A stretch of 64,000 nt of DNA, taken from the NCBI GenBank assembly GCA_023664305.1, contig JAMPFT010000003.1, positions 124,001 to 188,000 of the forward strand, written 5' to 3'. Positions 1 through 64,000 of this stretch are shown here, piece by piece. Numbering within the stretch: position 1 is the first letter of the stretch; each line of letters starts with the position of its first letter. The notes below the pieces were generated by a model that ran no database searches, had not been told where the DNA came from, and saw only the letters and a program-made list of their open reading frames with translations. A program made the translations under genes and the position numbers. Origin of the DNA: a bacterium. Its GTDB lineage: Bacteria > Bacillota > Clostridia > Lachnospirales > Lachnospiraceae.

Positions 1-86
1 CCGGCTTCTCTATATCCTTCCAGGAAAGAAAGCGCCAGCAGCAGGATTCCCGCCACTGCAGGCAGCAATATGGAAATCAGAATCAT
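1..86 (-). CDS. Antiporter-like membrane subunit, N-terminal fragment
   Basis: This is the first 28 codons of a gene that continues beyond the left edge. It starts at ATG 84-86 behind a GAGGAGGAGCAG ribosome site and begins 24 bases after the stop of the MrpD-like gene, so it belongs to the same operon. The visible residues form one hydrophobic helix (ILISILLPAVAGILLLALSF) like the first helix of NuoL/NuoM/MrpD proton-channel subunits. In Mbh/Mbx-type clusters another antiporter-like or hydrogenase/oxidoreductase subunit follows here. The exact subunit cannot be named from this fragment. Confidence 0.6.
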   Translation of the reverse strand, partial: MILISILLPAVAGILLLALSFLEGYREA

Positions 87-110
87 TCTGCTCCTCCTCA
101 AAAATTACAC

Positions 111-1640
111 TCATCCAAACATCCCCAGCCCGGTTTCAATCAGCCCGACGATCGGCTGAGAGTTCAGACCCAGAATCAGATTCAGGACAATAAAAAGGAT
201 CAGCGCCGCAGATTTCAGCGGCTGCTCCGTCAGGGGAACGCTTCTCCCCTCTGTGGCGGGCAGGACATTGATCTCCGCATCCGGCGTTTTCGGCACCGGC
301 GTATAGATGCGGATCACCGTCTTCATAAAATAGACCGCGTTCAATATCGTGCTGATCGCCAAGGCGATCAGCGTCGGCAGCATTTTATGGGCGTGTCCCA
401 TGGCCGCCTGGGCAAACAAGATCTTCGAGATAAAGCCGGAAAACATCGGTATGCCCACCATGGAAAGAGACCCTACGGTAAACGCCACCCCCGCCAGCTT
501 ATTCCGATACCCTGCTCCCGTCAGATCCCTGAACTGCCTGCTGCCGCCGGAAGCGTCGGTAATACCGGACGCCGCCGTAAAAAGCAGAGCCTTTGTCGCC
601 CCGTGGGACAGTATGTGATAAACGCTGGCCACCACCGAAATCTGCGTCCCCAGCCCGAAGCCCATGTAAATATAACCGATCTGCGCCACCGAGGAAAAGG
701 CGATCATCCTGCGAATGTCCTTTTCGTGGATTGCGCTGACGGAGCCCATGATCATGCCGATGATCCCGAACACAAACAGCACATGTACCACTTTGCTCTC
801 ATAGACCACCTCAAAGCCGATCACCCGGTAAAAAATCTTCACCAGCAGCAAAATGTATCCTTTGGAGACCAGAGATGACAAAATCGACGCGGAGGACAGC
901 GTGGAATATCCGTAAGCGTCCGGCAGCCACGCGTGGAAGGGATACAGGGCGCTCTTGATGGCAAGTCCTACCGACATCAGTCCCAGTGCCACGATTAACG
1001 GCACATGATACTGTCCCGAGTCCGCCAGCAGCTGCACCTGTTCCCGGATATTGCTCATCAGAAGATGTCCCGTCAGATCGTATAAAAAGCAAATCCCCAG
1101 CAAGAGCAGTCCCGAGCCTAAAAGGCTCATGATCATGTATCTGGTGGCGGCTTCGATGGTCCGCCCGTTCTGTTTTATCATGATCAGCCCGCAGGCAGAG
1201 ATCGTGTTGATCTCCACAAACACATAGGCCGTAAACAAGTCGTTGGTATAGATCAGCGCCAGCAGCGAACAGAGCAGAAGATTGACCATGATATAATATA
1301 AATTCTGCTTGCCTTCCTCGATCTCCCGCTCTCTTTCCGCCGCGCCGCTTATCATGCACAAAAGCATGACGGCGCAGAAAAACACCGCCATCAGCGCCTC
1401 CAGCACTCCTACCCGGATCTCGTTTCCCCAGGGAGCGGAAAAATGCCCCATGCGGTAGACAAAGGGCTCTCCCCTACCCGCCGTATAGACCAACACCGCC
1501 CCGGACATAAGCCCGACCGCCGAGATCACAAGCAGATTGACCCGCTTTGCCCACTTCCCGTTTAACACCGAAGAAAGCGGCCCGGAAAACATGGACAAAA
1601 GGATGGAGATAAAGGGCAGATTCTGCACAAAATCCATCAT
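111..1640 (-). CDS. MrpD/NuoN-like proton-translocating membrane subunit
   Basis: A 509-residue, very hydrophobic protein with about 14 predicted helices, of the NADH-quinone oxidoreductase subunit M/N and MrpD antiporter family. The family core is visible: a conserved Glu in YVFVEINTISACGLI (about residue 142), the Lys-bearing stretch SVGLAIKSALYPFHAWLPDAY (about residues 222-245) and KDIRRMIAFSSVAQIGYI (about 305). These residues form the proton path in complex I and Mrp complexes. The start (second codon also ATG) sits behind GGAGGGGAA and overlaps the mrpC stop by 4 bases, indicating translational coupling. In this operon it would act as one cation/proton-translocating unit. Whether it serves a true Mrp Na+/H+ antiporter or the membrane arm of a ferredoxin-linked complex depends on genes outside the window. 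Confidence 0.88.
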   Translation of the reverse strand: MMDFVQNLPFISILLSMFSGPLSSVLNGKWAKRVNLLVISAVGLMSGAVLVYTAGRGEPFVYRMGHFSAPWGNEIRVGVLEALMAVFFCAVMLLCMISGAAEREREIEEGKQNLYYIMVNLLLCSLLALIYTNDLFTAYVFVEINTISACGLIMIKQNGRTIEAATRYMIMSLLGSGLLLLGICFLYDLTGHLLMSNIREQVQLLADSGQYHVPLIVALGLMSVGLAIKSALYPFHAWLPDAYGYSTLSSASILSSLVSKGYILLLVKIFYRVIGFEVVYESKVVHVLFVFGIIGMIMGSVSAIHEKDIRRMIAFSSVAQIGYIYMGFGLGTQISVVASVYHILSHGATKALLFTAASGITDASGGSRQFRDLTGAGYRNKLAGVAFTVGSLSMVGIPMFSGFISKILFAQAAMGHAHKMLPTLIALAISTILNAVYFMKTVIRIYTPVPKTPDAEINVLPATEGRSVPLTEQPLKSAALILFIVLNLILGLNSQPIVGLIETGLGMFG

Positions 1641-2014
1641 TTCCCCTCCTTCTTAATCAGCGCGGAGATCTCGTCCAGATCCAGGGTGCGGTATCTGCGG
1701 TACAGCCGGATCGTCAGGGAAAGCATCAGCGCCGTCACCGACACGGAGACCACAATACCCGTCAGAACCAGTCCGCTGGGAATCGGGTTCACATACGCCT
1801 CCACACTCTGGACCCCGTTCACCACTACAGGCGCTTTTCTTCCCGCAACATACCCCTTCAGCGCCAGAAACAAATAGGTTGCGGTATCCATGATATTCAG
1901 CCCGATAATCTTTTTGATCAGGTTTTTCTGGAGCAGCAAATTCGAAAATCCGACGCCGAAAAGAATCATGGCAACGGCCTCCGGATAATTGCTCAAAAGA
2001 TTTCCAAGGTTCAT
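1637..2014 (-). CDS. mrpC: MrpC/NuoK-like antiporter subunit C
   Basis: A 125-residue protein with three predicted helices, homologous to MrpC/MnhC and complex I NuoK. The start chosen is the ATG at 2012-2014 (MNLGNLLSNYPEAV) behind GAGGAAAG; an upstream in-frame extension would run into the previous gene and adds residues unlike the family. The helix with GVGFSNLLLQKNLIKKIIGLNIM is typical, as is the later IVVSVSVTALMLSLTIRLYR, which corresponds to the NuoK helix before the C-terminal basic tail. It begins 7 bases after the MrpB-like stop and overlaps the MrpD-like start by 4 bases. Confidence 0.88.
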   Translation of the reverse strand: MNLGNLLSNYPEAVAMILFGVGFSNLLLQKNLIKKIIGLNIMDTATYLFLALKGYVAGRKAPVVVNGVQSVEAYVNPIPSGLVLTGIVVSVSVTALMLSLTIRLYRRYRTLDLDEISALIKKEGK

Positions 2015-2021
2015 TCTTTCC

Positions 2022-2984
2022 TCAGTAGCCTCCTTTTCTGAACATACAGTAAAAGGTATACATCGTCCCTGCCACCACGATTCCCACACAGATATTTAAA
2101 ATCAAGATCAGCCCGCTGCTCAGAATCGCCCCGGGCGTCCCCAGAGGGATCACGCTTTCGATGTGGTTTGCCCCCGTATAAAAGGAATAGCTTTTAGCGA
2201 TGCTGTAACAGGCCAGAGCGCCGAAGCTCATGCGGCGGTAGGTCTTCGCGGTGAAAAACCGCTCCGTTTTGGCAAATCCGAAGGCGTTCAGATAAAGAAT
2301 CAATCCCGCTCCTATGACCGCCCCTCCGGAAAATCCGCCGCCGGGGCCCAAATGTCCCGCCAGAATGATATAACATCCGAAAATAAAGATCGGCGGAACC
2401 AGGAACCGCGCCACTGTCTGCAGGATAATATCGTTTTTCGGCTCATGCAGCCTGTCGTCGGTTTCGTAAGCGTCCTTTTGCTCCTTTCGGTCAAGACGCA
2501 GAAGGATCAGCACCGTACAGGTGGCGATAAAAAGCACATGAGATTCTCCCAGCGTGTCAAACGCTCTGTAATCCAGAATCATACCCGTCACAATATTTAC
2601 CGCGCCCGTCTCCTGAAGTCCCTTCTCGATATATCTGGCCGACACCTCGTTATTCACGGGATTATCCGCGTCGCCGAAGGTGGGCAGAAAAGACACCGCC
2701 TCCAAAAGCATCACAACCAGAAAGACACAAAACAGCACGCTGAAAATATGGTATATCTTCCGGAAAAGCCGAACCTCCCTGTTGCGCTCCAGATCATACA
2801 CCTTCTCCGCAAGAAGCTTTCGGTCCTGTGCCCGGCGGGCAGCAGCCTCGGCCTCCTCCCGGAAATCCTCCTGCTTTTTCATCTCCACCACGCCCAGGAA
2901 CGGATCCTTCGTCCCGTCCAGCCACTGCCTGAACTTATAGGAGAAGGTAGTTCTATACCGCTCTTCCGGAACCTTTCTGCTCAT
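2022..2984 (-). CDS. MbhE-MrpB fusion antiporter subunit
   Basis: A 320-residue protein joining two modules. After a charged N-terminal region (about 1-80) comes a helix and a stretch with LPTFGDADNPVNNEV and ILDYRAFDTLGE (about 110-160), typical of the MbhE-like C-terminal piece of MrpA, where the FDTLGE motif is a family hallmark. From about 190 the MnhB/MrpB domain follows, with the conserved LGPGGGFSGGAVIG stretch (about 222-235) and more helices. In canonical Mrp these parts belong to MrpA and MrpB. The ribosome site is GGAGGG, eight bases before the ATG. The gene overlaps its upstream neighbour by 32 bases. Confidence 0.82.
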   Translation of the reverse strand: MSRKVPEERYRTTFSYKFRQWLDGTKDPFLGVVEMKKQEDFREEAEAAARRAQDRKLLAEKVYDLERNREVRLFRKIYHIFSVLFCVFLVVMLLEAVSFLPTFGDADNPVNNEVSARYIEKGLQETGAVNIVTGMILDYRAFDTLGESHVLFIATCTVLILLRLDRKEQKDAYETDDRLHEPKNDIILQTVARFLVPPIFIFGCYIILAGHLGPGGGFSGGAVIGAGLILYLNAFGFAKTERFFTAKTYRRMSFGALACYSIAKSYSFYTGANHIESVIPLGTPGAILSSGLILILNICVGIVVAGTMYTFYCMFRKGGY

Positions 2985-3249
2985 TCCGCTCGCCCTCCTT
3001 CCTCTCTTCCTCCTTCAGGATGGCATGGATTTTCTTCAGCGTCACGAGAAACAGCATCGTCGTCACTCCGGCTCCGACCGCCGCCTCTGTGATCGCAAGA
3101 TCGGGAGACTCCAACAAAATCCAGATCACGGACATGACCAGACTGTAGGACATAAAAATCAGGATCGTATTCAAAAGATTTTTCGACAAACTGGCGGCCA
3201 CGGCGCACACCACCAGAAACCCAAGTAAAATACAGGTAAATACCGTCAT
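2953..3249 (-). CDS. DUF4040/MbhD-like subunit (MrpA C-terminal piece)
   Basis: A 98-residue protein with three helices and a charged tail. The segment ILLESPDLAITEAAVGAGVT (about 45-64) is the hallmark of the DUF4040 / MbhD domain that forms the C-terminal part of MrpA; the Asp and Glu of PDLAITEA are its conserved acidic residues. Here it is a free-standing gene, as in membrane-bound hydrogenase and Mbx clusters, not part of a long MrpA. GGAGGTGCAG precedes the ATG. It overlaps both neighbours, so the unit is tightly co-translated. Confidence 0.85.
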   Translation of the reverse strand: MTVFTCILLGFLVVCAVAASLSKNLLNTILIFMSYSLVMSVIWILLESPDLAITEAAVGAGVTTMLFLVTLKKIHAILKEEERKEGERNEQKGSGRAV

Positions 3250-3875
3250 TTCTGCACCTCCTGCTCCTCCGCTGCGGTTCCGGACAGCTCTTTCCGCTCC
3301 CGGCTTCCGTCTGCAGACGTCTTTCCCCTCTCTTCCGCTGCGTCAGACTGTTTTTGCTCCGCCGCGGTTTCAGGCTGCTTCCCGCGCTCTTCCGCCGCTT
3401 CAGTCTGCTTTTGCTCCGCTGCGGTTTCAGGCTGCTTTCCCCTCTCTTCCACCGCTTCCGTCAGCTTTTGCTTCTCCACGGTTTCAGGCTGCTTCCCGCG
3501 CTCTTCCGCCGCCTCAGTCTGTTCTCCATGCTCCCCGGCACAATCCAGCGTTATCCTCCGATAGTGCTTTTCTCCCTCTTCATCCGTGGTCACTTCCAGC
3601 CTCGCGATCAGGTGGGAGGACACGGGAGAGGAAAACCATAAAAACACAATGACCAAAAACAGCTTCAGCGATACAAAATTCAGCCCGTTCATCACGATCA
3701 GCCCCACCAGACAGCTGCCCAGTCCCAACGTATCGCCCATGGCCGCCGCGTGCATCCTGTTTAACACATACCGGAACCGAAAAACTCCTATCATCTCGAT
3801 GACAAAGATCGCGATGCCGCCCAGCAGAAACGCCGCGCCTGCCAGAAACCGCGCCCACTCAATCAACGCCGTCAT
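3246..3875 (-). CDS. mrpG: MrpG-like antiporter subunit with repetitive charged tail
   Basis: Residues 1-110 are an ordinary MrpG/MnhG protein: three helices, including the segment FRFRYVLNRMHAAAMGDTLGLG (about 31-52), a family hallmark. Residues about 118-209 are an extra hydrophilic tail built of four 19-residue repeats of the form TEAAEERGKQPETAAEQKQ, ending in a charged stretch. Typical MrpG proteins are 100-130 residues, so the tail roughly doubles it. Its role is unknown; it would face the cytoplasm or surface after the third helix. The start overlaps the mrpF stop. The domain call is sure; the biological meaning of the tail is not. Confidence 0.87.
   Translation of the reverse strand: MTALIEWARFLAGAAFLLGGIAIFVIEMIGVFRFRYVLNRMHAAAMGDTLGLGSCLVGLIVMNGLNFVSLKLFLVIVFLWFSSPVSSHLIARLEVTTDEEGEKHYRRITLDCAGEHGEQTEAAEERGKQPETVEKQKLTEAVEERGKQPETAAEQKQTEAAEERGKQPETAAEQKQSDAAEERGKTSADGSRERKELSGTAAEEQEVQK
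3291..3518 (-). repeat. 57-bp tandem repeat (four units) in mrpG
   Basis: Four in-frame 57-bp units begin at 3518, 3461, 3404 and 3347 (minus strand). The middle two are nearly identical at protein level; the last is degenerate. Each encodes a 19-residue Glu/Gln/Lys-rich unit. The number of units is likely variable between strains (inference). Confidence 0.8.
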
Positions 3876-4197
3876 GTTTTCCCTCCTGACCGGATTTTTT
3901 CCTCTCCATATAAACTCCCATATACACCTTCGTCAGAACAATCACGGCGAGAAAGCTGATCAGGGCGTAAATAATACAGATGTCCGCCAGATATCCCTCC
4001 CCCAGCAGAAACGACAGGACCGCAATCATCACAATGACCATGGTTCCCATCATATTGACCGCGACAATGCGGTCCGCCGTCCTGGGGCCTATAATGGCGC
4101 GCACCAGACACAGCACCGCCAGCACCGCCAAAATAATCAATACTCCTACAAAAAAGACCGTGTAGGCCTGCTCCAGTCCCGGAATCCTTTTCTCCAT
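3859..4197 (-). CDS. mrpF: MrpF-like antiporter subunit F
   Basis: A 112-residue protein with three helices. The segment LVRAIIGPRTADRIVAVNMMGTM (about 32-54) carries the conserved GPxxADRI(V/L)A motif of MrpF/MnhF. It starts behind GGAGGGACAAGG and ends inside the mrpG start region, so E, F and G are consecutive. In Mrp and Mbh complexes this small subunit packs with E and G in the cation-handling part of the membrane arm. Confidence 0.87.
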   Translation of the reverse strand: MEKRIPGLEQAYTVFFVGVLIILAVLAVLCLVRAIIGPRTADRIVAVNMMGTMVIVMIAVLSFLLGEGYLADICIIYALISFLAVIVLTKVYMGVYMERKKSGQEGKHDGVD

Positions 4198-4267
4198 TCC
4201 TTGTCCCTCCTGCCCGCTTCATAAAACGGTGCGTAAACACCCCTTTTTGGCCATTTAGAAATTCTTC

Positions 4268-4726
4268 TCACACTTCCAGCTCACGGATATACTCCGCAAA
4301 CCTGCTCTCGTTTATGCCCTCAGCCATGCTCTCGTCCAGGCAATGCACCACATACTCGGAATCCTCCAGCGTTACCGTGATAGTGCCCGGCGTCAGCGTA
4401 ATCGCGTTCGCAAGCAGTGCCTTTCCCGCCGCCGTCTCCAGATCCGAATGGAAGGTCACAAGCGTCGGCACCGGCTCCTCCCGCTGCGTCAGGATCAAAC
4501 GGATCACTCCCATATTCGCCTTCACAATCTCCGTGACCAGGCAGCAGCAATACCGAATCAGAAGAAACACCTTTTTGTAATTATGCAGTTCCTTTTTTAC
4601 GGAATAATCCATAAATCTGCAGACAAACGCAAAAACAGCCGCCGCGAGAAGCAGACCCAGAATACAGATTTCAAGCGTGAAATTTCCGTTAAAAATTACC
4701 CACAGTAAAAAGAATAACAGATACAT
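4268..4726 (-). CDS. mrpE: MrpE-like antiporter subunit E
   Basis: A 152-residue protein with N-terminal hydrophobic helices and a soluble C-terminal domain. The C-terminal core ANAITLTPGTITVTLEDSEYVVHCLDE (about 107-133) is the MrpE/MnhE signature (TPGT). The start at 4724-4726 has a perfect GGAGGAGGTC ribosome site and gives the family N-terminus (MYLLFFLLWVIFNGN); longer in-frame forms would read through the terminator and promoter upstream. It is the first gene of the operon. The 70 bases before mrpF hold no obvious gene. Confidence 0.87.
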   Translation of the reverse strand: MYLLFFLLWVIFNGNFTLEICILGLLLAAAVFAFVCRFMDYSVKKELHNYKKVFLLIRYCCCLVTEIVKANMGVIRLILTQREEPVPTLVTFHSDLETAAGKALLANAITLTPGTITVTLEDSEYVVHCLDESMAEGINESRFAEYIRELEV

Positions 4727-4752
4727 AAAAGACCTCCTCCGTGACGCCTTAT

Positions 4753-4780
4753 ATTGTAGCACAAAAAAATTAATTTTCAA
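4753..4780 (-). promoter_or_regulatory. Promoter of the antiporter operon
   Basis: On the minus strand, TTGAAA (4775-4780), a 16-base spacer and TACAAT (4753-4758). A TG one base before the -10 makes it an extended -10. It lies 27 bases upstream of mrpE and just past the terminator of the preceding gene. Confidence 0.65.
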
Positions 4781-4795
4781 AGTAATTATGCACAA

Positions 4796-4843
4796 AAAAG
4801 GACGATTATTTTTAGCAAATTGGCTAAAAATAATCGTCCTTTT
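4796..4843 (-). terminator. Rho-independent terminator after the kinase-like gene
   Basis: A perfect 21-bp inverted repeat (4796-4816 and 4823-4843) with a 6-base loop, ending in a run of T on the minus strand (4794-4799). It separates the kinase-like gene from the antiporter operon promoter. Confidence 0.85.
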
Positions 4844-4857
4844 GCAAATCAATTTTT

Positions 4858-5343
4858 TCAAATTACGTCGATTCTTTCAAAATACTTCATCAAAATGTCC
4901 GCGCAATTTTCTGCCCCCAAAACGGAGGTGTCCAAAATCATATGATAATTATTTACATCCCCCCAGAGAAGCCCCGTATGCTGATGATAATATGCGGCCC
5001 TTTCCTTATCGTTTTTCTCGATGAGATCCTTCGCCGCATCATGAGAGAGCTTCTCCTTTTTCATAATACGCCTGATCCGGTCCTCCTTGTCGGCGCAGAT
5101 GTAAATATTAAAAACATTGGGATTGTCCTTCAGGATCTCGGATGCGCACCTCCCCAGGATAATACAGGGACGGTCCGCAAGCTTCCGGATCACCTCTGCC
5201 TCGTCGGAAAACGCGTTTTCATGAAGCTCATTCTCAATATAGGCCTTGTCGTAAACGGGAATCCCCAGCCTTTTCGATAACTCTCCGGCAATCATACTGG
5301 CTCCGGTGCCGAACCGGCGGCTCATGGTAATCACAAGATTCAT
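4858..5343 (-). CDS. Cytidylate kinase-like family protein
   Basis: A 161-residue P-loop NTPase-like protein of the cytidylate kinase-like family. Residues 1-30 read MNLVITMSRRFGTGASMIAGELSKRLGIPVYD, the family's modified P-loop (GTGAS rather than GxxGxGKS) followed by the typical IPVYDK. CIILGRCASEIL (about 60-71) is the conserved GR motif, and DKEDRIRRIMKKEKLSHDAA (about 86) resembles the lid region of nucleotide kinases. No activity has been settled for most members of this clostridial family, so a substrate is not named. It starts behind GGAGGTTAAAATC, has its own promoter at 5404-5432 and ends at a strong terminator, so it is monocistronic. Confidence 0.82.
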   Translation of the reverse strand: MNLVITMSRRFGTGASMIAGELSKRLGIPVYDKAYIENELHENAFSDEAEVIRKLADRPCIILGRCASEILKDNPNVFNIYICADKEDRIRRIMKKEKLSHDAAKDLIEKNDKERAAYYHQHTGLLWGDVNNYHMILDTSVLGAENCADILMKYFERIDVI

Positions 5344-5403
5344 AAGATTTTAACCTCCGTCCTGTCGGCTGTACACAGCTCCCGCGCCGACAAATCCTTG
5401 CTC

Positions 5404-5432
5404 TCATTTTACCACACTTATCCCTTCGTTAC
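5404..5432 (-). promoter_or_regulatory. Promoter of the cytidylate kinase-like gene
   Basis: Minus-strand TTGTAA (5427-5432), 17-base spacer, TAAAAT (5404-5409) with an extended TG before it. The rest of the gap between the kinase-like gene and tetR (5344-5525) shows nothing else. Confidence 0.55.
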
Positions 5433-5525
5433 AACCGGTCGGAACGTTTTCGCCGCCCTGTTCCGCCGGTAAGTTATTCCTTTTCCGGTCTGCAAGGCAT
5501 TGCGTTTCCGGCCGCCTGGATACCG

Positions 5526-6059
5526 TTAAAGTCCCTGGGAACGAAACAACTCCGCCATTTCATCGGCGGATTCCCGCATTCCTCTCCGGAGCCAGACTTC
5601 AATCCATCCGTATAAGCTGTAAGCCACAAATGCGGACGCATAGGCCTGCGCCTTTTCGGATTCCGGCTTCAGACCGCAGATCCCGATGATCGCATCCTTT
5701 AACAGATAAGTATATCCTCTTTCATGCAGCAGCCCGTAAAAGTCACGGTGCTTTTCAAAGTGAGCGATCATAATGCGAATCTGCTCGCTTAAGGGAGAAC
5801 CCTCTTTTCTTTGTCCTTCCTCCGTCCATTCGCGGAAAAGATCATCAATATGCTCTTTCAGGATATCCTCCTTACATTCGTAATTCCGATAAAAGGAGGC
5901 TCTGCCTACTCCGGCCCGTTCCACCAGCTCGCTCACGGAAATATCATTGATCGCTTTCTCGGAAAACAGTTCGAGAAAGGCGCTTTTGAGATGCTCCACC
6001 ACATAGGCGTTCCGCCCCTCGTTACTCATCGGTGATACATTTTGCTCCGTTTGTCTCAT
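5526..6059 (-). CDS. TetR/AcrR family transcriptional regulator
   Basis: A 177-residue regulator. Residues 14-62 form a TetR helix-turn-helix: LKSAFLELFSEKAINDISVSELVERAGVGRASFYRNYECKEDIL, with the recognition helix VGRASFYRNY. The remainder is an all-helical ligand domain of the short TetR_C type. The chosen start at 6057-6059 has AGGGGAGGAA before it; the upstream in-frame codons would cover the promoter and operator. It faces a small membrane protein and two hydrolases across a 126-bp gap that carries a 12-bp inverted repeat overlapping both promoters, so it probably represses both itself and the divergent operon. The ligand is unknown. Confidence 0.88.
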   Translation of the reverse strand: MRQTEQNVSPMSNEGRNAYVVEHLKSAFLELFSEKAINDISVSELVERAGVGRASFYRNYECKEDILKEHIDDLFREWTEEGQRKEGSPLSEQIRIMIAHFEKHRDFYGLLHERGYTYLLKDAIIGICGLKPESEKAQAYASAFVAYSLYGWIEVWLRRGMRESADEMAELFRSQGL

Positions 6060-6073
6060 TTTTGTTCCTCCCC

Positions 6074-6102
6074 TTGACAGCAGGCGCATTTGCCGATATA
6101 TT
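6074..6102 (+). promoter_or_regulatory. Promoter of the hydrolase operon
   Basis: TTGACA (6074-6079), 17-base spacer, TATATT (6097-6102) on the plus strand. The -10 lies inside the left arm of the operator palindrome, so a bound TetR dimer would block RNA polymerase. Confidence 0.7.
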
Positions 6103-6125
6103 TGTATCGGCGTTACAAATATATC
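6095..6125. promoter_or_regulatory. Putative TetR operator
   Basis: A perfect 12-bp inverted repeat, GATATATTTGTA (6095-6106) and its complement (6114-6125), with a 7-base centre. Its size and its position over the plus -10 and the predicted minus transcription start fit a TetR operator. Assignment to the adjacent TetR gene is inferred from location. Confidence 0.7.
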
Positions 6126-6128
6126 ATC

Positions 6129-6157
6129 ACAGTAGCACATGCGGACAGAAAAGTCAA
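6129..6157 (-). promoter_or_regulatory. Promoter of the tetR gene
   Basis: Minus-strand TTGACT (6152-6157), 17-base spacer, TACTGT (6129-6134). The predicted start site falls within the operator, consistent with autoregulation. Confidence 0.55.
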
Positions 6158-6185
6158 GCTTCGCAAAGAAAGGAGCGGTGTGAAA

Positions 6186-6320
6186 ATGAGTCTTACACAA
6201 AAACGAATCATTATCCTGGCGGTAATTATGATAATCGCCTTTGTCCTTGGGCGGCTCGCCATGCGTGCATTCATGAATCTCATGCTGGGCGGCACATTGT
6301 TTGGAGGTAACTTCTTATGA
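6186..6320 (+). CDS. Small single-helix membrane protein (44 aa)
   Basis: A 44-residue protein starting behind AAAGGAG and stopping in the ATGA overlap with the next gene. It has one hydrophobic helix (RIIILAVIMIIAFVLGRLAM, about residues 7-26) and an amphipathic Gly-rich end. No family is recognised. Tight coupling to the esterase suggests it is expressed with it, perhaps as a membrane partner, but nothing in the sequence shows a function. Confidence 0.65.
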   Translation: MSLTQKRIIILAVIMIIAFVLGRLAMRAFMNLMLGGTLFGGNFL

Positions 6321-7318
6321 AAAAACAGGTGAATACAACGGAAAAACCGAAGAAAAAAGGCAGAGTCCTATGGGCTTTCCTCTACATTACCGCCTTTCTT
6401 GCAGCCTTTTTTGCAGGCATCGTAAGCAAGACGCTGCCTCGCCCGTGGGCGAAGGATTACACCGTCGTCTGGGATAATTCCGTCGGCACGGCATATCGGG
6501 ACATCCCCTACGGGGAAGCGGAGGCCAACAAATTCGATTTGTACGTTCCTGCAGACAATTCAAAAGAAAGCTACGGACTTGTGGTTTATCTTCATGCCGG
6601 CGGCTTCACAACCGGCGATAAATCCGACGACAGGGAGATGCTGGAATGGCTTTGCTCGAAGGGCTATGTGGCGGCGGGCGTCAACTACACCCTGCGGGAC
6701 GAGGCCCATCCCGAAACCAGCGTTTATTCTCAGTCCGTGGAGATAAGGGAAAGCATACCCGTTGTGATCGCCGAGGCAGAGAAGCTGGGGTACTCTGTTG
6801 ATGAAATGGCCGTCTCAGGCGGCTCGGCGGGACACTGTCTTGCGATGCTGTACGCTTACCGTGACGCGGCCGATTCGCCTGTGCCCGTGAGAATGGTGTT
6901 CGGCGCAGTCGGCCCCTCCTGCTTCTATCCCGAGGATTGGGGATGCTACGGACTTGATCAGGATACTGCCGAGGCAAAAGAGGCGGCAGCAGGCCTGTTT
7001 GGAATCATGGCGGGAAGAGAGATTTCGCCCGATCTGTTCGGGACCCCGGAATATGACGAGGCGATAAAGGATATTTCCGCTCTTTTGTGGGTGGACGATA
7101 ACTCCGTCCCTTCGCTTATGGCCTACGGCAAGTATGACCGGGTACAGGGCTTTAACGGATCTGTCCGCCTTGACGAAGCCCTGACCGTACACAACATCCC
7201 CCACGATTACATTGTTCTGGAGCACTCGGGGCACGGCCTGCAGAACGACGATAAGGAGGCTCATCTCTACTCTCAGAAGGTAGAGGAATACCTTGATAAG
7301 TACATGCCGGTCCGCTGA
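6317..7318 (+). CDS. Membrane-anchored alpha/beta hydrolase (acetyl-esterase type)
   Basis: A 333-residue protein with an N-terminal signal-anchor helix (about 14-37) and an alpha/beta hydrolase domain exposed outside the membrane. The oxyanion motif is HAGGF (about 90-94, the HGGG position), the nucleophile Ser sits in GGSAGH (about 175), a candidate acid Asp in YGKYDRVQ (about 274) and the catalytic His in EHSGHGL (about 303). This resembles the hormone-sensitive-lipase/acetyl-esterase branch. It overlaps the preceding small gene by 4 bases and precedes a second hydrolase. The substrate is unknown; small esters or acylated glycans are possible. Confidence 0.85.
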   Translation: MKKQVNTTEKPKKKGRVLWAFLYITAFLAAFFAGIVSKTLPRPWAKDYTVVWDNSVGTAYRDIPYGEAEANKFDLYVPADNSKESYGLVVYLHAGGFTTGDKSDDREMLEWLCSKGYVAAGVNYTLRDEAHPETSVYSQSVEIRESIPVVIAEAEKLGYSVDEMAVSGGSAGHCLAMLYAYRDAADSPVPVRMVFGAVGPSCFYPEDWGCYGLDQDTAEAKEAAAGLFGIMAGREISPDLFGTPEYDEAIKDISALLWVDDNSVPSLMAYGKYDRVQGFNGSVRLDEALTVHNIPHDYIVLEHSGHGLQNDDKEAHLYSQKVEEYLDKYMPVR

Positions 7319-7398
7319 TTGCCTGCTCTGTCAGACGGCAGGAGGAAAGGCGGACGGCATAACAGAAAACAAAAACGATACGGAGGATTCCGATCATC

Positions 7399-8391
7399 AT
7401 GAAGACAGCAACCCAAAAAAGAAACGGCTGGAAGATTTTTGGAATTGCGGCGATTCTGTTCGCCTTTCTTTCCCTTGTCCTGAAGGGCTGCGGGCATATC
7501 CTTTCCAATATACCGAGCGTTCCCGACGATTATACAAAAAAAGCTCCGACCGGCGGGGAGCTTGAGGCAAAGTATCTGGCGGCGGGAAGCCATGAGGTAG
7601 AATATTTTGAATCCGGCGCAATGATGTCCTTTCAGAAATTTGAGATATACTATCCTAAGGATATAGACTCTATGGATAAGCTGCCTGTAGTCATATTTGT
7701 AAACGGCACCGGCGTGAAGGGCTCCAAATATCCCGCTTTGCAGAAGCATCTTGCCTCATGGGGCTTCATCACCGTCGCAACCGAGGAGGAATACGCCTGG
7801 AACGGTTTTTCCGCCGAGATGTCCGTCCGGTATCTTGAAGTTTTGAATCAGTATCGGGAAGACGGAAAGGAAAACGTTTTTTACGGCAAAATCGATCTGG
7901 ACCGCATCGGAATCACAGGACACTCGCAGGGCGGCATCGGTGTGATCAACGCGGTGACGGATCAGAAGCATTCGGATATCTATAAGGCGGCTGTTCTTTT
8001 AAGCAGCACCGAGACGGATATGGCAAAGGCATTTTTTTGGGAATCCGATTCCTCTCTGATCCGCACAAATACCCTGATGATTGCATCGACAGGGCAGAGG
8101 GATTCCACCATTTCCCCGCTGGAGGGCATGCAGAAAACCTATCGCAATATAACGGATGCTGTGGCAAAGGTCATGGCCAGAAGAAATGACTGTGATCACG
8201 GAGAAATGCTCTATTATGCAGACGGTTATGTGACGGCCTGGTTTATGTATTATCTGAAGGACGATGCGGAAGCGGGCGGCGCGTTCTTCGGAGACAGTCC
8301 GGAGATTTCTTCCAATGCGCTCTATCAGGATGTGCAGATAACTCCCGGTAAGTCAAATACCCCGCCACAGGCAGCGGGGCATCAATCTTGA
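7399..8391 (+). CDS. Exported alpha/beta hydrolase (chlorophyllase/lipase-like)
   Basis: A 330-residue protein with an N-terminal hydrophobic segment ending in LVLKGC (about 26-31), either a signal anchor or a weak lipobox. The body is an alpha/beta hydrolase with VIFVNGTGVKGS (about 98-109), a nucleophile elbow GHSQGG (about 175-180) and a late DCDHGEM His (about 263), as in chlorophyllase/dienelactone-type enzymes. GGAGG lies 12 bases before the start. It lies 80 bases after the other esterase and is probably co-transcribed. Its last residues (PPQAAGHQS) are encoded by an intergenic repeat, so the C-terminus may have been altered by repeat insertion. Confidence 0.8.
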   Translation: MKTATQKRNGWKIFGIAAILFAFLSLVLKGCGHILSNIPSVPDDYTKKAPTGGELEAKYLAAGSHEVEYFESGAMMSFQKFEIYYPKDIDSMDKLPVVIFVNGTGVKGSKYPALQKHLASWGFITVATEEEYAWNGFSAEMSVRYLEVLNQYREDGKENVFYGKIDLDRIGITGHSQGGIGVINAVTDQKHSDIYKAAVLLSSTETDMAKAFFWESDSSLIRTNTLMIASTGQRDSTISPLEGMQKTYRNITDAVAKVMARRNDCDHGEMLYYADGYVTAWFMYYLKDDAEAGGAFFGDSPEISSNALYQDVQITPGKSNTPPQAAGHQS

Positions 8392-8500
8392 AACGCCCCA
8401 GGGAGAATGTGCCCTTTGGACACCCGGGTATTGCGACCCTCTCGACATTCGCCAACTGTCCATGCGAGCATAGTCGGCGGCTCACTGTTCGCGGGAATAA
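8361..8500 (+). repeat. Stem-closed intergenic repeat, copy A
   Basis: Begins CCCGCCACAGGCAGCG and ends GCTCACTGTTCGCGGGAATA, so CCCGC and GCGGG can close a stem around a variable interior. It overlaps the stop of the upstream hydrolase and fills the 153-bp gap to the ABC gene. Related copies are at 27695-27750 and 48055-48107. Confidence 0.6.
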
Positions 8501-8544
8501 ATTGCACAGGGAAATTTACAGCAAGAGGCGGGAGAAATCCCGTC

Positions 8545-10305
8545 TCACTTCATTTCGTTCGCCATTTGGTACAGATTGTAATAAATTCCCTTCTGCTCCA
8601 TCAGCTGACCGTGATTTCCTTCCTCAGCGATGCCCTCCTCCGTCAGCACCATGATCCTGTCGGAGTTGCGGATCGTAGACAGGCGGTGGGCCACCGTGAG
8701 GGTCGTCCGCCCTTCCGAGAGAGCCGCCAGAGATTTTGCCACGGCGTACTCGCTCTCGTTATCCAAAGCGGAGGTCGCCTCATCCAGAATGATAATCGGG
8801 GAATCCTTCAGGAAAACCCTTGCGATACTGATTCTCTGCTTCTGTCCCCCGGAAAGCTTGACGCCCCGCTCCCCGATATAGGTGTGGTATCCGTCCTTCA
8901 GCTCCGTGATAAATTCATGGGCCCCGGCGCGTTTGGCCGCCTCTACCACCTCTTCCATGGATGCGCCTACCTTGCCGTAGCTGATATTTTCAAACACCGT
9001 CCCCGAAAAGAGATAGACGTCCTGCTGTACCACGCCGATGCTGCGGCGCAGGCTTTTCAGCGTCAGCTCCTTTATATTTTTGCCGTCAATATAAATATTC
9101 CCCTCCGTCACATCATAAAATCTGGGGATCAGGTTGCAAAGCGTCGTCTTTCCTCCCCCGGAGGGGCCCACCAGCGCCACCTTTTCACCCGGGCGGATCT
9201 GCAGATTCAGATGACGGAATACCTGATTATGATCGTCCGGGTATTCAAAGCTGACGTCCTCAAAGACGATATTGCCCTTCGGATCCTTCAGCTCCACCGC
9301 GCCCGGCTCGTCAAAGATGTCGATATCCGCGTCGATGATCTCCAAAAAGCGCTCGATTCCCGTCATACCCCTTTGAAACTGCTCCGCAAACTCTATGATC
9401 CGGCGGATCGTCGCGATAAAGGTAGACACATACATGATATACGCCACCAGGTCGCTGGGATTGATGGAACCGCGGATCACGCATAGCCCCCCTACCACCA
9501 ACGTGGCCAAATACATAACGCCGTCAAAAAATCTCGTGGAGCAGTGAAACATTCCCATGTACCGGTAGCCGTGTTTCTTGATCTGGTACAGCTTCCTGTT
9601 ATCCTGTTCAAACTTTTCGTTCTCTACATCCTCGTTTGCGAACGCTTTTACCACCTTCTGCCCCAAAAGGCTGTCCTCGATTCGTGCATTCAGCTCGCCG
9701 ATCTGAACCCGCTGCTGGCGGAAAAGAGCCCTCAGCTTCAGGTTCAGTCTTCCGCAGACTCCGGTCATCACCGGGATAATGCAGAAAATCAGCACCGTCA
9801 ACGGCACATTGATGGAACAGAGGATTGCAAAGGACGCCACGCCCTTGATGCCCGCAATGAAAAATTCCTCCGGACAGTGGTGCGCAAATTCCGTCACATC
9901 AAACAGGTCGTTGGTGATACGGCCCATGATCTGTCCCACCTTCGTGTTGTTATAATAGGTATTGGAAAGCTGCTGCAGATGAGCATAGGCGTCCCGGCGC
10001 ATATCCGTCTCCATATCCACGCCCATGACATGTCCCGTGTAGGACATATAATAATAAGCCGCCACGTCGATAAGCCGCAGGACCAGATACAAAACACCCA
10101 GCCTGGCGATGACTCCCGCCGTCAAAAGAGCGATATTCTGCGTCGCTTGGTTGGTGATATAACGGATGATCAGCGGCAGCACAATCTCACAGATTGTCGT
10201 CAGCGCCGCGCAGAACAGATCCATGCACAACACCTTCACATGTCTCTTATAATAGGGGAGAAATCTTTTGATCAGCTGCCCTGACGTATATTTTCTTTCG
10301 CTCAT
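8545..10305 (-). CDS. ABC exporter (fused permease and ATPase)
   Basis: A 586-residue half-transporter of the MsbA/multidrug exporter type. Residues 1-310 hold six helices in the ABC exporter membrane fold. The ATPase domain has Walker A GPSGGGKTT (about 372), Q-loop in VVQQDVYLFSGTV, signature LSGGQKQR (about 478) and Walker B IIILDEATSALD (about 498). It probably works as a homodimer because no partner half is adjacent. The ATG at 10303-10305 overlaps the stop of the channel gene by 4 bases, so it is translated with the RyR/TrkA-N pair. Its substrate is unknown; the family ranges from lipids and drugs to peptides. Confidence 0.9.
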   Translation of the reverse strand: MSERKYTSGQLIKRFLPYYKRHVKVLCMDLFCAALTTICEIVLPLIIRYITNQATQNIALLTAGVIARLGVLYLVLRLIDVAAYYYMSYTGHVMGVDMETDMRRDAYAHLQQLSNTYYNNTKVGQIMGRITNDLFDVTEFAHHCPEEFFIAGIKGVASFAILCSINVPLTVLIFCIIPVMTGVCGRLNLKLRALFRQQRVQIGELNARIEDSLLGQKVVKAFANEDVENEKFEQDNRKLYQIKKHGYRYMGMFHCSTRFFDGVMYLATLVVGGLCVIRGSINPSDLVAYIMYVSTFIATIRRIIEFAEQFQRGMTGIERFLEIIDADIDIFDEPGAVELKDPKGNIVFEDVSFEYPDDHNQVFRHLNLQIRPGEKVALVGPSGGGKTTLCNLIPRFYDVTEGNIYIDGKNIKELTLKSLRRSIGVVQQDVYLFSGTVFENISYGKVGASMEEVVEAAKRAGAHEFITELKDGYHTYIGERGVKLSGGQKQRISIARVFLKDSPIIILDEATSALDNESEYAVAKSLAALSEGRTTLTVAHRLSTIRNSDRIMVLTEEGIAEEGNHGQLMEQKGIYYNLYQMANEMK

Positions 10306-12107
10306 GTCTTTTCCTTTTCTTTTTGTCGATCCTCCCAATATGCCGCCAGCGCTCCCAGAAGCTCCCAGGCGTAATCATCCTTTGCCTGTTCCTCGGGAGT
10401 CAGCCGGTCAAAGGGGCGTATGTCGGGATGAAGTCTGAGGATATTGTCCCGCACGGGAGCATACTGCCAGCCCCACAGGGCGTAAAACCGCATCCACCGA
10501 AAATGCTCTATCTCCCGGTAAAGATAACACTTTTCTTCTTTTGTGTCCAGATAACGCTGATAGGCTGCCTTACAGTTCTCAGCGGTGAGGGCCGGTATCC
10601 CGCCGTCCTCCAGCAAAAATCTCACCTTTGTGAGAAGATGATCCGCCGCCGACCGGTTGGAGCTGCGGGCAAATTCCCCGAGCTCTTCCCAGCGGGAGAC
10701 ATTGCCGCCCGCGCTTTTCCGATATATTTCGTGCATGGCTCTGGCCGCCTCGTCCTGTTTGGTCCGCAGCACCAGATCGCCGGTAAAAATCTCCCGATCC
10801 GTTCCGAATACATTCATCCCCTCCGACGGGCAGGACAGCCGCAGCCAGACAGCGCCCTTTGCCGCAAAATAACGGCAGAGCACCCGGTATGCCTCCAGAT
10901 TTTCTTCTTCCCTGTCAAAGCAGAAAATAATGCGGTCAGCCCCGGCCAAAAGAGCGGCGTCCGTCTCCCAGTTTTCGGCATGGAACCACACTTCGTCCCC
11001 GTCCGAAGCCACGCAGCCGTCCTGTGAATCGACGCTTTCCAGGGCTTCGAGACTTCCCTGCATTCCGATTTTCTCCAGAGCTTCGCGACTTCCCTGCGTT
11101 CCTGACTTCTCCAACGCTTCGGGACTTTCTTGCATTCCTGACTTCTCCAATGCTTCGAGACTTCCCTGCATTCCGCGCTTCTCCAACGCCTCAAGACTTC
11201 CCAGCACACCGTCCTGCCCGGAGCCGGGAGCCTTCACCTTTAACACCTCTTTTAAATAGGGGTGCCGCCGCAAAAAGTCCTCATCCCCGAAAACATGATA
11301 AACCGCCACCCGGTCATTTCCACACACATTGACCGTCAGGGCCTGCTCCAAAAGGGCGGAGCCGTAACGCCCGCCGCCGATTAAAAGCACCTTTTTCTCT
11401 TCCTTTTTCAGCGGATAACGCTGCCAATACAGTCTGGCGCAGCAGTCCCAGCGGTTAAAAAGGATCAGATTTTCCGGGACGTGGTCCGGCATAAAAAGCG
11501 TCTGGCAGCAAACCTTCGCGCCAAGAGAAACCGCCTCAAGCGCCCGGTTATAGTTGGAAAGACTGTCCGGCCCCATGACCAGCAGAGTACACCCTGACAG
11601 ATTCCCCTTTATTTTCGGGATGTCCGTAAAGTCTCCCGCCAGCCGGAAGCAATTCCGGCTCAAATGCAGAACGGAATCGGAATCCGCTTTCCCGCTGCAG
11701 AATACCGCTATGGCTCCGGGCTGCTCCGCCGTCAGGTTCTCCGCCAGGGCCGCCGCCTCGGGAGTTTCCCTGTCAAAGACATACCACACACGCCTGCGTC
11801 TCCTCCTCAGCTGCAGCCACGGCAGCAGTCTGCCCATCATCAGGGACACGGCAGCACCGATCAGCAAAGCCAGCAGTCCCGTGCTGAGCAGCAGAAATAT
11901 CACTCCGATAATGCGCCCGAGAACCGTCACGGGATAATAGTCTCCGTATCCCGCCGTGGTAAGCGTCACCAGGGAAAACCATGCCGCTTCCCCCACGGTG
12001 GTGATCGTAGCCTCCGGGGAAAAGGATTCCACAAAGACCAGAAGCCGCAGCGCAGCTCCGTAACAGCCCAGCATCAAAAGGACAGAAATCCACTGTTTTT
12101 TCTTCAA
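10302..12107 (-). CDS. Two-helix K+ channel with TrkA-N and RyR domains
   Basis: A 601-residue protein. Two N-terminal helices flank a pore loop whose filter TTAGYGD (about residue 50) matches the TVGYGD potassium filter. Then come a basic stretch, a Rossmann-like TrkA-N region with GGGRYG (about 241), a linker of five 12-residue repeats (about 302-362), and a C-terminal RyR domain (about 525-580) with HFRWMRFYALWGWQYAP and HPDIRPFDRLTPEEQ, which closely fits the ryanodine-receptor repeat pattern. The likely start is TTG at 12105-12107 behind GGAAGGG, seven bases after the previous stop; a TTG at 12146 is possible. A ligand-gated K+ flux role is inferred; the ligand is unknown. Confidence 0.82.
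   Translation of the reverse strand: MKKKQWISVLLMLGCYGAALRLLVFVESFSPEATITTVGEAAWFSLVTLTTAGYGDYYPVTVLGRIIGVIFLLLSTGLLALLIGAAVSLMMGRLLPWLQLRRRRRRVWYVFDRETPEAAALAENLTAEQPGAIAVFCSGKADSDSVLHLSRNCFRLAGDFTDIPKIKGNLSGCTLLVMGPDSLSNYNRALEAVSLGAKVCCQTLFMPDHVPENLILFNRWDCCARLYWQRYPLKKEEKKVLLIGGGRYGSALLEQALTVNVCGNDRVAVYHVFGDEDFLRRHPYLKEVLKVKAPGSGQDGVLGSLEALEKRGMQGSLEALEKSGMQESPEALEKSGTQGSREALEKIGMQGSLEALESVDSQDGCVASDGDEVWFHAENWETDAALLAGADRIIFCFDREEENLEAYRVLCRYFAAKGAVWLRLSCPSEGMNVFGTDREIFTGDLVLRTKQDEAARAMHEIYRKSAGGNVSRWEELGEFARSSNRSAADHLLTKVRFLLEDGGIPALTAENCKAAYQRYLDTKEEKCYLYREIEHFRWMRFYALWGWQYAPVRDNILRLHPDIRPFDRLTPEEQAKDDYAWELLGALAAYWEDRQKEKEKT
11022..11201 (-). repeat. 36-bp tandem repeat (five units) in the channel gene
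   Basis: Five in-frame 36-bp units encode 12-residue copies of GSLEALEKSGMQ with small changes. They sit in a linker inside the cytoplasmic part and keep frame, so copy number could vary without breaking the gene. Confidence 0.85.
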
Positions 12108-12114
12108 AATAAGG

Positions 12115-14007
12115 TTACCCTTCCTTTCCCTGCGCCCTGACCCCAAGTCCCGCCTTCAAAACCTTCGGCAGAATCAACACGTTATTGCGATCCATCGCCT
12201 TATAGTCCACACTGCCGCCTGTGACGGCGTTTTCCGCCGCGGAAAGAGCGTCCAGCTCCTCCCAGGGGATCAGACAGGCGTGCAGATGATGCTCCATATC
12301 TTTTCCGATCCGCAGCGTGCTGCTGCCGGATTCCTCTTTCTGAGCGCGGTATTCGGCGCTGCGCTCCTCAAAGACTTCCCTGCTCATGCTCTCAAAGCCC
12401 ATCACATAGTGAAAGGCGCACCAGCGCAGATGCTCCGTCCGGCTTAAATTTTCCAGCTGCTCTTCTGAGAACTCCCATTCCCCCGCGAGCACCTGTTCCG
12501 CGGTTTTTCCCGCCGCGCGCATCACGGCAGGAATAAAATCCGCCGCTGCCCGGCTGCTGTTGCGGCTGAAATAATCGCAAAGGGCCCAGTTTTCCGCCGC
12601 AGAACGCCCATTGCCCTCGCAATAGCACTGGTTGAACGCCACCGCCATACGGTCCAGCGCGTCGGTACAGAGAATATCCGGCGTATAGATACCCTTCTTG
12701 ATGACCGGGCAGCCCACTCCGGCATGGCTGACAATCCCCTGATAGGAGCACTGGTAGATCGCCGCCCTGCAGTTCAGGCGGGTGAGATACCGGGTAAGCT
12801 CGTCGGCAATTTCCTGATTCAGTCTTTGTACGCCGGTACACACCACGATATACCGCAGCTTCCTGCGGCGCTCGAAAAGATATTGATACATCTCCTGACT
12901 GCGGCCGTCAAAAGGATAAAACTCAATCGCATACTGCTCGGTCAGTCCGCGGCTGTAGCTCATCAGACTCCCGTTCACCTGCCTGCAATCCGGCGAAAAA
13001 ACAGTCAGCCGGAAATTACTGCCCTCGAACTGTCCGTTCATTACCAGCTGGCGCAGAACCGCCTGCCCTACCTGACCGAACCCGATCACAAGCGCCTCGA
13101 AATCCTGCTTTGCCCGCCCGTCGGAACCGAACTCCACCGCGCCGCAGGGCGGATATTCCCGCACCAGCAGCCGCGCCGCAAGGCTGGCGGCGTCAAAGGC
13201 CATAACGCTGCCGTAGCCGTAATTCTCCCCCAAGGCCTGAAAAACACCCGCATCCGTATCCTCCGCGCAGGAAAGCACCAGACTTGTCTGGGAGGCGGGA
13301 ATCCCTTTTTGCTGCAAAGCATTCATCAGAGCCGACGCATACTGTAAATTCAGGGCAGGATCCTTCTGCATGGCGTACACTGTCAGCCGACGGCCCGGTC
13401 GCATGCCGACGCCGCGCAGAAATGAAAGATTGGGCGACACCGCATTTGCCGCGGTAAACAACACCCCTCCCATAGCGGAGATATCCGCGGTAAACGCGGA
13501 GGCCGACTGGTTATCCACAAAAATCAGGGCCCGTCTGCCCTGCTGCTGGCTGAGCTTTTTGCCGAAGGAAACGGAATCCGCGTCCACGCCGTAAATGATA
13601 TCCAGATTGCCCCGGTAAATCAAAAGCAGACGCAGACGGCGCAGCGCGCCTGCTCCGATGGTCGTAAGAGCCGCGCTGGCGGTGGCGTACAGCGCGAACA
13701 AATGGATCAGCCAGAAAAAGACCTGAGCGGGATAATGCGTAAAAAGCGGCGTTCCGCTCACGGCCGAAAAATCGTTCCGCCCTAAAAACATTCCCAGAGA
13801 AGCCTGTACCGCCCGCACCACTGCAAGCGGAATATATCCGGTCTGTTTTGAAAAGCCGTAACCGTAAGCAAAAAAACCGCCCAGCGCCGCCAGCACTGTA
13901 GCAGCGCCGGTGAGCCGAGCAGCGTTTTTACGGCTGGCCACCAGCCCTACCACCATCGCCAGAAATCCAACCGCGGTAAACAAAATCACCGTAATACTGA
14001 TCCCCAT
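12115..14007 (-). CDS. Membrane TrkA-N/RyR domain protein
   Basis: A 630-residue protein with three N-terminal helices (about 3-25, 31-51, 94-117) but no potassium filter. Two Rossmann-like regions follow: one around DIIYGVDADSVSFGKKL (about 135) and one with ALVIGFGQVGQAVLRQL (about 300-316), a clear GxGxxG nucleotide-binding loop. The C-terminus (about 515-595) has SRTEHLRWCAFHYVMGF and HHLHACLIPWEELDALSAAE, a RyR-like domain as in its neighbour. The ATG at 14005-14007 gives the first helix directly; the ribosome site (GGAAAGG) is loosely spaced. It heads a three-gene unit with the channel and exporter, and probably forms a heteromeric sensor-channel with the channel protein (inference). 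Confidence 0.78.
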   Translation of the reverse strand: MGISITVILFTAVGFLAMVVGLVASRKNAARLTGAATVLAALGGFFAYGYGFSKQTGYIPLAVVRAVQASLGMFLGRNDFSAVSGTPLFTHYPAQVFFWLIHLFALYATASAALTTIGAGALRRLRLLLIYRGNLDIIYGVDADSVSFGKKLSQQQGRRALIFVDNQSASAFTADISAMGGVLFTAANAVSPNLSFLRGVGMRPGRRLTVYAMQKDPALNLQYASALMNALQQKGIPASQTSLVLSCAEDTDAGVFQALGENYGYGSVMAFDAASLAARLLVREYPPCGAVEFGSDGRAKQDFEALVIGFGQVGQAVLRQLVMNGQFEGSNFRLTVFSPDCRQVNGSLMSYSRGLTEQYAIEFYPFDGRSQEMYQYLFERRRKLRYIVVCTGVQRLNQEIADELTRYLTRLNCRAAIYQCSYQGIVSHAGVGCPVIKKGIYTPDILCTDALDRMAVAFNQCYCEGNGRSAAENWALCDYFSRNSSRAAADFIPAVMRAAGKTAEQVLAGEWEFSEEQLENLSRTEHLRWCAFHYVMGFESMSREVFEERSAEYRAQKEESGSSTLRIGKDMEHHLHACLIPWEELDALSAAENAVTGGSVDYKAMDRNNVLILPKVLKAGLGVRAQGKEG

Positions 14008-14148
14008 ATGAATAACCGTACCTTTCCGCACCCTGCGGGTTCCTGACGGCAAAAAACGTTCGCTCTTGCCGTAAAAAGCCGCAGACACCAATTTCCGACA
14101 TTCCGTCACAAGAAGTATAACAAAAAATCAGTGAGAACGCAACTGCCA

Positions 14149-14173
14149 CAAAACAGCCTGCTTTTTCCGGCTG
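14149..14173 (-). terminator. Probable terminator after the WG-repeat gene
   Basis: Minus-strand CAGCC...GGCTG stem (14154-14158 with 14169-14173) followed by TTTT. It lies between the WG-repeat gene and the RyR unit. Confidence 0.45.
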
Positions 14174-14189
14174 CTGTCCTTCCGCACGT

Positions 14190-16508
14190 CTAAAAATCCA
14201 GATCCAGCATTTCCAGATAACGGTATCGCTTCCAGATTGCGCTGTACGCTTCTTCGGTCACCTGTATGTCATCTATCCAATAGTCCGTGACATAATCTTC
14301 CCCCAGAAGGTAATCGACACTCTGACAGGACAAGATCTGTTCCGCCGCATTTTCTCCCAGCGCGTAAAAATTAGTGCGGGATCCGTTCAGCTCATAGATA
14401 CGCGTGTCGGATCCGGTCGCCCCTGTCGCCTCCCAGCTGCCCCTGATTCCCAGCATCCTTTTCCCCGTCTCCGTGTCGTACCAGAACCGGATCCGGTTGC
14501 CTCTTTCCGCACCGCCGGTCTCGTGTCCCAGCACCAGCTCCGTCAGCTTACCGTCCCTGAGTAAAAAGAAGCCGCTTTCGGAGAGATAACCACTTTCCGG
14601 CGTGGGCTGCGCAAAAAAGCTTAAGACTACTTCGCCGTCTATCAGGTACAGCTTGTTCAGTCTGCGGTACGTCCTGAAATCGTCAAACGCCACCGTGCGT
14701 TCCTCCCCGCCGTTTTCCTTTACCGTGACCGCACCGCTTTTCAAAAACTCCAGATATTCCCCCGCTCTGGGCGTGATGTGGTTTTGAAAAAGGAGCTTCT
14801 GCAGTTGGGTGCTTTTCTCCTCTTCCTCATCCGTATTGACCAGAAGGCTCTCGATCCCCTCTTCGCCTCGTCGGATCAAAGCAATCACCTTTTCGCTGTA
14901 GCCGTCCGCGGTGATCTGGCGGCAGACCGGCTCCAGCAGCGTCTCTCCCCTCTCGTCCAGGAAACCGTATTTGCTGTCTTTTACCGTCAGGTATCCTCTC
15001 CCCCTGGCATAAATCACATCATACAGTCCCGATGCAATCAGCTTGTCTTCCCTGTCGTACAACGCTGTGATTTTCTCTGTCCGAATTGTCAGGGACCCGT
15101 TCTCCAGCAGCCTGATCCGACCGTACCTCGCAGGAATCTCCAGATTACCGTCTTTGTCGATCACCCCGTATTTTTCATCCGTCCTTACATAAGCCCTGTC
15201 TCCCTCAAAGAATGATACATAGGTATAGAGCTCGGGCTCGGTATCCCATTCGTCTTCCCTGGAAAAGGCAAGATACCCGTACTTCCCGTCCACCTTTACA
15301 GTGAATCCTCCGGACTCGCAGAAAATATCGTCATACGCAAAAGGAATCCTCGTCCTTCCTTCATAATCCACCACGCCGTAAAATCCGTCAAGCTCCATAA
15401 TCACAAGCTCTTTTCCCGGCACCGGATCGAGATACTCGTATTTCGGCTCGAAAAGCACTCTTCCCTCCGAGTCGATAAGTCCTTTTCCCTCTTCTCCCGT
15501 AACCGTAAAAAGCCCGTTCCTGATATAGATCCAGTCCCAGCCTTCCTCCATGCATTGTCTGCCCGTCTCGTCAAAGCAGTATTCCAGCCCGTCCTTCTGC
15601 ACGATAATATAGCCGTCCTTCCTTACGGTGATCGCGTCGTACTCCGGCGGCAGAATCTCCTCCCCGTCTCTTCCGATCATGCCATACATCCCGTTTCGTA
15701 TGACCTTTGCCAGTCCGTCCTGAAAATGCCCCGCGTCCTCATAAACCGGCTCCGCTATGATTTTTCCTTCCGTATCCATATAACCGTACAGTCCGTCTAC
15801 GGTAAAATACGCTCTCCCCTCCCAAAAGGAGCTGACGCTGTCGCAGTCCGGCTGCAGAATCACGTTCCCCTCGTGATCCATAAATCCGTACTCTTCGCCG
15901 ATGCGAAAATAAGCCAGCCCGTCCGTAAAGGGGGCCGCCTCGTCATAGACAAAGGGAAGCACCGTCTCTCCGTCCATTCCGATAAAGCCGTATTTCCCGT
16001 GAGACCGCACGCAGGCAAGTCCCTCCGAAAAAGGATAGGCCTCCTCGAAAAGAAAAGGACTGATTTCTTCTCCCTCCGCCGTGATAAAGCCGTAACAGGA
16101 GCCGTCGTAAATACAGTAACAGCCCTCGGAAAACGCAACCGTACATTCCCGCAGATCCATCGGAATCACGGCGATCTTCGGGTAAGGAAGAGGATCCTGC
16201 TCCGGCGGGCGGCTGATTCCCGCCTTTTTTTCCTTCCATCTCTGCCAAAATTCCGTCAGTCTTTTTTCTCTGACGGCGGGATCCCTCTGATCTGCCGCAA
16301 CCTCCTCGCCGTCGGTCTGTGCCGTTTCCTGCTCGGCCGCAATCTCCTCGCCGCCGGTCTGTGCCGCATCTTGCCCCGACGCAGGATTTTCTTCCTCTGC
16401 CTGCAGCTCTTTCTGCTGTTCCGGCGGATTCTCTCCGCCGCATCCCGTTAAAACGGCCATGCAAAAAAGCATGGCCGCACACAAAGTAATGTTCTTTTTC
16501 TTTGACAT
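14190..16508 (-). CDS. WG-repeat lipoprotein
   Basis: A 772-residue lipoprotein. The signal peptide ends in the lipobox LTGC (Cys 23). A Glu/Gln/Ala-rich low-complexity linker (about 25-85) with a near-duplicate unit (AQTGGEEIAAEQE then AQTDGEEVAADQR) spaces the body from the membrane. From about 120 to 570 there are many WG beta repeats of the kind YGFIxxxGExxxPFxYDxAxxFxxGLAxVR. The last 200 residues are a separate, unrecognised domain. WG repeats usually mediate binding rather than catalysis. It stands between the RyR unit and the kinase and may be co-transcribed with the latter; a 139-bp gap separates them. Confidence 0.85.
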   Translation of the reverse strand: MSKKKNITLCAAMLFCMAVLTGCGGENPPEQQKELQAEEENPASGQDAAQTGGEEIAAEQETAQTDGEEVAADQRDPAVREKRLTEFWQRWKEKKAGISRPPEQDPLPYPKIAVIPMDLRECTVAFSEGCYCIYDGSCYGFITAEGEEISPFLFEEAYPFSEGLACVRSHGKYGFIGMDGETVLPFVYDEAAPFTDGLAYFRIGEEYGFMDHEGNVILQPDCDSVSSFWEGRAYFTVDGLYGYMDTEGKIIAEPVYEDAGHFQDGLAKVIRNGMYGMIGRDGEEILPPEYDAITVRKDGYIIVQKDGLEYCFDETGRQCMEEGWDWIYIRNGLFTVTGEEGKGLIDSEGRVLFEPKYEYLDPVPGKELVIMELDGFYGVVDYEGRTRIPFAYDDIFCESGGFTVKVDGKYGYLAFSREDEWDTEPELYTYVSFFEGDRAYVRTDEKYGVIDKDGNLEIPARYGRIRLLENGSLTIRTEKITALYDREDKLIASGLYDVIYARGRGYLTVKDSKYGFLDERGETLLEPVCRQITADGYSEKVIALIRRGEEGIESLLVNTDEEEEKSTQLQKLLFQNHITPRAGEYLEFLKSGAVTVKENGGEERTVAFDDFRTYRRLNKLYLIDGEVVLSFFAQPTPESGYLSESGFFLLRDGKLTELVLGHETGGAERGNRIRFWYDTETGKRMLGIRGSWEATGATGSDTRIYELNGSRTNFYALGENAAEQILSCQSVDYLLGEDYVTDYWIDDIQVTEEAYSAIWKRYRYLEMLDLDF

Positions 16509-16647
16509 CGTCGCTGCCTCTCCGCCTCGAAAATGTGTCGAAATACCGATTTATCGCCACGGGGTCATTATACCGTTCAATTGCATCAAAACGGCATCAG
16601 CCGACGGCAATCCCGCAGCTTTGTGCGGCAGCCGTCATACGGTTCCT

Positions 16648-19600
16648 TCAGCGTTTTTCCCCGAGAACGTCCCGCAGCATTCGGTAAAGCTTATCTACCT
16701 CCACAGGCTTTGACAGATGTCCGTTCATGCCGCACTCCACCGACTTTTTCAGGTCGTCGTCAAAAGCGTTGGCGGACATGGCGACAATGGGTATGGTACG
16801 GCAGTCCTCACGGTCCATGCTCCGGATCGCCCGGGTAGCGTCCAGACCGTCCATCACCGGCATCATAATATCCATCAGTATCACATCGTAGGTTCCCGGC
16901 GCGACAGTCCGCATCCGCTCTACGGCTTGGGCCCCGTCATACACACAGTCCACCTTGAAATTCCGTTCCTCCAGCAGGCTCTGCGCAATCTCGGCGTTCA
17001 GCTCGTTATCCTCCACCACAAGAATATGACAGCCGTTGAAGGTAAACTCTTCCTCCTGTTTCTCCTCTTCCACGTTTTCTCCCAGCTCCAGCGGGATCAG
17101 GAAGCTGAACGTGCTCCCTTCTCCCGGTTCGCTGTCGAGCTGTATATTGCTGCCCATCATCTGAATCAGGCGGCTGCTGATCGAAAGTCCGAGCCCCGTC
17201 CCCTGCTGTTTTGCAGGATTTTTCGCCGAGGACTGTTCAAAGGAGCGGAACACCCTCTCATGATCCTCCTTTGCGATACCGATTCCCGTATCCCTCACCG
17301 CAAAATAAAGGTACGCGTTTGCGCCCTCGGTCTTCTCTTCCCGGACCGTCAGCGTGACTCTTCCCCTTACCGGCGTAAACTTCACGGCATTTCCCAGCAA
17401 ATTGATCAGCACCTGACTGATTCTCATTCTGTCCGCCATAAACCAGCTGTGCGACAGGCGGATATCCTGCACAAAATCAATCTCCTTTGCCGAGGCCTGC
17501 GGCATAATCAGCTCTACAACGGTATCCAGCATCTCCTGCATGTTAAAATGATAAGGCTCCAGCTTCATTTTACCGCTCTCGATCTTTGACATATCCAAGA
17601 TATCGTTGATCAATCCCAAAAGGTATTTGGAGGAGGACTCTATTTTCTGCAGACAGTCCATGATCCGTTCCGGACTCTGCTCCTGCTGCAGCGCGATGGC
17701 TGTCATTCCGATAATACCGTTCATAGGCGTCCGGATCTCGTGGCTCATACGCGACAAAAATTCCGACTTTGCCTTGCTGGCGATGTCGTGCTTCTGCTGG
17801 TTCACCTGACTCTGGATCACTCTGCCAAGCTCCGCCAGATTCTGATACTCCTCCGCGTTTTCCGACAGATGCGCGCCAACTCCCAGAATACAGATATTTC
17901 CGATGTAATCTCCGCTGTCGTACATGGAAAACACGATGCCGTGCTGTCCCGGCTCCACGCTCAAAAATTTGCGGATAATCTCATTTTTGCTGTCTTCTTC
18001 CGAAAAATAGCGTATTTCCTTCCGGTTGAGCCATTTCCGGAAATATTCCTTCTCGTCTTCTCTGTATCTTCTCACGCTCTCGGCGGAGGGCTTACCGTCC
18101 CGGCTCCACTGATAATCCAGGTAATTTGAGTTAAAATCCGACCGCAGCATGGAGACCAAAACGCCGTCTGCACGGTAGGCTTTGCCGATCTTTCGAACCA
18201 TCAGCATCATCTGTGCCGGGAAATTGTCTCCCTTGCCGAACAGGTTTAACGCTATGGAGATCAGGCTGACGTCCTCGCTGTAATCCAGCGAATTGATTTC
18301 CCTTCCCAACAGGGCCGGCAGCTCTTTCCGATCCTGCTCCGGGACATACTCGTAAAACATACAGTTGTCCGCCGCTCCCGGCGCAACATGTTTTCGCGCC
18401 AGCATCGCCATACGCAGCAGCTTCTCCGCATCCAGCTCCTTTTTGGCGCAGGCAAGCCCCACATGAATATCGATCGCAAACAGCTTTGCGTCAAAGCTTA
18501 CCGCCGCCCGCCGCATCAGTTCTTTCACAAATTCCGCGGCCTGCCCGGCAGACTGCCCCTCCAGCCAAAGCGCAAATTCGTCGCCGTCGAGTCTTATGGC
18601 CGCCGTCCTGCAGCCGGTCTTTTCCGTAAGCTCCCGACAGCAGCTTCGGGTCAGGCTTCCCAGCTCCTCTAAAATCATATCGCCAAAGACGATTCCGTTC
18701 TTTTCGTTGATCTCCTTCAGCCGTTCCAGAGAAAGATTCATCATAACGCCGTCATACCGGCTCCGCCTGTATTCCTGCACACATTTCATTCCGGCGCTGA
18801 AAGCATAAAGGCCGGTGACTCCGTCCGTCGTATTTTTCCGAAGCTGGATTTCTTCCTTTTCCTTCTGCTCCTGAATATCCCGGATACTGCCTATCAGCTT
18901 CCGCCGCCTTCCGTCCGTATCATAAACCGCATTGCCGGACAAAGCCACCCAGACGTACTCGGTATTTTCCGGCCATTTCATCCGAAATTCCACCGATATT
19001 CTGTCGAGCTCGCTCTGCATGGCCTTTGCCACCGTCTCACGGTCCGCCTCGTAAATGTAGTCCGGATTGATAAACCCGTGTTCGCCGTCCCCGCGATACC
19101 AGCTCTCATTATCCGACTTGTGATTGACGATATCCACCGTTTTGTTTTCCAGATCATAGGAGAAAAACACATCCTTTGTGGAGTCCAGCGCCACCCGATA
19201 GCGCTCCTTCTCCTCCAACAGAATATTCTCCGCCTCTTTCTGCTTTTCCGTCAGATCCGTCACCACATCGTAAAGAGCGTCTATCTCCAGGATGTTGCTT
19301 TGCCTGTATTCCTGAAGCCCCGCGCGTCCCCTGCTGATACACTGCATAAGACGCTGCACGGGCTTCGTCAGATGTCGCGTCAGGAAATAAATACCGATCA
19401 CCCCGAAGATCAATCCGATCAGAATCGCCGCCACCATCCAGATATAAAGCTGGCGGCTCATCCCAAAAAGATCTTCCTCCGTATTCAGTCCCAGAAGCAC
19501 CCACTCCGTATCTTCATAGGGCACGTTGTTGCTGTACATATTCAGAGGGCTGACCACGGCGTAGACGCCCTGCTTGCTCAGCGTGACATCCTCCACCAGC

Positions 19601-20571
19601 GAAAGACTGTCGTAAGCCGTCTCCCGCAAGAAGAATCTGTCCTTTGAAGAACGCACCTGATAATACAGGACGCCCTTCCCCACCAACGGGAGATAACTGC
19701 CGTCGCTCTGCCTTACCGCAAGCATATATCCCGACTGCTGCGCATCGTTTAATTCCGCCACCGGGAAATAGTCGTACAGACTCCTGCAGGAGATCTCCAC
19801 CCCCAGCACGCCGTACACCTGTCCCTTATAGCGCAGCGGCACGGAATAGGTAATCATTTCGTAAGCGTTCGCATCCTTTTCCAGGGAAAACGGCAGTGAC
19901 CAATAGCCAAGATCCTTTGTCTCCGCGTCAGGATGCTCCTCTCCCGCCCTCCAGGGCTCGTAGAAAAAGCTGTCCGCGGCGCTTTTACCCCGGCCGTCCA
20001 TATGAAACCGGGTAGTCCAGCCCGTATCCAGAGGAATATTCCACTCTCTCGACAAATGCTTGCTGCCCCGCTCCAACAGTAGATCCGTATAGTTCGCCGA
20101 ATTTTTATTGGGATCGGAATCCCGTATAAAAAAACCGTCAAAATCCGCCGCCTGCTCGTCCTGCCCCGTCAGAACCAGAAAAATCCCCGTGGTGGAGCTA
20201 TTCTGCAGAATACTCAGACACTCCGGAAAAAGAAGCTCCAGCAGCTCGCTTTTCATATCGCCGGACTCCTGCAGGTCCTTCAGCCCCGCCTTTTTACTCT
20301 CCAGAAACTGACTTAAGGTCTCTGTCATAAACGTCTCGTTCTCATAAACGGACGCCCACCGCTGATTCATATCGTTCTGCAGGATCACTTTTCTGTTTTC
20401 CACAAGTCTGCTCATCATGCCGCTGGAATACTCCTCCAGCATACCGGCGGTTCTTCTGACCACCAGAGTGCCGATGGTGATCAGGCTCTGTACCATCATG
20501 ATCAGGAGCAACGGAATCAAGAATATCCTGAATAATGTTGTTTTTTTTCTTTTCTGCTTCTTTTCTTTCAT
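16648..20571 (-). CDS. Hybrid sensor histidine kinase with embedded GGDEF-like domain
   Basis: A 1307-residue membrane kinase. Order: helix (about 14-38), extracellular sensor of dCache type (about 40-375), helix (about 380-402), HAMP-like stretch, PAS domain (about 455-570), GGDEF-like domain with DGDEF (about 661), a GAF-like region (about 740-920), HisKA with SHEIRTPMNG (His about 943), HATPase_c with GTGLGLSIS (about 1115), and a receiver domain with VILMDIMMPVMDG (Asp about 1232). DGDEF replaces the first Gly, so cyclase activity is doubtful. No DNA-binding output is fused. AGGAG precedes the start, 7 bases after the binding-protein stop, so the two are coupled. Confidence 0.88.
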   Translation of the reverse strand: MKEKKQKRKKTTLFRIFLIPLLLIMMVQSLITIGTLVVRRTAGMLEEYSSGMMSRLVENRKVILQNDMNQRWASVYENETFMTETLSQFLESKKAGLKDLQESGDMKSELLELLFPECLSILQNSSTTGIFLVLTGQDEQAADFDGFFIRDSDPNKNSANYTDLLLERGSKHLSREWNIPLDTGWTTRFHMDGRGKSAADSFFYEPWRAGEEHPDAETKDLGYWSLPFSLEKDANAYEMITYSVPLRYKGQVYGVLGVEISCRSLYDYFPVAELNDAQQSGYMLAVRQSDGSYLPLVGKGVLYYQVRSSKDRFFLRETAYDSLSLVEDVTLSKQGVYAVVSPLNMYSNNVPYEDTEWVLLGLNTEEDLFGMSRQLYIWMVAAILIGLIFGVIGIYFLTRHLTKPVQRLMQCISRGRAGLQEYRQSNILEIDALYDVVTDLTEKQKEAENILLEEKERYRVALDSTKDVFFSYDLENKTVDIVNHKSDNESWYRGDGEHGFINPDYIYEADRETVAKAMQSELDRISVEFRMKWPENTEYVWVALSGNAVYDTDGRRRKLIGSIRDIQEQKEKEEIQLRKNTTDGVTGLYAFSAGMKCVQEYRRSRYDGVMMNLSLERLKEINEKNGIVFGDMILEELGSLTRSCCRELTEKTGCRTAAIRLDGDEFALWLEGQSAGQAAEFVKELMRRAAVSFDAKLFAIDIHVGLACAKKELDAEKLLRMAMLARKHVAPGAADNCMFYEYVPEQDRKELPALLGREINSLDYSEDVSLISIALNLFGKGDNFPAQMMLMVRKIGKAYRADGVLVSMLRSDFNSNYLDYQWSRDGKPSAESVRRYREDEKEYFRKWLNRKEIRYFSEEDSKNEIIRKFLSVEPGQHGIVFSMYDSGDYIGNICILGVGAHLSENAEEYQNLAELGRVIQSQVNQQKHDIASKAKSEFLSRMSHEIRTPMNGIIGMTAIALQQEQSPERIMDCLQKIESSSKYLLGLINDILDMSKIESGKMKLEPYHFNMQEMLDTVVELIMPQASAKEIDFVQDIRLSHSWFMADRMRISQVLINLLGNAVKFTPVRGRVTLTVREEKTEGANAYLYFAVRDTGIGIAKEDHERVFRSFEQSSAKNPAKQQGTGLGLSISSRLIQMMGSNIQLDSEPGEGSTFSFLIPLELGENVEEEKQEEEFTFNGCHILVVEDNELNAEIAQSLLEERNFKVDCVYDGAQAVERMRTVAPGTYDVILMDIMMPVMDGLDATRAIRSMDREDCRTIPIVAMSANAFDDDLKKSVECGMNGHLSKPVEVDKLYRMLRDVLGEKR

Positions 20572-20578
20572 TCTGCTC

Positions 20579-22033
20579 CTATTGACTTATCGCCCGATTC
20601 AACGCATCGCAAAAAGAAACATACCATTCCTCAAAGGCCTCTTCCGTGACATACGGCCCTGCCGCCTCCTCCAGACTCTCTCCCTGCTCAATCGCCGCCT
20701 CAATCGCGGCGCGGTCCGCCGCGGCCTTGTCCGCAAGATGATATTCCAACACCTTTCTCGCCGCGGAGCCGTTTGCAAAGCTCTTGTTCGTATACAGCGT
20801 CATATCGCCGATCTCCCGGAAGACGGTAGCCAGACAGTCATATGTTTTCGCCGCCACCGAAAGCTGATTTTCCTCGATCACCTGATCCAGCATCTCGGTG
20901 TTGTTTGCCTCCTTCAATACCGGCAGATAACCGGAGACACAGCCAAACTGCAGATTATTGTCCGCCTCCGTAAACCATTTCAGAAATTCCACCGCGGCGT
21001 ACTCATGCTTTTCATCGGATTTGCTGACCACCATACCGGCGCCCTGCTGCACAGCATACCTCTGCCCGCCCTCAAACACGGGAGGCGTCATCACAATATA
21101 ATCGATGGGATAGCTGGCGTCATCCGACTCCACCTGATTCGGAAAATACATCGCCGACGACGTGGATCCCGTATACGCAAGAATCTCTCCCGTCTTTACA
21201 TCGTCGGAACGGAAAGAACCGTAAGCCCCGAAATATCCCTTGACCATAGGCACATAATAATTTTCCCAGAGACGCTTCAGTTCCTCTTTGGGCACATTTA
21301 ACGTCATCTGCCCGTTTTCCACCTGGAAGATCTCCACGCCCAGCTGCTGCATGCCGATCACAAAATAATTAGCCACGGCATCCCTTCCGTAAAACGCCTT
21401 ACCGTCCTCCGGTATGTCAGGCGTCAGGCTGTCCGTCCACTCGTAATAGGTCCGGGCGACCGCCGTCACGCCCTCGATCGTCTGCAAATCCTTTAGAGTG
21501 ACCCCCGCAGCTGCCGCAAAAGGCTCCCAATCCGTCTTGTTGATCATCATGATCTCCGTAGATTTCGCCGTCGGGAAAATCCGCAGCGTCCCATCCGCGG
21601 CAATACAGCCCTCCTCGATATAAGAGCTCACATATTTTTCCAGCTCATCCTTACTCATGTACTCAGACAAGTCCGCCAGTGCGCCCGCCTGCTCCACCTC
21701 ATACGCCGTATCCGCATAAGAGGAAAAAATATCCGGCATGGCGTCCGCGCCCACCTTCCCGCTGAGGGAATCACGCACTGCCGACTCCAGATCGGAAACG
21801 GATCCCCGGCTGTAGCTCTGCACAATAATGCCCTTTTCCCTGCCTGCCGTATTATTAAATTCTTCCACCAGGGCGTCGAACGCCGCCTGCTGGGAGCCGT
21901 TATAATAATGCCAGACCGTTAAGGATACCGGATTTGCAGGATTTAGAGGACTCTTATCTCCGCATCCTGTCAATGTAAGCGCCATCACTGCTGCCAGGCA
22001 TATACTCCCGACAGATCTCTTTCTATCCCTCAT
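20579..22033 (-). CDS. Extracellular solute-binding lipoprotein (family 1 type)
   Basis: A 484-residue lipoprotein with lipobox LTGC (Cys 24). The body follows the family 1 carbohydrate-binding pattern: LTVWHYYNGSQQAAFDALVEEFN near the N-terminus, then DIFSSYADTAYEVEQAGALADLSEYM and late KHEYAAVEFLKWFTEADNNLQF, characteristic of sugar ABC binding proteins. Two adjacent ATGs exist (22036 and 22033); the second has better spacing from GGAGG. There is no permease or ATPase beside it. It lies directly upstream of the hybrid kinase with a 7-base gap, suggesting it delivers a ligand to the kinase sensor or shares its regulon rather than serving a local transporter (inference). Confidence 0.87.
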   Translation of the reverse strand: MRDRKRSVGSICLAAVMALTLTGCGDKSPLNPANPVSLTVWHYYNGSQQAAFDALVEEFNNTAGREKGIIVQSYSRGSVSDLESAVRDSLSGKVGADAMPDIFSSYADTAYEVEQAGALADLSEYMSKDELEKYVSSYIEEGCIAADGTLRIFPTAKSTEIMMINKTDWEPFAAAAGVTLKDLQTIEGVTAVARTYYEWTDSLTPDIPEDGKAFYGRDAVANYFVIGMQQLGVEIFQVENGQMTLNVPKEELKRLWENYYVPMVKGYFGAYGSFRSDDVKTGEILAYTGSTSSAMYFPNQVESDDASYPIDYIVMTPPVFEGGQRYAVQQGAGMVVSKSDEKHEYAAVEFLKWFTEADNNLQFGCVSGYLPVLKEANNTEMLDQVIEENQLSVAAKTYDCLATVFREIGDMTLYTNKSFANGSAARKVLEYHLADKAAADRAAIEAAIEQGESLEEAAGPYVTEEAFEEWYVSFCDALNRAISQ

Positions 22034-22152
22034 CATGTTCCTCCGTTCCCTTCCCTCTTTCAAAATGTTACCTTTTATATTAACATACCCTTCTTCCATT
22101 TTCAATTAAATGCGGAAATTTCTGCGGAATTGATTTTGCGGGACAAACATAA

Positions 22153-22177
22153 GGGCGGCACGTTTCGCGTGCCGCCC
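22153..22177 (-). terminator. Strong hairpin after the acetyltransferase gene
   Basis: GGGCGGCACG (22153-22162) pairs with its complement (22168-22177) over a 5-base loop. It lies just past the acetyltransferase stop; the following minus-strand T-run is weak. Confidence 0.6.
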
Positions 22178-22214
22178 CTGTGATAATCTGTTTTCAAAAC
22201 CCAAAGGAGAGGTC

Positions 22215-22835
22215 TCAACCTTCCCACTCCGCCATGTTGATCTCACGATCCCTGAAATAATATTTGCGGTCATGCTCCCCCACTTCCCGCATAACCCTGC
22301 AGGGATTACCCACGGCAACCACATTTGACGGAATATCTTTGGTCACGACGCTTCCCGCGCCGATCACCACATTGTCGCCGATTGTCACGCCCGGCATGAT
22401 GATAGCGCCCGCGCCGATCCAGCAGTTTTTACCGATATGAACCGGCATATTATACTGAAGACCTCTTTGGCGCAGCTCGGGCAGAATCGGATGCCCCGCC
22501 GTCGCAATCGTGACGTTCGGCCCAAACATGGTGCAATCCCCGACGTAAATATGGGTATCGTCTACGCAGGTTAAGTTATAGTTTACATAGATATAATTTC
22601 CAAAATGACAGTGATGCCCGCCGAAATTAGCGTAAAAGGGCGCTTCGATATATACTCCCTCCCCGCAGTCGCCCAGCATTTTTTTCAACAGCTCCGTCCT
22701 CTTCTCCCCTTCCGACGGCCTGGTCTGGTTGTACTCGTACAGCAGATCCTGATAGACCCTCTGTTCCCTGGTAATTTCTTCGCCGTCCGGGAAATAAAGT
22801 TCCCCCGTGTGCAGTCTTTCTTTCATGTCGCTCAT
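22215..22835 (-). CDS. Sugar O-acetyltransferase (left-handed beta-helix)
   Basis: A 206-residue member of the maltose/galactoside O-acetyltransferase family. The N-terminal MKERLHTGELYFPDGEEITREQ is the family's MAC domain. The hexapeptide repeats include IYVGDCTMFGPNVTIATAGHPI, with the catalytic His in AGHP (about 120), and IGKNCWIGAGAIIMPGVTIGDNVVIGAGSVVTKDIPSNVVAVGNPCRV. It would transfer acetyl from acetyl-CoA to a sugar hydroxyl in the cytoplasm. The ATG at 22833-22835 has GGAGGATTC before it; a second ATG three codons on is possible. It is divergent from the AraC gene. Confidence 0.9.
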   Translation of the reverse strand: MSDMKERLHTGELYFPDGEEITREQRVYQDLLYEYNQTRPSEGEKRTELLKKMLGDCGEGVYIEAPFYANFGGHHCHFGNYIYVNYNLTCVDDTHIYVGDCTMFGPNVTIATAGHPILPELRQRGLQYNMPVHIGKNCWIGAGAIIMPGVTIGDNVVIGAGSVVTKDIPSNVVAVGNPCRVMREVGEHDRKYYFRDREINMAEWEG

Positions 22836-22918
22836 TTTAGAATCCTCCGTTTTTCTGTTTTTACCCAGCCATACTTTTTCATGTCCTATTCTCCTTTTTA
22901 ACAATATCACATCCCCGC

Positions 22919-22946
22919 TTGAAATTCTTCCGAAATATGGTATGAT
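22919..22946 (+). promoter_or_regulatory. Promoter of the AraC-family gene
   Basis: TTGAAA (22919-22924), 16-base spacer, TATGAT (22941-22946) with TG one base before the -10. This predicts a leader of about 125 bases that contains the hairpin at 22991-23016. Confidence 0.65.
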
Positions 22947-22990
22947 TTTATAACAATCTTCTCTATTTGAAGGCACTAATCACGGGCATA

Positions 22991-23044
22991 AAAAAGCGTC
23001 CTATCGGACGCTTTTTGCTACGACAAAGTTTCCTATAGAATAAA
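22991..23044 (+). repeat. Hairpin plus conserved box, copy 1 (AraC leader)
   Basis: An 11-bp stem, AAAAAGCGTCC with GGACGCTTTTT, ending at 23016 in a T-run, is followed by the box GCTACGACAAAGTTTCCTAT and AGAATAAAAA. The same box occurs at 37536-37566, 54377-54406 and 61888-61919. Here it lies between the promoter and the start codon, so it looks like a terminator/attenuator in the leader. Confidence 0.6.
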
Positions 23045-23078
23045 AAACAAACGCTAAAACCTGACGGAGGAAAACCCC

Positions 23079-23984
23079 ATGATTCTCAATCCCGCATACT
23101 ATTCTACCTTTAACTCGGACTTTTCAGAGACGATAGCATACAATGATCCCTTGTTTCCGGCCTATATCAGGCCGGGCGTCCTGTCCGCTTATCCGGATTA
23201 CTCCGCCGTCAGCCACTGGCATAAGGATTTGGAATTTATCGTAATCAAAAGGGGAAGCATGACCTACAATGTAAACGGTGAATTGATTGAACTTTCCGAG
23301 GGCAGCGGCATTATGATAAACAGCAGACAGCTGCACTACGGATTTTCACCGGAGCATAAGGAATGCGAATTTATCTGTATTATACTTTCCCCGGGGATAT
23401 TTTCGGGAAACGAATGGTTTTACCGCAATTATGTCGAGCCTGTCACAGAAAATCCCTTATACCCCTATATATACCTTGCGGAAGCAGAATGGGAAAAGGC
23501 GATTTTAAAAAAGATAGACGGTTTATATACCGCTTATACGGCGCCGTCTGAACAGGAAAGCCGCTGCTTTGCCGTGTTTGACGCCTTTGCAGCCGTCCTG
23601 AAAATCTTATACGAAAATTTAGATGTGAAAACCTATGATACGAAAAAGGAATCGTCAGAACTGACTTCCTTAAAAAATATGCTGGCCTATATTGAAGAGC
23701 ATTTTTCACAGCGCATTGCACTGAGCGATTTAGCTTCAGCCGGGGTTTGCTGCAAAAGCAGATGCTCGTTTCTTTTCAAAAAATTTATTCACGAGACTCC
23801 TATGACCTATGTCGCCAGGCTGCGGCTGCGAAAGAGTCTTGCGGCGTTGCTGGATTCCGATAATAGCATTTCCGATATCGCCTACGAATACGGGTTCTGC
23901 GGGGCGAGCTATTACTGTGAAACCTTTCAAAAGTATTACGGTATGTCTCCGCTGAAATACAGACAGCTTTCCCATGTTTTGTAA
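23079..23984 (+). CDS. AraC-family transcriptional regulator
   Basis: A 301-residue regulator with an N-terminal cupin ligand domain (about 40-110; HWHKDLEFIVIKRGSMTYNVNG and LSEGSGIMINSRQLHYG) and a C-terminal AraC DNA-binding domain (about 200-300) with paired helix-turn-helix motifs; SISDIAYEYGFCGASYYCETFQKYYGMSPLKYR is the second. CRSRCSF-type cysteines (CCKSRC) in the first motif are unusual. It starts behind GACGGAGG. The next genes on the same strand are araM and araB, suggesting it senses a pentose or related sugar, but it could instead control the divergent acetyltransferase. Confidence 0.88.
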   Translation: MILNPAYYSTFNSDFSETIAYNDPLFPAYIRPGVLSAYPDYSAVSHWHKDLEFIVIKRGSMTYNVNGELIELSEGSGIMINSRQLHYGFSPEHKECEFICIILSPGIFSGNEWFYRNYVEPVTENPLYPYIYLAEAEWEKAILKKIDGLYTAYTAPSEQESRCFAVFDAFAAVLKILYENLDVKTYDTKKESSELTSLKNMLAYIEEHFSQRIALSDLASAGVCCKSRCSFLFKKFIHETPMTYVARLRLRKSLAALLDSDNSISDIAYEYGFCGASYYCETFQKYYGMSPLKYRQLSHVL

Positions 23985-24062
23985 TCTCCGTTTTCACTGA
24001 AAGCACAGAAAAGCTTCCCTGAAACAGATAACAAATTTCTGTACTTTTCCCCGGGGATTGTT

Positions 24063-24141
24063 TATAATGAAACCGGAAGAAACACGATGTAATGAGCTTG
24101 CTCATTCGCCGAATGGCGATCATGAATCGAAGATTCATGAT
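24063..24141 (+). promoter_or_regulatory. Promoter element and triple-hairpin leader of araM
   Basis: A TATAAT at 24063-24068 without a clear -35 is followed by three back-to-back hairpins: AATGAGC/GCTCATT (24091-24106), CGCC/GGCG (24107-24118) and ATCATGAATC/GATTCATGAT (24119-24141). They leave no unpaired bases between them. The arrangement suggests a structured leader or a small dispersed repeat. Confidence 0.5.
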
Positions 24142-24177
24142 ATGTTACAGCCGCGCTAAAAGAGGAAGAGGAAAACC

Positions 24178-25563
24178 ATGCAGAATCGATCGATCGAAAA
24201 CTATTTAAACTGCTGCTTTGAATGCAGCTGCGGACGGACCCATAAATCTCTGTTCGCACATTATATTTTTGAACCGGACGCCATTGAGAAGCTGCCCGTG
24301 CTCCTGAAAAAGCTGGGGTACGCAAAGCCCTATCTGATCTTTGACACTCACACGCAAAAGATCGCGGGAATCCAGGCGCAGGAGGTTCTCCGCAGGGCCG
24401 GTATTCCTTTTGCGTCGCATGTATTAAAAAGTCCCGAAAACGGAGATCTGGCGGCGGACGAACATGCTCTGGGCAGTATTGCGATGGCGAACGACCGGGA
24501 GGCGGATATCATTATCTCCATCGGCACCGGAACCATTAACGATCTCGGCCGTTATTTCAGCTATATAACCGGCAGACCCTTTTTGCTGATTGCCACAGCG
24601 CCCTCCATGGACGGCCTTGTAAGCGGAGTGGCTCCCCTGATTTTTCACAATATGAAAATCACCTTCCCTGCGCAGGAGCCTCTGGCCCTGATCTGCGACC
24701 CGGAAATCATGACGGCTGCGCCGCTTAAAATGCTGGCGGCAGGAGCGGCGGATATTCTGGGAAAATATAACTGTCTTCTGGACTGGAAGCTTTCCCATAT
24801 CATAAACGACGAGTATTACTGCGATACGATTGCGGATATCATGCGGACGGCGGTAAACCGAACCATGGAGAGCGTAAAGGGGCTTTCCGCCCATGACAGC
24901 GAAGCGGTTTCCATCCTCACGGAAGCGCTGGTTCTCTCCGGTATCGCCATGGATTTTTCCGGCAATTCACGGCCGGCCTCCGGCGCGGAACATCATCAGT
25001 CTCATTTCTGGGAGATGCAGTTTCTTTTCGACGGTATTCCCGCCGTGCTGCATGGCACAAAGGTAGGCATCGGTACGGTTCTGATGCTGGAGCTTTACAA
25101 CGAGCTGGCGCAGATGGGGAAACCGGATTTCGCCCGGATTCGTGCGGACATTTCCACACGTCTCTCCCCGGAAGATTGGGAAAAGGAAATACGCCGCTGT
25201 TACCGGGACGCGGCGGAAGGAATTATCGACCTGGAGAAAAAGGCCGGGAAAAACAATCCGGACAAACTGCTGAAGCGTCTTTCTGTCATAGAGCAAAAGT
25301 GGGACGAAATTCACGCTCTGGCAGGTACAGCGCCGCAAGCCTCCGAAATTTATCATGTGCTGGAAGAGATGAAGGCGGCAAAGATACCCGCGGACGTGGG
25401 TATTTCCAGAGAATATGTCTACGACAGCATCCGTTACGGAAAAGAGCTGCGAGACCGCTATACGATCCTTCAGCTGATGTGGGATATCGGAAAACTGGAC
25501 GAAGCGGCGGAAAAACTGGTTCAAAAATATTGCGATGAGACTAAAGTATATGGAAAATCATAA
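24178..25563 (+). CDS. araM: sn-Glycerol-1-phosphate dehydrogenase family protein (AraM)
   Basis: A 461-residue member of the AraM/EgsA branch of iron-type dehydrogenases. The Rossmann half carries IISIGTGTINDLGRYFSYI (about 116-134) and APSMDGLVSG (about 141-150); the helical half has SRPASGAEHHQSHFWEM (about 264-280), whose histidines belong to the metal site, and HGTKVGIGT (about 295). Known members reduce dihydroxyacetone phosphate to glycerol-1-phosphate with NAD(P)H and a metal ion; in Bacillus araM sits in the arabinose operon. It overlaps the ribulokinase start, so the two are co-translated. The physiological substrate here is not certain. Confidence 0.85.
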   Translation: MQNRSIENYLNCCFECSCGRTHKSLFAHYIFEPDAIEKLPVLLKKLGYAKPYLIFDTHTQKIAGIQAQEVLRRAGIPFASHVLKSPENGDLAADEHALGSIAMANDREADIIISIGTGTINDLGRYFSYITGRPFLLIATAPSMDGLVSGVAPLIFHNMKITFPAQEPLALICDPEIMTAAPLKMLAAGAADILGKYNCLLDWKLSHIINDEYYCDTIADIMRTAVNRTMESVKGLSAHDSEAVSILTEALVLSGIAMDFSGNSRPASGAEHHQSHFWEMQFLFDGIPAVLHGTKVGIGTVLMLELYNELAQMGKPDFARIRADISTRLSPEDWEKEIRRCYRDAAEGIIDLEKKAGKNNPDKLLKRLSVIEQKWDEIHALAGTAPQASEIYHVLEEMKAAKIPADVGISREYVYDSIRYGKELRDRYTILQLMWDIGKLDEAAEKLVQKYCDETKVYGKS

Positions 25564-27220
25564 GGCAAAATATGTGATCGGACTGGATTACGGCACCCTC
25601 TCCGGAAGGGCTGTTCTAATTTCTACAGACAGCGGAAACGTAATAGCGGAAAGCGTTTATTCCTATCCTCACGGAATCCTGCGCTCCCTGCCCGGAAGCG
25701 GAGAGCTGCTGCCCGCGGACTTCGCTCTCCAGGATATCGAAGACTATATCGAGGTAATGTATCATACGATCCGCGGGGTGATCGAAGAATCCGGATGTCC
25801 GGCGGAAGATATAATCGGAATCGGAATCGACGCTACCTCTTCTACCTTTCTCCCCCTTTCGGCGGACGGCAGGCCGCTTGGCGCGGCGGAACCCTTCCGG
25901 GCGAACCCTCACGCCTGGCTGAAGCTCTGGAAACACCACGGAGCACAGGCGCAGGCGGATCGTATCACCGCGCTCGCAAGGATAAGAAAAGAGAAATTTC
26001 TGACGCGCTGCGGAGGAAAAATAAATGCGGAATGGATGCTCCCGAAGCTTTTGGAAATAGCCGAAAACGCTCCGGAGATATATGACGCGACGGATAACTT
26101 TATGGAGGTCAGCGATTATCTTGTCTACCTGTTGACCGGGGAGACGACCAGGTGCATGTGCCACGCCGGTTATAAGCTTCTCTGGAACGAGGAGGACGGA
26201 TACCCGTCGAATGCATTTAGGGAAGCCCTTTGTCCGAGCCTTTCCTCTCTCGGAGAAAAGCTGAAGGGGAGAGAGGTTCAGGTAGGGGAATGCGCCGGAA
26301 GACTGACCGGCGAAATGGCCCAGAGACTGGGATTAAAGGCGGGAACAGCGGTGGCGGCCTCCCTGATCGACGCCCATACGGCAGTCCCCTCCGTCGGAAT
26401 CAGCGAACCCGGCAAGGCGCTGATGATTCTTGGAACCTCTACCTGTGTGTTGTTATGCTCGGAGAGGCTGTCTTTCATAAAAGGAATCTCCGGATGCGTG
26501 AAAAACGCGGTTCTTCCGGGTCTTTATGCCTATGAGGCAGGACAGAGCGCCGTGGGCGACCTCTTTGACTGGTTCGTGAAAAACTGTGTGCCGGGAAGCT
26601 ATGAAAGAGAAGCCTCCTCTCTTGGAATTTCGGTTCATGAGCTGCTCAGCAAAAAGGCGGCGAACCTCGCTCCGGGAGAAAGCGGACTGATCGCCCTGGA
26701 CTGGTGGAACGGCAACCGCTCCTGCCTCGCGGACGCCAGGCTTTCCGGAATGATACTCGGCCTTTCCCTCCGCACAAAGCCGGAAGAAATATACCGGGCG
26801 CTTCTGGAAGCCACAGCCTTCGGAATGCGCGTTATTTTTGAGGAATTTGAAAAAGGCGGTATTCCTGTGGAAGAGCTCTACGCCTGCGGCGGAATTGTGC
26901 GCAAAAATCCGTTTATGATGCAGCTTTACGCGGATATTCTGGGAAAGACAATCTTTACCGCCTCGACAGACCAGGGATCCGCCTTCGGGGCCGCGGTCTA
27001 CGCGGCGGTTGCCGCAGGCGCCGGGGCAGGCGGTTACGCTTCCGTCGGCCGGGCGGCGCAGAAAATGGGAAAGGCCGGCGGGATACAATATAAACCTGTC
27101 CCTGAAAATGCAAAGACTTATCAAAGACTTTACAAAGAGTACAAAGGGCTTCACGATTATTTTGGCGCAGGCGGCAATGAGGTAATGCATATACTATATC
27201 AGATTGAAACCTCACATTAA
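25535..27220 (+). CDS. araB: Ribulokinase (FGGY family)
   Basis: A 561-residue FGGY carbohydrate kinase. IGLDYGTLSGRAVLI (about 15-29) is the ribulokinase phosphate-binding start, GIGIDATSSTFLPL (about 93-106) the sugar-binding strand, and GIVRKNPFMMQLYADILGKTI (about 457-477) with DQGSAFGAAVYAA the C-terminal nucleotide region. It would phosphorylate L-ribulose or D-ribulose to the 5-phosphate. The start at 25535 overlaps araM by 29 bases; an ATG at 25550 is an alternative and neither has a good ribosome site, which fits coupling. No isomerase or epimerase gene is in the window. Confidence 0.88.
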   Translation: MRLKYMENHKAKYVIGLDYGTLSGRAVLISTDSGNVIAESVYSYPHGILRSLPGSGELLPADFALQDIEDYIEVMYHTIRGVIEESGCPAEDIIGIGIDATSSTFLPLSADGRPLGAAEPFRANPHAWLKLWKHHGAQAQADRITALARIRKEKFLTRCGGKINAEWMLPKLLEIAENAPEIYDATDNFMEVSDYLVYLLTGETTRCMCHAGYKLLWNEEDGYPSNAFREALCPSLSSLGEKLKGREVQVGECAGRLTGEMAQRLGLKAGTAVAASLIDAHTAVPSVGISEPGKALMILGTSTCVLLCSERLSFIKGISGCVKNAVLPGLYAYEAGQSAVGDLFDWFVKNCVPGSYEREASSLGISVHELLSKKAANLAPGESGLIALDWWNGNRSCLADARLSGMILGLSLRTKPEEIYRALLEATAFGMRVIFEEFEKGGIPVEELYACGGIVRKNPFMMQLYADILGKTIFTASTDQGSAFGAAVYAAVAAGAGAGGYASVGRAAQKMGKAGGIQYKPVPENAKTYQRLYKEYKGLHDYFGAGGNEVMHILYQIETSH

Positions 27221-27232
27221 CCGTAGTATAAT
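27204..27232 (+). promoter_or_regulatory. Promoter of the EamA-type gene
   Basis: TTGAAA (27204-27209), 17-base spacer, TATAAT (27227-27232), about 40 bases upstream of the start. The -35 lies inside the araB 3' end. Confidence 0.75.
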
Positions 27233-27271
27233 CAGAGTCATAATCCGATTTGAAAGTGGAGGTAACAGTAA

Positions 27272-27685
27272 ATGTGGTTTGTTTTTGCCTTACTGTCAGC
27301 TGTTTTTGCGGCTCTTACTTCTATCCTTGCGAAAATTGGCATAGACGGCGTCAATTCTAACCTTGCGACAGCAGTCAGAACCGTGGTTGTGGTTATTATG
27401 GCATGGGGTATGGTATTCCTTACACATGCGCAGAATGGACTTTCCGACATAAGCCGGAAAAGCTGGTTGTTTTTGGTCCTGTCAGGCCTTGCGACCGGCG
27501 CGTCCTGGCTTTGTTATTATAAAGCCTTACAAATAGGCGATACCTCTAAAGTTGTGCCTGTCGATAAACTCAGTGTGGTAATTACATTGATTTTGGCATT
27601 TGTGTTTTTGCACGAAGAATTTACGTTTAAGTCCTTAATCGGATGCGTCATGATTGGCGTTGGAACTCTGGTAATGGTTCTGTAA
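27272..27685 (+). CDS. Half-size EamA/DMT transporter
   Basis: A 137-residue protein with about four or five helices forming one EamA domain, half the usual ten-helix DMT transporter; such proteins are presumed to dimerise. ALTSILAKIGIDGVNSNLATAVRTVVV at the start and DTSKVVPVDKLSVVITLILAFVFLHEEFT near the end are characteristic of the bacterial 4-TMS DMT subfamily. GGAGG lies eight bases before the ATG. Its codon use is more AT-rich than the flanking ara genes. Substrate unknown. Confidence 0.87.
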   Translation: MWFVFALLSAVFAALTSILAKIGIDGVNSNLATAVRTVVVVIMAWGMVFLTHAQNGLSDISRKSWLFLVLSGLATGASWLCYYKALQIGDTSKVVPVDKLSVVITLILAFVFLHEEFTFKSLIGCVMIGVGTLVMVL

Positions 27686-27694
27686 GGTCAACAA

Positions 27695-27750
27695 CCCCGC
27701 TGCATTCGCCAGATGTCCGCTTCGTGGCCACTTGGCTCATTGCCCGCGGA
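27695..27750 (+). repeat. Stem-closed intergenic repeat, copy B
   Basis: Starts CCCCGCTGCA and ends GGCTCATTGCCCGCGG, sharing its ends with copies at 8361 and 48055. It lies between convergent genes and its right end encodes the last residues of the ATPase gene on the minus strand. Confidence 0.55.
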
Positions 27751-28342
27751 AATCAACAATCCGTGTCGCGATTCTCTCCGCAAGATGCCGATTGTGCGTG
27801 ACGGCAATAATCCCCATGCTGCGTTTTGCGGCCTCCTCTAAAACCACGTTCCAGATCTGCGCCTGCGTAATCACGTCCAGCATAGTGCTGATTTCGTCGC
27901 AGATCAAATAATCAGCTCCGCTTAACAGGGCGCGCGCCACACAGAATCTCTGCAGCTCGCCGCCGGACAGCTCCTCCGGAAAACGGTCGAGCCACGCCCG
28001 CTCAATACCAAACGCATCCAACAGATCGCTTTTCAGCTCGCCGCTCTCTTCCAACACACGTCTCAGCCGCCACTGCGGGTTGATAGCCTTCTCGGGGTGC
28101 TGGAAAATCAGCTGCACGGGACAGATCCCCTTTTTCGGTAGCGGTCTGCCGTCCAACAAAATATCTCCTTCGTCCGGCTTCAGATACCCCGCCAAAAGCA
28201 TGGCAAGCGTTGTCTTGCCGTAACCGCTCGGCGCAGTTACAGCCAGCCGCTCCCCTCTCTCCACCTTCAGGTTACAGTCTTCCAGAATCCAGGGTTGTTT
28301 TCTGTTGTAACGGAAATATAGATTTCTGGCTTCAAGCGCCAT
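27737..28342 (-). CDS. Nickel/peptide-type ABC importer ATPase 2 (NikE-like)
   Basis: A 201-residue ATPase, shorter than the usual 250-270 of NikE/OppF proteins. The Walker A is APSGYGKTT (about 36-44) with Ala in place of the first Gly; the signature is LSGGELQR (about 123) and Walker B LICDEISTMLD (about 146). It overlaps the first ATPase gene by 11 bases and ends the operon. The missing C-terminal extension means it lacks the oligopeptide-type tail. It powers import together with the upstream ATPase. Nickel as substrate is inferred from the lar genes, not from this protein. Confidence 0.85.
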   Translation of the reverse strand: MALEARNLYFRYNRKQPWILEDCNLKVERGERLAVTAPSGYGKTTLAMLLAGYLKPDEGDILLDGRPLPKKGICPVQLIFQHPEKAINPQWRLRRVLEESGELKSDLLDAFGIERAWLDRFPEELSGGELQRFCVARALLSGADYLICDEISTMLDVITQAQIWNVVLEEAAKRSMGIIAVTHNRHLAERIATRIVDFRGQ

Positions 28343-29297
28343 GATAACACCTCACTTCGCCGCCCCGTATTTCACGCACCTGGGGGACGGCAGTCATACA
28401 TTGAGCCGTTTTGCATGAGCAGCGCGGCGCAAACAGGCAGCCCTTCGGGAGATTTCCGGCATAAGGCTGAAAGCCTTCGATCGGTTCAAAACCGTTTTGC
28501 GGCAAGGCTTTCCACAGCGCTTTCGAATAAGGATGCCGCAGCGAATCAGGCCCGCTTTTGAAATCGGCGGCAGGAGCCGTTTCCACAGTCGTACCGGCGT
28601 AAAAAACCGCAACCCTGTCTGCAAACTCAACCGCCAGGTCGATATCGTGGGTTATCAGGATCACCGCTTTTCCCCCGTCCGCCATTTCACGGAATAAACG
28701 GAGCGCCTCCAGTGCCTGATCAAGACTCATACCCGGAGTCGGTTCATCCGCAATGATAAGCTGCGCGTCCGTGATCAGGGCGGTAGATACCAAAACTCTC
28801 CTTGCCATCCCGCCGGACAGCTGAAAGGGATACAGCTGCTCCGTATTTTCCTGCAGTCCGAACTGCCGGAAAAGCTTTTTCCGCTTCTCCGAGGGACGGG
28901 GTCTGCGGTGCCCGTCCGCCTGAGCGCCAATCTTCATCAGGGGATCCAGAAAAGCAACGGACTGAGGGACAAGCGCGATTTCCGTTCCCCGAAGTTTACG
29001 CTGCAGTTCTTCCGTCAGTTCCTCTCCCTTATAATGCAGATGTCCGCGCACGGTGGCGTTGCCGGGAAGAATCCCCAGGATAGCGGAGGCCAGCAGACTC
29101 TTACCGGAGCCGGAGGATCCTGCAATCGCGACGACTTCTCCGGGGTATACCGTCAGATGCAGATCGGAAATCACCTGCAGCTGCGTCTGTTCCAGGCCGT
29201 GACCGTACATTCGGAAGGATACCGACAGGTCATGAATTTCAAGTAAGGTTTCGTCTTTTTGTTTCAAAGCGGCGTCTCTCCCTTCACGCTTTTTCAA
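28332..29297 (-). CDS. Nickel/peptide-type ABC importer ATPase 1 (NikD/OppD-like)
   Basis: A 321-residue ATPase with Walker A GSSGSGKS (about 56), signature LSGGMARR (about 164), Walker B LIIADEPTPGMSLD (about 182) and the C-terminal oligopeptide/dipeptide-type tail, with Cys-rich PKGCLFAPRCSCKTAQC (about 287-303) like the iron-sulfur-suspected tail of DppD/OppD proteins. The likely start is TTG at 29295-29297, four bases after AGGAG; an in-frame TTG at 29267 is an alternative. Its ribosome site lies in the copy of the nikC end that borders the 61-bp tandem array, so array changes could affect its expression. Confidence 0.87.
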   Translation of the reverse strand: MKKREGRDAALKQKDETLLEIHDLSVSFRMYGHGLEQTQLQVISDLHLTVYPGEVVAIAGSSGSGKSLLASAILGILPGNATVRGHLHYKGEELTEELQRKLRGTEIALVPQSVAFLDPLMKIGAQADGHRRPRPSEKRKKLFRQFGLQENTEQLYPFQLSGGMARRVLVSTALITDAQLIIADEPTPGMSLDQALEALRLFREMADGGKAVILITHDIDLAVEFADRVAVFYAGTTVETAPAADFKSGPDSLRHPYSKALWKALPQNGFEPIEGFQPYAGNLPKGCLFAPRCSCKTAQCMTAVPQVREIRGGEVRCYHGA

Positions 29298-29301
29298 ACT
29301 A

Positions 29302-29484
29302 CTCCTGCGCGCCGTAGGAACCGGAGGCGATGCCTTCTTTTCCGTTCCGTTCTTTCCGGCTACTCCTATACGCCATGGGAACCGGAGGCGATGCCTTCTT
29401 TTCCGCTCCGTTCTTTCCGACTGCTCCTATACGCCATGGGAACCGGAGGCGATGCCTTCTTTTCCGTTCCGTTCTTTCCGGCTA
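29302..29484. repeat. 61-bp tandem repeat, three units, between importer genes
   Basis: Units at 29302-29362, 29363-29423 and 29424-29484 differ at only a few positions. Each carries a copy, in part altered, of the last bases of the upstream permease gene (GCGCAGGAGTAG), and a further partial copy at 29485 is the genuine gene end. Confidence 0.9.
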
Positions 29485-30345
29485 CTCCTGCGCGCCGTAA
29501 GGAGCCAGAACCGTCCGCAGATGCTCCCCTAACCGATCTACGAGCAGCACAATCATCACCAGGGCGCATCCGGGCAGTACAGCAGGCCACCACATTCCCG
29601 CCGACAGATACCGCATACTCTCGGACAGAATAATACCGATTGCAGGCTGTTCCGGAGAAAGTCCGAATCCCAAAAAGGAAACGGACGCTTCGTGCAAAAT
29701 CGCATGAGGGAACAGGAGAATTAATCCCACAAAAAACTGCGGAAGCAAATGAGGCAGCAGATGATGTATTAGGATCCACCGGCTGGATTTTCCGAGCCTG
29801 CGGGAGATCGCGATATATTGTCGGGAACGAAGCTGTAAAACCTCTCCCCGGATCAGGCGGGCAAGGCTGCACCAATGCGTAGCCGCAATCCCGATGAGCA
29901 GACCCTTTAAACCCCGTCCCATAGCAAAAGAAATCAAAATGACAAGAACCGTATGGGGAACACTCATCACAAGATCGATCAGCCAGTTGATAAAGGCGTC
30001 CAGGAATCTGGAGCCCGCAGCGGCGGCAATCCCTACAAATACGGCGATCACCGCACTGATCAGGGATGCGGAAAACCCTACCGTCATACTGACCGCCATT
30101 CCCTTAAGGGTTCGCAGGAAAAGATCGCGTCCCAACGCGTCCGTGCCAAAGAAATGCTCTCGGGACGGCGGCTTCCCGGCATTCAAAAAGCTTCCCGCCA
30201 CCGCTTCGTCAGGGATCAGAACTCCCAAAAGATATACGGCAATCACGACGACTGCCAGTATAACCGTCAGAACCAAAACCTTCGCACGGCGGTTCCACGG
30301 AAATTTAAGACCGCTTAAAAAGCGTAATGTCTGTCGTTCTTTCAA
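29482..30345 (-). CDS. Nickel/peptide-type ABC importer permease 2 (NikC/DppC-like)
   Basis: A 287-residue permease of the DppC/NikC family: an N-terminal helix (about 21-40), the conserved HFFGTDALGRDLFLRTLKGM segment (about 62-81) and the inner-membrane EAA-type loop LIRGEVLQLRSRQYIAISRRLGKS (about 165-188). The TTG at 30343-30345 is preceded by GGGGTG; the upstream in-frame ORF reads through a repeat and is not family-like. It ends at TAG 29482, the start of the 61-bp array. Confidence 0.87.
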   Translation of the reverse strand: MKERQTLRFLSGLKFPWNRRAKVLVLTVILAVVVIAVYLLGVLIPDEAVAGSFLNAGKPPSREHFFGTDALGRDLFLRTLKGMAVSMTVGFSASLISAVIAVFVGIAAAAGSRFLDAFINWLIDLVMSVPHTVLVILISFAMGRGLKGLLIGIAATHWCSLARLIRGEVLQLRSRQYIAISRRLGKSSRWILIHHLLPHLLPQFFVGLILLFPHAILHEASVSFLGFGLSPEQPAIGIILSESMRYLSAGMWWPAVLPGCALVMIVLLVDRLGEHLRTVLAPYGAQE

Positions 30346-30350
30346 AATTA

Positions 30351-30394
30351 CACCCCATGTCCGCTTTAGCGGGCATAAATTCGATAGTATGAAA
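30351..30394 (-). repeat. 44-bp duplicated initiation region, copy before permease 2
   Basis: Contains ATGTCCGCTTTAGCGGGCAT, a hairpin, followed by AAATTCGATAGTATGAAA on the plus strand. A near-identical copy is at 33051-33094. On the minus strand both copies end with GGGG just before a start codon, so both provide the ribosome site of the next gene. Confidence 0.85.
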
Positions 30395-30418
30395 ATCTTT
30401 TGCAGCGACAAAATCTTT

Positions 30419-31417
30419 TCAGTGCCTCCTGCTCTCCCGTACCTGCGGATCTATGACGCCGTAAAGCAGATTTGCGATCATATTGCCGACGCAGACAAAC
30501 AGGGCGGAAATGAGCGTCACGCCAAGAAGCAGAGGCACATCCGAGTTCAGCCCCGCCGCGGATATCGCGCTGCCAAGCCCCGGATAGCTGAACACATTTT
30601 CCGCGATGACTGACCCGCCAAACAACTCAGCGAAAGAGGAAAACTGCAGGGTCAGCGCCGGAAAAAGAATGTTGCGCAGCCCATGTCTGCAAAGGATTGT
30701 CAGGTTTCCCTCCCCTCTGGCCCGCGCAAACAGAACATACTCGCTGTGCAGCACATCCGCCAGCTTCTGACGGGTGTGCAGGGCGACATTGGAAAAGGAC
30801 ATCAGGCTCAACGTGAAGGCAGGTAACATCAGGTGGTGGAGCTTCTGCCCGATTGTGACATCTTTGCTCAATACTCCGATCGGGCCGGAAAATCCGATGG
30901 GAAACCATTTCAGCCACACGGAAAACACCAGAAGGAACACAAGTCCCAGCCAGAAGGTAGGAACCGAGCTGAGGATGTAACAAATATTTTTAAGCGCTTT
31001 GTCTATCCGGCTTCCCTGGCACATTCCCATGATACAGCCAAGCAGAAACCCGATTACCCCGGACAGCAGCCAGGCGCAAAGCATCAGCGTAAGGGAATTT
31101 AGAAAACGCTCGCCGATCACTTCCGCAACGGGTCTGCGGTAAATAACGGATTCGCCGAGATTGCCCTGCAGCAATTCCGACAGCCAGCCAAAATATCTCT
31201 CCACCGGAGGCTCATTCACTCCCCAATAGTCCTCGATCTCGGCGCGCTGCTGTGGAGAAACCGCCGTTCCAAGTCCCATGATATACTGCTGTACCGGGTC
31301 GATGGGCGACACGCTGATCAGCGTAAAAGAAATCACACTCACGGCCAGCAATAAAAAAGCAGTCCTGACACTGTATGTAAAAAACCTACCGGCAAGCCGC
31401 CTTACAGTTCCTTTCAT
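30419..31417 (-). CDS. Nickel/peptide-type ABC importer permease 1 (NikB/DppB-like)
   Basis: A 332-residue permease of the DppB/NikB family. The N-terminal helix (about 12-35, FLLLAVSVISFTLISVSPIDP) and the ERYFGWLSELLQGNLGESVIYRRPV segment (about 66-90) are typical, as is the EAA-type loop LADVLHSEYVLFARARGEGNLTILCRHGLRN (about 218-248). The ATG at 31415-31417 is chosen (GGGGTG before it); the longer in-frame form overlaps the binding-protein gene. It lies 17 bases after the binding-protein stop and 73 bases before permease 2. Confidence 0.88.
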   Translation of the reverse strand: MKGTVRRLAGRFFTYSVRTAFLLLAVSVISFTLISVSPIDPVQQYIMGLGTAVSPQQRAEIEDYWGVNEPPVERYFGWLSELLQGNLGESVIYRRPVAEVIGERFLNSLTLMLCAWLLSGVIGFLLGCIMGMCQGSRIDKALKNICYILSSVPTFWLGLVFLLVFSVWLKWFPIGFSGPIGVLSKDVTIGQKLHHLMLPAFTLSLMSFSNVALHTRQKLADVLHSEYVLFARARGEGNLTILCRHGLRNILFPALTLQFSSFAELFGGSVIAENVFSYPGLGSAISAAGLNSDVPLLLGVTLISALFVCVGNMIANLLYGVIDPQVRESRRH

Positions 31418-31434
31418 AAAACACCCCGTTGACC

Positions 31435-33045
31435 TCAATTTGTACCGGTAAACTTCCACTCCTGCAGATTTTGAATCAAGGGCAGACCATGTCCGTGTCC
31501 GTGTATCGGCTGGCTGCCGATGGAAAGCCCGTCGCGCACATAGGTGACATGATCCAAATTGACAATCCAGACCCACGGACAATCCCCCTGCATCGCCGTT
31601 CCAGTCGTTCCGTCCCACTGAACTTTCTGCCAGTTTGCGTTGGCCTCGGACACAGTCAGGGCTTCCATGGCTGCATTCAGATAATCGTCGGTTCTATCGC
31701 TCCCGTAGCCCTCCGGATTGTAGAAGTCATCCAGAAGAGCGCCCTCGGAACGGTACAGATAGTAGGTCTCGTTTGGAATCGCGGAACCCCATCCCATCAT
31801 GACCGCCTCGGAAAACATGCGCTTCATAATTTCATCCCAGCTTGTCCCTTCCACATAAATCAGGATGCCGACTTCCTTTACCTGCTCCGCGGCCGCCATG
31901 GCAACCGCCTGACGCACGGAGTCGCCGGACGGATAGATACAGGAAAATTCCGCCTTTAAACCGTCCTTCTCGACAATCCCATCGCCGTCCGTATCCGCCC
32001 AGCCTGCCGCCGCGAGAAGGCTGCGGGCATATTCCGGGTCTGTCTCGATTGCAACATCGGGATTGTTCCAGGGCATGCCGTCATTCTCGGAATAGGCGGG
32101 CCTGCCGAAGCCGTTCAACACCGTGTCCGCAATCTGCTGCCGGTCAATCGCGTAGGCGATCGCCTGACGTATCTCAAGATTACAGGTTACATTGTTGCCG
32201 ACGGGAGCGCCGCTCTCCGTCGTCTTCCCCTCATCCGGCAGAACGGGAAGCGTAAATCCGCGGTTGTCGGCGGAGGCAATGGCCTCGACATGATAACCCT
32301 CCACCTCTGTCGTCCCAAGAGTGGCGGTAGAATAGGCAACGTCAACGACCCCTGCCCGAACGGCCGCAAGCGCCGCATCCTCAGACATGAACACAACCGT
32401 GACATTTTTTATGGCGGGCGCGCCGCCGTAATAATCTTCGTTTGCCGTAAAGATAATCTGCTCCTGCGCTTTCCACTCAACAAACTTATACGGGCCGGAA
32501 CCGATCGGATTCCTGCCGTAGCCGTCGCCGTAGGCATGCTCCGGGACGATACCGACGGACGCAAGCGTATTGAGGAAAATGGAGGTGGGCCTGGAAAGAG
32601 TGACGATGACCGTCGTGTCATCCTGTGCGACGGCGCTTTCCATATAGGTCAGATCGACAGAGCCCTGCGCCGCTTTCGCCATTTTTAGAGTAAAAGCAAC
32701 ATCAGACGCCGTAACCTTTTCCCCGTCCGTGAAAAAAGCGTCGTCGCGGATCGTAAACGTCCACTGTAAGCCGTCGTCGGAAAGGCTGTAATCTGTGGCA
32801 AGATCGTTTTCAAAGCTCAGATCGGCAGTATACCTCACAAGCGTACTCTGAACAATAGGTGAATTGCCGTGCCCCCAGCCTTGCGTGGGGTCAAGGGTTT
32901 CCGGCTCCGACCCGATTGCGATCACCACGCTGTCCCCGACAGATCCGGCGGAATTGCTTTCCGCGACGGAATTATCCGTACAGGCAGTCAGCACAAAAAG
33001 AAAAAACAGCGTTAAAAATAGAACCGATATTTTTTTGATATTCAT
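31435..33045 (-). CDS. Nickel/peptide-type ABC substrate-binding lipoprotein
   Basis: A 536-residue binding lipoprotein with lipobox LTAC (Cys 22) and the SBP family 5 fold: IAIGSEPETLDPTQGWG near the N-terminus, SYSLSDDGLQWTFTIRDDAFFTDGEKVTASDVAFTL, and GSGPYKFVEWK. The C-terminus carries IHGHGHGLPLI, a His-rich loop that could help bind metal. Family 5 covers peptides and nickel; the placement directly after larC makes nickel the better guess. The ATG at 33043-33045 gives the signal peptide; longer forms would read the 44-bp repeat. Confidence 0.85.
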   Translation of the reverse strand: MNIKKISVLFLTLFFLFVLTACTDNSVAESNSAGSVGDSVVIAIGSEPETLDPTQGWGHGNSPIVQSTLVRYTADLSFENDLATDYSLSDDGLQWTFTIRDDAFFTDGEKVTASDVAFTLKMAKAAQGSVDLTYMESAVAQDDTTVIVTLSRPTSIFLNTLASVGIVPEHAYGDGYGRNPIGSGPYKFVEWKAQEQIIFTANEDYYGGAPAIKNVTVVFMSEDAALAAVRAGVVDVAYSTATLGTTEVEGYHVEAIASADNRGFTLPVLPDEGKTTESGAPVGNNVTCNLEIRQAIAYAIDRQQIADTVLNGFGRPAYSENDGMPWNNPDVAIETDPEYARSLLAAAGWADTDGDGIVEKDGLKAEFSCIYPSGDSVRQAVAMAAAEQVKEVGILIYVEGTSWDEIMKRMFSEAVMMGWGSAIPNETYYLYRSEGALLDDFYNPEGYGSDRTDDYLNAAMEALTVSEANANWQKVQWDGTTGTAMQGDCPWVWIVNLDHVTYVRDGLSIGSQPIHGHGHGLPLIQNLQEWKFTGTN

Positions 33046-33050
33046 GCTTA

Positions 33051-33109
33051 TACCCCATGTCCGCTTCAGCGGACATAAATTCAATAGTATGAAAGTTTAC
33101 TTTCATACT
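33051..33109 (-). promoter_or_regulatory. Duplicated initiation region and palindrome before the binding-protein gene
   Basis: 33051-33094 is the second copy of the 44-bp repeat, with ATGTCCGCT/AGCGGACAT hairpin. Overlapping it, 33086-33109 is an 11-bp inverted repeat AGTATGAAAGT/ACTTTCATACT with a 2-base centre. A minus-strand TTGAAA (33123-33128) with an 18-base spacer and TATGAA in the palindrome could be a promoter, so the palindrome is placed as an operator. The half-sites GTATGA and TCATAC match those of NikR, but the spacing here is 10 not 16. Confidence 0.5.
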
Positions 33110-33170
33110 TATACCCCTTTGCGTCTTTCAACAGGCATCAAATCACTATTTTGGAAGTAAACTGCCAGGC

Positions 33171-34625
33171 CTACCTCTCTCCATACCCGCATTCTTTTAT
33201 CAGCGATTCCGCCTCAAATATACTGATATTCCGCTCTTCTGCAATACGGGAGAGATCGTCATATTCATACTTTCTGCGCTCCACATCATACCCGGAGGAT
33301 ACCTTACACCTGACGGGACCGTAGGGCGTATCCAGCGTTTCCATCCGGCGGTCCAGCACATAACGGCAAAGCTTATTCTCCCGGATGCCGATTGTTGTCG
33401 TGTTCCTGAAAACAGATTTGATTATCTTCTCCCTGTCGGTCTCACGGCACATTACATGAATGAGAATACCGGGCCTGGACTTCTTCATACCAATCGGAAC
33501 CGTATACACATCCAGCGCGCCGTCCTCAAAAAGCTGCTTCATGGCAAATCCGACGGCTTCCGCGGTCATATCGTCCACATTACAGCTCAGTTCGCATATT
33601 TCACTCTGTACGGCGTATGTTTCACCCCACATGGCACGGATACAGTTCGCCGCTTCAAAATCCTTTTTTCCCATTCCGTAGCCGATAGCTTTCGTTTTCA
33701 TGATCGGCATTTCGGCAAATCTGTCTGCAAAATGCTTCAGCAGCGCGGCCCCGGTAGGCGTACACAGTTCCCCTCGGATGCTTCCGCCGTAGATCGGTAC
33801 ATCCCGCAGAATATGCGCCGTCGCGGGAGCGGGAACCGGAAGAATACCGTGGGCGCAGCGAACCTGACCGCTTCCCACATGAATCGGGGATACCACTACC
33901 TCGTCCGGCGAGAGCCTGTCCATCAGCAGGCAGACCGCTGCGATATCCGCAACGGCATCCATCGTGCCGACCTCATGAAAATGTATTTCTGTCACCGGTT
34001 TGCCGTGAACCTTGCTTTCTGCCTCGGCGATAAGTCTGTAAACCGCCATCACGTCATCGCACACCTTTTGCGGCAGATTCAAATGATCCCTGACAATATG
34101 CTCAATATCGTGCAGGCCGCTGTGATGATGTGTGTGGTTGCCGTCTGTGTGGTCATGGTGGTGATTTGTGTCGTGGATGCAATCCTCGCTGCAACTGTAA
34201 TCATGGGGATGGGCGATCCCGTGGCTGTAATCCTCGCTGCCGTCGTGGTCATGGGAATGGTCCGTGTCGTGGCCGTGGTCTTCGCTGCTGTCGTGGTCAT
34301 GGGAATGGTCCATGTCATAGCCGTGGCCGTCGTGGTCATGGGAGTGATCCGTGTCGTGGCCGTGATCTTCGTGGCCGTCATGGTCATGATTACTGTGCGG
34401 ATATACGTCACAGCTCTCCTCTTCCTCGCCGTTTACCGTCACCGTAACATGCGTTCCCGTAATGCCGCACTTTTCGGAGGACTCCCTGGCAAAACGAACC
34501 GTTGGAATACCGAGAGCGTTTAACTCTTCTATAAACCGATCCGGATCCGGAATCAGCTCAAGCAGTGCTGCAGTGAGCATATCTCCCGCCGCACCCATGG
34601 AACAGTCAAGATAAAGTGTCTTCAA
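33171..34625 (-). CDS. larC: Nickel-pincer cofactor nickel-insertion protein LarC
   Basis: A 484-residue LarC, the CTP-dependent cyclometallase that inserts nickel into the pyridinium bis-thiocarboxylate precursor. The start MKTLYLDCSMGAAGDMLTAAL and the later HEVGTMDAVADIAAVCLLMD (about 219-238) are family signatures. Between them, residues about 78-170 form a very long His/Asp-rich segment with repeated DHSHDHD units, presumably a nickel store. The C-terminal domain (about 340-484) is joined in frame, unlike the frameshifted larC1/larC2 arrangement known from Lactobacillus. It starts 2 bases after the larB stop. Confidence 0.92.
   Translation of the reverse strand: MKTLYLDCSMGAAGDMLTAALLELIPDPDRFIEELNALGIPTVRFARESSEKCGITGTHVTVTVNGEEEESCDVYPHSNHDHDGHEDHGHDTDHSHDHDGHGYDMDHSHDHDSSEDHGHDTDHSHDHDGSEDYSHGIAHPHDYSCSEDCIHDTNHHHDHTDGNHTHHHSGLHDIEHIVRDHLNLPQKVCDDVMAVYRLIAEAESKVHGKPVTEIHFHEVGTMDAVADIAAVCLLMDRLSPDEVVVSPIHVGSGQVRCAHGILPVPAPATAHILRDVPIYGGSIRGELCTPTGAALLKHFADRFAEMPIMKTKAIGYGMGKKDFEAANCIRAMWGETYAVQSEICELSCNVDDMTAEAVGFAMKQLFEDGALDVYTVPIGMKKSRPGILIHVMCRETDREKIIKSVFRNTTTIGIRENKLCRYVLDRRMETLDTPYGPVRCKVSSGYDVERRKYEYDDLSRIAEERNISIFEAESLIKECGYGER
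34105..34400 (-). repeat. His/Asp-rich repeat segment of larC
   Basis: Imperfect in-frame repeats of about 45 bases encode DHGHDTDHSHDHDGHGYD-type units. The opposite strand shows a long open frame only because of this periodicity. Confidence 0.8.
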
Positions 34626-34627
34626 TT

Positions 34628-35431
34628 TTATACCTCCCTGCCCGCTTCCGTAAGCGCTGCTTCGCCGCCTGAAAGCTTTTTTGAAATATTCATATGATTG
34701 ATCCTGTCGGCAAGATATCCTGCTCCGAAGCCATTGTCAATATTGACTACCGAAACGCCGCTGGCACAGGAATTGAGCATTGACAGGAGCGCTGACAGTC
34801 CGTTAAACGACGCGCCGTAACCGACGCTGGTCGGAACCGCGATAACCGGACAGTCCGCAAGCCCTCCGATCACACTGGCCAACGCCCCCTCCATTCCGGC
34901 AATCGCAATGATAACGCTGGCGCTCATAATATCCTCGAGATGCGCAAGCGTCCGGTGCAGCCCCGCCACGCCGACATCGTACAGACGAACCACCTCGTTT
35001 CCCAATACGGCTGCCGTCAGCGCCGCCTCCTCCGCAACCGGAATATCGCTTGTTCCGCCTGTTGCGACAACGATTCTGCCGATCCCGTCCGGCTCCTGTA
35101 TCGGCCCTATGATACCGCACCGCGCATCCTTATGATAATTTATGGAATGCGCTTTCCCCACCGCTGCGGCCGCCTCTTCGGAAAGCCGGGTAATCAGAAT
35201 CGTGCTTTGTCCGTTTTTCAGCATGGTGTCAGCGATTCCGATTATCTGCTCCGGCGTCTTCCCAGCGCCGTAAATCACTTCCGCCGTACCCTGCCGCAGC
35301 TTACGGTGCATATCCACCTTGGCATATCCGATATCCTCAAAAGGCTTTACTTTCAGCTTTATCACCGCTTCTTCAACGGAAACGCTGCCGTTTTTTACCC
35401 CCTCCAGCAGCTTTCTGATATCATTGCTCAT
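34628..35431 (-). CDS. larB: Nickel-pincer cofactor biosynthesis protein LarB
   Basis: A 267-residue LarB, which carboxylates and hydrolyses nicotinic acid adenine dinucleotide to start nickel-pincer nucleotide synthesis. The C-terminal PurE-like half shows IVVATGGTSDIPVAEEAALTA (about 125-145), DVGVAGLHRTLAH, and VPTSVGYGASFNGLSALLSMLNSCASGVSVVNIDNGFGAG (about 206-245), all typical. The N-terminal half has PEQIIGIADTMLKNGQSTILITR. The ATG at 35429-35431 follows GAGGAAG; an earlier in-frame start is less family-like. It lies 94 bases after larE and 2 bases before larC. Confidence 0.92.
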   Translation of the reverse strand: MSNDIRKLLEGVKNGSVSVEEAVIKLKVKPFEDIGYAKVDMHRKLRQGTAEVIYGAGKTPEQIIGIADTMLKNGQSTILITRLSEEAAAAVGKAHSINYHKDARCGIIGPIQEPDGIGRIVVATGGTSDIPVAEEAALTAAVLGNEVVRLYDVGVAGLHRTLAHLEDIMSASVIIAIAGMEGALASVIGGLADCPVIAVPTSVGYGASFNGLSALLSMLNSCASGVSVVNIDNGFGAGYLADRINHMNISKKLSGGEAALTEAGREV

Positions 35432-35525
35432 TTTCTTCCTCATTTCTGCGCCGTATCTGCGCAATTTCCTCCCGTTTTCGGCCATGCTTCCGCCAACGTC
35501 ATCTGATTTTCTGTTTCGTCTCCTG

Positions 35526-36290
35526 TCAAATCAGTTTCTCCGTTCCGCCTCTCGCCTCCAGATCCAGAGATACCGTTTTATAATTTTCCTTAAGCCTGTT
35601 TAAAATATCCTTCCGATGCCTCCATAAAAGCTCTGTCTGTTCCTCCAATATCTGCAGCCTTGCATGGCCGCCCTGTGAACGAACGCGGAAGTCCGTAAAT
35701 CCCAGCGAAAACAGATAATTTTCCGCCGCCTCCACGGCTGACAGCTTCTGTTCGGTGATCTCCTCTCCGGCGGGAATCCTAGTGGCAAGACAGGCGTATG
35801 CCGGTTTATCCCATGTAAACAGCCCCGCTTCTTTGGATAACATACGAACCTGAAGCTTTGACAAACCGCATTCTCTCAGGGGAGACAACACGGAAAGCTC
35901 CTTCAGGGCACGCATACCCGGACGGTCCTTCGCGTCATCGGAGGCATTCGTTCCGTCAAGCAAAACCGTAAAGCCGTCTGCTGCCGCCGCCTCCGTGATC
36001 GCGCTGAAAATCACTTTCTTACAGTGATAGCAGCGATCCGGAGGATTTTCACTCACGCAGGGGGCCGCAAGCACGTCCGGACGAAGAATTTTCATCTCGA
36101 CGCCGAGTTCCCCGGAAAGCCGTAACGCATCCTTCCATTCAAATTCCGGCTGAAACGCTGATTTTACATAATAAGCTTTTACCTCCTTCGCATACTTTCG
36201 GGCCGCGTACAGCAAAAAAGCGGAATCTGCGCCGCCTGAAAAGGCGACTGCCGTTTTCGGATACTTTGAGAAAAAATCCTGCAGTGTCAT
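35526..36290 (-). CDS. larE: ATP-dependent sacrificial sulfurtransferase LarE
   Basis: A 254-residue PP-loop ATPase, LarE. The PP-loop is VAFSGGADSAFLL (about 18-30). DRCYHCKK (about 87-94) and DGTNASDDAKDRPGMRAL (about 114-131) are family motifs, and WDKPAYACLATRIP (about 160-173) holds the Cys that lines up with the sulfur donor of the Lactobacillus enzyme. It adenylates the LarB product and swaps carboxylate oxygens for sulfur. The ATG at 36288-36290 has AGGAGG before it. It is the first gene of the lar/importer group and follows tRNA-Arg and a hairpin. Confidence 0.92.
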   Translation of the reverse strand: MTLQDFFSKYPKTAVAFSGGADSAFLLYAARKYAKEVKAYYVKSAFQPEFEWKDALRLSGELGVEMKILRPDVLAAPCVSENPPDRCYHCKKVIFSAITEAAAADGFTVLLDGTNASDDAKDRPGMRALKELSVLSPLRECGLSKLQVRMLSKEAGLFTWDKPAYACLATRIPAGEEITEQKLSAVEAAENYLFSLGFTDFRVRSQGGHARLQILEEQTELLWRHRKDILNRLKENYKTVSLDLEARGGTEKLI

Positions 36291-36313
36291 TTCTGATGCC
36301 TCCTGAAATAAGG

Positions 36314-36346
36314 AAAGCATTGAAAATATTGAATTTTCAATGCTTT
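36314..36346 (-). terminator. Hairpin between tRNA-Arg and larE
   Basis: A perfect 13-bp stem, AAAGCATTGAAAA with its complement, over a 7-base loop, starting 4 bases after the tRNA. The minus-strand T-run after it is poor (TCCTTATTTC), so it may terminate the tRNA only partly and let larE be read through. Confidence 0.6.
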
Positions 36347-36350
36347 GCAG

Positions 36351-36423
36351 CGTTGGTGAGGTGACTCGAACACCCGATCTTCCGCTTAGGAGGCGGCTGC
36401 ACTATCCACTGTGCTACACCAAC
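36351..36423 (-). tRNA. tRNA-Arg (anticodon CCT)
   Basis: A 73-base cloverleaf on the minus strand: acceptor GTTGGTG/CACCAAC, D arm GCAC...GTGC, anticodon loop CTCCTAA with anticodon CCT reading AGG, and T loop GTTCGAGTC. The first anticodon-stem pair is a mismatch. CCA is not encoded. Confidence 0.93.
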
Positions 36424-36509
36424 TTATATGAAAAATCCGCCATCCGACAGATGATTCACCTTATAATTAGCAATGCAAAATCTGCCAAAGGGCAGGCAGT
36501 CCGGCAAAA

Positions 36510-37412
36510 TCAGAGAACAAAGTCCTGCGGGAAATTAATATGTCCCTGCAGCCAGATGACTCCTTTGAATCTCCTGCCGACCTGAGGTTCCCCGAATAAG
36601 TCTATTATATTAATTGAAACGTCAAATGTCAATTCATTACAGCAAATTGTGAGGACATAAATTTTTTCTCCGGTCAGACGGTTTGTGACCGTGCGCATTC
36701 TGATGATCTCGCCCAAAACGGAATACTGGTCGCATTCGACGCCGTAAGGCATAAAATAAGTGTCTACAAGACTGAAAATATCTTCCTTCAGTATTTTTCT
36801 TGAGATCGTCGTGTACATATCCATGTCTTCCAGCGTCAACGTCTCTATTGCATCCTCGTCGCCCTTTCTGGCGGCTGCAATCAGGTTATTTCTTGCGATG
36901 GAAGCCTGCTTAACACGCTGTATCTGCTCTTCGTCCTTCCGGATCGGCAGCATGACGGACGCGCTGACGGACAGCGCCGACAAGGTCAGCGTCGTACCCC
37001 GGATCGGCAGCTGCCCGGTAGCCTGCGCCTTGATATAGGGAATCCTGTTTTTCAGATAAAAAATCAGAGATATCCCGACATTAACGTCGTCACAGACCCC
37101 CGCGTAAGATTCTTTGTCCGCGTGGCGCTCTACCGACACATCCTCGCAGGAGGTAACACCGCTTCCGTCCAGATAGGGATAATAATACTCATATGTGAAT
37201 TTTTCCGCATCGTCAAACTCACCGCAGACGGCAATCCCCATATTATCGGCAAAATTTTTACAAAATTCGCCTATCAGAGTATCCTCCTGGTTTGTTGTAA
37301 TCGCCCGTCTGTCCGAATTTAACACAACCTCCGTCAAAAGCTCCTGAAGCTTCTTTCGGCTTTCAAATGTGCTGAATCCGATCGCTCTCATATATTTATG
37401 CAAAAATTTCAC
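36510..37412 (-). CDS. Conserved hypothetical protein (DUF3881-like)
   Basis: A 300-residue soluble protein with no membrane segment. The start MKFLHKYMRAIGFSTFESRKKLQELL and the final VGRRFKGVIWLQGHINFP fit the DUF3881 family known from Lachnospiraceae, though this is from memory of the family and not a search. The middle contains FYLKNRIPYIKAQATG and a helical stretch with many charged residues. Function unknown. It lies upstream of tRNA-Arg with an 86-bp gap and is probably transcribed alone. Confidence 0.7.
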   Translation of the reverse strand: MKFLHKYMRAIGFSTFESRKKLQELLTEVVLNSDRRAITTNQEDTLIGEFCKNFADNMGIAVCGEFDDAEKFTYEYYYPYLDGSGVTSCEDVSVERHADKESYAGVCDDVNVGISLIFYLKNRIPYIKAQATGQLPIRGTTLTLSALSVSASVMLPIRKDEEQIQRVKQASIARNNLIAAARKGDEDAIETLTLEDMDMYTTISRKILKEDIFSLVDTYFMPYGVECDQYSVLGEIIRMRTVTNRLTGEKIYVLTICCNELTFDVSINIIDLFGEPQVGRRFKGVIWLQGHINFPQDFVL

Positions 37413-37515
37413 CTTCTTTCTTTAAAACAGTTGATTCTATTGTAAATCATTCCCCGATTCTCTATGCAAATTAATTTGACACCTTCCGACTTTAAAAAGC
37501 ATTCCTTCGTGACAC

Positions 37516-37566
37516 AAAGCCAGTAAACTGGCTTTTGCTGCGACAGAACTTCCCATAGAATAAAAA
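37516..37566 (+). repeat. Hairpin plus conserved box, copy 2
   Basis: Stem AAAGCCAGT/ACTGGCTTT (37516-37535) followed by TGCTGCGACAGAACTTCCCA and TAGAATAAAAA. The hairpin differs in sequence from copy 1 while the box is conserved. It lies between two minus-strand genes. Confidence 0.6.
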
Positions 37567-37589
37567 TCTTCTCAAACGGCTTGAAACGT

Positions 37590-38309
37590 TCAGGTGTAAT
37601 CTATCACCTTTTTATCAAGCTCCTCTACGTTTACATAGTATTTACCGTAATCGTTTTCATCTACCCTTACTTCTATACTGCTGCCCGGAGGAAGCAAGGA
37701 AGAAGGATCAAACCAGATATTTTCACTTTTAAACCGGTAAGTAATATCCTTATAATCGTCTCTGTAGGTGCAGTAGATCACATACGGGTGAGAACCGTTT
37801 ACACTGTACCGTTCATTATACGCAATCTGTTCCACAACCGCGTAGAGAAGTCTTCCCTCTGTCTTCAGCTTTTTCCTGCGGAGTTTTCTGACGGCAGAAA
37901 AAATTACAATTCCGCCGCCTATCCCTGCAAAAACCGGTCCTATGATCAGGAATACAATCGGTCCGACATAGAGCATGGAAGCGACTCTGACCTTTCCGGG
38001 ATGCTCCGGATCACAGTACAGGGTAATCTCCTGTCCCTCGTACATACTGCTGCTATAGGAATTGACCGGTATGTTCTCATAGCTTTTTCCTTCATACTGA
38101 TAAGATACATCTACATTATAATGATAATCTTCGTCAGAGTCCCTGTAGCGGGAAATTTCGGAGATGATACCCGGAATTTCCACCGCCGTCTTAGCGAACC
38201 GGATACCGGAAAACAGCCAAAGCAGCCCCGCCGCTATCAGAACGGTTCCCACTGCCATAAAGACCGATATGAAAATACGATAGATTCCGTTTACCTTTTT
38301 ACGGGACAT
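37590..38309 (-). CDS. DUF3592 membrane protein
   Basis: A 239-residue protein with two helices (about 11-33 and 103-130) bracketing an outer segment with VSYQYEGKSYENIPV and GQEITLYCDPEHPGKV, the DUF3592 pattern. A cytoplasmic or surface C-terminal region (about 140-239) is hydrophilic. It overlaps the serS end by 19 bases, so it is likely translated with it. No function is known. Confidence 0.75.
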   Translation of the reverse strand: MSRKKVNGIYRIFISVFMAVGTVLIAAGLLWLFSGIRFAKTAVEIPGIISEISRYRDSDEDYHYNVDVSYQYEGKSYENIPVNSYSSSMYEGQEITLYCDPEHPGKVRVASMLYVGPIVFLIIGPVFAGIGGGIVIFSAVRKLRRKKLKTEGRLLYAVVEQIAYNERYSVNGSHPYVIYCTYRDDYKDITYRFKSENIWFDPSSLLPPGSSIEVRVDENDYGKYYVNVEELDKKVIDYT

Positions 38310-39580
38310 ACCTTTTCTTTTCCTCCCATATACGGGCGCAGCGCTTCCGGAATATTAATTGTTCCGTCCGCGTTTACATTATTTTCAAGAAATGCGATCA
38401 GTCCTCTGGGAGACGCAAGCACCGTATTATTTAAGGTATGCACATAGTAAGTACCGTTTTCTCCTTTTGTGCGGATACCGAGACGTCTTGCCTGTGCGTC
38501 GCCAAGCGTGGAACAGGAGCCAACCTCAAAATATTTCTTTTGTCTGGGACTCCACGCCTCCACATCGCAGGATTTCACCTTGAGATCCGCCAGGTCGCCG
38601 CTGCAGCACTCCAGAGTGCGGACGGGAATATCCAGACTTCTGAAAAATTCCACGGTATAGGACCACATTTTGTCATACCACTCCATGGAATCCTCCGGCT
38701 TACAGAGAACCACCATTTCCTGCTTTTCAAACTGATGAACGCGGTAAACTCCTCTTTCCTCGATTCCGTGCGATCCCACTTCCTTTCTGAAGCAGGGCGA
38801 ATAGGAAGTCAGGGTAATGGGAAGCTGCGCCTCCTGCACCATCTCCCCCTTAAACTTTCCGATCATGGAATGCTCGGACGTTCCGATCAGGTAAAGATCT
38901 TCTCCCTCTATCTTATACATCATGGCTTCCATCTCGGCAAAGCTCATCACGCCGTTTACCACGCTGCTGCGAATCATAAACGGAGGAATACAGTAAATAA
39001 AGCCCTTTCCGATCATAAAATCTCTCGCATAGCTGATCATGGCCGAATGAATCCTGGCAGCGTCTCCCATGAGATAATAAAAACCGTTTCCGCTGGTACG
39101 CCCCGCCGCGTCCTTGTCAAGTCCGCTGATACTGTCTAATATGTCCGCGTGGTACGGCACTTCAAAATCCGGCACAACAGGCTCTCCGTACTTTTGAATT
39201 TCCACATTTTCACTGTCATCTTTTCCGATGGGAACGGAAGGGTCGATGATATTGGGAATTACCATCATGATCTTAGTGATCTTTTCCTGAAGCTGTGCCT
39301 CAAGCGCTTCAAGCTCCACAAGCCGCTTCGCTCCTGCGGCGACCTCCGCCTTTTTTGCCTCCGCTTCCTCCTTTTTACCCTGTGCCATCAGTCCTCCGAT
39401 TTCCTTGGAAATCCTGTTTCTCGCGGCACGCAGCTCGTCTCCCTCCTGCTTCGCTTTTCTGTTCTCTGCATCCAGTCGGATTACTTCATCTACCATAGGA
39501 AGCTTTGCGTCCTGAAATTTTTTTCTGATATTTTCTTTTACAATCTCCGGATTTTCCCTTAAAAATTTAATATCGATCAT
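38291..39580 (-). CDS. serS: Seryl-tRNA synthetase
   Basis: A 429-residue class II synthetase. The N-terminal coiled-coil arm (about 30-100) is followed by the catalytic domain with motif 2 around RKEVGSHGIEERGVYRVHQFEKQEMVVL (about 267-294) and motif 3 near VLASPRGLIAFLEN (about 390-403), where the motif-3 Arg is retained but the preceding segment differs from the common GSGLAVGRT form. It charges tRNA-Ser with serine. The ATG at 39578-39580 follows GAGGGAAAG. No T-box leader is visible in the 112 bases upstream. Confidence 0.95.
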   Translation of the reverse strand: MIDIKFLRENPEIVKENIRKKFQDAKLPMVDEVIRLDAENRKAKQEGDELRAARNRISKEIGGLMAQGKKEEAEAKKAEVAAGAKRLVELEALEAQLQEKITKIMMVIPNIIDPSVPIGKDDSENVEIQKYGEPVVPDFEVPYHADILDSISGLDKDAAGRTSGNGFYYLMGDAARIHSAMISYARDFMIGKGFIYCIPPFMIRSSVVNGVMSFAEMEAMMYKIEGEDLYLIGTSEHSMIGKFKGEMVQEAQLPITLTSYSPCFRKEVGSHGIEERGVYRVHQFEKQEMVVLCKPEDSMEWYDKMWSYTVEFFRSLDIPVRTLECCSGDLADLKVKSCDVEAWSPRQKKYFEVGSCSTLGDAQARRLGIRTKGENGTYYVHTLNNTVLASPRGLIAFLENNVNADGTINIPEALRPYMGGKEKVCPVKR

Positions 39581-39692
39581 CTTTCCCTCGTTTCTGCGCC
39601 GCTCTTTTGGTTCTTTTTCTACACATTCGAATAAATTCATTTCCATGATAAAAACGGTCTGCAAAACAGCGCGGATACAGTCCGTATATCAA

Positions 39693-40211
39693 TTATACCC
39701 CCATAGCGATTGCCAGCGCTTCCGCCTCTTCCGCTCCCAGGGAGATCGAACACGTTCCGTTCTTGATTTCCTTCGTGTAAGAATAGCATCCGTCCGTGCT
39801 GTGTACGGAATTAATAATAAATCCGTTATTATTTTCATCCAGCAGCGCAAGGCTGAAGCTCAACTGCCCGCCCATCTGGTTAAAAGCGTCATATTTGACG
39901 ATTCCCATCTTCTGATAAGCCGTCTCCAGCTGCTTATACAAATTGCGGATGTCCTTCTTATTTTTTTCGGTTGAGCTCTTTAAAAATCTGTTATCCTCAC
40001 ATAATCCGATAATTTCCTGTTCAAGACTCATCCCGTCTTTCCCGATCAAAAATTTATCCAAACGCTTTTTCAGTCTGCCGCTCTTACCGATCTGTACCGA
40101 CAACAATATAATGATTACCAGCATAAGTACAATCATGATTCCTATTGCAATCAATAAATATCCCCAGTTAAGAAAGCCCAGACCTATCTGATTTAAAAAT
40201 GTACTGTTCAT
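39693..40211 (-). CDS. DUF4446 membrane-anchored protein
   Basis: A 172-residue protein with one N-terminal helix (about 17-42), then a short coiled coil and a beta-rich C-terminus containing YDAFNQMGGQLSFSLALLDENNNGFIINSVHSTDGCYSYTKEI, the DUF4446 signature. It is commonly found beside parB in Clostridia. AGGAG precedes the ATG. Function unknown. Confidence 0.85.
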   Translation of the reverse strand: MNSTFLNQIGLGFLNWGYLLIAIGIMIVLMLVIIILLSVQIGKSGRLKKRLDKFLIGKDGMSLEQEIIGLCEDNRFLKSSTEKNKKDIRNLYKQLETAYQKMGIVKYDAFNQMGGQLSFSLALLDENNNGFIINSVHSTDGCYSYTKEIKNGTCSISLGAEEAEALAIAMGV

Positions 40212-40248
40212 AATTCTCCTTCGTAATATTCTTCTCCTGTAACCGTCG

Positions 40249-41148
40249 TTAATTATTTTTACCCATTAATTCCATTAATCTGTCAAGATCCTCATGATTA
40301 TAAAATTCTATCTCTATTTTTCCTGCGCCTTCCCCTTTCGACGTTACGGTAACCTTTGTGCTCAAGCGCTGCTTTAATTTTTCTTCTATATTTAGGTAAA
40401 TTGCTTCCATTGTCTCGTCACTCTGCACTTTTTTTGCAGGCTTTGCAGGCTTACCCAGATTTTTGACCAGCTTCTCCACATCTCTCACGCTGAGCTTTTC
40501 GTCAAAGATTCTCTGCGCAATATTATACTGCTCTTCCGGATCCTCAATTGCAAGGAGCGCACGGGCATGTCCGGTACTGATCATATCGTCGATCAGCATC
40601 TGCTGTACCTCATTGCTGAGCTTTAAAAGACGCATGGAATTTGTCACCGCTGTCCGGCTTTTGGAAACTCTCTCCGCAACCTCGTCCTGCTTCAGATTAA
40701 ACTCTTCTAAGAGACGTTTATACGCCTGAGCCTCCTCGATCGGATTTAAATCTTCCCGCTGGATATTTTCTATCAGGGAAATTTCCATGATCTCCCGATC
40801 CGAGTAATCCCGAACAATCACAGGAATTTCCTTGAGCCCGGCCATCTTGGCGGCACGCCATCTTCTCTCTCCGGCAATGATTTCATAATGATCTTTTCTG
40901 TCCTGTACAAGAATCGGCTGTATCAAACCAAACTGCTTAATGGAGTCTGACAGCTCCTGCAGGGCATCCTCGTCGAAATTTTTCCGGGGCTGCTTTCTGT
41001 TAGGCTCAACCGCCGTTATTTTTACAACGGTTTCCTGCCCTCCTTTTTCCTCTTTTACAGCTTCTTTTGTCTCTCTTTTTACTTTTGCTTCGCCTACCGC
41101 GTTGGGTATTAACGAATCGAGTCCTTTTCCTAATCCTCTAACTGCCAT
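40249..41148 (-). CDS. parB: Chromosome partitioning protein ParB
   Basis: A 299-residue ParB/Spo0J. The N-terminal nuclease-fold region contains ENIQREDLNPIEEAQAYKRLL and the CTP-binding motif GERRWRAAKMAGL (about 87-99); the central HTH is around QDEVAERVSKSRTAVTNSMRLLKL (about 150-173). The C-terminal dimer domain is short. It binds parS sites (two lie about 1.0-1.1 kb upstream) and slides as a CTP clamp to organise the origin region. It begins 24 bases after parA with GAGGGG before the ATG. Confidence 0.95.
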   Translation of the reverse strand: MAVRGLGKGLDSLIPNAVGEAKVKRETKEAVKEEKGGQETVVKITAVEPNRKQPRKNFDEDALQELSDSIKQFGLIQPILVQDRKDHYEIIAGERRWRAAKMAGLKEIPVIVRDYSDREIMEISLIENIQREDLNPIEEAQAYKRLLEEFNLKQDEVAERVSKSRTAVTNSMRLLKLSNEVQQMLIDDMISTGHARALLAIEDPEEQYNIAQRIFDEKLSVRDVEKLVKNLGKPAKPAKKVQSDETMEAIYLNIEEKLKQRLSTKVTVTSKGEGAGKIEIEFYNHEDLDRLMELMGKNN

Positions 41149-41172
41149 ATATTCACCCCTCTTTTCTATCGG

Positions 41173-41934
41173 TTATTCATTTTCAATAATTTCCTCCGCC
41201 AGCGCCACATAAGCTTCCGCGCCTGCGGATTTCATATCATACTTATTAATCGGCATACCGTAGCTCGGCGCCTCGGCAAGCCTGATATTTCTGGGAATCA
41301 AAGTTTTGAAAACTTTCTGCTTTAAATTTGCCTTTACATTCTCTACTACCTGTAAGGAAAGATTTGTCCGGGAATCATACATGGTAAATACGACACCTTC
41401 CATCCGCAGCTCCGGATTCAGTCTCTCTTTTACCAGATTTATCGTATGAATCAGCTGACTCAGTCCTTCCAACGCGTAATACTCACACTGGATCGGAACC
41501 AGAACGCTGTCCGCCGTAGTCATGGAATTAATCGTCAGCATGTTCAAAGAAGGAGGACAGTCAATGATAATATAGTCAAAATCCTCTTTTACATAATCCA
41601 CTTCATTTTTTAATATGTACTCTTTTCTGTCTATACCGATCAGCTCAATCTCCGCCGCCGCCAGATTTACATTGGCCGGAAGAAGAGAAACATTCTCAAC
41701 CACGTCTTTGATAATACAATCTCTGATGGAGCATTCTCCTAAAATTAACTCATATATTGTATTTTCCAAATCATTCTTGTCTATACCGTATCCGCTGGTA
41801 GTGTTACCCTGCGGATCCGTATCTATTACAAGCACCTTTTTCCCTTTTTCGGCAAGACACGCGGAGAGATTTATTGAAGTGGTCGTCTTTCCAACGCCGC
41901 CCTTTTGATTTGCTATTGCGATTATTTTTCCCAT
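41173..41934 (-). CDS. parA: Chromosome partitioning ATPase ParA (Soj)
   Basis: A 253-residue ParA/Soj ATPase with the deviant Walker A KGGVGKTTTS (about 10-19), Walker A' VIDTDPQGN (about 36-44) and Walker B IIIDCPPSL (about 121). It works with ParB to move the origin and regulates DnaA in Bacillus. It starts behind AAGGG. An extended -10 (TATAAT with TG) at 41966-41974 is a likely promoter. Confidence 0.95.
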   Translation of the reverse strand: MGKIIAIANQKGGVGKTTTSINLSACLAEKGKKVLVIDTDPQGNTTSGYGIDKNDLENTIYELILGECSIRDCIIKDVVENVSLLPANVNLAAAEIELIGIDRKEYILKNEVDYVKEDFDYIIIDCPPSLNMLTINSMTTADSVLVPIQCEYYALEGLSQLIHTINLVKERLNPELRMEGVVFTMYDSRTNLSLQVVENVKANLKQKVFKTLIPRNIRLAEAPSYGMPINKYDMKSAGAEAYVALAEEIIENE

Positions 41935-41965
41935 ATATTTTTCCCTTCTTTCGTTTTGCTTTTCA

Positions 41966-41974
41966 ATTATAGCA
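41966..41974 (-). promoter_or_regulatory. Extended -10 promoter of parA
   Basis: Minus-strand TGCTATAAT, with no good -35; about 30 bases upstream of the parA start. Confidence 0.5.
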
Positions 41975-42132
41975 CTAATCCGTTTATATATCTACATGAA
42001 ACTTCTTCAAATTCTTTTTCAAAAATTTACTTTTTCTGTTGTTTTTGCTGTTTATCCGTGCGATTATGTATTGCAGACCCGCAACCACAATATATAGTTT
42101 ACCAATCTCCTTTGATTGTTTCTTTAAAAAAA

Positions 42133-42258
42133 TGTTTCACAGATTATTTTAAAATGTTTCACGATTTTATGCTACAACATCTTGGGTTTCAATGTTTCAT
42201 GTGAAACATTATCTTGTATTGTAAAAAGAATATATTTCAAAATGTTTCACGTGAAACA
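42133..42258. other. parS cluster (two full sites, two half-sites)
   Basis: TGTTTCATGTGAAACA at 42193-42208 and TGTTTCACGTGAAACA at 42243-42258 are full parS palindromes; TGTTTCAC also occurs at 42133 and 42155 without a second arm. The two full sites are exactly 50 bases apart. The 393-bp gap around them is AT-rich and holds nothing else but the parA promoter. Confidence 0.85.
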
Positions 42259-42327
42259 TTGAAAAATCTTATAAAGGGAAAATACTATATTTAGAAAATA
42301 TCCTTTTCGAAAAAGTGTTTTCATAAT

Positions 42328-42705
42328 TCATCCTTTAGGATATGCTTCAATCCCAAGTGAGTACTTTACCTCATTTAGCAATTCATCCTCTGTCAAATCA
42401 TAGGGAAAAGGATCTGCATCCTCCATAATATTCTTCATAAGTTCATCATATGTTCCGCATTCTATAACAATAAACGGTTTACCTGAAAAACACACTTCAT
42501 CAACTCTGTAATACCGCTCCTTATATTCAAAAACCGGTCTTACAGAAATATTTTCTACGATATCGGTTCCCGAATGTGAAACCGTTCTTTGCGTATAAGG
42601 CAAGTCAACAGACACCTCGTTACCACCAAGTAACACAATAAATTTCTCTATTTTATCTTTTATTAATTCAAATTCATGTCTTGTGACACATTCATATTTC
42701 CACAT
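42328..42705 (-). CDS. Hypothetical protein (125 aa)
   Basis: A 125-residue acidic, soluble protein, clearly AT-rich compared with its neighbours. AGAAGG precedes the ATG. It has no signal peptide or membrane segment. The protein begins MWKYECVTRHEFELIKDKIEKF and has several beta-strand-like stretches; no family is recognised. It sits with a SUKH and a NUDIX gene between the parS cluster and rsmG, an atypical place that suggests acquisition. Confidence 0.6.
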   Translation of the reverse strand: MWKYECVTRHEFELIKDKIEKFIVLLGGNEVSVDLPYTQRTVSHSGTDIVENISVRPVFEYKERYYRVDEVCFSGKPFIVIECGTYDELMKNIMEDADPFPYDLTEDELLNEVKYSLGIEAYPKG

Positions 42706-42792
42706 AGCTATACCTTCTAAGAAGAATGATTTGAAAAATACAATTTTTCAAGCTCGTACATGATCTGCTTAGCGATTTTCTGTAAAAGTCAG

Positions 42793-43416
42793 CTAATCTA
42801 TTATTACTTTTTCCTGCACCATACTGCCGTATTTATTAATTTCCTCTTGCCACAGTTTTCTCAAATCATCCGTAATAATATTACCTCTTCCTTTTGCAAT
42901 TAATGCCTCTTCTCTCTCCTCAACCGAACGTCTGGTAGCTTCGCTGATTTTCTCACTCTTACAACACCTGAGAAAATCCTTTAAACTCCCTGCAATATAC
43001 TCTGCTTTGTTTCCTTTTTCATGATCACAAAAATATATTTTACCGGCATTATCTTTATTCAAACCAATCACGATATAATTTCCAAACGAATCGCAGGCCA
43101 CAGGAAAAACATCTCTTTCTAACCATTCTCCTAATTCAATATTATCAAAACTGAACTTAACCTCTCCGACGCCCCAAAAAAATCTTATATCCGAAGATAT
43201 TTTTCCTGCGTTAAATTTGGTTTTTGGAGTGTATCCTCCATTATATCTGCACAGAAACTTCCTATATTGAGCAGGCAATTTTATTTCATATTTTCTTTCG
43301 ATATCCGTCACTTTTTCTTCCACGCTGCAATTTAAAAATTTAGATATGAACAACCTGATTATCCTCCGCTCTTTATATGCATCACTTCTGTCGAACCGGT
43401 TTAGAATATCAATCAT
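42793..43416 (-). CDS. SUKH/SMI1-KNR4 family protein
   Basis: A 207-residue protein of the SMI1/KNR4 (SUKH-1) superfamily. ERKYEIKLPAQYRKFLCRYNGG (about 44-65) is the typical helix and loop, and PVACDSFGNYIVIGLNKDNAGKIYFCDHE (about 106-134) matches the family centre. SUKH proteins often act as immunity proteins to polymorphic toxins, but others have housekeeping roles. No toxin gene is visible here. It overlaps the NUDIX stop by 8 bases. Confidence 0.8.
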   Translation of the reverse strand: MIDILNRFDRSDAYKERRIIRLFISKFLNCSVEEKVTDIERKYEIKLPAQYRKFLCRYNGGYTPKTKFNAGKISSDIRFFWGVGEVKFSFDNIELGEWLERDVFPVACDSFGNYIVIGLNKDNAGKIYFCDHEKGNKAEYIAGSLKDFLRCCKSEKISEATRRSVEEREEALIAKGRGNIITDDLRKLWQEEINKYGSMVQEKVIID

Positions 43417-43831
43417 TACTGAAAGCTTGCTGTTCCTTCAACATTTCCACATGTAACATAATATGCCCGATATTTCCTTCGCCCGCGTATTTTTCCACAT
43501 TAAAAAAATCATGGTCAAGTGTTGACCAGTACAATTCGTTTTCGTCTCCCCTGACATCTATCTGCTTATTCAATCTCCCGATATAAACTTCCAAATAACA
43601 GTCATCCAAATGATAAGTAAAATCCATGAAGTGTAAAAGCGTAATATCCTCTCTTGTAATCGCCGTTTCCTCCTCCAATTCCCTGTACGCCGCATCCAGC
43701 CCGTTCTCGTTTACTTCTATCTTACCGCCCACAAAATTGGACAAGCCCTGATAGGGAGGTTTTCTCCTTTTACACATGAGCATTCTTTCACCATTTTCGC
43801 AAAATACCACGATTAAATTATATCCCTGCAT
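43409..43831 (-). CDS. NUDIX hydrolase
   Basis: A 140-residue NUDIX protein. The Nudix box runs GGKIEVNENGLDAAYREL then EEETAI, with the usual Gly-Leu end replaced by Ala-Ile but the key REL-EEE retained. The start LIVVFCENGERMLMCKRRKPPYQGLSNFVGG is like the MutT/8-oxo-dGTP and related families. It likely hydrolyses a nucleoside diphosphate derivative; the substrate is unknown. GAGGAAAA precedes the ATG. It is AT-rich like its two neighbours. Confidence 0.88.
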   Translation of the reverse strand: MQGYNLIVVFCENGERMLMCKRRKPPYQGLSNFVGGKIEVNENGLDAAYRELEEETAITREDITLLHFMDFTYHLDDCYLEVYIGRLNKQIDVRGDENELYWSTLDHDFFNVEKYAGEGNIGHIMLHVEMLKEQQAFSND

Positions 43832-43922
43832 TTTTCCTCATTTCTAAACCGTCAAGTACCTCCTGACAGTTACATCCAAAATAAAATCACAACCAGTTCT
43901 GTTTATTTACCCGTCAACCGTT

Positions 43923-44645
43923 TTACAAAGGATTCTTTGCCGGAAGTCCTGCCTTTCTGGGAAATTTTTTCGGGGTTTCCTTTATTTTTTCCATGACAAC
44001 CAGATTTCTGTAAATATCGGAATCAGGAAGCATAAATTCTACCTGTTCCTTTACCTTTCCTCCCAAAATAGAAATTGCATTCTCTGCGCTTTCCATTTCC
44101 TCAAATAACTTTTCCGACTTATAAGAGACAAACGCTCCTCCCACCTTTACAAAGGGCAGACAATACTCCGATAAGGTAGAAAGATTTGCCACGGCTCTCG
44201 AAACGCAAAGATCAAACTTTTCCCGCAGCAGATTGGATTTGGCGCAATCCTCCGCGCGTCCGTAAATTGTCTTGATCTCTGACAATCCCAGTTCATAAAT
44301 CACAGTATCCAGAAAATGAATCCGTTTATTCAGGGAATCTAACAAAGTTATCCGTAAACCGGGATACGCTATCTTCAGCGCCAATCCCGGAAAACCGGCT
44401 CCCGTACCTACATCGATCACGGAAATTTCCCGGAAAACATCATATGCTTTGACCAGAGAAATACTATCTATAAAATGTTTTTTCATTACATCGGAATATT
44501 CCTTAATCGCGGTAAGATTAATCTTTTCGTTCCATTCCGTCAACAGTTCATAGTATTTTAAAAACTGACCGATCTGTGCCTCACTTAAAGAGACGTTCAA
44601 CTGTTGCAGATCACTCTCAAATTGTGACGTGTCATATTGACTCAT
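43923..44645 (-). CDS. rsmG: 16S rRNA (guanine527-N7)-methyltransferase RsmG
   Basis: A 240-residue methyltransferase. VIDVGTGAGFPGLALKIAYP (about 69-88) is the S-adenosylmethionine-binding motif I, and the N-terminal helices LLTEWNEKINLTAIKEYSDVMKKHFIDS are typical of RsmG (GidB). It methylates G527 of 16S rRNA. The ATG at 44643-44645 follows AAAGG. It begins 33 bases after mnmG and lies in the usual mnmE-mnmG-rsmG order. Confidence 0.93.
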   Translation of the reverse strand: MSQYDTSQFESDLQQLNVSLSEAQIGQFLKYYELLTEWNEKINLTAIKEYSDVMKKHFIDSISLVKAYDVFREISVIDVGTGAGFPGLALKIAYPGLRITLLDSLNKRIHFLDTVIYELGLSEIKTIYGRAEDCAKSNLLREKFDLCVSRAVANLSTLSEYCLPFVKVGGAFVSYKSEKLFEEMESAENAISILGGKVKEQVEFMLPDSDIYRNLVVMEKIKETPKKFPRKAGLPAKNPL

Positions 44646-44678
44646 AGAACTGTGCCTTTCTGTATTCTGCAATTCTTC

Positions 44679-46586
44679 TCACTTTCCACTGTTTCCGCAG
44701 TATTCCATATAAACCAAAAGGACGGAAATATCTGCAGGGGAAACCCCTGAAATTCTGGAGGCCTGTCCGACGGAAACAGGCCTGAAAAGCTTCAGCTTCT
44801 GTCTCGCCTCAATTCTCAGAGAAGGAATATCGTCGTAGTCGATCGTCTGCGGAATTAGTTTTTTCTCCATCCTTCTGTACTGCTCTACCTGACGCTTTTG
44901 TCTGACAATATATCCCTCGTACTTTATCTCGATTTCCACCTGTTCGATTACCTCTCTCGGCAAAGGATGGCGTTCCGGGTCGATTTCCGACAGGGCTTCA
45001 TAGGAAAGCTCCGGTCTACAGATTAATTCCGAAAGACTGGCCGCGGTCTTTAAGGAAGAGCTTCCCCTGGATTCCAGAAAATCCTGTATTTCTTTACCCG
45101 CACCCACAAAGGTATTCTTCAGGCGGTTGATTTCGTCCTCTATCATTCTTTTCTTTTCCAACACAAAGCGGTAGTCTTCCTCTGAAACCAATCCCACCCG
45201 GTATCCCTTTTCCCGCAGACGCAGATCCGCATTGTCCTGACGCAGCAGCAGCCGATATTCCGCCCGGGAAGTCATCATACGGTAAGGCTCCCTGTTATCC
45301 TTTGTCACAAGATCGTCGATTAAAACGCCTATGTAGCTTTCCGACCGGTCAAAAATCAGGGGTTCCTTTCCCAATATTTTCATGGAGGCATTAATGCCCG
45401 CAACCAACCCCTGGCAGGCCGCTTCCTCGTACCCGCTGCTTCCGTTAAACTGGCCGCCGCTGTAAAGGCCCTCTATTTTCTTAAATTCCAGCGTGGGATA
45501 TAATTCCCCGGCGCTGATACAGTCATATTCTATGGCATAGGCATTCCTGACGATCTTACAATTTTCCAGACCCGGCACCGTCCGATACATGGCAAGCTGC
45601 ACATCCTCCGGCAGGGAAGAAGACATTCCTCCCACATACATTTCATTTGTAAATAATCCTTCCGGCTCTATAAAAACCTGATGTCTTTCCTTTTCCGCAA
45701 ACTTTACCACCTTATCCTCGATCGACGGACAGTATCTGGGTCCGGTTCCCTCTATAATACCGGCGTAAATAGGAGACCTGTCTAAATTCTTCCGAATAAT
45801 ATCATGAGTCTTTTCGTTGGTGTAAGTCAGCCAGCAGGAGGCCTGATCCTTTTGTACGGAATCAGGATCCGTGGAAAAAGAAAACGGAACAATTCTCTCG
45901 TCTCCAAACTGCTCTTCCATTTTTGAAAAGTCAATACTCCGCTTATCCATTCTGGCAGGCGTACCCGTCTTAAAGCGCCTTAAGGGAATCCCCATTTTTT
46001 CCAGAGAATCCGACAAATGATTGGCAGCCTGTAATCCGTTGGGCCCCGTATAAGTGATGGACTCTCCGCAAAGGCATCTGGCGCGCAGATAAGTTCCCGT
46101 ACACAGGATCACGGCCTTGCATTCGTACACTGAACCGTAAAAGGTTTTGACGCCGGTTACTTTTCTTTCCGAAAGAGATCCATCTGATATTTCCTCCCAT
46201 AAAAGATCACAGACCTCAGCCTGCTTTAAAGTCAAATGATCCTGATTTTCCAGAACCATTCTCATAGAGCGGGAATACTCCGCCTTATCTGCCTGAGCGC
46301 GGAGGGAATGAACGGCAGGCCCCTTTGACACATTCAGCATCTTCGACTGTATAAAAGTTTTGTCAATATTTTTTCCCATCTCGCCGCCCAAAGCATCCAG
46401 CTCCCTCACAAGATGTCCTTTGGAAGTACCTCCGATATTCGGATTACAGGGCATCAGGGCCACGCTGTCAATACTGACGGTAAAAATAACCGTTTCCAGC
46501 CCCAGTCTTGCGCAGGCAAGCGCCGCCTCACAGCCGGCGTGTCCCGCTCCTATCACACACACGTCCACTTTTTCACGAATTTTCAT
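44679..46586 (-). CDS. mnmG: tRNA uridine-5-carboxymethylaminomethyl(34) synthesis enzyme MnmG
   Basis: A 635-residue FAD enzyme. [22 protein letters not shown] (about 9-30) is the FAD-binding start of GidA/Mnm[23 protein letters not shown] (about 48-69) and [27 protein letters not shown] (about 283-309) are conserved. With MnmE it forms the cmnm5U34 modification of tRNAs. The ATG at 46584-46586 lies a base after the mnmE stop at 46588, so translation is coupled. Confidence 0.95.
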
Positions 46587-46587
46587 A

Positions 46588-48027
46588 TTACTTCCCCATA
46601 CAAAACTTACTGAAAATCTCGTCCACGAGATCGTCGTCCACCTCTTCCCCTATGATTCTTCCCAGGGAAGCGTAGGCGCTCATCAAATCAATAGAATAAA
46701 AATCCTCCGGCATTCCGTCCTCCACGCTTTTCTTTACAAGACACAGGGATTCATAAGCTTCCTGAAGTGCTTCCTTATGGCGGGTATTCGTTATAATAAT
46801 TTCATGATTCAGCTTGAGATCACCCCTGAAAAAGAGGTCTTTTACCGTTTTTTCAAGTTCCTCTATTCCTGTCCCGTCTTTCGTACAGGTTTTGATCATG
46901 GGAAAAGATTTATTCTCCGGAACCAGATTGCAAAACATTTTTTTAACGTCGTCATCCGTCAAAACACCTTCAAGATCACACTTATTCAATAAGACAATGC
47001 ATTTTTTACCCTTCAGCCCTGAAAACGCCTCCAGATCCATTTCGTCCAGGGGAAGAGAAGCATCCAGCATAAAAAGAATCAAATCTGCGTCTTCGGCACA
47101 CTTTTTAGCCTTTTCCACCCCTATTTTTTCCACTTCATCCTTCGCTTTCCGGATACCTGCCGTATCGGTAATTTTGAGATAAATGCCACCCCATCGAACA
47201 GACTCTTTTAAAGTATCTCTCGTAGTACCCGCTATATCGGTGACGATCGCCCGATCCTCTCCCAACAACAGATTCATCAGGGAGGATTTTCCTACGTTCG
47301 GTTTTCCAAAAATAACCGTATTGATTCCTTCCCGGATCAATCTGCCGTTATCCGCAGTTTCAATCATTTTTTTCAGATCCTGTAAAAGAACATCCAGTTT
47401 TTTACTTAATCTCTTCGGGTATTCCTCCAAGCTGATATGCTCCGGATCGTCCAAAGCGGATTCAATAAAGGCAATTTCATAAATCAGTTCGCCTCTCAGA
47501 CTCTTTATTTTCTCGTAAAGGCTTCCCGTCAAGTGATCTACGGACGCTGCAAGAGCAAGCTCGTTTTGAGAATGAATCACATCCATAACGGCCTCCGCCC
47601 TGGTTAAATCAATTTTGCCGTTTAAAAAGGCACGTTTTGTAAATTCGCCCGGCTCAGCCAGTCTCGCGCCTGCGGAAAGCGCCGCGGAAAGAATTTTCTG
47701 CATGACAAACAATCCGCCGTGACACTGGATTTCAACAATATCCTCCCCGGTATAGCTTTTCGGCGATTTCATAACTACCGCCAGCACCTCATCTATGATA
47801 AAATTTTTCCACTCGTTTTTTTCCAAAGAAACGAATTTGCCTATATTCACCGCATACCCGTAATACATCCTGTGAGATACGGCGGACTGCAGAATATTTT
47901 TTCCGGAGGGAGACCTGAAAATAAGATTTCCAACCTTCACCGCCTCTTCTCCGCTGATTCTGATAATGCCGATCCCGGAATCCGACAAGCCTGTGGCGAT
48001 TGCCGCTATTGTTTCTTTCCTGAACAT
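46588..48027 (-). CDS. mnmE: tRNA modification GTPase MnmE
   Basis: A 479-residue MnmE (TrmE). The N-terminal tetrahydrofolate-binding part starts [26 protein letters not shown]. The GTPase domain has G1 [12 protein letters not shown] (about 232), G2 in [10 protein letters not shown]3 DTAGIR (about 279) and G4 NKCD (about 346), and the C-terminus ends in the CIGK-like FSKFCMGK, with the essential Cys. The ATG at 48025-48027 has AAAGG before it; longer forms read through the intergenic repeat. It pairs with MnmG. Confidence 0.95.
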
Positions 48028-48054
48028 TTCTACACCTTTTTTTAAATCAACTAT

Positions 48055-48107
48055 CCCGCCGCAGGCAGCGTGACATCTATCTTGAAGCTCATTGCTCGCG
48101 GGAATAA
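48055..48107 (+). repeat. Stem-closed intergenic repeat, copy C
   Basis: Starts CCCGCCGCAGGCAGCG and ends GCTCATTGCTCGCGGGAATA with a short interior. It fills part of the 196-bp gap between mnmE and jag; the rest of that gap shows nothing. Confidence 0.6.
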
Positions 48108-48223
48108 AAAGGGAACTGCCACAAAACACAACATTTCTACAAAACACGGTAAAAATATCATGTCTTGTACGAAACCGACATTTTGCAGCAGCCCCTGTCA
48201 TTACCTGTTTTACGGATTTATAC

Positions 48224-48856
48224 TTATCTCTTTAAGGTAACTACAACCTTTCTGAAAGGCTCTTCCCCTTCGCTGTGAGTCGTGACATACTTATCATTCT
48301 GAAGTGCCGAATGAATAATGCGCCTTTCATAAGGATTCATCGGCTCCAAAGAAACGCTTCTTCTGGTTCTCTTTACTTTGTAGGCGATATTTTTCGCCAG
48401 GTTTTCTAACGTTTCCTTCCTTCTCTCGCGGTAATTCTCGGTATCAACCTTGACTCTGATATAATCCTCCGCGTCTCTGTTTACCACGAGAGATACGAGA
48501 TACTGAAGGGAATCGAGAGTCTGTCCTCTCTTGCCGATCAGAATACCCATATCGTCGCCGTTTAAATCTATATCCATTTCATTTTCTTTTTCATTGTAAA
48601 TTACATCGACGGTAACCGTCATATCCATAGCGGCAAATACGTCGTTCAAAAACTTTTTCGCGCTTTCCTCAGGAGACAATACTTCAATTTTAACAGCAGC
48701 TTTAATCACGGCAGATCTCGATCCGATTCCGAGAAAACCGCTGGATCCCTCGTCAATCACCTCGTAATCAAGCTTATCGCTGGTAACTCCGAATTTCTGA
48801 CAGGCCTCTGTAATCGCTTCGCTCACTGTTTTAGCGGATATTTCAATATATTCCAT
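48224..48856 (-). CDS. jag: Jag/KhpB RNA-binding protein
   Basis: A 210-residue protein with Jag-N (1-50, ISAKTVSEAITEACQKFG), then KH (about 80-150, MGILIGKRGQTLDSLQYL) and R3H domains (about 150-210, LEPMNPYERRIIHSALQNDKYVTTHSEGEEP), the standard Jag/SpoIIIJ-associated arrangement. It binds RNA in a complex with KhpA. The ATG at 48854-48856 follows GAGGG. It lies 62 bases after yidC. Confidence 0.93.
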   Translation of the reverse strand: MEYIEISAKTVSEAITEACQKFGVTSDKLDYEVIDEGSSGFLGIGSRSAVIKAAVKIEVLSPEESAKKFLNDVFAAMDMTVTVDVIYNEKENEMDIDLNGDDMGILIGKRGQTLDSLQYLVSLVVNRDAEDYIRVKVDTENYRERRKETLENLAKNIAYKVKRTRRSVSLEPMNPYERRIIHSALQNDKYVTTHSEGEEPFRKVVVTLKR

Positions 48857-48918
48857 ATTTTCCCTCATTTCTGCGCTGCATTTTACGCATATTTTTTCTG
48901 TCATTTTCCTGCCCGTTC

Positions 48919-50232
48919 TTACTGATTATTTCTTTCGTTATATTCCTTTACTTTGTTTGCCTTTGCCATCATACTGCCGGGCTTTATATTGACATTCCTG
49001 CTGTAGTCCGTAGCCTTTTTCATCGCTTCTTCCTTTTCGGCTTCCGTCATGGAAGATTTGATGTTTGCTTTGTTCTTCATGTTTTTCGTATTCATGTTGG
49101 CATAAGCATTCATTTTTTCCTGGGCTTCTTTCATCTTCTCAAGCTTCTTCGCGCTCTTGACGGAGTTCTTTTTAATGATATCCTCAAAGTCCATCTTGTC
49201 AAAATGCTTATTGATGACAACCTGCTGAATACTTCTCACGATACTGCCGGCTATCCAGTAAAGACCCATACCTGCAGGCAGCGTGAAGCAGAACCAGGCG
49301 GACATGATAGGCATAAACATATTCATCATCTTCATAGACTGCGCCATGGAAGAAGCCTGATCGTTTTCCGAAGTGTTCTGTTGAGGCATCAGCTTTACGT
49401 TAATCCATTGAGTTACGGCAGACAAAACGGGAATCAGTATCCCGCCGATCACAATTCCGATAGCGCCCACCGCCCATGCCGTTTTTACCAAAGTCATGGG
49501 AGAATCGCCGATGTTAAGGCCTAAAAAATTATTGTAGGTATCTATCAGGCCCCGGACATTACCGCTGCTTAAAATAAGATGACCTTCATAGACACATTCC
49601 GCCAGGCCGTAATGCTCCGAGACAGCCGCCAAATCAGCGGAAGAAAGCTTATTCAATATATCTATGATACCGTTGGAAATATTGGTGCCGTTCGTCAAAG
49701 CCTTTCCGTAAACGGAAACCGTACTTGCAATGGAATCAATTCCGGATTCCTGTAAAAAAGCCCCGTTGTCAAGAGCAATGATCTTGTCTGCCAGCACGCG
49801 AAATGTATTTCCTATTTTCGTGACATATGCCGGCATCGCATAGATAACACGGTACAATGCAAACAAAATCGGCATCTGTATCAACAGCTGCACGCAGCTT
49901 CCGCTGGCCGATACCCCGTACTTTGCGTAAAGAGCCTGAATCTCCTGATTCTTGGCCATCATGGAATCCTGATCCGTTTTTCCTTCGTATTTCTTGTTAA
50001 TCGCCTGCATCTCGGGATTCATCTTGGCAGAAAGCTTTGAAAACTTCTGTTGCTTGATGGTGAGAGGCAGCATTAAAAGATTTACTACAATTGTAAACAA
50101 GATAATAGCCAGACCTACGTTGGGAAGACCTATTTTATCAATGACAAAAAAGATGGCATTCATAATGTAGCCTAACAGTTTGGCTATAAACCCGATCGGC
50201 CCGCTACTCTGAGTCAATAAAATAAATTCCAT
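48919..50232 (-). CDS. yidC: Membrane protein insertase YidC/OxaA
   Basis: A 437-residue insertase. Helices lie at about 16-60, 105-125, 245-265 and 290-320. VNLLMLPLTIKQQKFSKLSAKMNPEMQAINKKY (about 50-82) and GVSASGSCVQLLIQMPILFALYRVIYAMP (about 105-133) are family motifs. There is a long outer segment between helices 2 and 3 (about 140-240) and a long basic tail (about 345-437). It inserts membrane proteins with SecYEG or alone. It starts behind AGGAGG-type bases, 25 bases from yidD. Confidence 0.94.
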   Translation of the reverse strand: MEFILLTQSSGPIGFIAKLLGYIMNAIFFVIDKIGLPNVGLAIILFTIVVNLLMLPLTIKQQKFSKLSAKMNPEMQAINKKYEGKTDQDSMMAKNQEIQALYAKYGVSASGSCVQLLIQMPILFALYRVIYAMPAYVTKIGNTFRVLADKIIALDNGAFLQESGIDSIASTVSVYGKALTNGTNISNGIIDILNKLSSADLAAVSEHYGLAECVYEGHLILSSGNVRGLIDTYNNFLGLNIGDSPMTLVKTAWAVGAIGIVIGGILIPVLSAVTQWINVKLMPQQNTSENDQASSMAQSMKMMNMFMPIMSAWFCFTLPAGMGLYWIAGSIVRSIQQVVINKHFDKMDFEDIIKKNSVKSAKKLEKMKEAQEKMNAYANMNTKNMKNKANIKSSMTEAEKEEAMKKATDYSRNVNIKPGSMMAKANKVKEYNERNNQ

Positions 50233-50257
50233 TTATCCTCCTGATTTTGCCGCTTTT

Positions 50258-50467
50258 TCAGGGAACGGGATCAAATCCTCCCTTTGAAAAAGGATTACAC
50301 CTCAATATTCTCCAGACAGCAAGAACAGTCCCTTTCAGAGCGCCGTATTTTTCTATGGCCTCAAGCCCGTATTGCGAACATGTGGGGATATAGGGACATT
50401 TTGTTCTTTTCATCGGAGAAATATATTTTTGATAAAATCTGATGCCGGCAATTAAAAATTTTTTCAT
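50258..50467 (-). CDS. yidD: Membrane protein insertion efficiency factor YidD
   Basis: A 69-residue protein of the YidD/haemolysin-type family with [36 protein letters not shown], whose three cysteines and SPxxxxxCxxxPTCSxY motif define the family. It lies between rnpA and yidC as usual. The ATG at 50465-50467 overlaps nothing but sits 4 bases before the rnpA stop region. It acts at the inner membrane near YidC. Confidence 0.9.
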
Positions 50468-50471
50468 AACC

Positions 50472-50825
50472 TTATTCTTTGCAGTGATACAATTTAACGA
50501 TATGGTGAAGCTTTCCAAGGTGAAGCAGGGCATTTTCTATTTCCGTATAACCTGCCGAGGCTGCGCTTTCCCTTGCAACGATTACAATATCCAAACCGCT
50601 ATTGAATACCGCTTCCTGTAACCGGTAACTTTCTCTTACCAGCCTCGTAACCCTATGCCTTACAACACTGTTTCCTACTTTTTTACTTACGCTGATTCCG
50701 ATTCTGTTCTGGTCGGCGCCATTTTCCTTTACATACATGACCAGATACCTGTTTGCGTAAGATCTGCCATACTTGTACACAAACCGAAACTGACGATTCT
50801 TTTTCAAGCTTTCGGAAAATCTCAT
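50472..50825 (-). CDS. rnpA: Ribonuclease P protein component
   Basis: A 117-residue Rnp[32 protein letters not shown] begins like other RNase P proteins, and [29 protein letters not shown] (about 40-68) is the RNR signature. It binds the catalytic RNA of RNase P to mature tRNA 5' ends. It is followed by yidD and preceded by rpmH with a terminator-like hairpin in between. Confidence 0.95.
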
Positions 50826-50882
50826 TTACTCCTCCGGAATACCCGATAAAATCCTTTTGCCCAACAATTTCTTATAAGAAGA

Positions 50883-50907
50883 GAAAAAGGCCACATTTCT
50901 GCGGCCT
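50883..50907 (-). terminator. Hairpin between rpmH and rnpA
   Basis: Minus-strand AGGCCGCA/TGTGGCCT stem with a GAAA loop (50888-50907) and TTTTT after it. It probably lowers rnpA expression relative to rpmH. Confidence 0.65.
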
Positions 50908-50942
50908 CGCACAATTCTTGTAACCTGTCACATTTCCGTGAA

Positions 50943-51077
50943 TTATACTGATAATTTCTTTCTTCCCTTTGCACGTCTTGCCGCCAAAACTTTTCTTCCG
51001 CCGGGAGTACTCATCCTGGCCCTGAATCCGTGAACTCTTGCATGAGAACGCTTTTTAGGCTGATATGTCATCTTCAT
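50943..51077 (-). CDS. rpmH: 50S ribosomal protein L34
   Basis: A 44-residue L34, short enough to be missed by simple gene finding. The protein starts [20 protein letters not shown] and ends GRKKLSV, with [20 protein letters not shown] typical of L34. GGAGG lies before the ATG at 51075-51077. It is the first gene of the minus-strand origin operon. Confidence 0.97.
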
Positions 51078-51119
51078 CGAAACGCACCTCCTTCCATTTT
51101 TCAGGAAAATAGCATATTG

Positions 51120-51148
51120 ATTGTATAAAAAAAACGGGACAATGTCAA
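51120..51148 (-). promoter_or_regulatory. Promoter of rpmH
   Basis: Minus-strand TTGACA (51143-51148), 17-base spacer, TACAAT (51120-51125): near consensus. Confidence 0.85.
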
Positions 51149-51149
51149 G

Positions 51150-51475
51150 AAAAATTCAGTAAAAATCACGTTTTTCACAAAAATAAATTTTTTTGAAAAA
51201 GATATTAACATAGTTATCCACATAAAATCTGATAATAACAGTTATTCACATCCTGTTGATTATTTGTGGATAAATCAAAAATAAACAATGATTATCCTGT
51301 TAAACGAATGTGAAAACAACCCTGTTTTTCCTTTAAAATAAAGGATTTTTTTATTTACAAAAATTATCCACTTATTCACATAAATATCCACACATCTCTA
51401 TGTACAATTTATTTATAAACATATTTATCCACATCCTGTTGATAACTTTATACCTGTTATGTTCATAACTTGCAT
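51150..51475. other. Chromosome origin region (oriC)
   Basis: The AT-rich gap between divergent rpmH and dnaA. DnaA boxes: TTATCCACA at 51214 and 51425, TGTGGATAA at 51265 (opposite strand), TTATCCACT at 51364, ATATCCACA at 51384, and TTATTCACA at 51242 and 51372. Box density, position and flanking genes all fit oriC. The melting region is not defined; the most AT-rich part is 51150-51200 and 51340-51420. Confidence 0.9.
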
Positions 51476-51504
51476 TTGAAATCTAAAAGAATCTATATTA
51501 CAAT
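51476..51504 (+). promoter_or_regulatory. Promoter of dnaA
   Basis: TTGAAA (51476-51481), 17-base spacer, TACAAT (51499-51504), about 48 bases before the dnaA start and beside the last DnaA box, which would allow autorepression. Confidence 0.75.
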
Positions 51505-51552
51505 AGAAACATACTTGCCTCACCGCGTTAATTTATGATAGAAAGGTCAAAT

Positions 51553-52917
51553 ATGGAAGAGATAAAAGAAAACTGGATGACCGTCAAAGAGACAATCAGA
51601 AGAGAATATAATATTTCGGATATTTCCTATCAGACATGGGTGATTCCTCTTGAATTTTATAATGTAGTAGACGATGTGGTAAGTATTATTATTCCGTCCG
51701 ATCAGGCTCACGCGCTCAATTATATTTCTACAAAATATAAGAGCTTTTTTCAGGTTACCCTGACGGAAATGTTTGACCACAATTATGACGTTAAGTTTAT
51801 TCTGGAAAAGGACGTTGTGCGGCCGGACTCCAAAAACCGCAGCACATCCTCCGTCGGCATTTTTTCCAATATTAAATATGAAAACGCCAATTTAAACCCA
51901 AAATATAAATTTGACACCTTTGTGGTGGGAAGCAATAATAAATTTGCGCATTCGGCTTCTCTCGCCGTTGCGGAATCTCCCGGAGAAACCTATAATCCTC
52001 TTTATCTGTACGGGGGACCCGGATTGGGGAAAACCCATTTAATGCATTCTATTGGACATTTTATCCTGGAACAGAATCCGGGAAGGAAGGTCCTTTATGT
52101 AACCAGCGAAGAGTTTACCAACGAAGTAATAGAATCCATCCGAAGCGGTAACGCTGCTTCCATGACAAAGCTGCGCGAAAAATACAGGACGGTAGACGTT
52201 CTCATGGTAGACGACGTGCAGTTCATTATCGGAAAGGAAAGTACCCAGGAAGAATTTTTCCATACGTTTAACGTGCTGCACGCCGCCAGAAAACAGATTG
52301 TGCTCTCCTCGGACAAGCCTCCAAAGGAAATGGAGACTTTAGACGAAAGGTTCCGCTCCCGATTCGAATGGGGACTGATCGCCGATATTCAACCGCCGGA
52401 TTATGAAACCAGAATGGCTATTCTCCGCAAGAATGCAGAATATTACGACAAACACATCGACGAAGAAATTATAAAATATATAGCGACTAACATCAAATCA
52501 AATATCAGGGAGCTGGAGGGAGCCTTTAACAAGATCATTGCCTTCGCCAAACTAAACAAAGTGGATCTTACCATCGATTCCGCAGAAGAAGCCTTAAAGG
52601 ACGTTATTTATCCAAACAAGGCGAAGAAAATCACTCCTACTCTTATTATTAATGTGGTTGCGGATCAGTTTGGAGTAAAACCGGAGGATATTACCTCAAA
52701 AAAGAGAAACTCAGAATTTGTACAGCCGAGGCAGGTCGTCATGTACCTTTGCCGCGAGCTTACGGACGTTTCTCAGGTAAATATAGGAAAAATACTCGGG
52801 AAAAAGGATCACACCACCGTGATACACGGGGTAAAAAAGATAGAATCGGAAATCGAGAATAACGAAGACCTGCGCAACAAAATAGACATTATTATTAAAA
52901 AGTTGAATCCGTCCTGA
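51553..52917 (+). CDS. dnaA: Chromosomal replication initiator DnaA
   Basis: A 454-residue DnaA. Domain I (1-90), a short variable domain II (about 90-110), the AAA+ domain III with Walker A GGPGLGKTHLMH (about 155) and Walker B VDVLMVDDVQF (about 217), and DNA-binding domain IV with DHTTVIHGVKKIE (about 424-436). It opens the origin by binding the boxes upstream. The ATG at 51553 has GAAAGG six bases before it; ATG 51535 lacks a ribosome site. Confidence 0.96.
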   Translation: MEEIKENWMTVKETIRREYNISDISYQTWVIPLEFYNVVDDVVSIIIPSDQAHALNYISTKYKSFFQVTLTEMFDHNYDVKFILEKDVVRPDSKNRSTSSVGIFSNIKYENANLNPKYKFDTFVVGSNNKFAHSASLAVAESPGETYNPLYLYGGPGLGKTHLMHSIGHFILEQNPGRKVLYVTSEEFTNEVIESIRSGNAASMTKLREKYRTVDVLMVDDVQFIIGKESTQEEFFHTFNVLHAARKQIVLSSDKPPKEMETLDERFRSRFEWGLIADIQPPDYETRMAILRKNAEYYDKHIDEEIIKYIATNIKSNIRELEGAFNKIIAFAKLNKVDLTIDSAEEALKDVIYPNKAKKITPTLIINVVADQFGVKPEDITSKKRNSEFVQPRQVVMYLCRELTDVSQVNIGKILGKKDHTTVIHGVKKIESEIENNEDLRNKIDIIIKKLNPS

Positions 52918-53211
52918 AAGTTAACCACATAAAATGTGATTAACCGAAAAATAAAAAGGGAAAAGATGTTGATAACAAAAATGAACCTCCAAAAGCATTT
53001 TCGGGTTATGTTTATAACTTCAGGGTTATTCTGAAGTTATTCTGAAATAATAAATGATTTACCCATTTTCTTTTTCCCTTAAAAATAGTATAATAGAAAC
53101 GGTTATACACATATAAACATCCTTTATTAATGATAATATGAATTTCTTTATCTTTTTATATTATTTTAAGCGCGCAGAAACAGGTTTTCACTGACGAAGG
53201 GAGTTATACAC
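52918..53211. promoter_or_regulatory. dnaA-dnaN gap with palindrome and dnaN promoter element
   Basis: An AT-rich 294-bp gap. A perfect 10-bp inverted repeat ATAACTTCAG/CTGAAGTTAT lies at 53014-53040, and a TATAAT at 53089-53094 without a good -35 is the best dnaN promoter. GTTATACACAT at about 53101 is a degenerate DnaA-box-like site. In Bacillus this gap is part of the bipartite origin. Confidence 0.5.
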
Positions 53212-54321
53212 ATGAAATTAGTTTGTTCCAAATCCAACCTTTTGAACGGAGTACAGATTGTATCCAGGGCAATTTCAAACAAAACTACCATGTCTATTTT
53301 GGAATGTATCATGATAGACGCTTCAAAGGGAATCATTACGTTGACGGCAAACGATATGGATCTCGGAATAGAGACGATTATAGAAGGCAATATCGTTGAA
53401 AAGGGAATGATAGCTCTCGAAGCAAAGATATTTCTTGAGATTGTGAGAAAGCTTCCCGACAGTGATATTACGATAGAAACGGATTCTTCCTACAAGACAT
53501 TTATCACCTGTGAAAAGTCAAAATTCACGATTATCGGAAAATCCGGGGAAGATTTTTCCTATCTTCCGGTGGTGGAGAAAGAAGACAGCATTGAAATCAG
53601 TCAGTTCACCTTAAAGGAAGTAGTGAGGCAGACTATTTTTTCGATCTCGGACAATGACAATAACAAGATGATGACGGGAGAACTCTTTGAAATCAACGAA
53701 AACCAGCTGAAGATTGTTTCTCTGGACGGGCACCGCATCTCCATACGGAAAATAGAGATGAGGGAAAGCTACGCGCCGAAAAAGGTGGTGGTTCCGGGTA
53801 AAACCCTGAATGAAGTAAGTAAAATACTTCCCGGAGGAGCAGACAGCTATGTAACGATTTCTTTCACTTCAAATCACATTGTGTTTGAATTTGATAACAC
53901 GACGGTGGTGTCCCGCCTAATCGAAGGAGAGTATTTCAGAATAGACCAGATGCTTTCCAGCGATTATGAGACAAAGGTTAAAATCAACAAAAAGGAATTT
54001 ATCAACTGTATTGACAGAGCTACGCTCCTTGTAAAGGAGGGCGATAAGAAGCCTATTATCATTAATATCACGGATGGCAGTATGGAGCTGCGCATCAATT
54101 CCATTATCGGAAGCATGAACGAGGATATTGATATCGAAAAGCAGGGTAAAGACCTGATGATAGGCTTTAATCCTAAATTTCTGATAGATGCTCTCCGCGT
54201 CATCGACGATGAATACATAGAGCTTTATATGGTTAATCCGAAAGCGCCCTGTTTTATAAAAAATAATGAGGAGAGTTATATTTATCTGATTCTTCCGGTT
54301 AATTTTTCAACGGTGAGCTGA
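53212..54321 (+). CDS. dnaN: DNA polymerase III beta subunit (sliding clamp)
   Basis: A 369-residue beta clamp with three similar domains. MKLVCSKSNLLNGVQIVSRAISNKTTMSILECIMI is the usual start and the end IYLILPVNFSTVS resembles the PIR/PMR-type hydrophobic C-terminus. It encircles DNA and tethers DNA polymerase. GAAGGGAG precedes the ATG. It stands in the usual position after dnaA. Confidence 0.96.
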   Translation: MKLVCSKSNLLNGVQIVSRAISNKTTMSILECIMIDASKGIITLTANDMDLGIETIIEGNIVEKGMIALEAKIFLEIVRKLPDSDITIETDSSYKTFITCEKSKFTIIGKSGEDFSYLPVVEKEDSIEISQFTLKEVVRQTIFSISDNDNNKMMTGELFEINENQLKIVSLDGHRISIRKIEMRESYAPKKVVVPGKTLNEVSKILPGGADSYVTISFTSNHIVFEFDNTTVVSRLIEGEYFRIDQMLSSDYETKVKINKKEFINCIDRATLLVKEGDKKPIIINITDGSMELRINSIIGSMNEDIDIEKQGKDLMIGFNPKFLIDALRVIDDEYIELYMVNPKAPCFIKNNEESYIYLILPVNFSTVS

Positions 54322-54376
54322 CGCAGGCGTTTTGTTTAAGGATGACTCCGAAAAAATACCGTAAACGATGCTTACC

Positions 54377-54406
54377 GTGACGAAGTTTTCTATCGATTAA
54401 AAATTT
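54377..54406 (+). repeat. Conserved box, copy 4 (weak)
   Basis: GTGACGAAGTTTTCTATCGATTAAAAA resembles the box seen at 23013, 37536 and 61888 but is degenerate and has only a weak hairpin upstream. It lies in the dnaN-yaaA gap. Confidence 0.35.
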
Positions 54407-54428
54407 ACGGAAAAGAAAGCGAATCTAT

Positions 54429-54656
54429 ATGTCGAAAAATGATAAAAATACGGAAACCTTGTACCTGAGAGACGATTTCATAAAACTCGGCCAGGCTTTA
54501 AAGGCAGCCGGTTTTGCGGAATCCGGAGTGGAAGCAAAATATGCGGTTCAGGACGGCAAAGTAAAGGTGAACGGAAAGGTTGAAACGCAGAGGGGTAAAA
54601 AGCTGGTTGCCGGGGATCTTGTGGAATACGGCGAATATGCGATTAAAATAGAATAA
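54429..54656 (+). CDS. yaaA: S4-domain protein YaaA
   Basis: A 75-residue S4-domain RNA-binding protein: LYLRDDFIKLGQALKAAGFAESGVEAKYAVQDGKVKVNGKVETQRGKKLVAGDLV. This is the YaaA/RlbA type always found between dnaN and recF in Firmicutes. A putative role in ribosome assembly is reported for relatives. GAAAGCG-type bases before the ATG are weak. Confidence 0.93.
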   Translation: MSKNDKNTETLYLRDDFIKLGQALKAAGFAESGVEAKYAVQDGKVKVNGKVETQRGKKLVAGDLVEYGEYAIKIE

Positions 54657-54672
54657 AAACAGGGGCATAAAA

Positions 54673-55773
54673 ATGATTATCAAATCGCTTGAGCTGGCTG
54701 ATTACAGAAATTATCATTCCCTTACCATGGAGTTTGACGGCGGAACAAATATATTATACGGAGATAATGCCCAGGGGAAAACAAATATATTGGAAGCAAT
54801 CTTTTTGGCGGCTACCACAAAATCCCACAAGGGAAGCAAGGACAGGGAAATTGTTAATTTTGACAGAGAAGAAGCCCATATCAGGACGTATGTGGAAAAA
54901 GAAGGCATAGAGACAAGAGTTGACATGCATCTTCGAAAATCAGGTTCAAAGGGAATAGCGGTTGACGGACAGAAGCTGAAAAAAGCGGCCGATCTGCTGG
55001 GAATCTGCAACGTCGTATTTTTTTCTCCGGAGGATCTTGGAATCATTAAAAACGGTCCCTCCGAGAGAAGAAGATTTGTGGATATGGAGCTGTGCCAGTT
55101 GGATAAATTTTATCTTTACAATCTGAATCATTATAATAAAATTGTAAACCAGCGGAACAGGCTTTTAAAAGATATGTATTTCAATCCGCAGTTAAAGGAA
55201 ACTTTAGGTATCTGGGACATGCAGTTGGTTTCTTTCGGAAGTAAGATTATCGAGAGAAGAAAAATATTTGCGGATCAGTTGAACGAAATTATCTACGGAA
55301 TACATAAAAAACTGTCCGGCGATAAAGAAAATATAAAAATAGTATATGAACCGGATGTTGAAATAGAGGATTTTGAAGAAAAGCTGAAAAACAGTCAGGA
55401 AAGAGATATCAAGGCAAAAATGACTTCGGTGGGTCCTCACCGGGACGATTTTTCCTTTATGGAGGGAAATATTGATATCAGGAAATACGGTTCTCAGGGT
55501 CAGCAGCGTACAGCGGCTTTATCGTTAAAGCTCTCGGAGATAGAGCTTGTGAAAAAGATAGCCAAAGATACGCCTGTTTTGTTGTTAGATGACGTACTTT
55601 CCGAACTGGATTCCAACAGGCAGAATTATCTGCTGAACAGTATCGGGGATATTCAGACAATCATCACCTGTACGGGTCTGGAAGAATTTGTCAATAACAG
55701 GTTTGAGATCAACAGAGTTTTTAAAGTTTCTGAGGGAACGGTTACCGATATGAGTAACGGCGATAACCGTTAA
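54673..55773 (+). CDS. recF: DNA replication and repair protein RecF
   Basis: A 366-residue SMC-like ATPase. Walker A GDNAQGKTNILEAIF (about 32-46), the signature region SQGQQRTAALSLKLSE (about 276-291) and Walker B PVLLLDDVLSELDSNR (about 301-316) are all present. It loads RecA at gaps. It begins 17 bases after yaaA, in the usual dnaN-yaaA-recF-gyrB order. Confidence 0.96.
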   Translation: MIIKSLELADYRNYHSLTMEFDGGTNILYGDNAQGKTNILEAIFLAATTKSHKGSKDREIVNFDREEAHIRTYVEKEGIETRVDMHLRKSGSKGIAVDGQKLKKAADLLGICNVVFFSPEDLGIIKNGPSERRRFVDMELCQLDKFYLYNLNHYNKIVNQRNRLLKDMYFNPQLKETLGIWDMQLVSFGSKIIERRKIFADQLNEIIYGIHKKLSGDKENIKIVYEPDVEIEDFEEKLKNSQERDIKAKMTSVGPHRDDFSFMEGNIDIRKYGSQGQQRTAALSLKLSEIELVKKIAKDTPVLLLDDVLSELDSNRQNYLLNSIGDIQTIITCTGLEEFVNNRFEINRVFKVSEGTVTDMSNGDNR

Positions 55774-55815
55774 TTGTATGCAGCCGATTGTCCGGCTGCA
55801 GGAAAGAGGTTTTGA

Positions 55816-57936
<2,121 letters not shown>

Positions 57937-57942
57937 ACAGGT

Positions 57943-57996
57943 AACTCAATTTAATTGAGTTTGATCAGAGCGCGTGACGAAGCGCTCAGAAGGGTA
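57943..57996 (+). promoter_or_regulatory. Two hairpins in the gyrB-gyrA gap
   Basis: AACTCAAT/ATTGAGTT (57943-57961) and GAGCGC/GCGCTC (about 57968-57987) fill most of the 65-bp gap. They may tune gyrA translation or stabilise the mRNA. Confidence 0.4.
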
Positions 57997-58001
57997 TAAG
58001 A

Positions 58002-60536
58002 ATGAACGACGATATTTTTGACAATAAGCCGGAGATTGATAAAATCCATGAAGTCGATCTGAAGGAAAGAATGGAAAAATTTTTTATCGATTACGCTATG
58101 AGCGTGATCGCGTCCCGGGCTCTGCCGGATGTGAGAGACGGATTGAAGCCGGTTCAGAGACGCGTCCTTTATTCCATGATCGAGTTGAACAACGGCCCTG
58201 ATAAACCTCACCGTAAAAGTGCCCGTATCGTCGGTGATACAATGGGTAAATATCATCCTCACGGCGACAGCTCCATCTACGGGGCTTTAGTAAATATGGC
58301 GCAGGAATGGTCTACCAGATATCCTTTGGTGGACGGTCACGGAAACTTCGGTTCCATGGACGGAGACGGAGCTGCGGCCATGCGTTATACTGAGGCAAGG
58401 CTTTCTAAAATCTCCATGAAGCTTTTGGCGGATATCGAGAAGGATACCGTCGATTTTGTGCCGAACTTTGACGACACTGAGAAAGAGCCGGTTGTGCTTC
58501 CCAGCCGTTATCCGAATCTTCTGGTAAACGGGACGACGGGAATCGCGGTGGGAATGGCGACTAACATTCCTCCTCATAATCTGCGGGAAATTGTAAACGC
58601 CATCGTCAGGATTATTGACAATAAGGTGGAGGAAAGCAGAGAAACCTCTATCGACGAGCTGCTGCAGATCGTCAAGGCCCCCGATTTTCCCACGGGAGGT
58701 CTGATTCTCGGGACAAAAGGATGTGAGGAGGCTTACAGAACCGGCCGGGGAAAAATCACTGTCCGCGCCGTAACAAACATAGAGACTCTTCCCAACGGAA
58801 AGAGTCAGATCGTTGCCACAGAGCTGCCTTATATGGTGAATAAGGCGAATTTGATTGTCAAGATCGCCGAGCTTGTAAAGACGAAAAAAGTGGAAGGAAT
58901 CACGGATATCAGGGACGAGTCCAACCGGGAAGGCGTCCGCGTGGTCATTGAGGTGAGAAAGGATGCAAATGCAAACGTAATCCTGAATCATCTTTATAAG
59001 CATACCCAGCTTCAGGATACCTTTGGCGTGATCATGCTGGCCCTGGTAGATAATGAGCCGAAGATTTTAAATCTTTCGGATATGTTGCATTATTACCTGA
59101 AGCACCAGGAGGAAGTAGTCACCAGAAGGACAAAATATGATCTGAACAAGGCGGAGGAAAGAGATCATATTTTACAGGGACTTCTGAAAGCGCTGGATTA
59201 CATCGACGAAGTGATTTCCATTATCCGGAGCAGCGAGAATACCCAGACCGCAAAGGAAAGACTCATACAAAGATTTGAACTTTCCGACGCGCAGGCGCAG
59301 GCTATCGTCGATATGCGTCTGAGGGCTCTCACCGGACTGGAAAGGGAAAAGCTGGAAAACGAGCATAAGGAGCTGCAGATTCGGATTACGGAGCTGAAAG
59401 CGATATTGAGCGATGAAAAGCTTCTGCTCGGCGTAATCAGGAAAGAAATTACGGAGACAGCCGAAAAGTACGGGGACGAGAGACGCAGTAAGATAGGACA
59501 CGACGAATTTGATATTTCCATGGAAGACCTGGTTCCCAATGAAAACACGGTGATTGCCATGACAAACCTGGGATATATCAAGCGTATGACGGTAGATAAT
59601 TTCAAGGCGCAGAACCGCGGCGGCAAGGGAATTAAGGGAATGCAGACCATAGAAGACGATTTTATTGAAGATCTTCTGATGACCACGACCCATCATTACC
59701 TGAATTTCTTCACCAATATGGGAAGAGTCTATCGGTTGAAGGCGTACACGATTCCCGAGGCGGGAAGAACGGCCCGGGGAACTGCCGTGATTAATCTTCT
59801 TCACCTGAACCCGGGTGAAAAGATTACCGCCATGATCCCGATTAAGGAATATGACGAAAACAAAAATCTTTTTATGGTGACCAGAAACGGAACCGTGAAA
59901 AAAACTCCTTTAAACGAGTTTGCGTTTGTCCGTAAAAGCGGTCTGACGGCTATTAATTTAAAGGAAGGCGACGAACTGATTGAGGTAAAATCCACGGATC
60001 AGGACAGTGAAATATTCCTTGTGACAAAACAGGGTATGTGTATCCGTTTTAAAGAGACGGATGTGCGCGCTACGGGCCGGGCTTCCATGGGAGTGATCGG
60101 TATGAATTTGAGCGACGGGGACGAAATCGTGGGCATGCAGCTTCAGAGCCAGGGCGATTCTCTTTTGATCGTATCCGAAAACGGCTTGGGAAAGCGCACC
60201 TTCCTGAATGAATTTATGGTTCAAAAACGTGGCGGAAAAGGCGTAAAATGTTATAAGATTACGGAAAAAACAGGAGACGTAGTCGGCGTTAAGGCCGTCA
60301 ATGACGATCATGAAATCATGATGATCACCACGGAAGGAATTATCATACAGCTTCGTATGGAGGATATTTCTACTCTGAAGAGGATTACCTCCGGCGTTAA
60401 GATGATTAATCTGGAAAAAGGAATCAAGGTGGCGCAGATCGCAAAGGTGCGCGAAAAGGTGTCCGACGGGGAAAAAGAATTTGACAATCTGGACGACGCC
60501 ATGGAAAAAATTCCGACGGACGAAGAAGAAAATTAA
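58002..60536 (+). CDS. gyrA: DNA gyrase subunit A
   Basis: An 844-residue GyrA. The catalytic Tyr is in [10 protein letters not shown] (about residue 127). The QRDR reads [13 protein letters not shown], so the residue equal to Escherichia coli Asp87 is Gly. The GyrA box [10 protein letters not shown] is at about 541-550, and the C-terminal beta-pinwheel repeats (about 500-820) show the GyrA-type KRT..FV and GMSL-like periodicity. It introduces negative supercoils with GyrB. It starts behind AGAAGGG. Confidence 0.96.
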
Positions 60537-60552
60537 TCCGAAAAAAATTATT

Positions 60553-60595
60553 TTGACAGAACGGGATTTATGTTATATGATAAATCTCGTTCTGT
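60553..60595 (+). promoter_or_regulatory. Promoter inside a 16-bp inverted repeat
   Basis: TTGACA (60553-60558), 17-base spacer, TATGAT (60576-60581). It overlaps a near-perfect 16-bp inverted repeat (60556-60571 with 60580-60595, one G-T position), so this is a likely operator over a strong promoter for the antiporter gene, though it could also act as a gyrA terminator. Confidence 0.7.
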
Positions 60596-60639
60596 TAATT
60601 CATGACAGCAGAAGTTTTTCAAGGGAAGAAGGAAAAAAA

Positions 60640-61839
60640 ATGGAAGTATACAGTATCTTTAAGGATTTGGCTATCGTTATTATCTTTGCCAAATTTTTCG
60701 GGGTATTGGCAAGGAAATGTAAAGCGCCCCAGGTAGTAGGCGAAATCATCGCCGGACTTTTGATTGGCCCGAGTATACTGGGATTTGTACAGCTGTCGGA
60801 TTTTCTTGCGGGTATGGCGGAAGTAGGAGTCGTGCTTTTGATGTTTTCGGCGGGGCTGGAGACGGATTTAAAAGAGCTCTTAAAAACCGGTCCCATTGCT
60901 TTTTTGATTGCCTGTGCCGGTGTATTCGTTCCCCTTTTGGGCGGTACGCTTTTATACATGGGATTTTACGGCGCTGCTCCCTGGGGATCGGATCGGTTTT
61001 TTACCGCAGTTTTTATCGGCGTGATTATGACCGCAACCAGCGTCAGCATCACGGTAGAGTCCCTGAAGGAAATGGGTAAGCTGAAAGGGAAGGTAGGGAC
61101 TACGATTCTCAGCGCGGCCATTATAGATGATGTGATAGGGATTATCGTGCTTACCTTTGTGATCGGATTTAAGAGTCCGGACAATAACCCCGGAAAGGTA
61201 GTTTTAAATACCGCGCTGTTCTTTGTGCTTGCTATTATAGTCGGATTTATTTTGTATAAAATATTTAAAGGGTTCGACGAAAGATACCCCCACACCAGAA
61301 GAATCCCGATCATGAGTCTTTCCCTGTGCTTTGCGTTCGCCTATATCGCGGAAAAATACTTTGGAATCGCCGATATCACGGGCGCTTATGTGGCCGGTAT
61401 CGTGCTTTGTTCCATGAGAGACTCCAGTTATGTAGACGAAAAGATGGAGATCAGCTCTTACATGATTTTCGGGCCGGTATTTTTCGCCAGCATCGGATTA
61501 AAGACGAATATAGATAATATAAACGGCAAAATACTGCTCTTTTCCCTGGGATTTGTAGCGGTTGCCCTGATTACAAAAATCATCGGGTGCGGTTTTATGG
61601 CAAAGCTGTGTAAATTCCGCAATCAGGACTGTCTGAAAATCGGGATAGGTATGATGACCCGGGGAGAAGTGGCTTTAATCGTCGCGCAAAAGGGACTGTC
61701 GGTGGGGATGATAGAGCCGGTATATTTTACATCCGTGATTTTGCTGATTATCGTATCCAGCGTTTCGACGCCGATTATATTAAAGCTGCTTTATGCAAAA
61801 GATAAGGAACCGGAATGTGACGCTGCACAGACTGTCTGA
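60640..61839 (+). CDS. CPA2-family cation:proton antiporter
   Basis: A 399-residue membrane protein with about 12 helices of the KefB/NapA type (CPA2). ARKCKAPQVVGEIIAGLLIGPSILGF (about 22-47) and the ion-binding IIDDVIGIIVLTFVIGF (about 163-179) with paired Asp are family hallmarks, and the final helices include KIGIGMMTRGEVALIVAQKGL. No regulatory TrkA-N domain is fused. The ATG at 60640 follows GAAGG; longer forms run through gyrA. It likely exchanges Na+ or K+ for H+. Confidence 0.9.
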   Translation: MEVYSIFKDLAIVIIFAKFFGVLARKCKAPQVVGEIIAGLLIGPSILGFVQLSDFLAGMAEVGVVLLMFSAGLETDLKELLKTGPIAFLIACAGVFVPLLGGTLLYMGFYGAAPWGSDRFFTAVFIGVIMTATSVSITVESLKEMGKLKGKVGTTILSAAIIDDVIGIIVLTFVIGFKSPDNNPGKVVLNTALFFVLAIIVGFILYKIFKGFDERYPHTRRIPIMSLSLCFAFAYIAEKYFGIADITGAYVAGIVLCSMRDSSYVDEKMEISSYMIFGPVFFASIGLKTNIDNINGKILLFSLGFVAVALITKIIGCGFMAKLCKFRNQDCLKIGIGMMTRGEVALIVAQKGLSVGMIEPVYFTSVILLIIVSSVSTPIILKLLYAKDKEPECDAAQTV

Positions 61840-61860
61840 CAAATAAAAAATACTGCAACA

Positions 61861-61919
61861 ACGGGCAGCACGCTTTGCATTCCTTCCTTGTTGCGAGGAA
61901 ATTTCCTATAGAGTAAAAA
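61861..61919 (+). repeat. Hairpin plus conserved box, copy 3
   Basis: GCAACAA...TTGTTGC can form a stem, followed by GCGAGGAAATTTCCTATAGA and GTAAAAAA. It follows the antiporter gene and borders the nagA terminator. Confidence 0.5.
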
Positions 61920-61946
61920 AAGTCCTCTGTCAGAGGACTTTTTTTA
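61915..61946 (-). terminator. Terminator of nagBA overlapping the nagA stop
   Basis: AAAAAAAGTCCTCTG pairs with CAGAGGACTTTTTTT around the nagA stop codon. The stem encodes the last residues of NagA (KKVL) and its T-run ends transcription on the minus strand; it can also stop plus-strand transcription. Confidence 0.8.
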
Positions 61947-63030
61947 GATTTAAATTTTTGTCGGTCAGCAGGATATCAGCCCGCTTTCCGGGAGTGAGAG
62001 AACCTGCAATGTCATATATTCCGATGCTTTTTGCAGGATTTGCGGTGGCGGCTGCAATTGCCTCGCCTAAGGGAATACCGAAAGATACAGCATTTTTCAT
62101 TCCGTCAAATACATTGGTCACGGAACCGGCGATTGTGCCGTCTTTCAGAGTGGCAAGCCGTCCGTCTACGGTGACCTGTTGTCCGCCCAGATCATAAGTA
62201 CCGTTTTCCATTCCTGCCGCGCGCATGGAATCGCTGATCAAAACAATTCTTTCCGGAAACAGACGGAAAGCGGCCCGAACCATGCTTTCGTGAACATGGA
62301 TACCGTCGCAGATCAGTTCCGCGTAGCAGTCGGATCTCTCCGCCGCGGCTCCGATCAGTCCGGGAGCCCGGTGCGAAAGAGGATTCATTGCGTTGAAAAG
62401 ATGAGTGACATGAGACGCGCCGGCCTCAAAAGCCTTTTTTGCCGTATCATAGTCCGCAGCGCTGTGTCCCAGAGAAATTACGGTTTCATCCTTTAATTCT
62501 CTGATAAATTCTTCCGCCCCGTCTATGTTTGGGGCCAGTGTCACGAGACGGATTTTGCCGCCGCAGGAAGCGTTGCATTCGCGGAAAAAGGAAACGTCCG
62601 GCAGGAGAATACATTCCTCCCTGTGAGCGCCCTTTTTTGAGACATCCAGAAAAGGACCTTCCATGTTAAAACCGACGATATGGGACATTCCTTCTTCCTC
62701 CCGCCAGTTTTTCACGGAAGAAAAAATTTCCTTTATTTTTTCTTTTTCGACGGTCATGGAGGTAGGACAGTAGGAAGTGATTCCGTGGGAATATTCATAT
62801 TTTAAAATTTCCTTTAAACCGTCTGTATTTCCGTCGGAAAAATCATAACCTACGGCGCCGTGGCTGTGTATATCGATGAGTCCGGGCAGTACATAAAGAC
62901 CAGACGCGTCGATTACGGTGTCGTCCGTGACAAGAGAAGAATTTTCTGCAATCCGTCCGTTTTCCACATAGATATCTTTTACCGCAAAGGTTTTATCCTC
63001 CAGAAATACTGTGCCGTTTTTAATAATCAT
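61930..63030 (-). CDS. nagA: N-acetylglucosamine-6-phosphate deacetylase
   Basis: A 366-residue NagA of the amidohydrolase family. DIHSHGAVGYDFSDG (about 54-68), EGPFLDV (about 124), ISLGHSAADYDTAK (about 186), THLFNAMNPLSHRAPGLIG (about 209) and LISDSMRAAG (about 263) hold the metal ligands and catalytic Asp. It deacetylates GlcNAc-6-phosphate to glucosamine-6-phosphate for NagB. The ATG at 63028-63030 follows GGGAGCGG and overlaps the nagB stop by 11 bases. Confidence 0.95.
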   Translation of the reverse strand: MIIKNGTVFLEDKTFAVKDIYVENGRIAENSSLVTDDTVIDASGLYVLPGLIDIHSHGAVGYDFSDGNTDGLKEILKYEYSHGITSYCPTSMTVEKEKIKEIFSSVKNWREEEGMSHIVGFNMEGPFLDVSKKGAHREECILLPDVSFFRECNASCGGKIRLVTLAPNIDGAEEFIRELKDETVISLGHSAADYDTAKKAFEAGASHVTHLFNAMNPLSHRAPGLIGAAAERSDCYAELICDGIHVHESMVRAAFRLFPERIVLISDSMRAAGMENGTYDLGGQQVTVDGRLATLKDGTIAGSVTNVFDGMKNAVSFGIPLGEAIAAATANPAKSIGIYDIAGSLTPGKRADILLTDKNLNLKKVL

Positions 63031-63784
63031 AGACCGCTCCCTTCCAGCCTGTCCTCTCACGGATTTCCAGGAGAGCTTCTTCGTCGGCAATCACAGTACA
63101 GCAGCGGTGCAGCTGCAGGATAGAAGCGGGAACGTCCGGCGTCACAGGCCCGAAAAAGGATTTGTAGAGAGCGGAGGCTTTTGCGCTTCCGGAAGCCAAA
63201 AGCAATACCCTTTCGGCGTCCATAATATTCTTGATACCCATAGTGTAAGCGTGGGTAGGGACTTCTTCAGGAGAGGCGAAAAATCTGGCGTTACTCTGCC
63301 TGGTATGCTCCGTTAGGGCTACAAGATGAGTTTCCTTTTCAAAAACAGACGCAGGCTCGTTAAACCCGATATGACCATTGCCGCCGATGCCCAAAAGCTG
63401 CAGATCGATACCGCCGAGAGAACGGATTACCTGATTATAGCGGCAGCATTCTTTTGCGGCATCCTCCTCCAGCCCGTCCGGAATATTTGTATTTTCCGGC
63501 TTGATATTCACATGGGAAAAGAAATTTTGATTCATAAAAAAGCGGTAGCTTTGACAGTGATCCCCAGAAAGTCCCTTATATTCGTCCAAATTCACGGATT
63601 TGACCGACGAAAAGTCAAGATCTCCTTCTTCATAACGCCGGATCAGCAGCCTGTAAGCTCCGACCGGTGTGGAACCGGTAGCCAGTCCCAGAACAGAATC
63701 CCGTTTCATAACAATCTGAGCGGATATTATATTTGCCGCTTTTTTGCTGAGCTCAGGATAATCCTTTGCCGCATAAATAATCAT
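63020..63784 (-). CDS. nagB: Glucosamine-6-phosphate deaminase
   Basis: A 254-residue NagB. VLGLATGSTPVGAYRLLI (about 33-50), SVKSVNLDEYKGLSGDH (about 61-77), GIGGNGHIGFNEPAS (about 130-144) are family motifs, with the catalytic Asp and His. It converts glucosamine-6-phosphate to fructose-6-phosphate and ammonia. The ATG at 63782-63784 has GGAGG. Together with nagA it feeds amino-sugars into glycolysis. Confidence 0.95.
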   Translation of the reverse strand: MIIYAAKDYPELSKKAANIISAQIVMKRDSVLGLATGSTPVGAYRLLIRRYEEGDLDFSSVKSVNLDEYKGLSGDHCQSYRFFMNQNFFSHVNIKPENTNIPDGLEEDAAKECCRYNQVIRSLGGIDLQLLGIGGNGHIGFNEPASVFEKETHLVALTEHTRQSNARFFASPEEVPTHAYTMGIKNIMDAERVLLLASGSAKASALYKSFFGPVTPDVPASILQLHRCCTVIADEEALLEIRERTGWKGAVYDY

Positions 63785-63898
63785 GTCATCCTCCGTTTTT
63801 CCAATTTCCGTATTAATTCCTGCAAGAGCCAATATCCTGTTGTCTACGGTGAGGTTACTGATTTCTCTGCATGGCCTGGTAATTCAAGGCACGGAATT

Positions 63899-63927
63899 AT
63901 CATAGCATGAAAAAAAGGAGAAAACAA
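63899..63927 (-). promoter_or_regulatory. Probable promoter of nagBA
   Basis: Minus-strand TTGTTT (63922-63927), 17-base spacer, TATGAT (63899-63904), about 115 bases before nagB. The long leader (63785-63898) shows no clear operator. Confidence 0.45.
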
Positions 63928-63980
63928 TAAAATTTCAAAAGCGCAGACAGATCGGGGATATGTACTGTAGATTTATAGTA

Positions 63981-63989
63981 TGGTATAAT
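63981..63989 (+). promoter_or_regulatory. Extended -10 promoter at the right edge
   Basis: TGGTATAAT on the plus strand, with no clear -35; it probably serves a gene beyond the window. Confidence 0.4.
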
Positions 63990-64000
63990 GTCCGTAAAGG

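Follow-up and report, generated by a model that had tools for sequence, protein, structure and literature searches.

What do three closely spaced minus-strand genes of a Lachnospiraceae bacterium encode, do they act as a unit, and to what might that unit respond? The genes lie in the window (the whole stretch of DNA analyzed, 64,000 nucleotides of contig JAMPFT010000003.1) and follow one another with a 7-base gap between P0001 and P0002 (12108-12114) and a 4-base overlap between P0002 and P0003 (10302-10305), the layout given in a preliminary description of the locus. Their features are as follows.

12115..14007, minus strand: P0001 (630 aa), three transmembrane (TM) helices and a pore-like helix, a tandem RCK body and a divergent RyR domain
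13768..13830, minus strand: P0001 pore-like helix and non-canonical filter-like loop (...MFLGRND...), residues 60-80
13066..13083, minus strand: P0001 GxGxxG loop, GFGQVG, residues 309-314
12133..12465, minus strand: P0001 RyR-type domain, about residues 515-625, with H526, W529, H576 and D606
10302..12107, minus strand: P0002 (601 aa, TTG start codon), a 2TM potassium channel with a tandem RCK body and a C-terminal RyR domain
11940..11960, minus strand: P0002 potassium selectivity filter, TTAGYGD, residues 50-56
11044..11206, minus strand: 36-bp tandem repeat, 4.5 copies, an in-frame insert in P0002
10332..10514, minus strand: P0002 RyR domain, residues 532-592, with H535, W538, H560 and D577
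8545..10305, minus strand: P0003 (586 aa), an ABC exporter, a neighbour of P0002 that is not conserved as part of the unit

P0002 is a potassium channel of the 2TM/P type, matching Pfam Ion_trans_2 at E 2.9e-11 and carrying a T-x-G-Y-G-D filter between its two TM helices. At its C-terminus, which holds a relative of the domain with which animal ryanodine receptors (RyR) bind nucleotides, the Pfam RyR profile (PF02026) reaches E 0.0021 and 18.7 bits, below the gathering cut-off of 27.4 bits; membership in the RyR family comes from homology to solved domains, with E values of 3.8e-9 (6uhi) and 2.4e-8 (35tm). Judging from its residue numbering, 35tm is probably RyDEP, a phage anti-Thoeris enzyme that contacts a cyclic ADP-ribose ligand through H75, W78, H100 and D117 (PMC13232231). 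P0002 residues H535, W538, H560 and D577 align with these four contacts. The likeness is to RyDEP and the RyR/R12 domains of phages and animals, whereas in this system the domain is joined to a channel of a bacterium.

P0001 gives no match to the Pfam RyR profile, and its RyR domain was recognized through a relative. Over 454 columns, the profile of the P0001 family aligns with the P0002 family at a probability of 99.9, and it also aligns, to the C-terminus, with the channel at locus L157 (probability 98.1, E 7e-14), a protein that exceeds the Pfam cut-offs for both RyR and TrkA_N. All four RyDEP ligand-contact positions are aligned in P0001 as H526, W529, H576 and D606, although insertions inside the domain distinguish it from RyDEP and R12. 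The preliminary description holds in seeing P0001 as a three-helix protein with a GxGxxG loop and an RyR-like C-terminus, P0002 as a two-helix potassium channel with an RyR domain, and P0003 as an ABC exporter.

The same description assigned TrkA-N domains to both proteins. While Pfam TrkA_N matches neither at E up to 1, fold comparison finds Rossmann/RCK bodies, with two such domains after the pore as in a tandem-RCK gating ring. The tandem-RCK potassium channel GsuK (PDB 4gx0, 4gx1, 4gx2 and 4gx5) is a close fold match to P0001 and P0002, but the rmsd of 9-11 Å indicates that domain placement differs; both proteins also have an RyR domain at the C-terminus, and the filter of P0001 is non-canonical. 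RyR structures are absent from the matches listed for the two models, in which the RyR region is barely covered. In the P0002 model, pLDDT falls below 50 at residues 296-367, the region of the 36-bp repeat insert, and residues 548-561 are of low confidence. The gating rings of CASTOR/DMI1 and Slo1 differ in belonging to plant and animal channels, and we know of no RyR domain in either.

P0001 and P0002 are adjacent in 10 loci, the window included, so their adjacency is not due to chance. Distances among P0001 proteins correlate with those among P0002 proteins (r 0.79, with none of 5000 permutations as high), although kinship alone could produce this value. Recurring adjacency and correlated distances make a common complex plausible. 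A contig scan dominated by the potassium filter pattern kept 80 loci; eight (L065-L072) match P0002 along its length, and the remaining 72, which by their listed entries alone are short matches, were left out of all counts. Spread by phages or plasmids was considered and rejected: a search of IMG/VR with the P0001 profile gave no relatives, P0002 matched nothing in phages or, at E 1e-12, in plasmids, and one plasmid matched P0001.

An unexpected link is to genes for TIR proteins, a kind known from immunity. A TIR gene lies within 5 kb of the P0001-type gene in 9/25 loci (G028, G058, G190, L070, L071, L072, G940, G958 and a Butyrivibrio fibrisolvens plasmid); among loci with genome counts, the figure is 8/24 against 0.32 expected. 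Some of these neighbours overlap RyR-channel genes on one strand, and L071 has the gene order TIR-P0002-P0001, with overlaps of 4 bases. Left out of the adjacency count were a TIR gene about 9.6 kb away in G004 and an upstream gene at L065, which is cut by the contig end and of which the surviving part matches a TIR-propeller protein outside the TIR domain. When 398 genomes were searched separately with PF02026, ten matched and six of these had a TIR gene within about 2 kb of the RyR gene, against 0.10 genomes expected; DUF4062 proteins near the RyR gene in G516 and G635 were left out of the TIR count. A TIR_2 match over the cut-off is present in 25/25 P0001-type genomes or replicons, compared with 138/299 genomes in the family and 88/291 in the class, in tests that ignore kinship. 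At 16/25 P0001-type loci, some on short contigs, no TIR gene was detected within 5 kb, and in seven genomes of one family in this situation the P0001-type gene adjoins a maturase-like gene. Of the 138 genomes in the family sample that have a TIR, only 9 carry a P0001-type gene, so most TIRs there must do something else.

At the window locus no TIR gene lies near the pair. The genome has four TIR_2 matches, on contigs C42, C11, C22 and C21 and none on the window's contig C33, and its TIR proteins include TIR-TM-LRR and TIR-TM-MORN forms. An aligned Glu is kept in all 21 TIR domains compared, and 9 of the 11 adjacent TIR proteins have TM helices at the threshold used, the protein at L050 falling just below it. 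PADLOC 2023 models returned no family for P0001 or P0002 at E up to 0.1; of 10 TIR proteins compared, 8 had weak matches of the TIR/ThsB type. The earlier idea of a signalling or defence-like module gains support from the TIR link, while its defence role is something we infer.

Read from the sequences, the domain make-up, the recurrence of the pair, the TIR adjacency and co-occurrence in relatives, and the pocket residues point to a reading to which we give a probability of about 0.55: P0001 and P0002 would be two related subunits of a tandem-RCK channel, or two co-regulated channels, with RyR domains that recognize a nucleotide of the ADP-ribose type produced by TIR NADases. Binding at the C-terminal RyR domains would shift the RCK gating ring and open (or close) the P0002 potassium pore, altering membrane potential or potassium content, while P0001 would supply sensors and perhaps another pore of non-canonical type. 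The TIR gene of several relatives sits in the same gene run; in the window genome, TIRs on other contigs would presumably act in trans. The purpose may be phage defence or receptor signalling, and the best reading of the system is Thoeris-like or receptor-like. As in Thoeris, which pairs the TIR protein ThsB with an effector, relatives have a TIR gene next to a putative effector that would respond to nucleotides. Thoeris effectors are described as SIR2-SLOG or macro-domain proteins (PMC11204291), whereas the effector here would be an RyR-domain channel, and the TIR gene is missing from the window locus.

More tentatively, this could be a bacterial pathway of the Toll-like-receptor type, in which membrane TIRs carrying LRR, Sel1, MORN or propeller parts across a single TM helix make the messenger that opens the two-subunit RyR-domain potassium channel. 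Such a TIR-to-RyR cADPR circuit in bacteria would parallel the cADPR-RyR link proposed in animals. If the main reading is right, one branch of TIR signalling in bacteria runs through an ion channel, and RyR domains serve as host-side nucleotide sensors, not only in phage counter-defence. The pair would also offer a small system for testing whether RyR domains gate channels by cADPR isomers, a question left for future work, with regard to animal RyRs, in the RyDEP preprint, which shows ligand binding of the RyDEP type for phage proteins only (PMC13232231).

A rather unlikely alternative is an ordinary RCK-regulated potassium channel pair serving osmotic or pH homeostasis, in which the RCK and RyR domains would respond to common adenine nucleotides (ATP, ADP, NAD+), with TIR neighbours reflecting shared accessory gene regions. 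GsuK has been solved with ADP and with NAD, according to the structure titles, and human RyR3 R12 is described as binding adenine ligands (PMC13232231). Some P0002 proteins also occur unpaired, forming one clade (100/100) with short branches, and only 2 of 11 such genomes have a TIR over the cut-off; G111 and G262, with TIR_2 matches below it, count as lacking one, and G058 is not among the 11, having a pair as well as an unpaired copy. Against this reading, the unpaired proteins have lost one pocket position that paired ones keep. The position of D117 is kept in 0/12 of them against 10/10 paired P0002 proteins, a register to be read with care as the unpaired proteins have an Asp at the next residue, the H, W and H alignments being firmer. 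All four contact positions are kept in 10/10 paired P0002 and 23/25 P0001-type proteins, in favour of the main reading. The relative at L069, which has all four residues, entered neither count; its fetched stretch holds no P0001, but a contig end lies about 1 kb from where the gene starts. The two clades, differing at one aligned pocket position, make a natural control. Overlap of TIR and channel genes on the same strand, and a patchy presence in 9/299 family genomes, also argue against homeostasis.

That P0002 has residues aligned to H75 and D117, which form the catalytic pair of RyDEP, would suit RyR domains acting as glycosidases or as sponges that end a TIR signal, channel opening being secondary, and the phage proteins described include one hydrolase and sponge-type homologues (PMC13232231). 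This we consider improbable: the other homologues reported there either bound or did not bind but showed no hydrolysis (PMC13232231), and fusion to a channel and gating ring seems to fit sensing better. A further possibility, compatible with the TIR-responsive channel we prefer, is that P0001 is a non-conducting regulator tuning P0002. P0001 has MFLGRND in place of a T-x-G-Y-G-D filter and none of the 25 P0001-type proteins, P0001 and 24 relatives, has GYGD in the aligned stretch, so we class it as channel-like only. Its model, though, predicts the order TM, TM, pore-like helix, TM, and no adjacent P0002 was found in 15/25 P0001-type loci, some near contig ends. For the same two reasons, the previously suggested pore loss in one of the partners is not the best reading, a pore-like helix with a different filter-like loop being present. 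Most improbable is a heteromeric ligand-gated channel coupled to an exporter handling the same ligand, for which the P0002/P0003 overlap speaks. The neighbourhood search found no full-length exporter homologue beside related genes in 19 other loci, and the fetched stretches of six exporter-orthologue loci (five congeners, one from another family) held no pair; the G1023 exporter comes after the gene run that also precedes it in the window, but the pair is absent there. With pair and exporter together at no other locus examined, P0003 was rejected as part of the unit, and with it the proposed conserved triple.

The 36-bp repeat of P0002 is absent from the 22 aligned relatives, one of which, the L065 protein, has a shorter, unrelated insert at its site.

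The three consecutive genes, and the repeat within the second of them, lie in the window as follows.

8545-14007, minus strand: the run of P0001, P0002 and the ABC exporter P0003; P0001 and P0002 are separated by 7 bases, and P0002 and P0003 overlap by 4
12115-14007, minus strand: P0001, the channel-like protein
10302-12107, minus strand: P0002, the K+ channel, with an Ion_trans_2 match (2.9e-11) and the filter TTAGYGD
11044-11206: a 36-bp tandem repeat, an insert within P0002

The C-terminus of P0002 matches the RyR domains in the solved structures 35tm (E 2.4e-8) and 6uhi (E 3.8e-9), and its Pfam RyR score of 18.7 bits lies below the cut-off of 27.4. A Pfam search gave no RyR match in P0001; in profile comparison the P0001 and P0002 families align over 454 columns (probability 99.9), and the P0001 family also aligns, as far as the C-terminus, with the RyR/TrkA_N channel of a relative (98.1), which itself scores 65.9 bits for RyR and 55.3 bits for TrkA_N. 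The repeat insert of P0002 is missing from all 22 aligned relatives (14 and 8, in two alignments), and L065 has a shorter insert of different sequence at that site. Further tandem repeats, their units 24 to 61 bases long, occur at 3323-3521, 16287-16366, 29299-29489 and 34172-34374 of the window. Directly upstream of P0001, 14190-16508 encodes a protein with 6 WG-repeat stretches (E 1e-65) whose start resembles that of a lipoprotein; at E 0.01 Pfam matches nothing else in it, hence no TIR.

Of 299 family genomes, 9 contain a P0001 match (E at most 1e-5; own genome counted) and 16 a P0002 match at E up to 1e-15, the matches in G013 and G231 being divergent RyR channels; eight more P0002 relatives were added from a scan of named genomes. 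Ten of the 23 P0002-type loci, the window among them, adjoin a P0001-type gene (paired), 12 do not (unpaired), and one (L069) is near a contig end. P0001-type genes are also present in 13 of 341 genomes of the class sample, 11 of them new, and on a Butyrivibrio fibrisolvens plasmid, giving 25 loci in all (9 family, 11 class, 4 named-genome scan, 1 plasmid). The named relatives are all Clostridia, six of the nine being Lachnospiraceae, and the family genome searches found neither P0001 nor P0002 in the congener G022. At L195-L201, which represent seven genomes from a single family, the P0001-type gene sits near a SCIFF maturase-like gene, and at several also near secDF-like genes (both names assigned by reading); no adjoining TIR was found at these loci. 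Pairing of the two subunits is supported by their adjacency and by the correlation of P0001 with P0002 distances (r 0.79, 0/5000 permutations as high), although kinship alone could also yield such a correlation.

The preliminary description had made the exporter a partner of the channel pair, a proposal that the neighbourhoods contradict: a full-length P0003 homologue adjoins these genes in 0 of 19 other loci. Conversely, P0001 and P0002 are absent from all six P0003-orthologue loci in the 14-17 kb stretches examined (60-83% identity; five loci from the same genus, one from another family), and in G1023 the exporter is preceded by the same gene run as in the window, but the pair is missing. 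P0003 is a local neighbour of the pair.

A TIR gene lies within 5 kb of the P0001-type gene in 9 of 25 loci (G058, G190, G028, L070, L071, L072, G940, G958 and the B. fibrisolvens plasmid, where the upstream protein is annotated in the record as toll/interleukin-1 receptor). Genome counts exist for 24 of the loci, and among these adjacency was observed 8 times vs 0.32 expected from random placement, a null that ignores accessory-gene clustering. In G058, L071, L072, G940 and G958 the genes are consecutive on the same strand, overlapping or separated by a few bases, as measured from longest ORFs, whose true starts may be later. Their order is P0001, P0002, TIR in G058 and TIR, P0002, P0001 in L071; a small RyR gene separates the P0001-type and TIR genes in G958, and in L070 the TIR gene is convergent to the pair.

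The Pfam RyR family (PF02026) was matched in 10 of 398 phylum genomes vs 0 of 14 control genomes. Six of the ten (G261, G403, G430, G596, G612, G680) have a TIR within about 2 kb of the RyR gene, where the same random-placement null expects 0.10; G596 and G680 are congeners. The remaining four are G207, the window's genome, G516 and G635, of which the last two lack a TIR_2 match but encode a DUF4062 protein close to the RyR gene. Several further arrangements were seen. In two congeneric genomes (L161 8019-11647, L162 7977-11602) an RyR-domain gene and a TIR gene share 4 bases, and a Pfam search gave no other match in the L161 RyR-domain protein. Two RyR-domain genes, one channel-like and one with an AAA domain, flank a TIR gene at L163 8812-14066. 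An RyR channel and a neighbour with weak DUF4231 or SLATT-type matches accompany a DUF4062-TPR protein at L157 7486-14517 and two TIR genes at L159 6497-15411. Stand-alone RyR proteins, about 96-99 aa long, are encoded in bacterial genomes beside or near TIR genes, at L203 9328-9627 and in G261 (L164) and G612 (L165).

Across genomes, TIR_2 exceeds the cut-off in all 25 P0001-type genomes or replicons, the plasmid among them, on a background of 138/299 family, 88/291 class and 4/14 control genomes. Fisher tests that ignore kinship gave 8e-4 for the family (9/9 P0001-type genomes with TIR) and 3e-7 for the class (12/12), the latter limited to P0001-type genomes identifiable in the class TIR sample (smaller than the one searched for P0001), and with seven class genomes bearing P0001-type genes from one family. 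Of the 138 genomes in the family that bear a TIR, 129 lack a P0001-type gene, and therefore TIRs there mostly serve other ends. Among genomes with unpaired P0002 alone, TIR passes the cut-off in 2 of 11, with weaker matches in two more, and none of the 12 fetched stretches around unpaired P0002 contains a TIR.

The aligned Glu, which we take to be the catalytic residue, is kept in 21/21 TIR domains. Of the 11 TIR proteins encoded next to a P0001-type gene or to the G013 RyR channel, nine carry a single strong hydrophobic helix C-terminal to the TIR domain, in most cases flanked by basic residues towards that domain; in L050 the helix is just below threshold, and in L203 it is missing. On the far side these proteins have Sel1 (L048, L072), LRR/DUF285 (L071), MORN (L062) or propeller-like parts (L050, L070, L180; all weak matches), and by the positive-inside rule these repeats would face outward. 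No such helix was found in four TIR proteins whose neighbours are more distantly related RyR genes (L159, L161, L163, L165). The window's genome encodes four TIR proteins, all on other contigs: L168 (TIR-TM-LRR), L169 and L171 (both TIR-TM), and L170, of a different class. The TIR of L169 shares 45-48% identity with the L070 and L050 TIRs, and the TIR region of L171 is 91% identical to the TIR-MORN protein adjoining the G013 RyR channel; we take L171 to be of that kind.

Excerpts of a preprint on RyDEP, a phage RyR-domain anti-Thoeris enzyme, report that RyDEP and six of eight homologues tested bind 2'cADPR and 3'cADPR, with H75, W78, H100 and D117 as ligand contacts in RyDEP (PMC13232231). 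In our alignment all four positions are kept in 10/10 paired P0002 and in L069, and the D position in 0/12 unpaired P0002. That position is D577 in P0002, counted gap-free from a conserved Leu; most unpaired proteins carry an Asp at the next residue, as does P0002, and the register is therefore provisional. P0001-type proteins have all four aligned residues in 23 of 25 cases, with D606 agreed by two alignments. In the tree the unpaired P0002 form a monophyletic clade (100/100) with short branches, and the paired P0002 branches are long. Among five RyR channels that are more distantly related, two (G403 and G516) deviate at H100 and D117 and yet have TIR (G403) or DUF4062 (G516) nearby, which weakens a simple pocket-residue rule.

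The most likely reading is a two-subunit RCK channel whose RyR domains would sense an ADP-ribose-type nucleotide that the TIR proteins would produce. Its output may be receptor signalling, favoured by the outward-facing repeats, if real, or abortive defence, favoured by patchy presence. Among the papers listed in searches of an open-licence library, none describes TIR genes coupled to RyR-domain channels in its title or abstract opening, and the excerpts of the RyDEP preprint (PMC13232231) concern phage proteins and do not mention bacterial channels of the P0001/P0002 kind.

Elsewhere in the window, 51171-54321 is a likely chromosome origin, with a change of sign in the GC skew near 52 kb; both ORFs were named by reading their translations.

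51171-51433: cluster of DnaA-box-like sites
51535-52917: dnaA-like ORF
53212-54321: dnaN-like ORF
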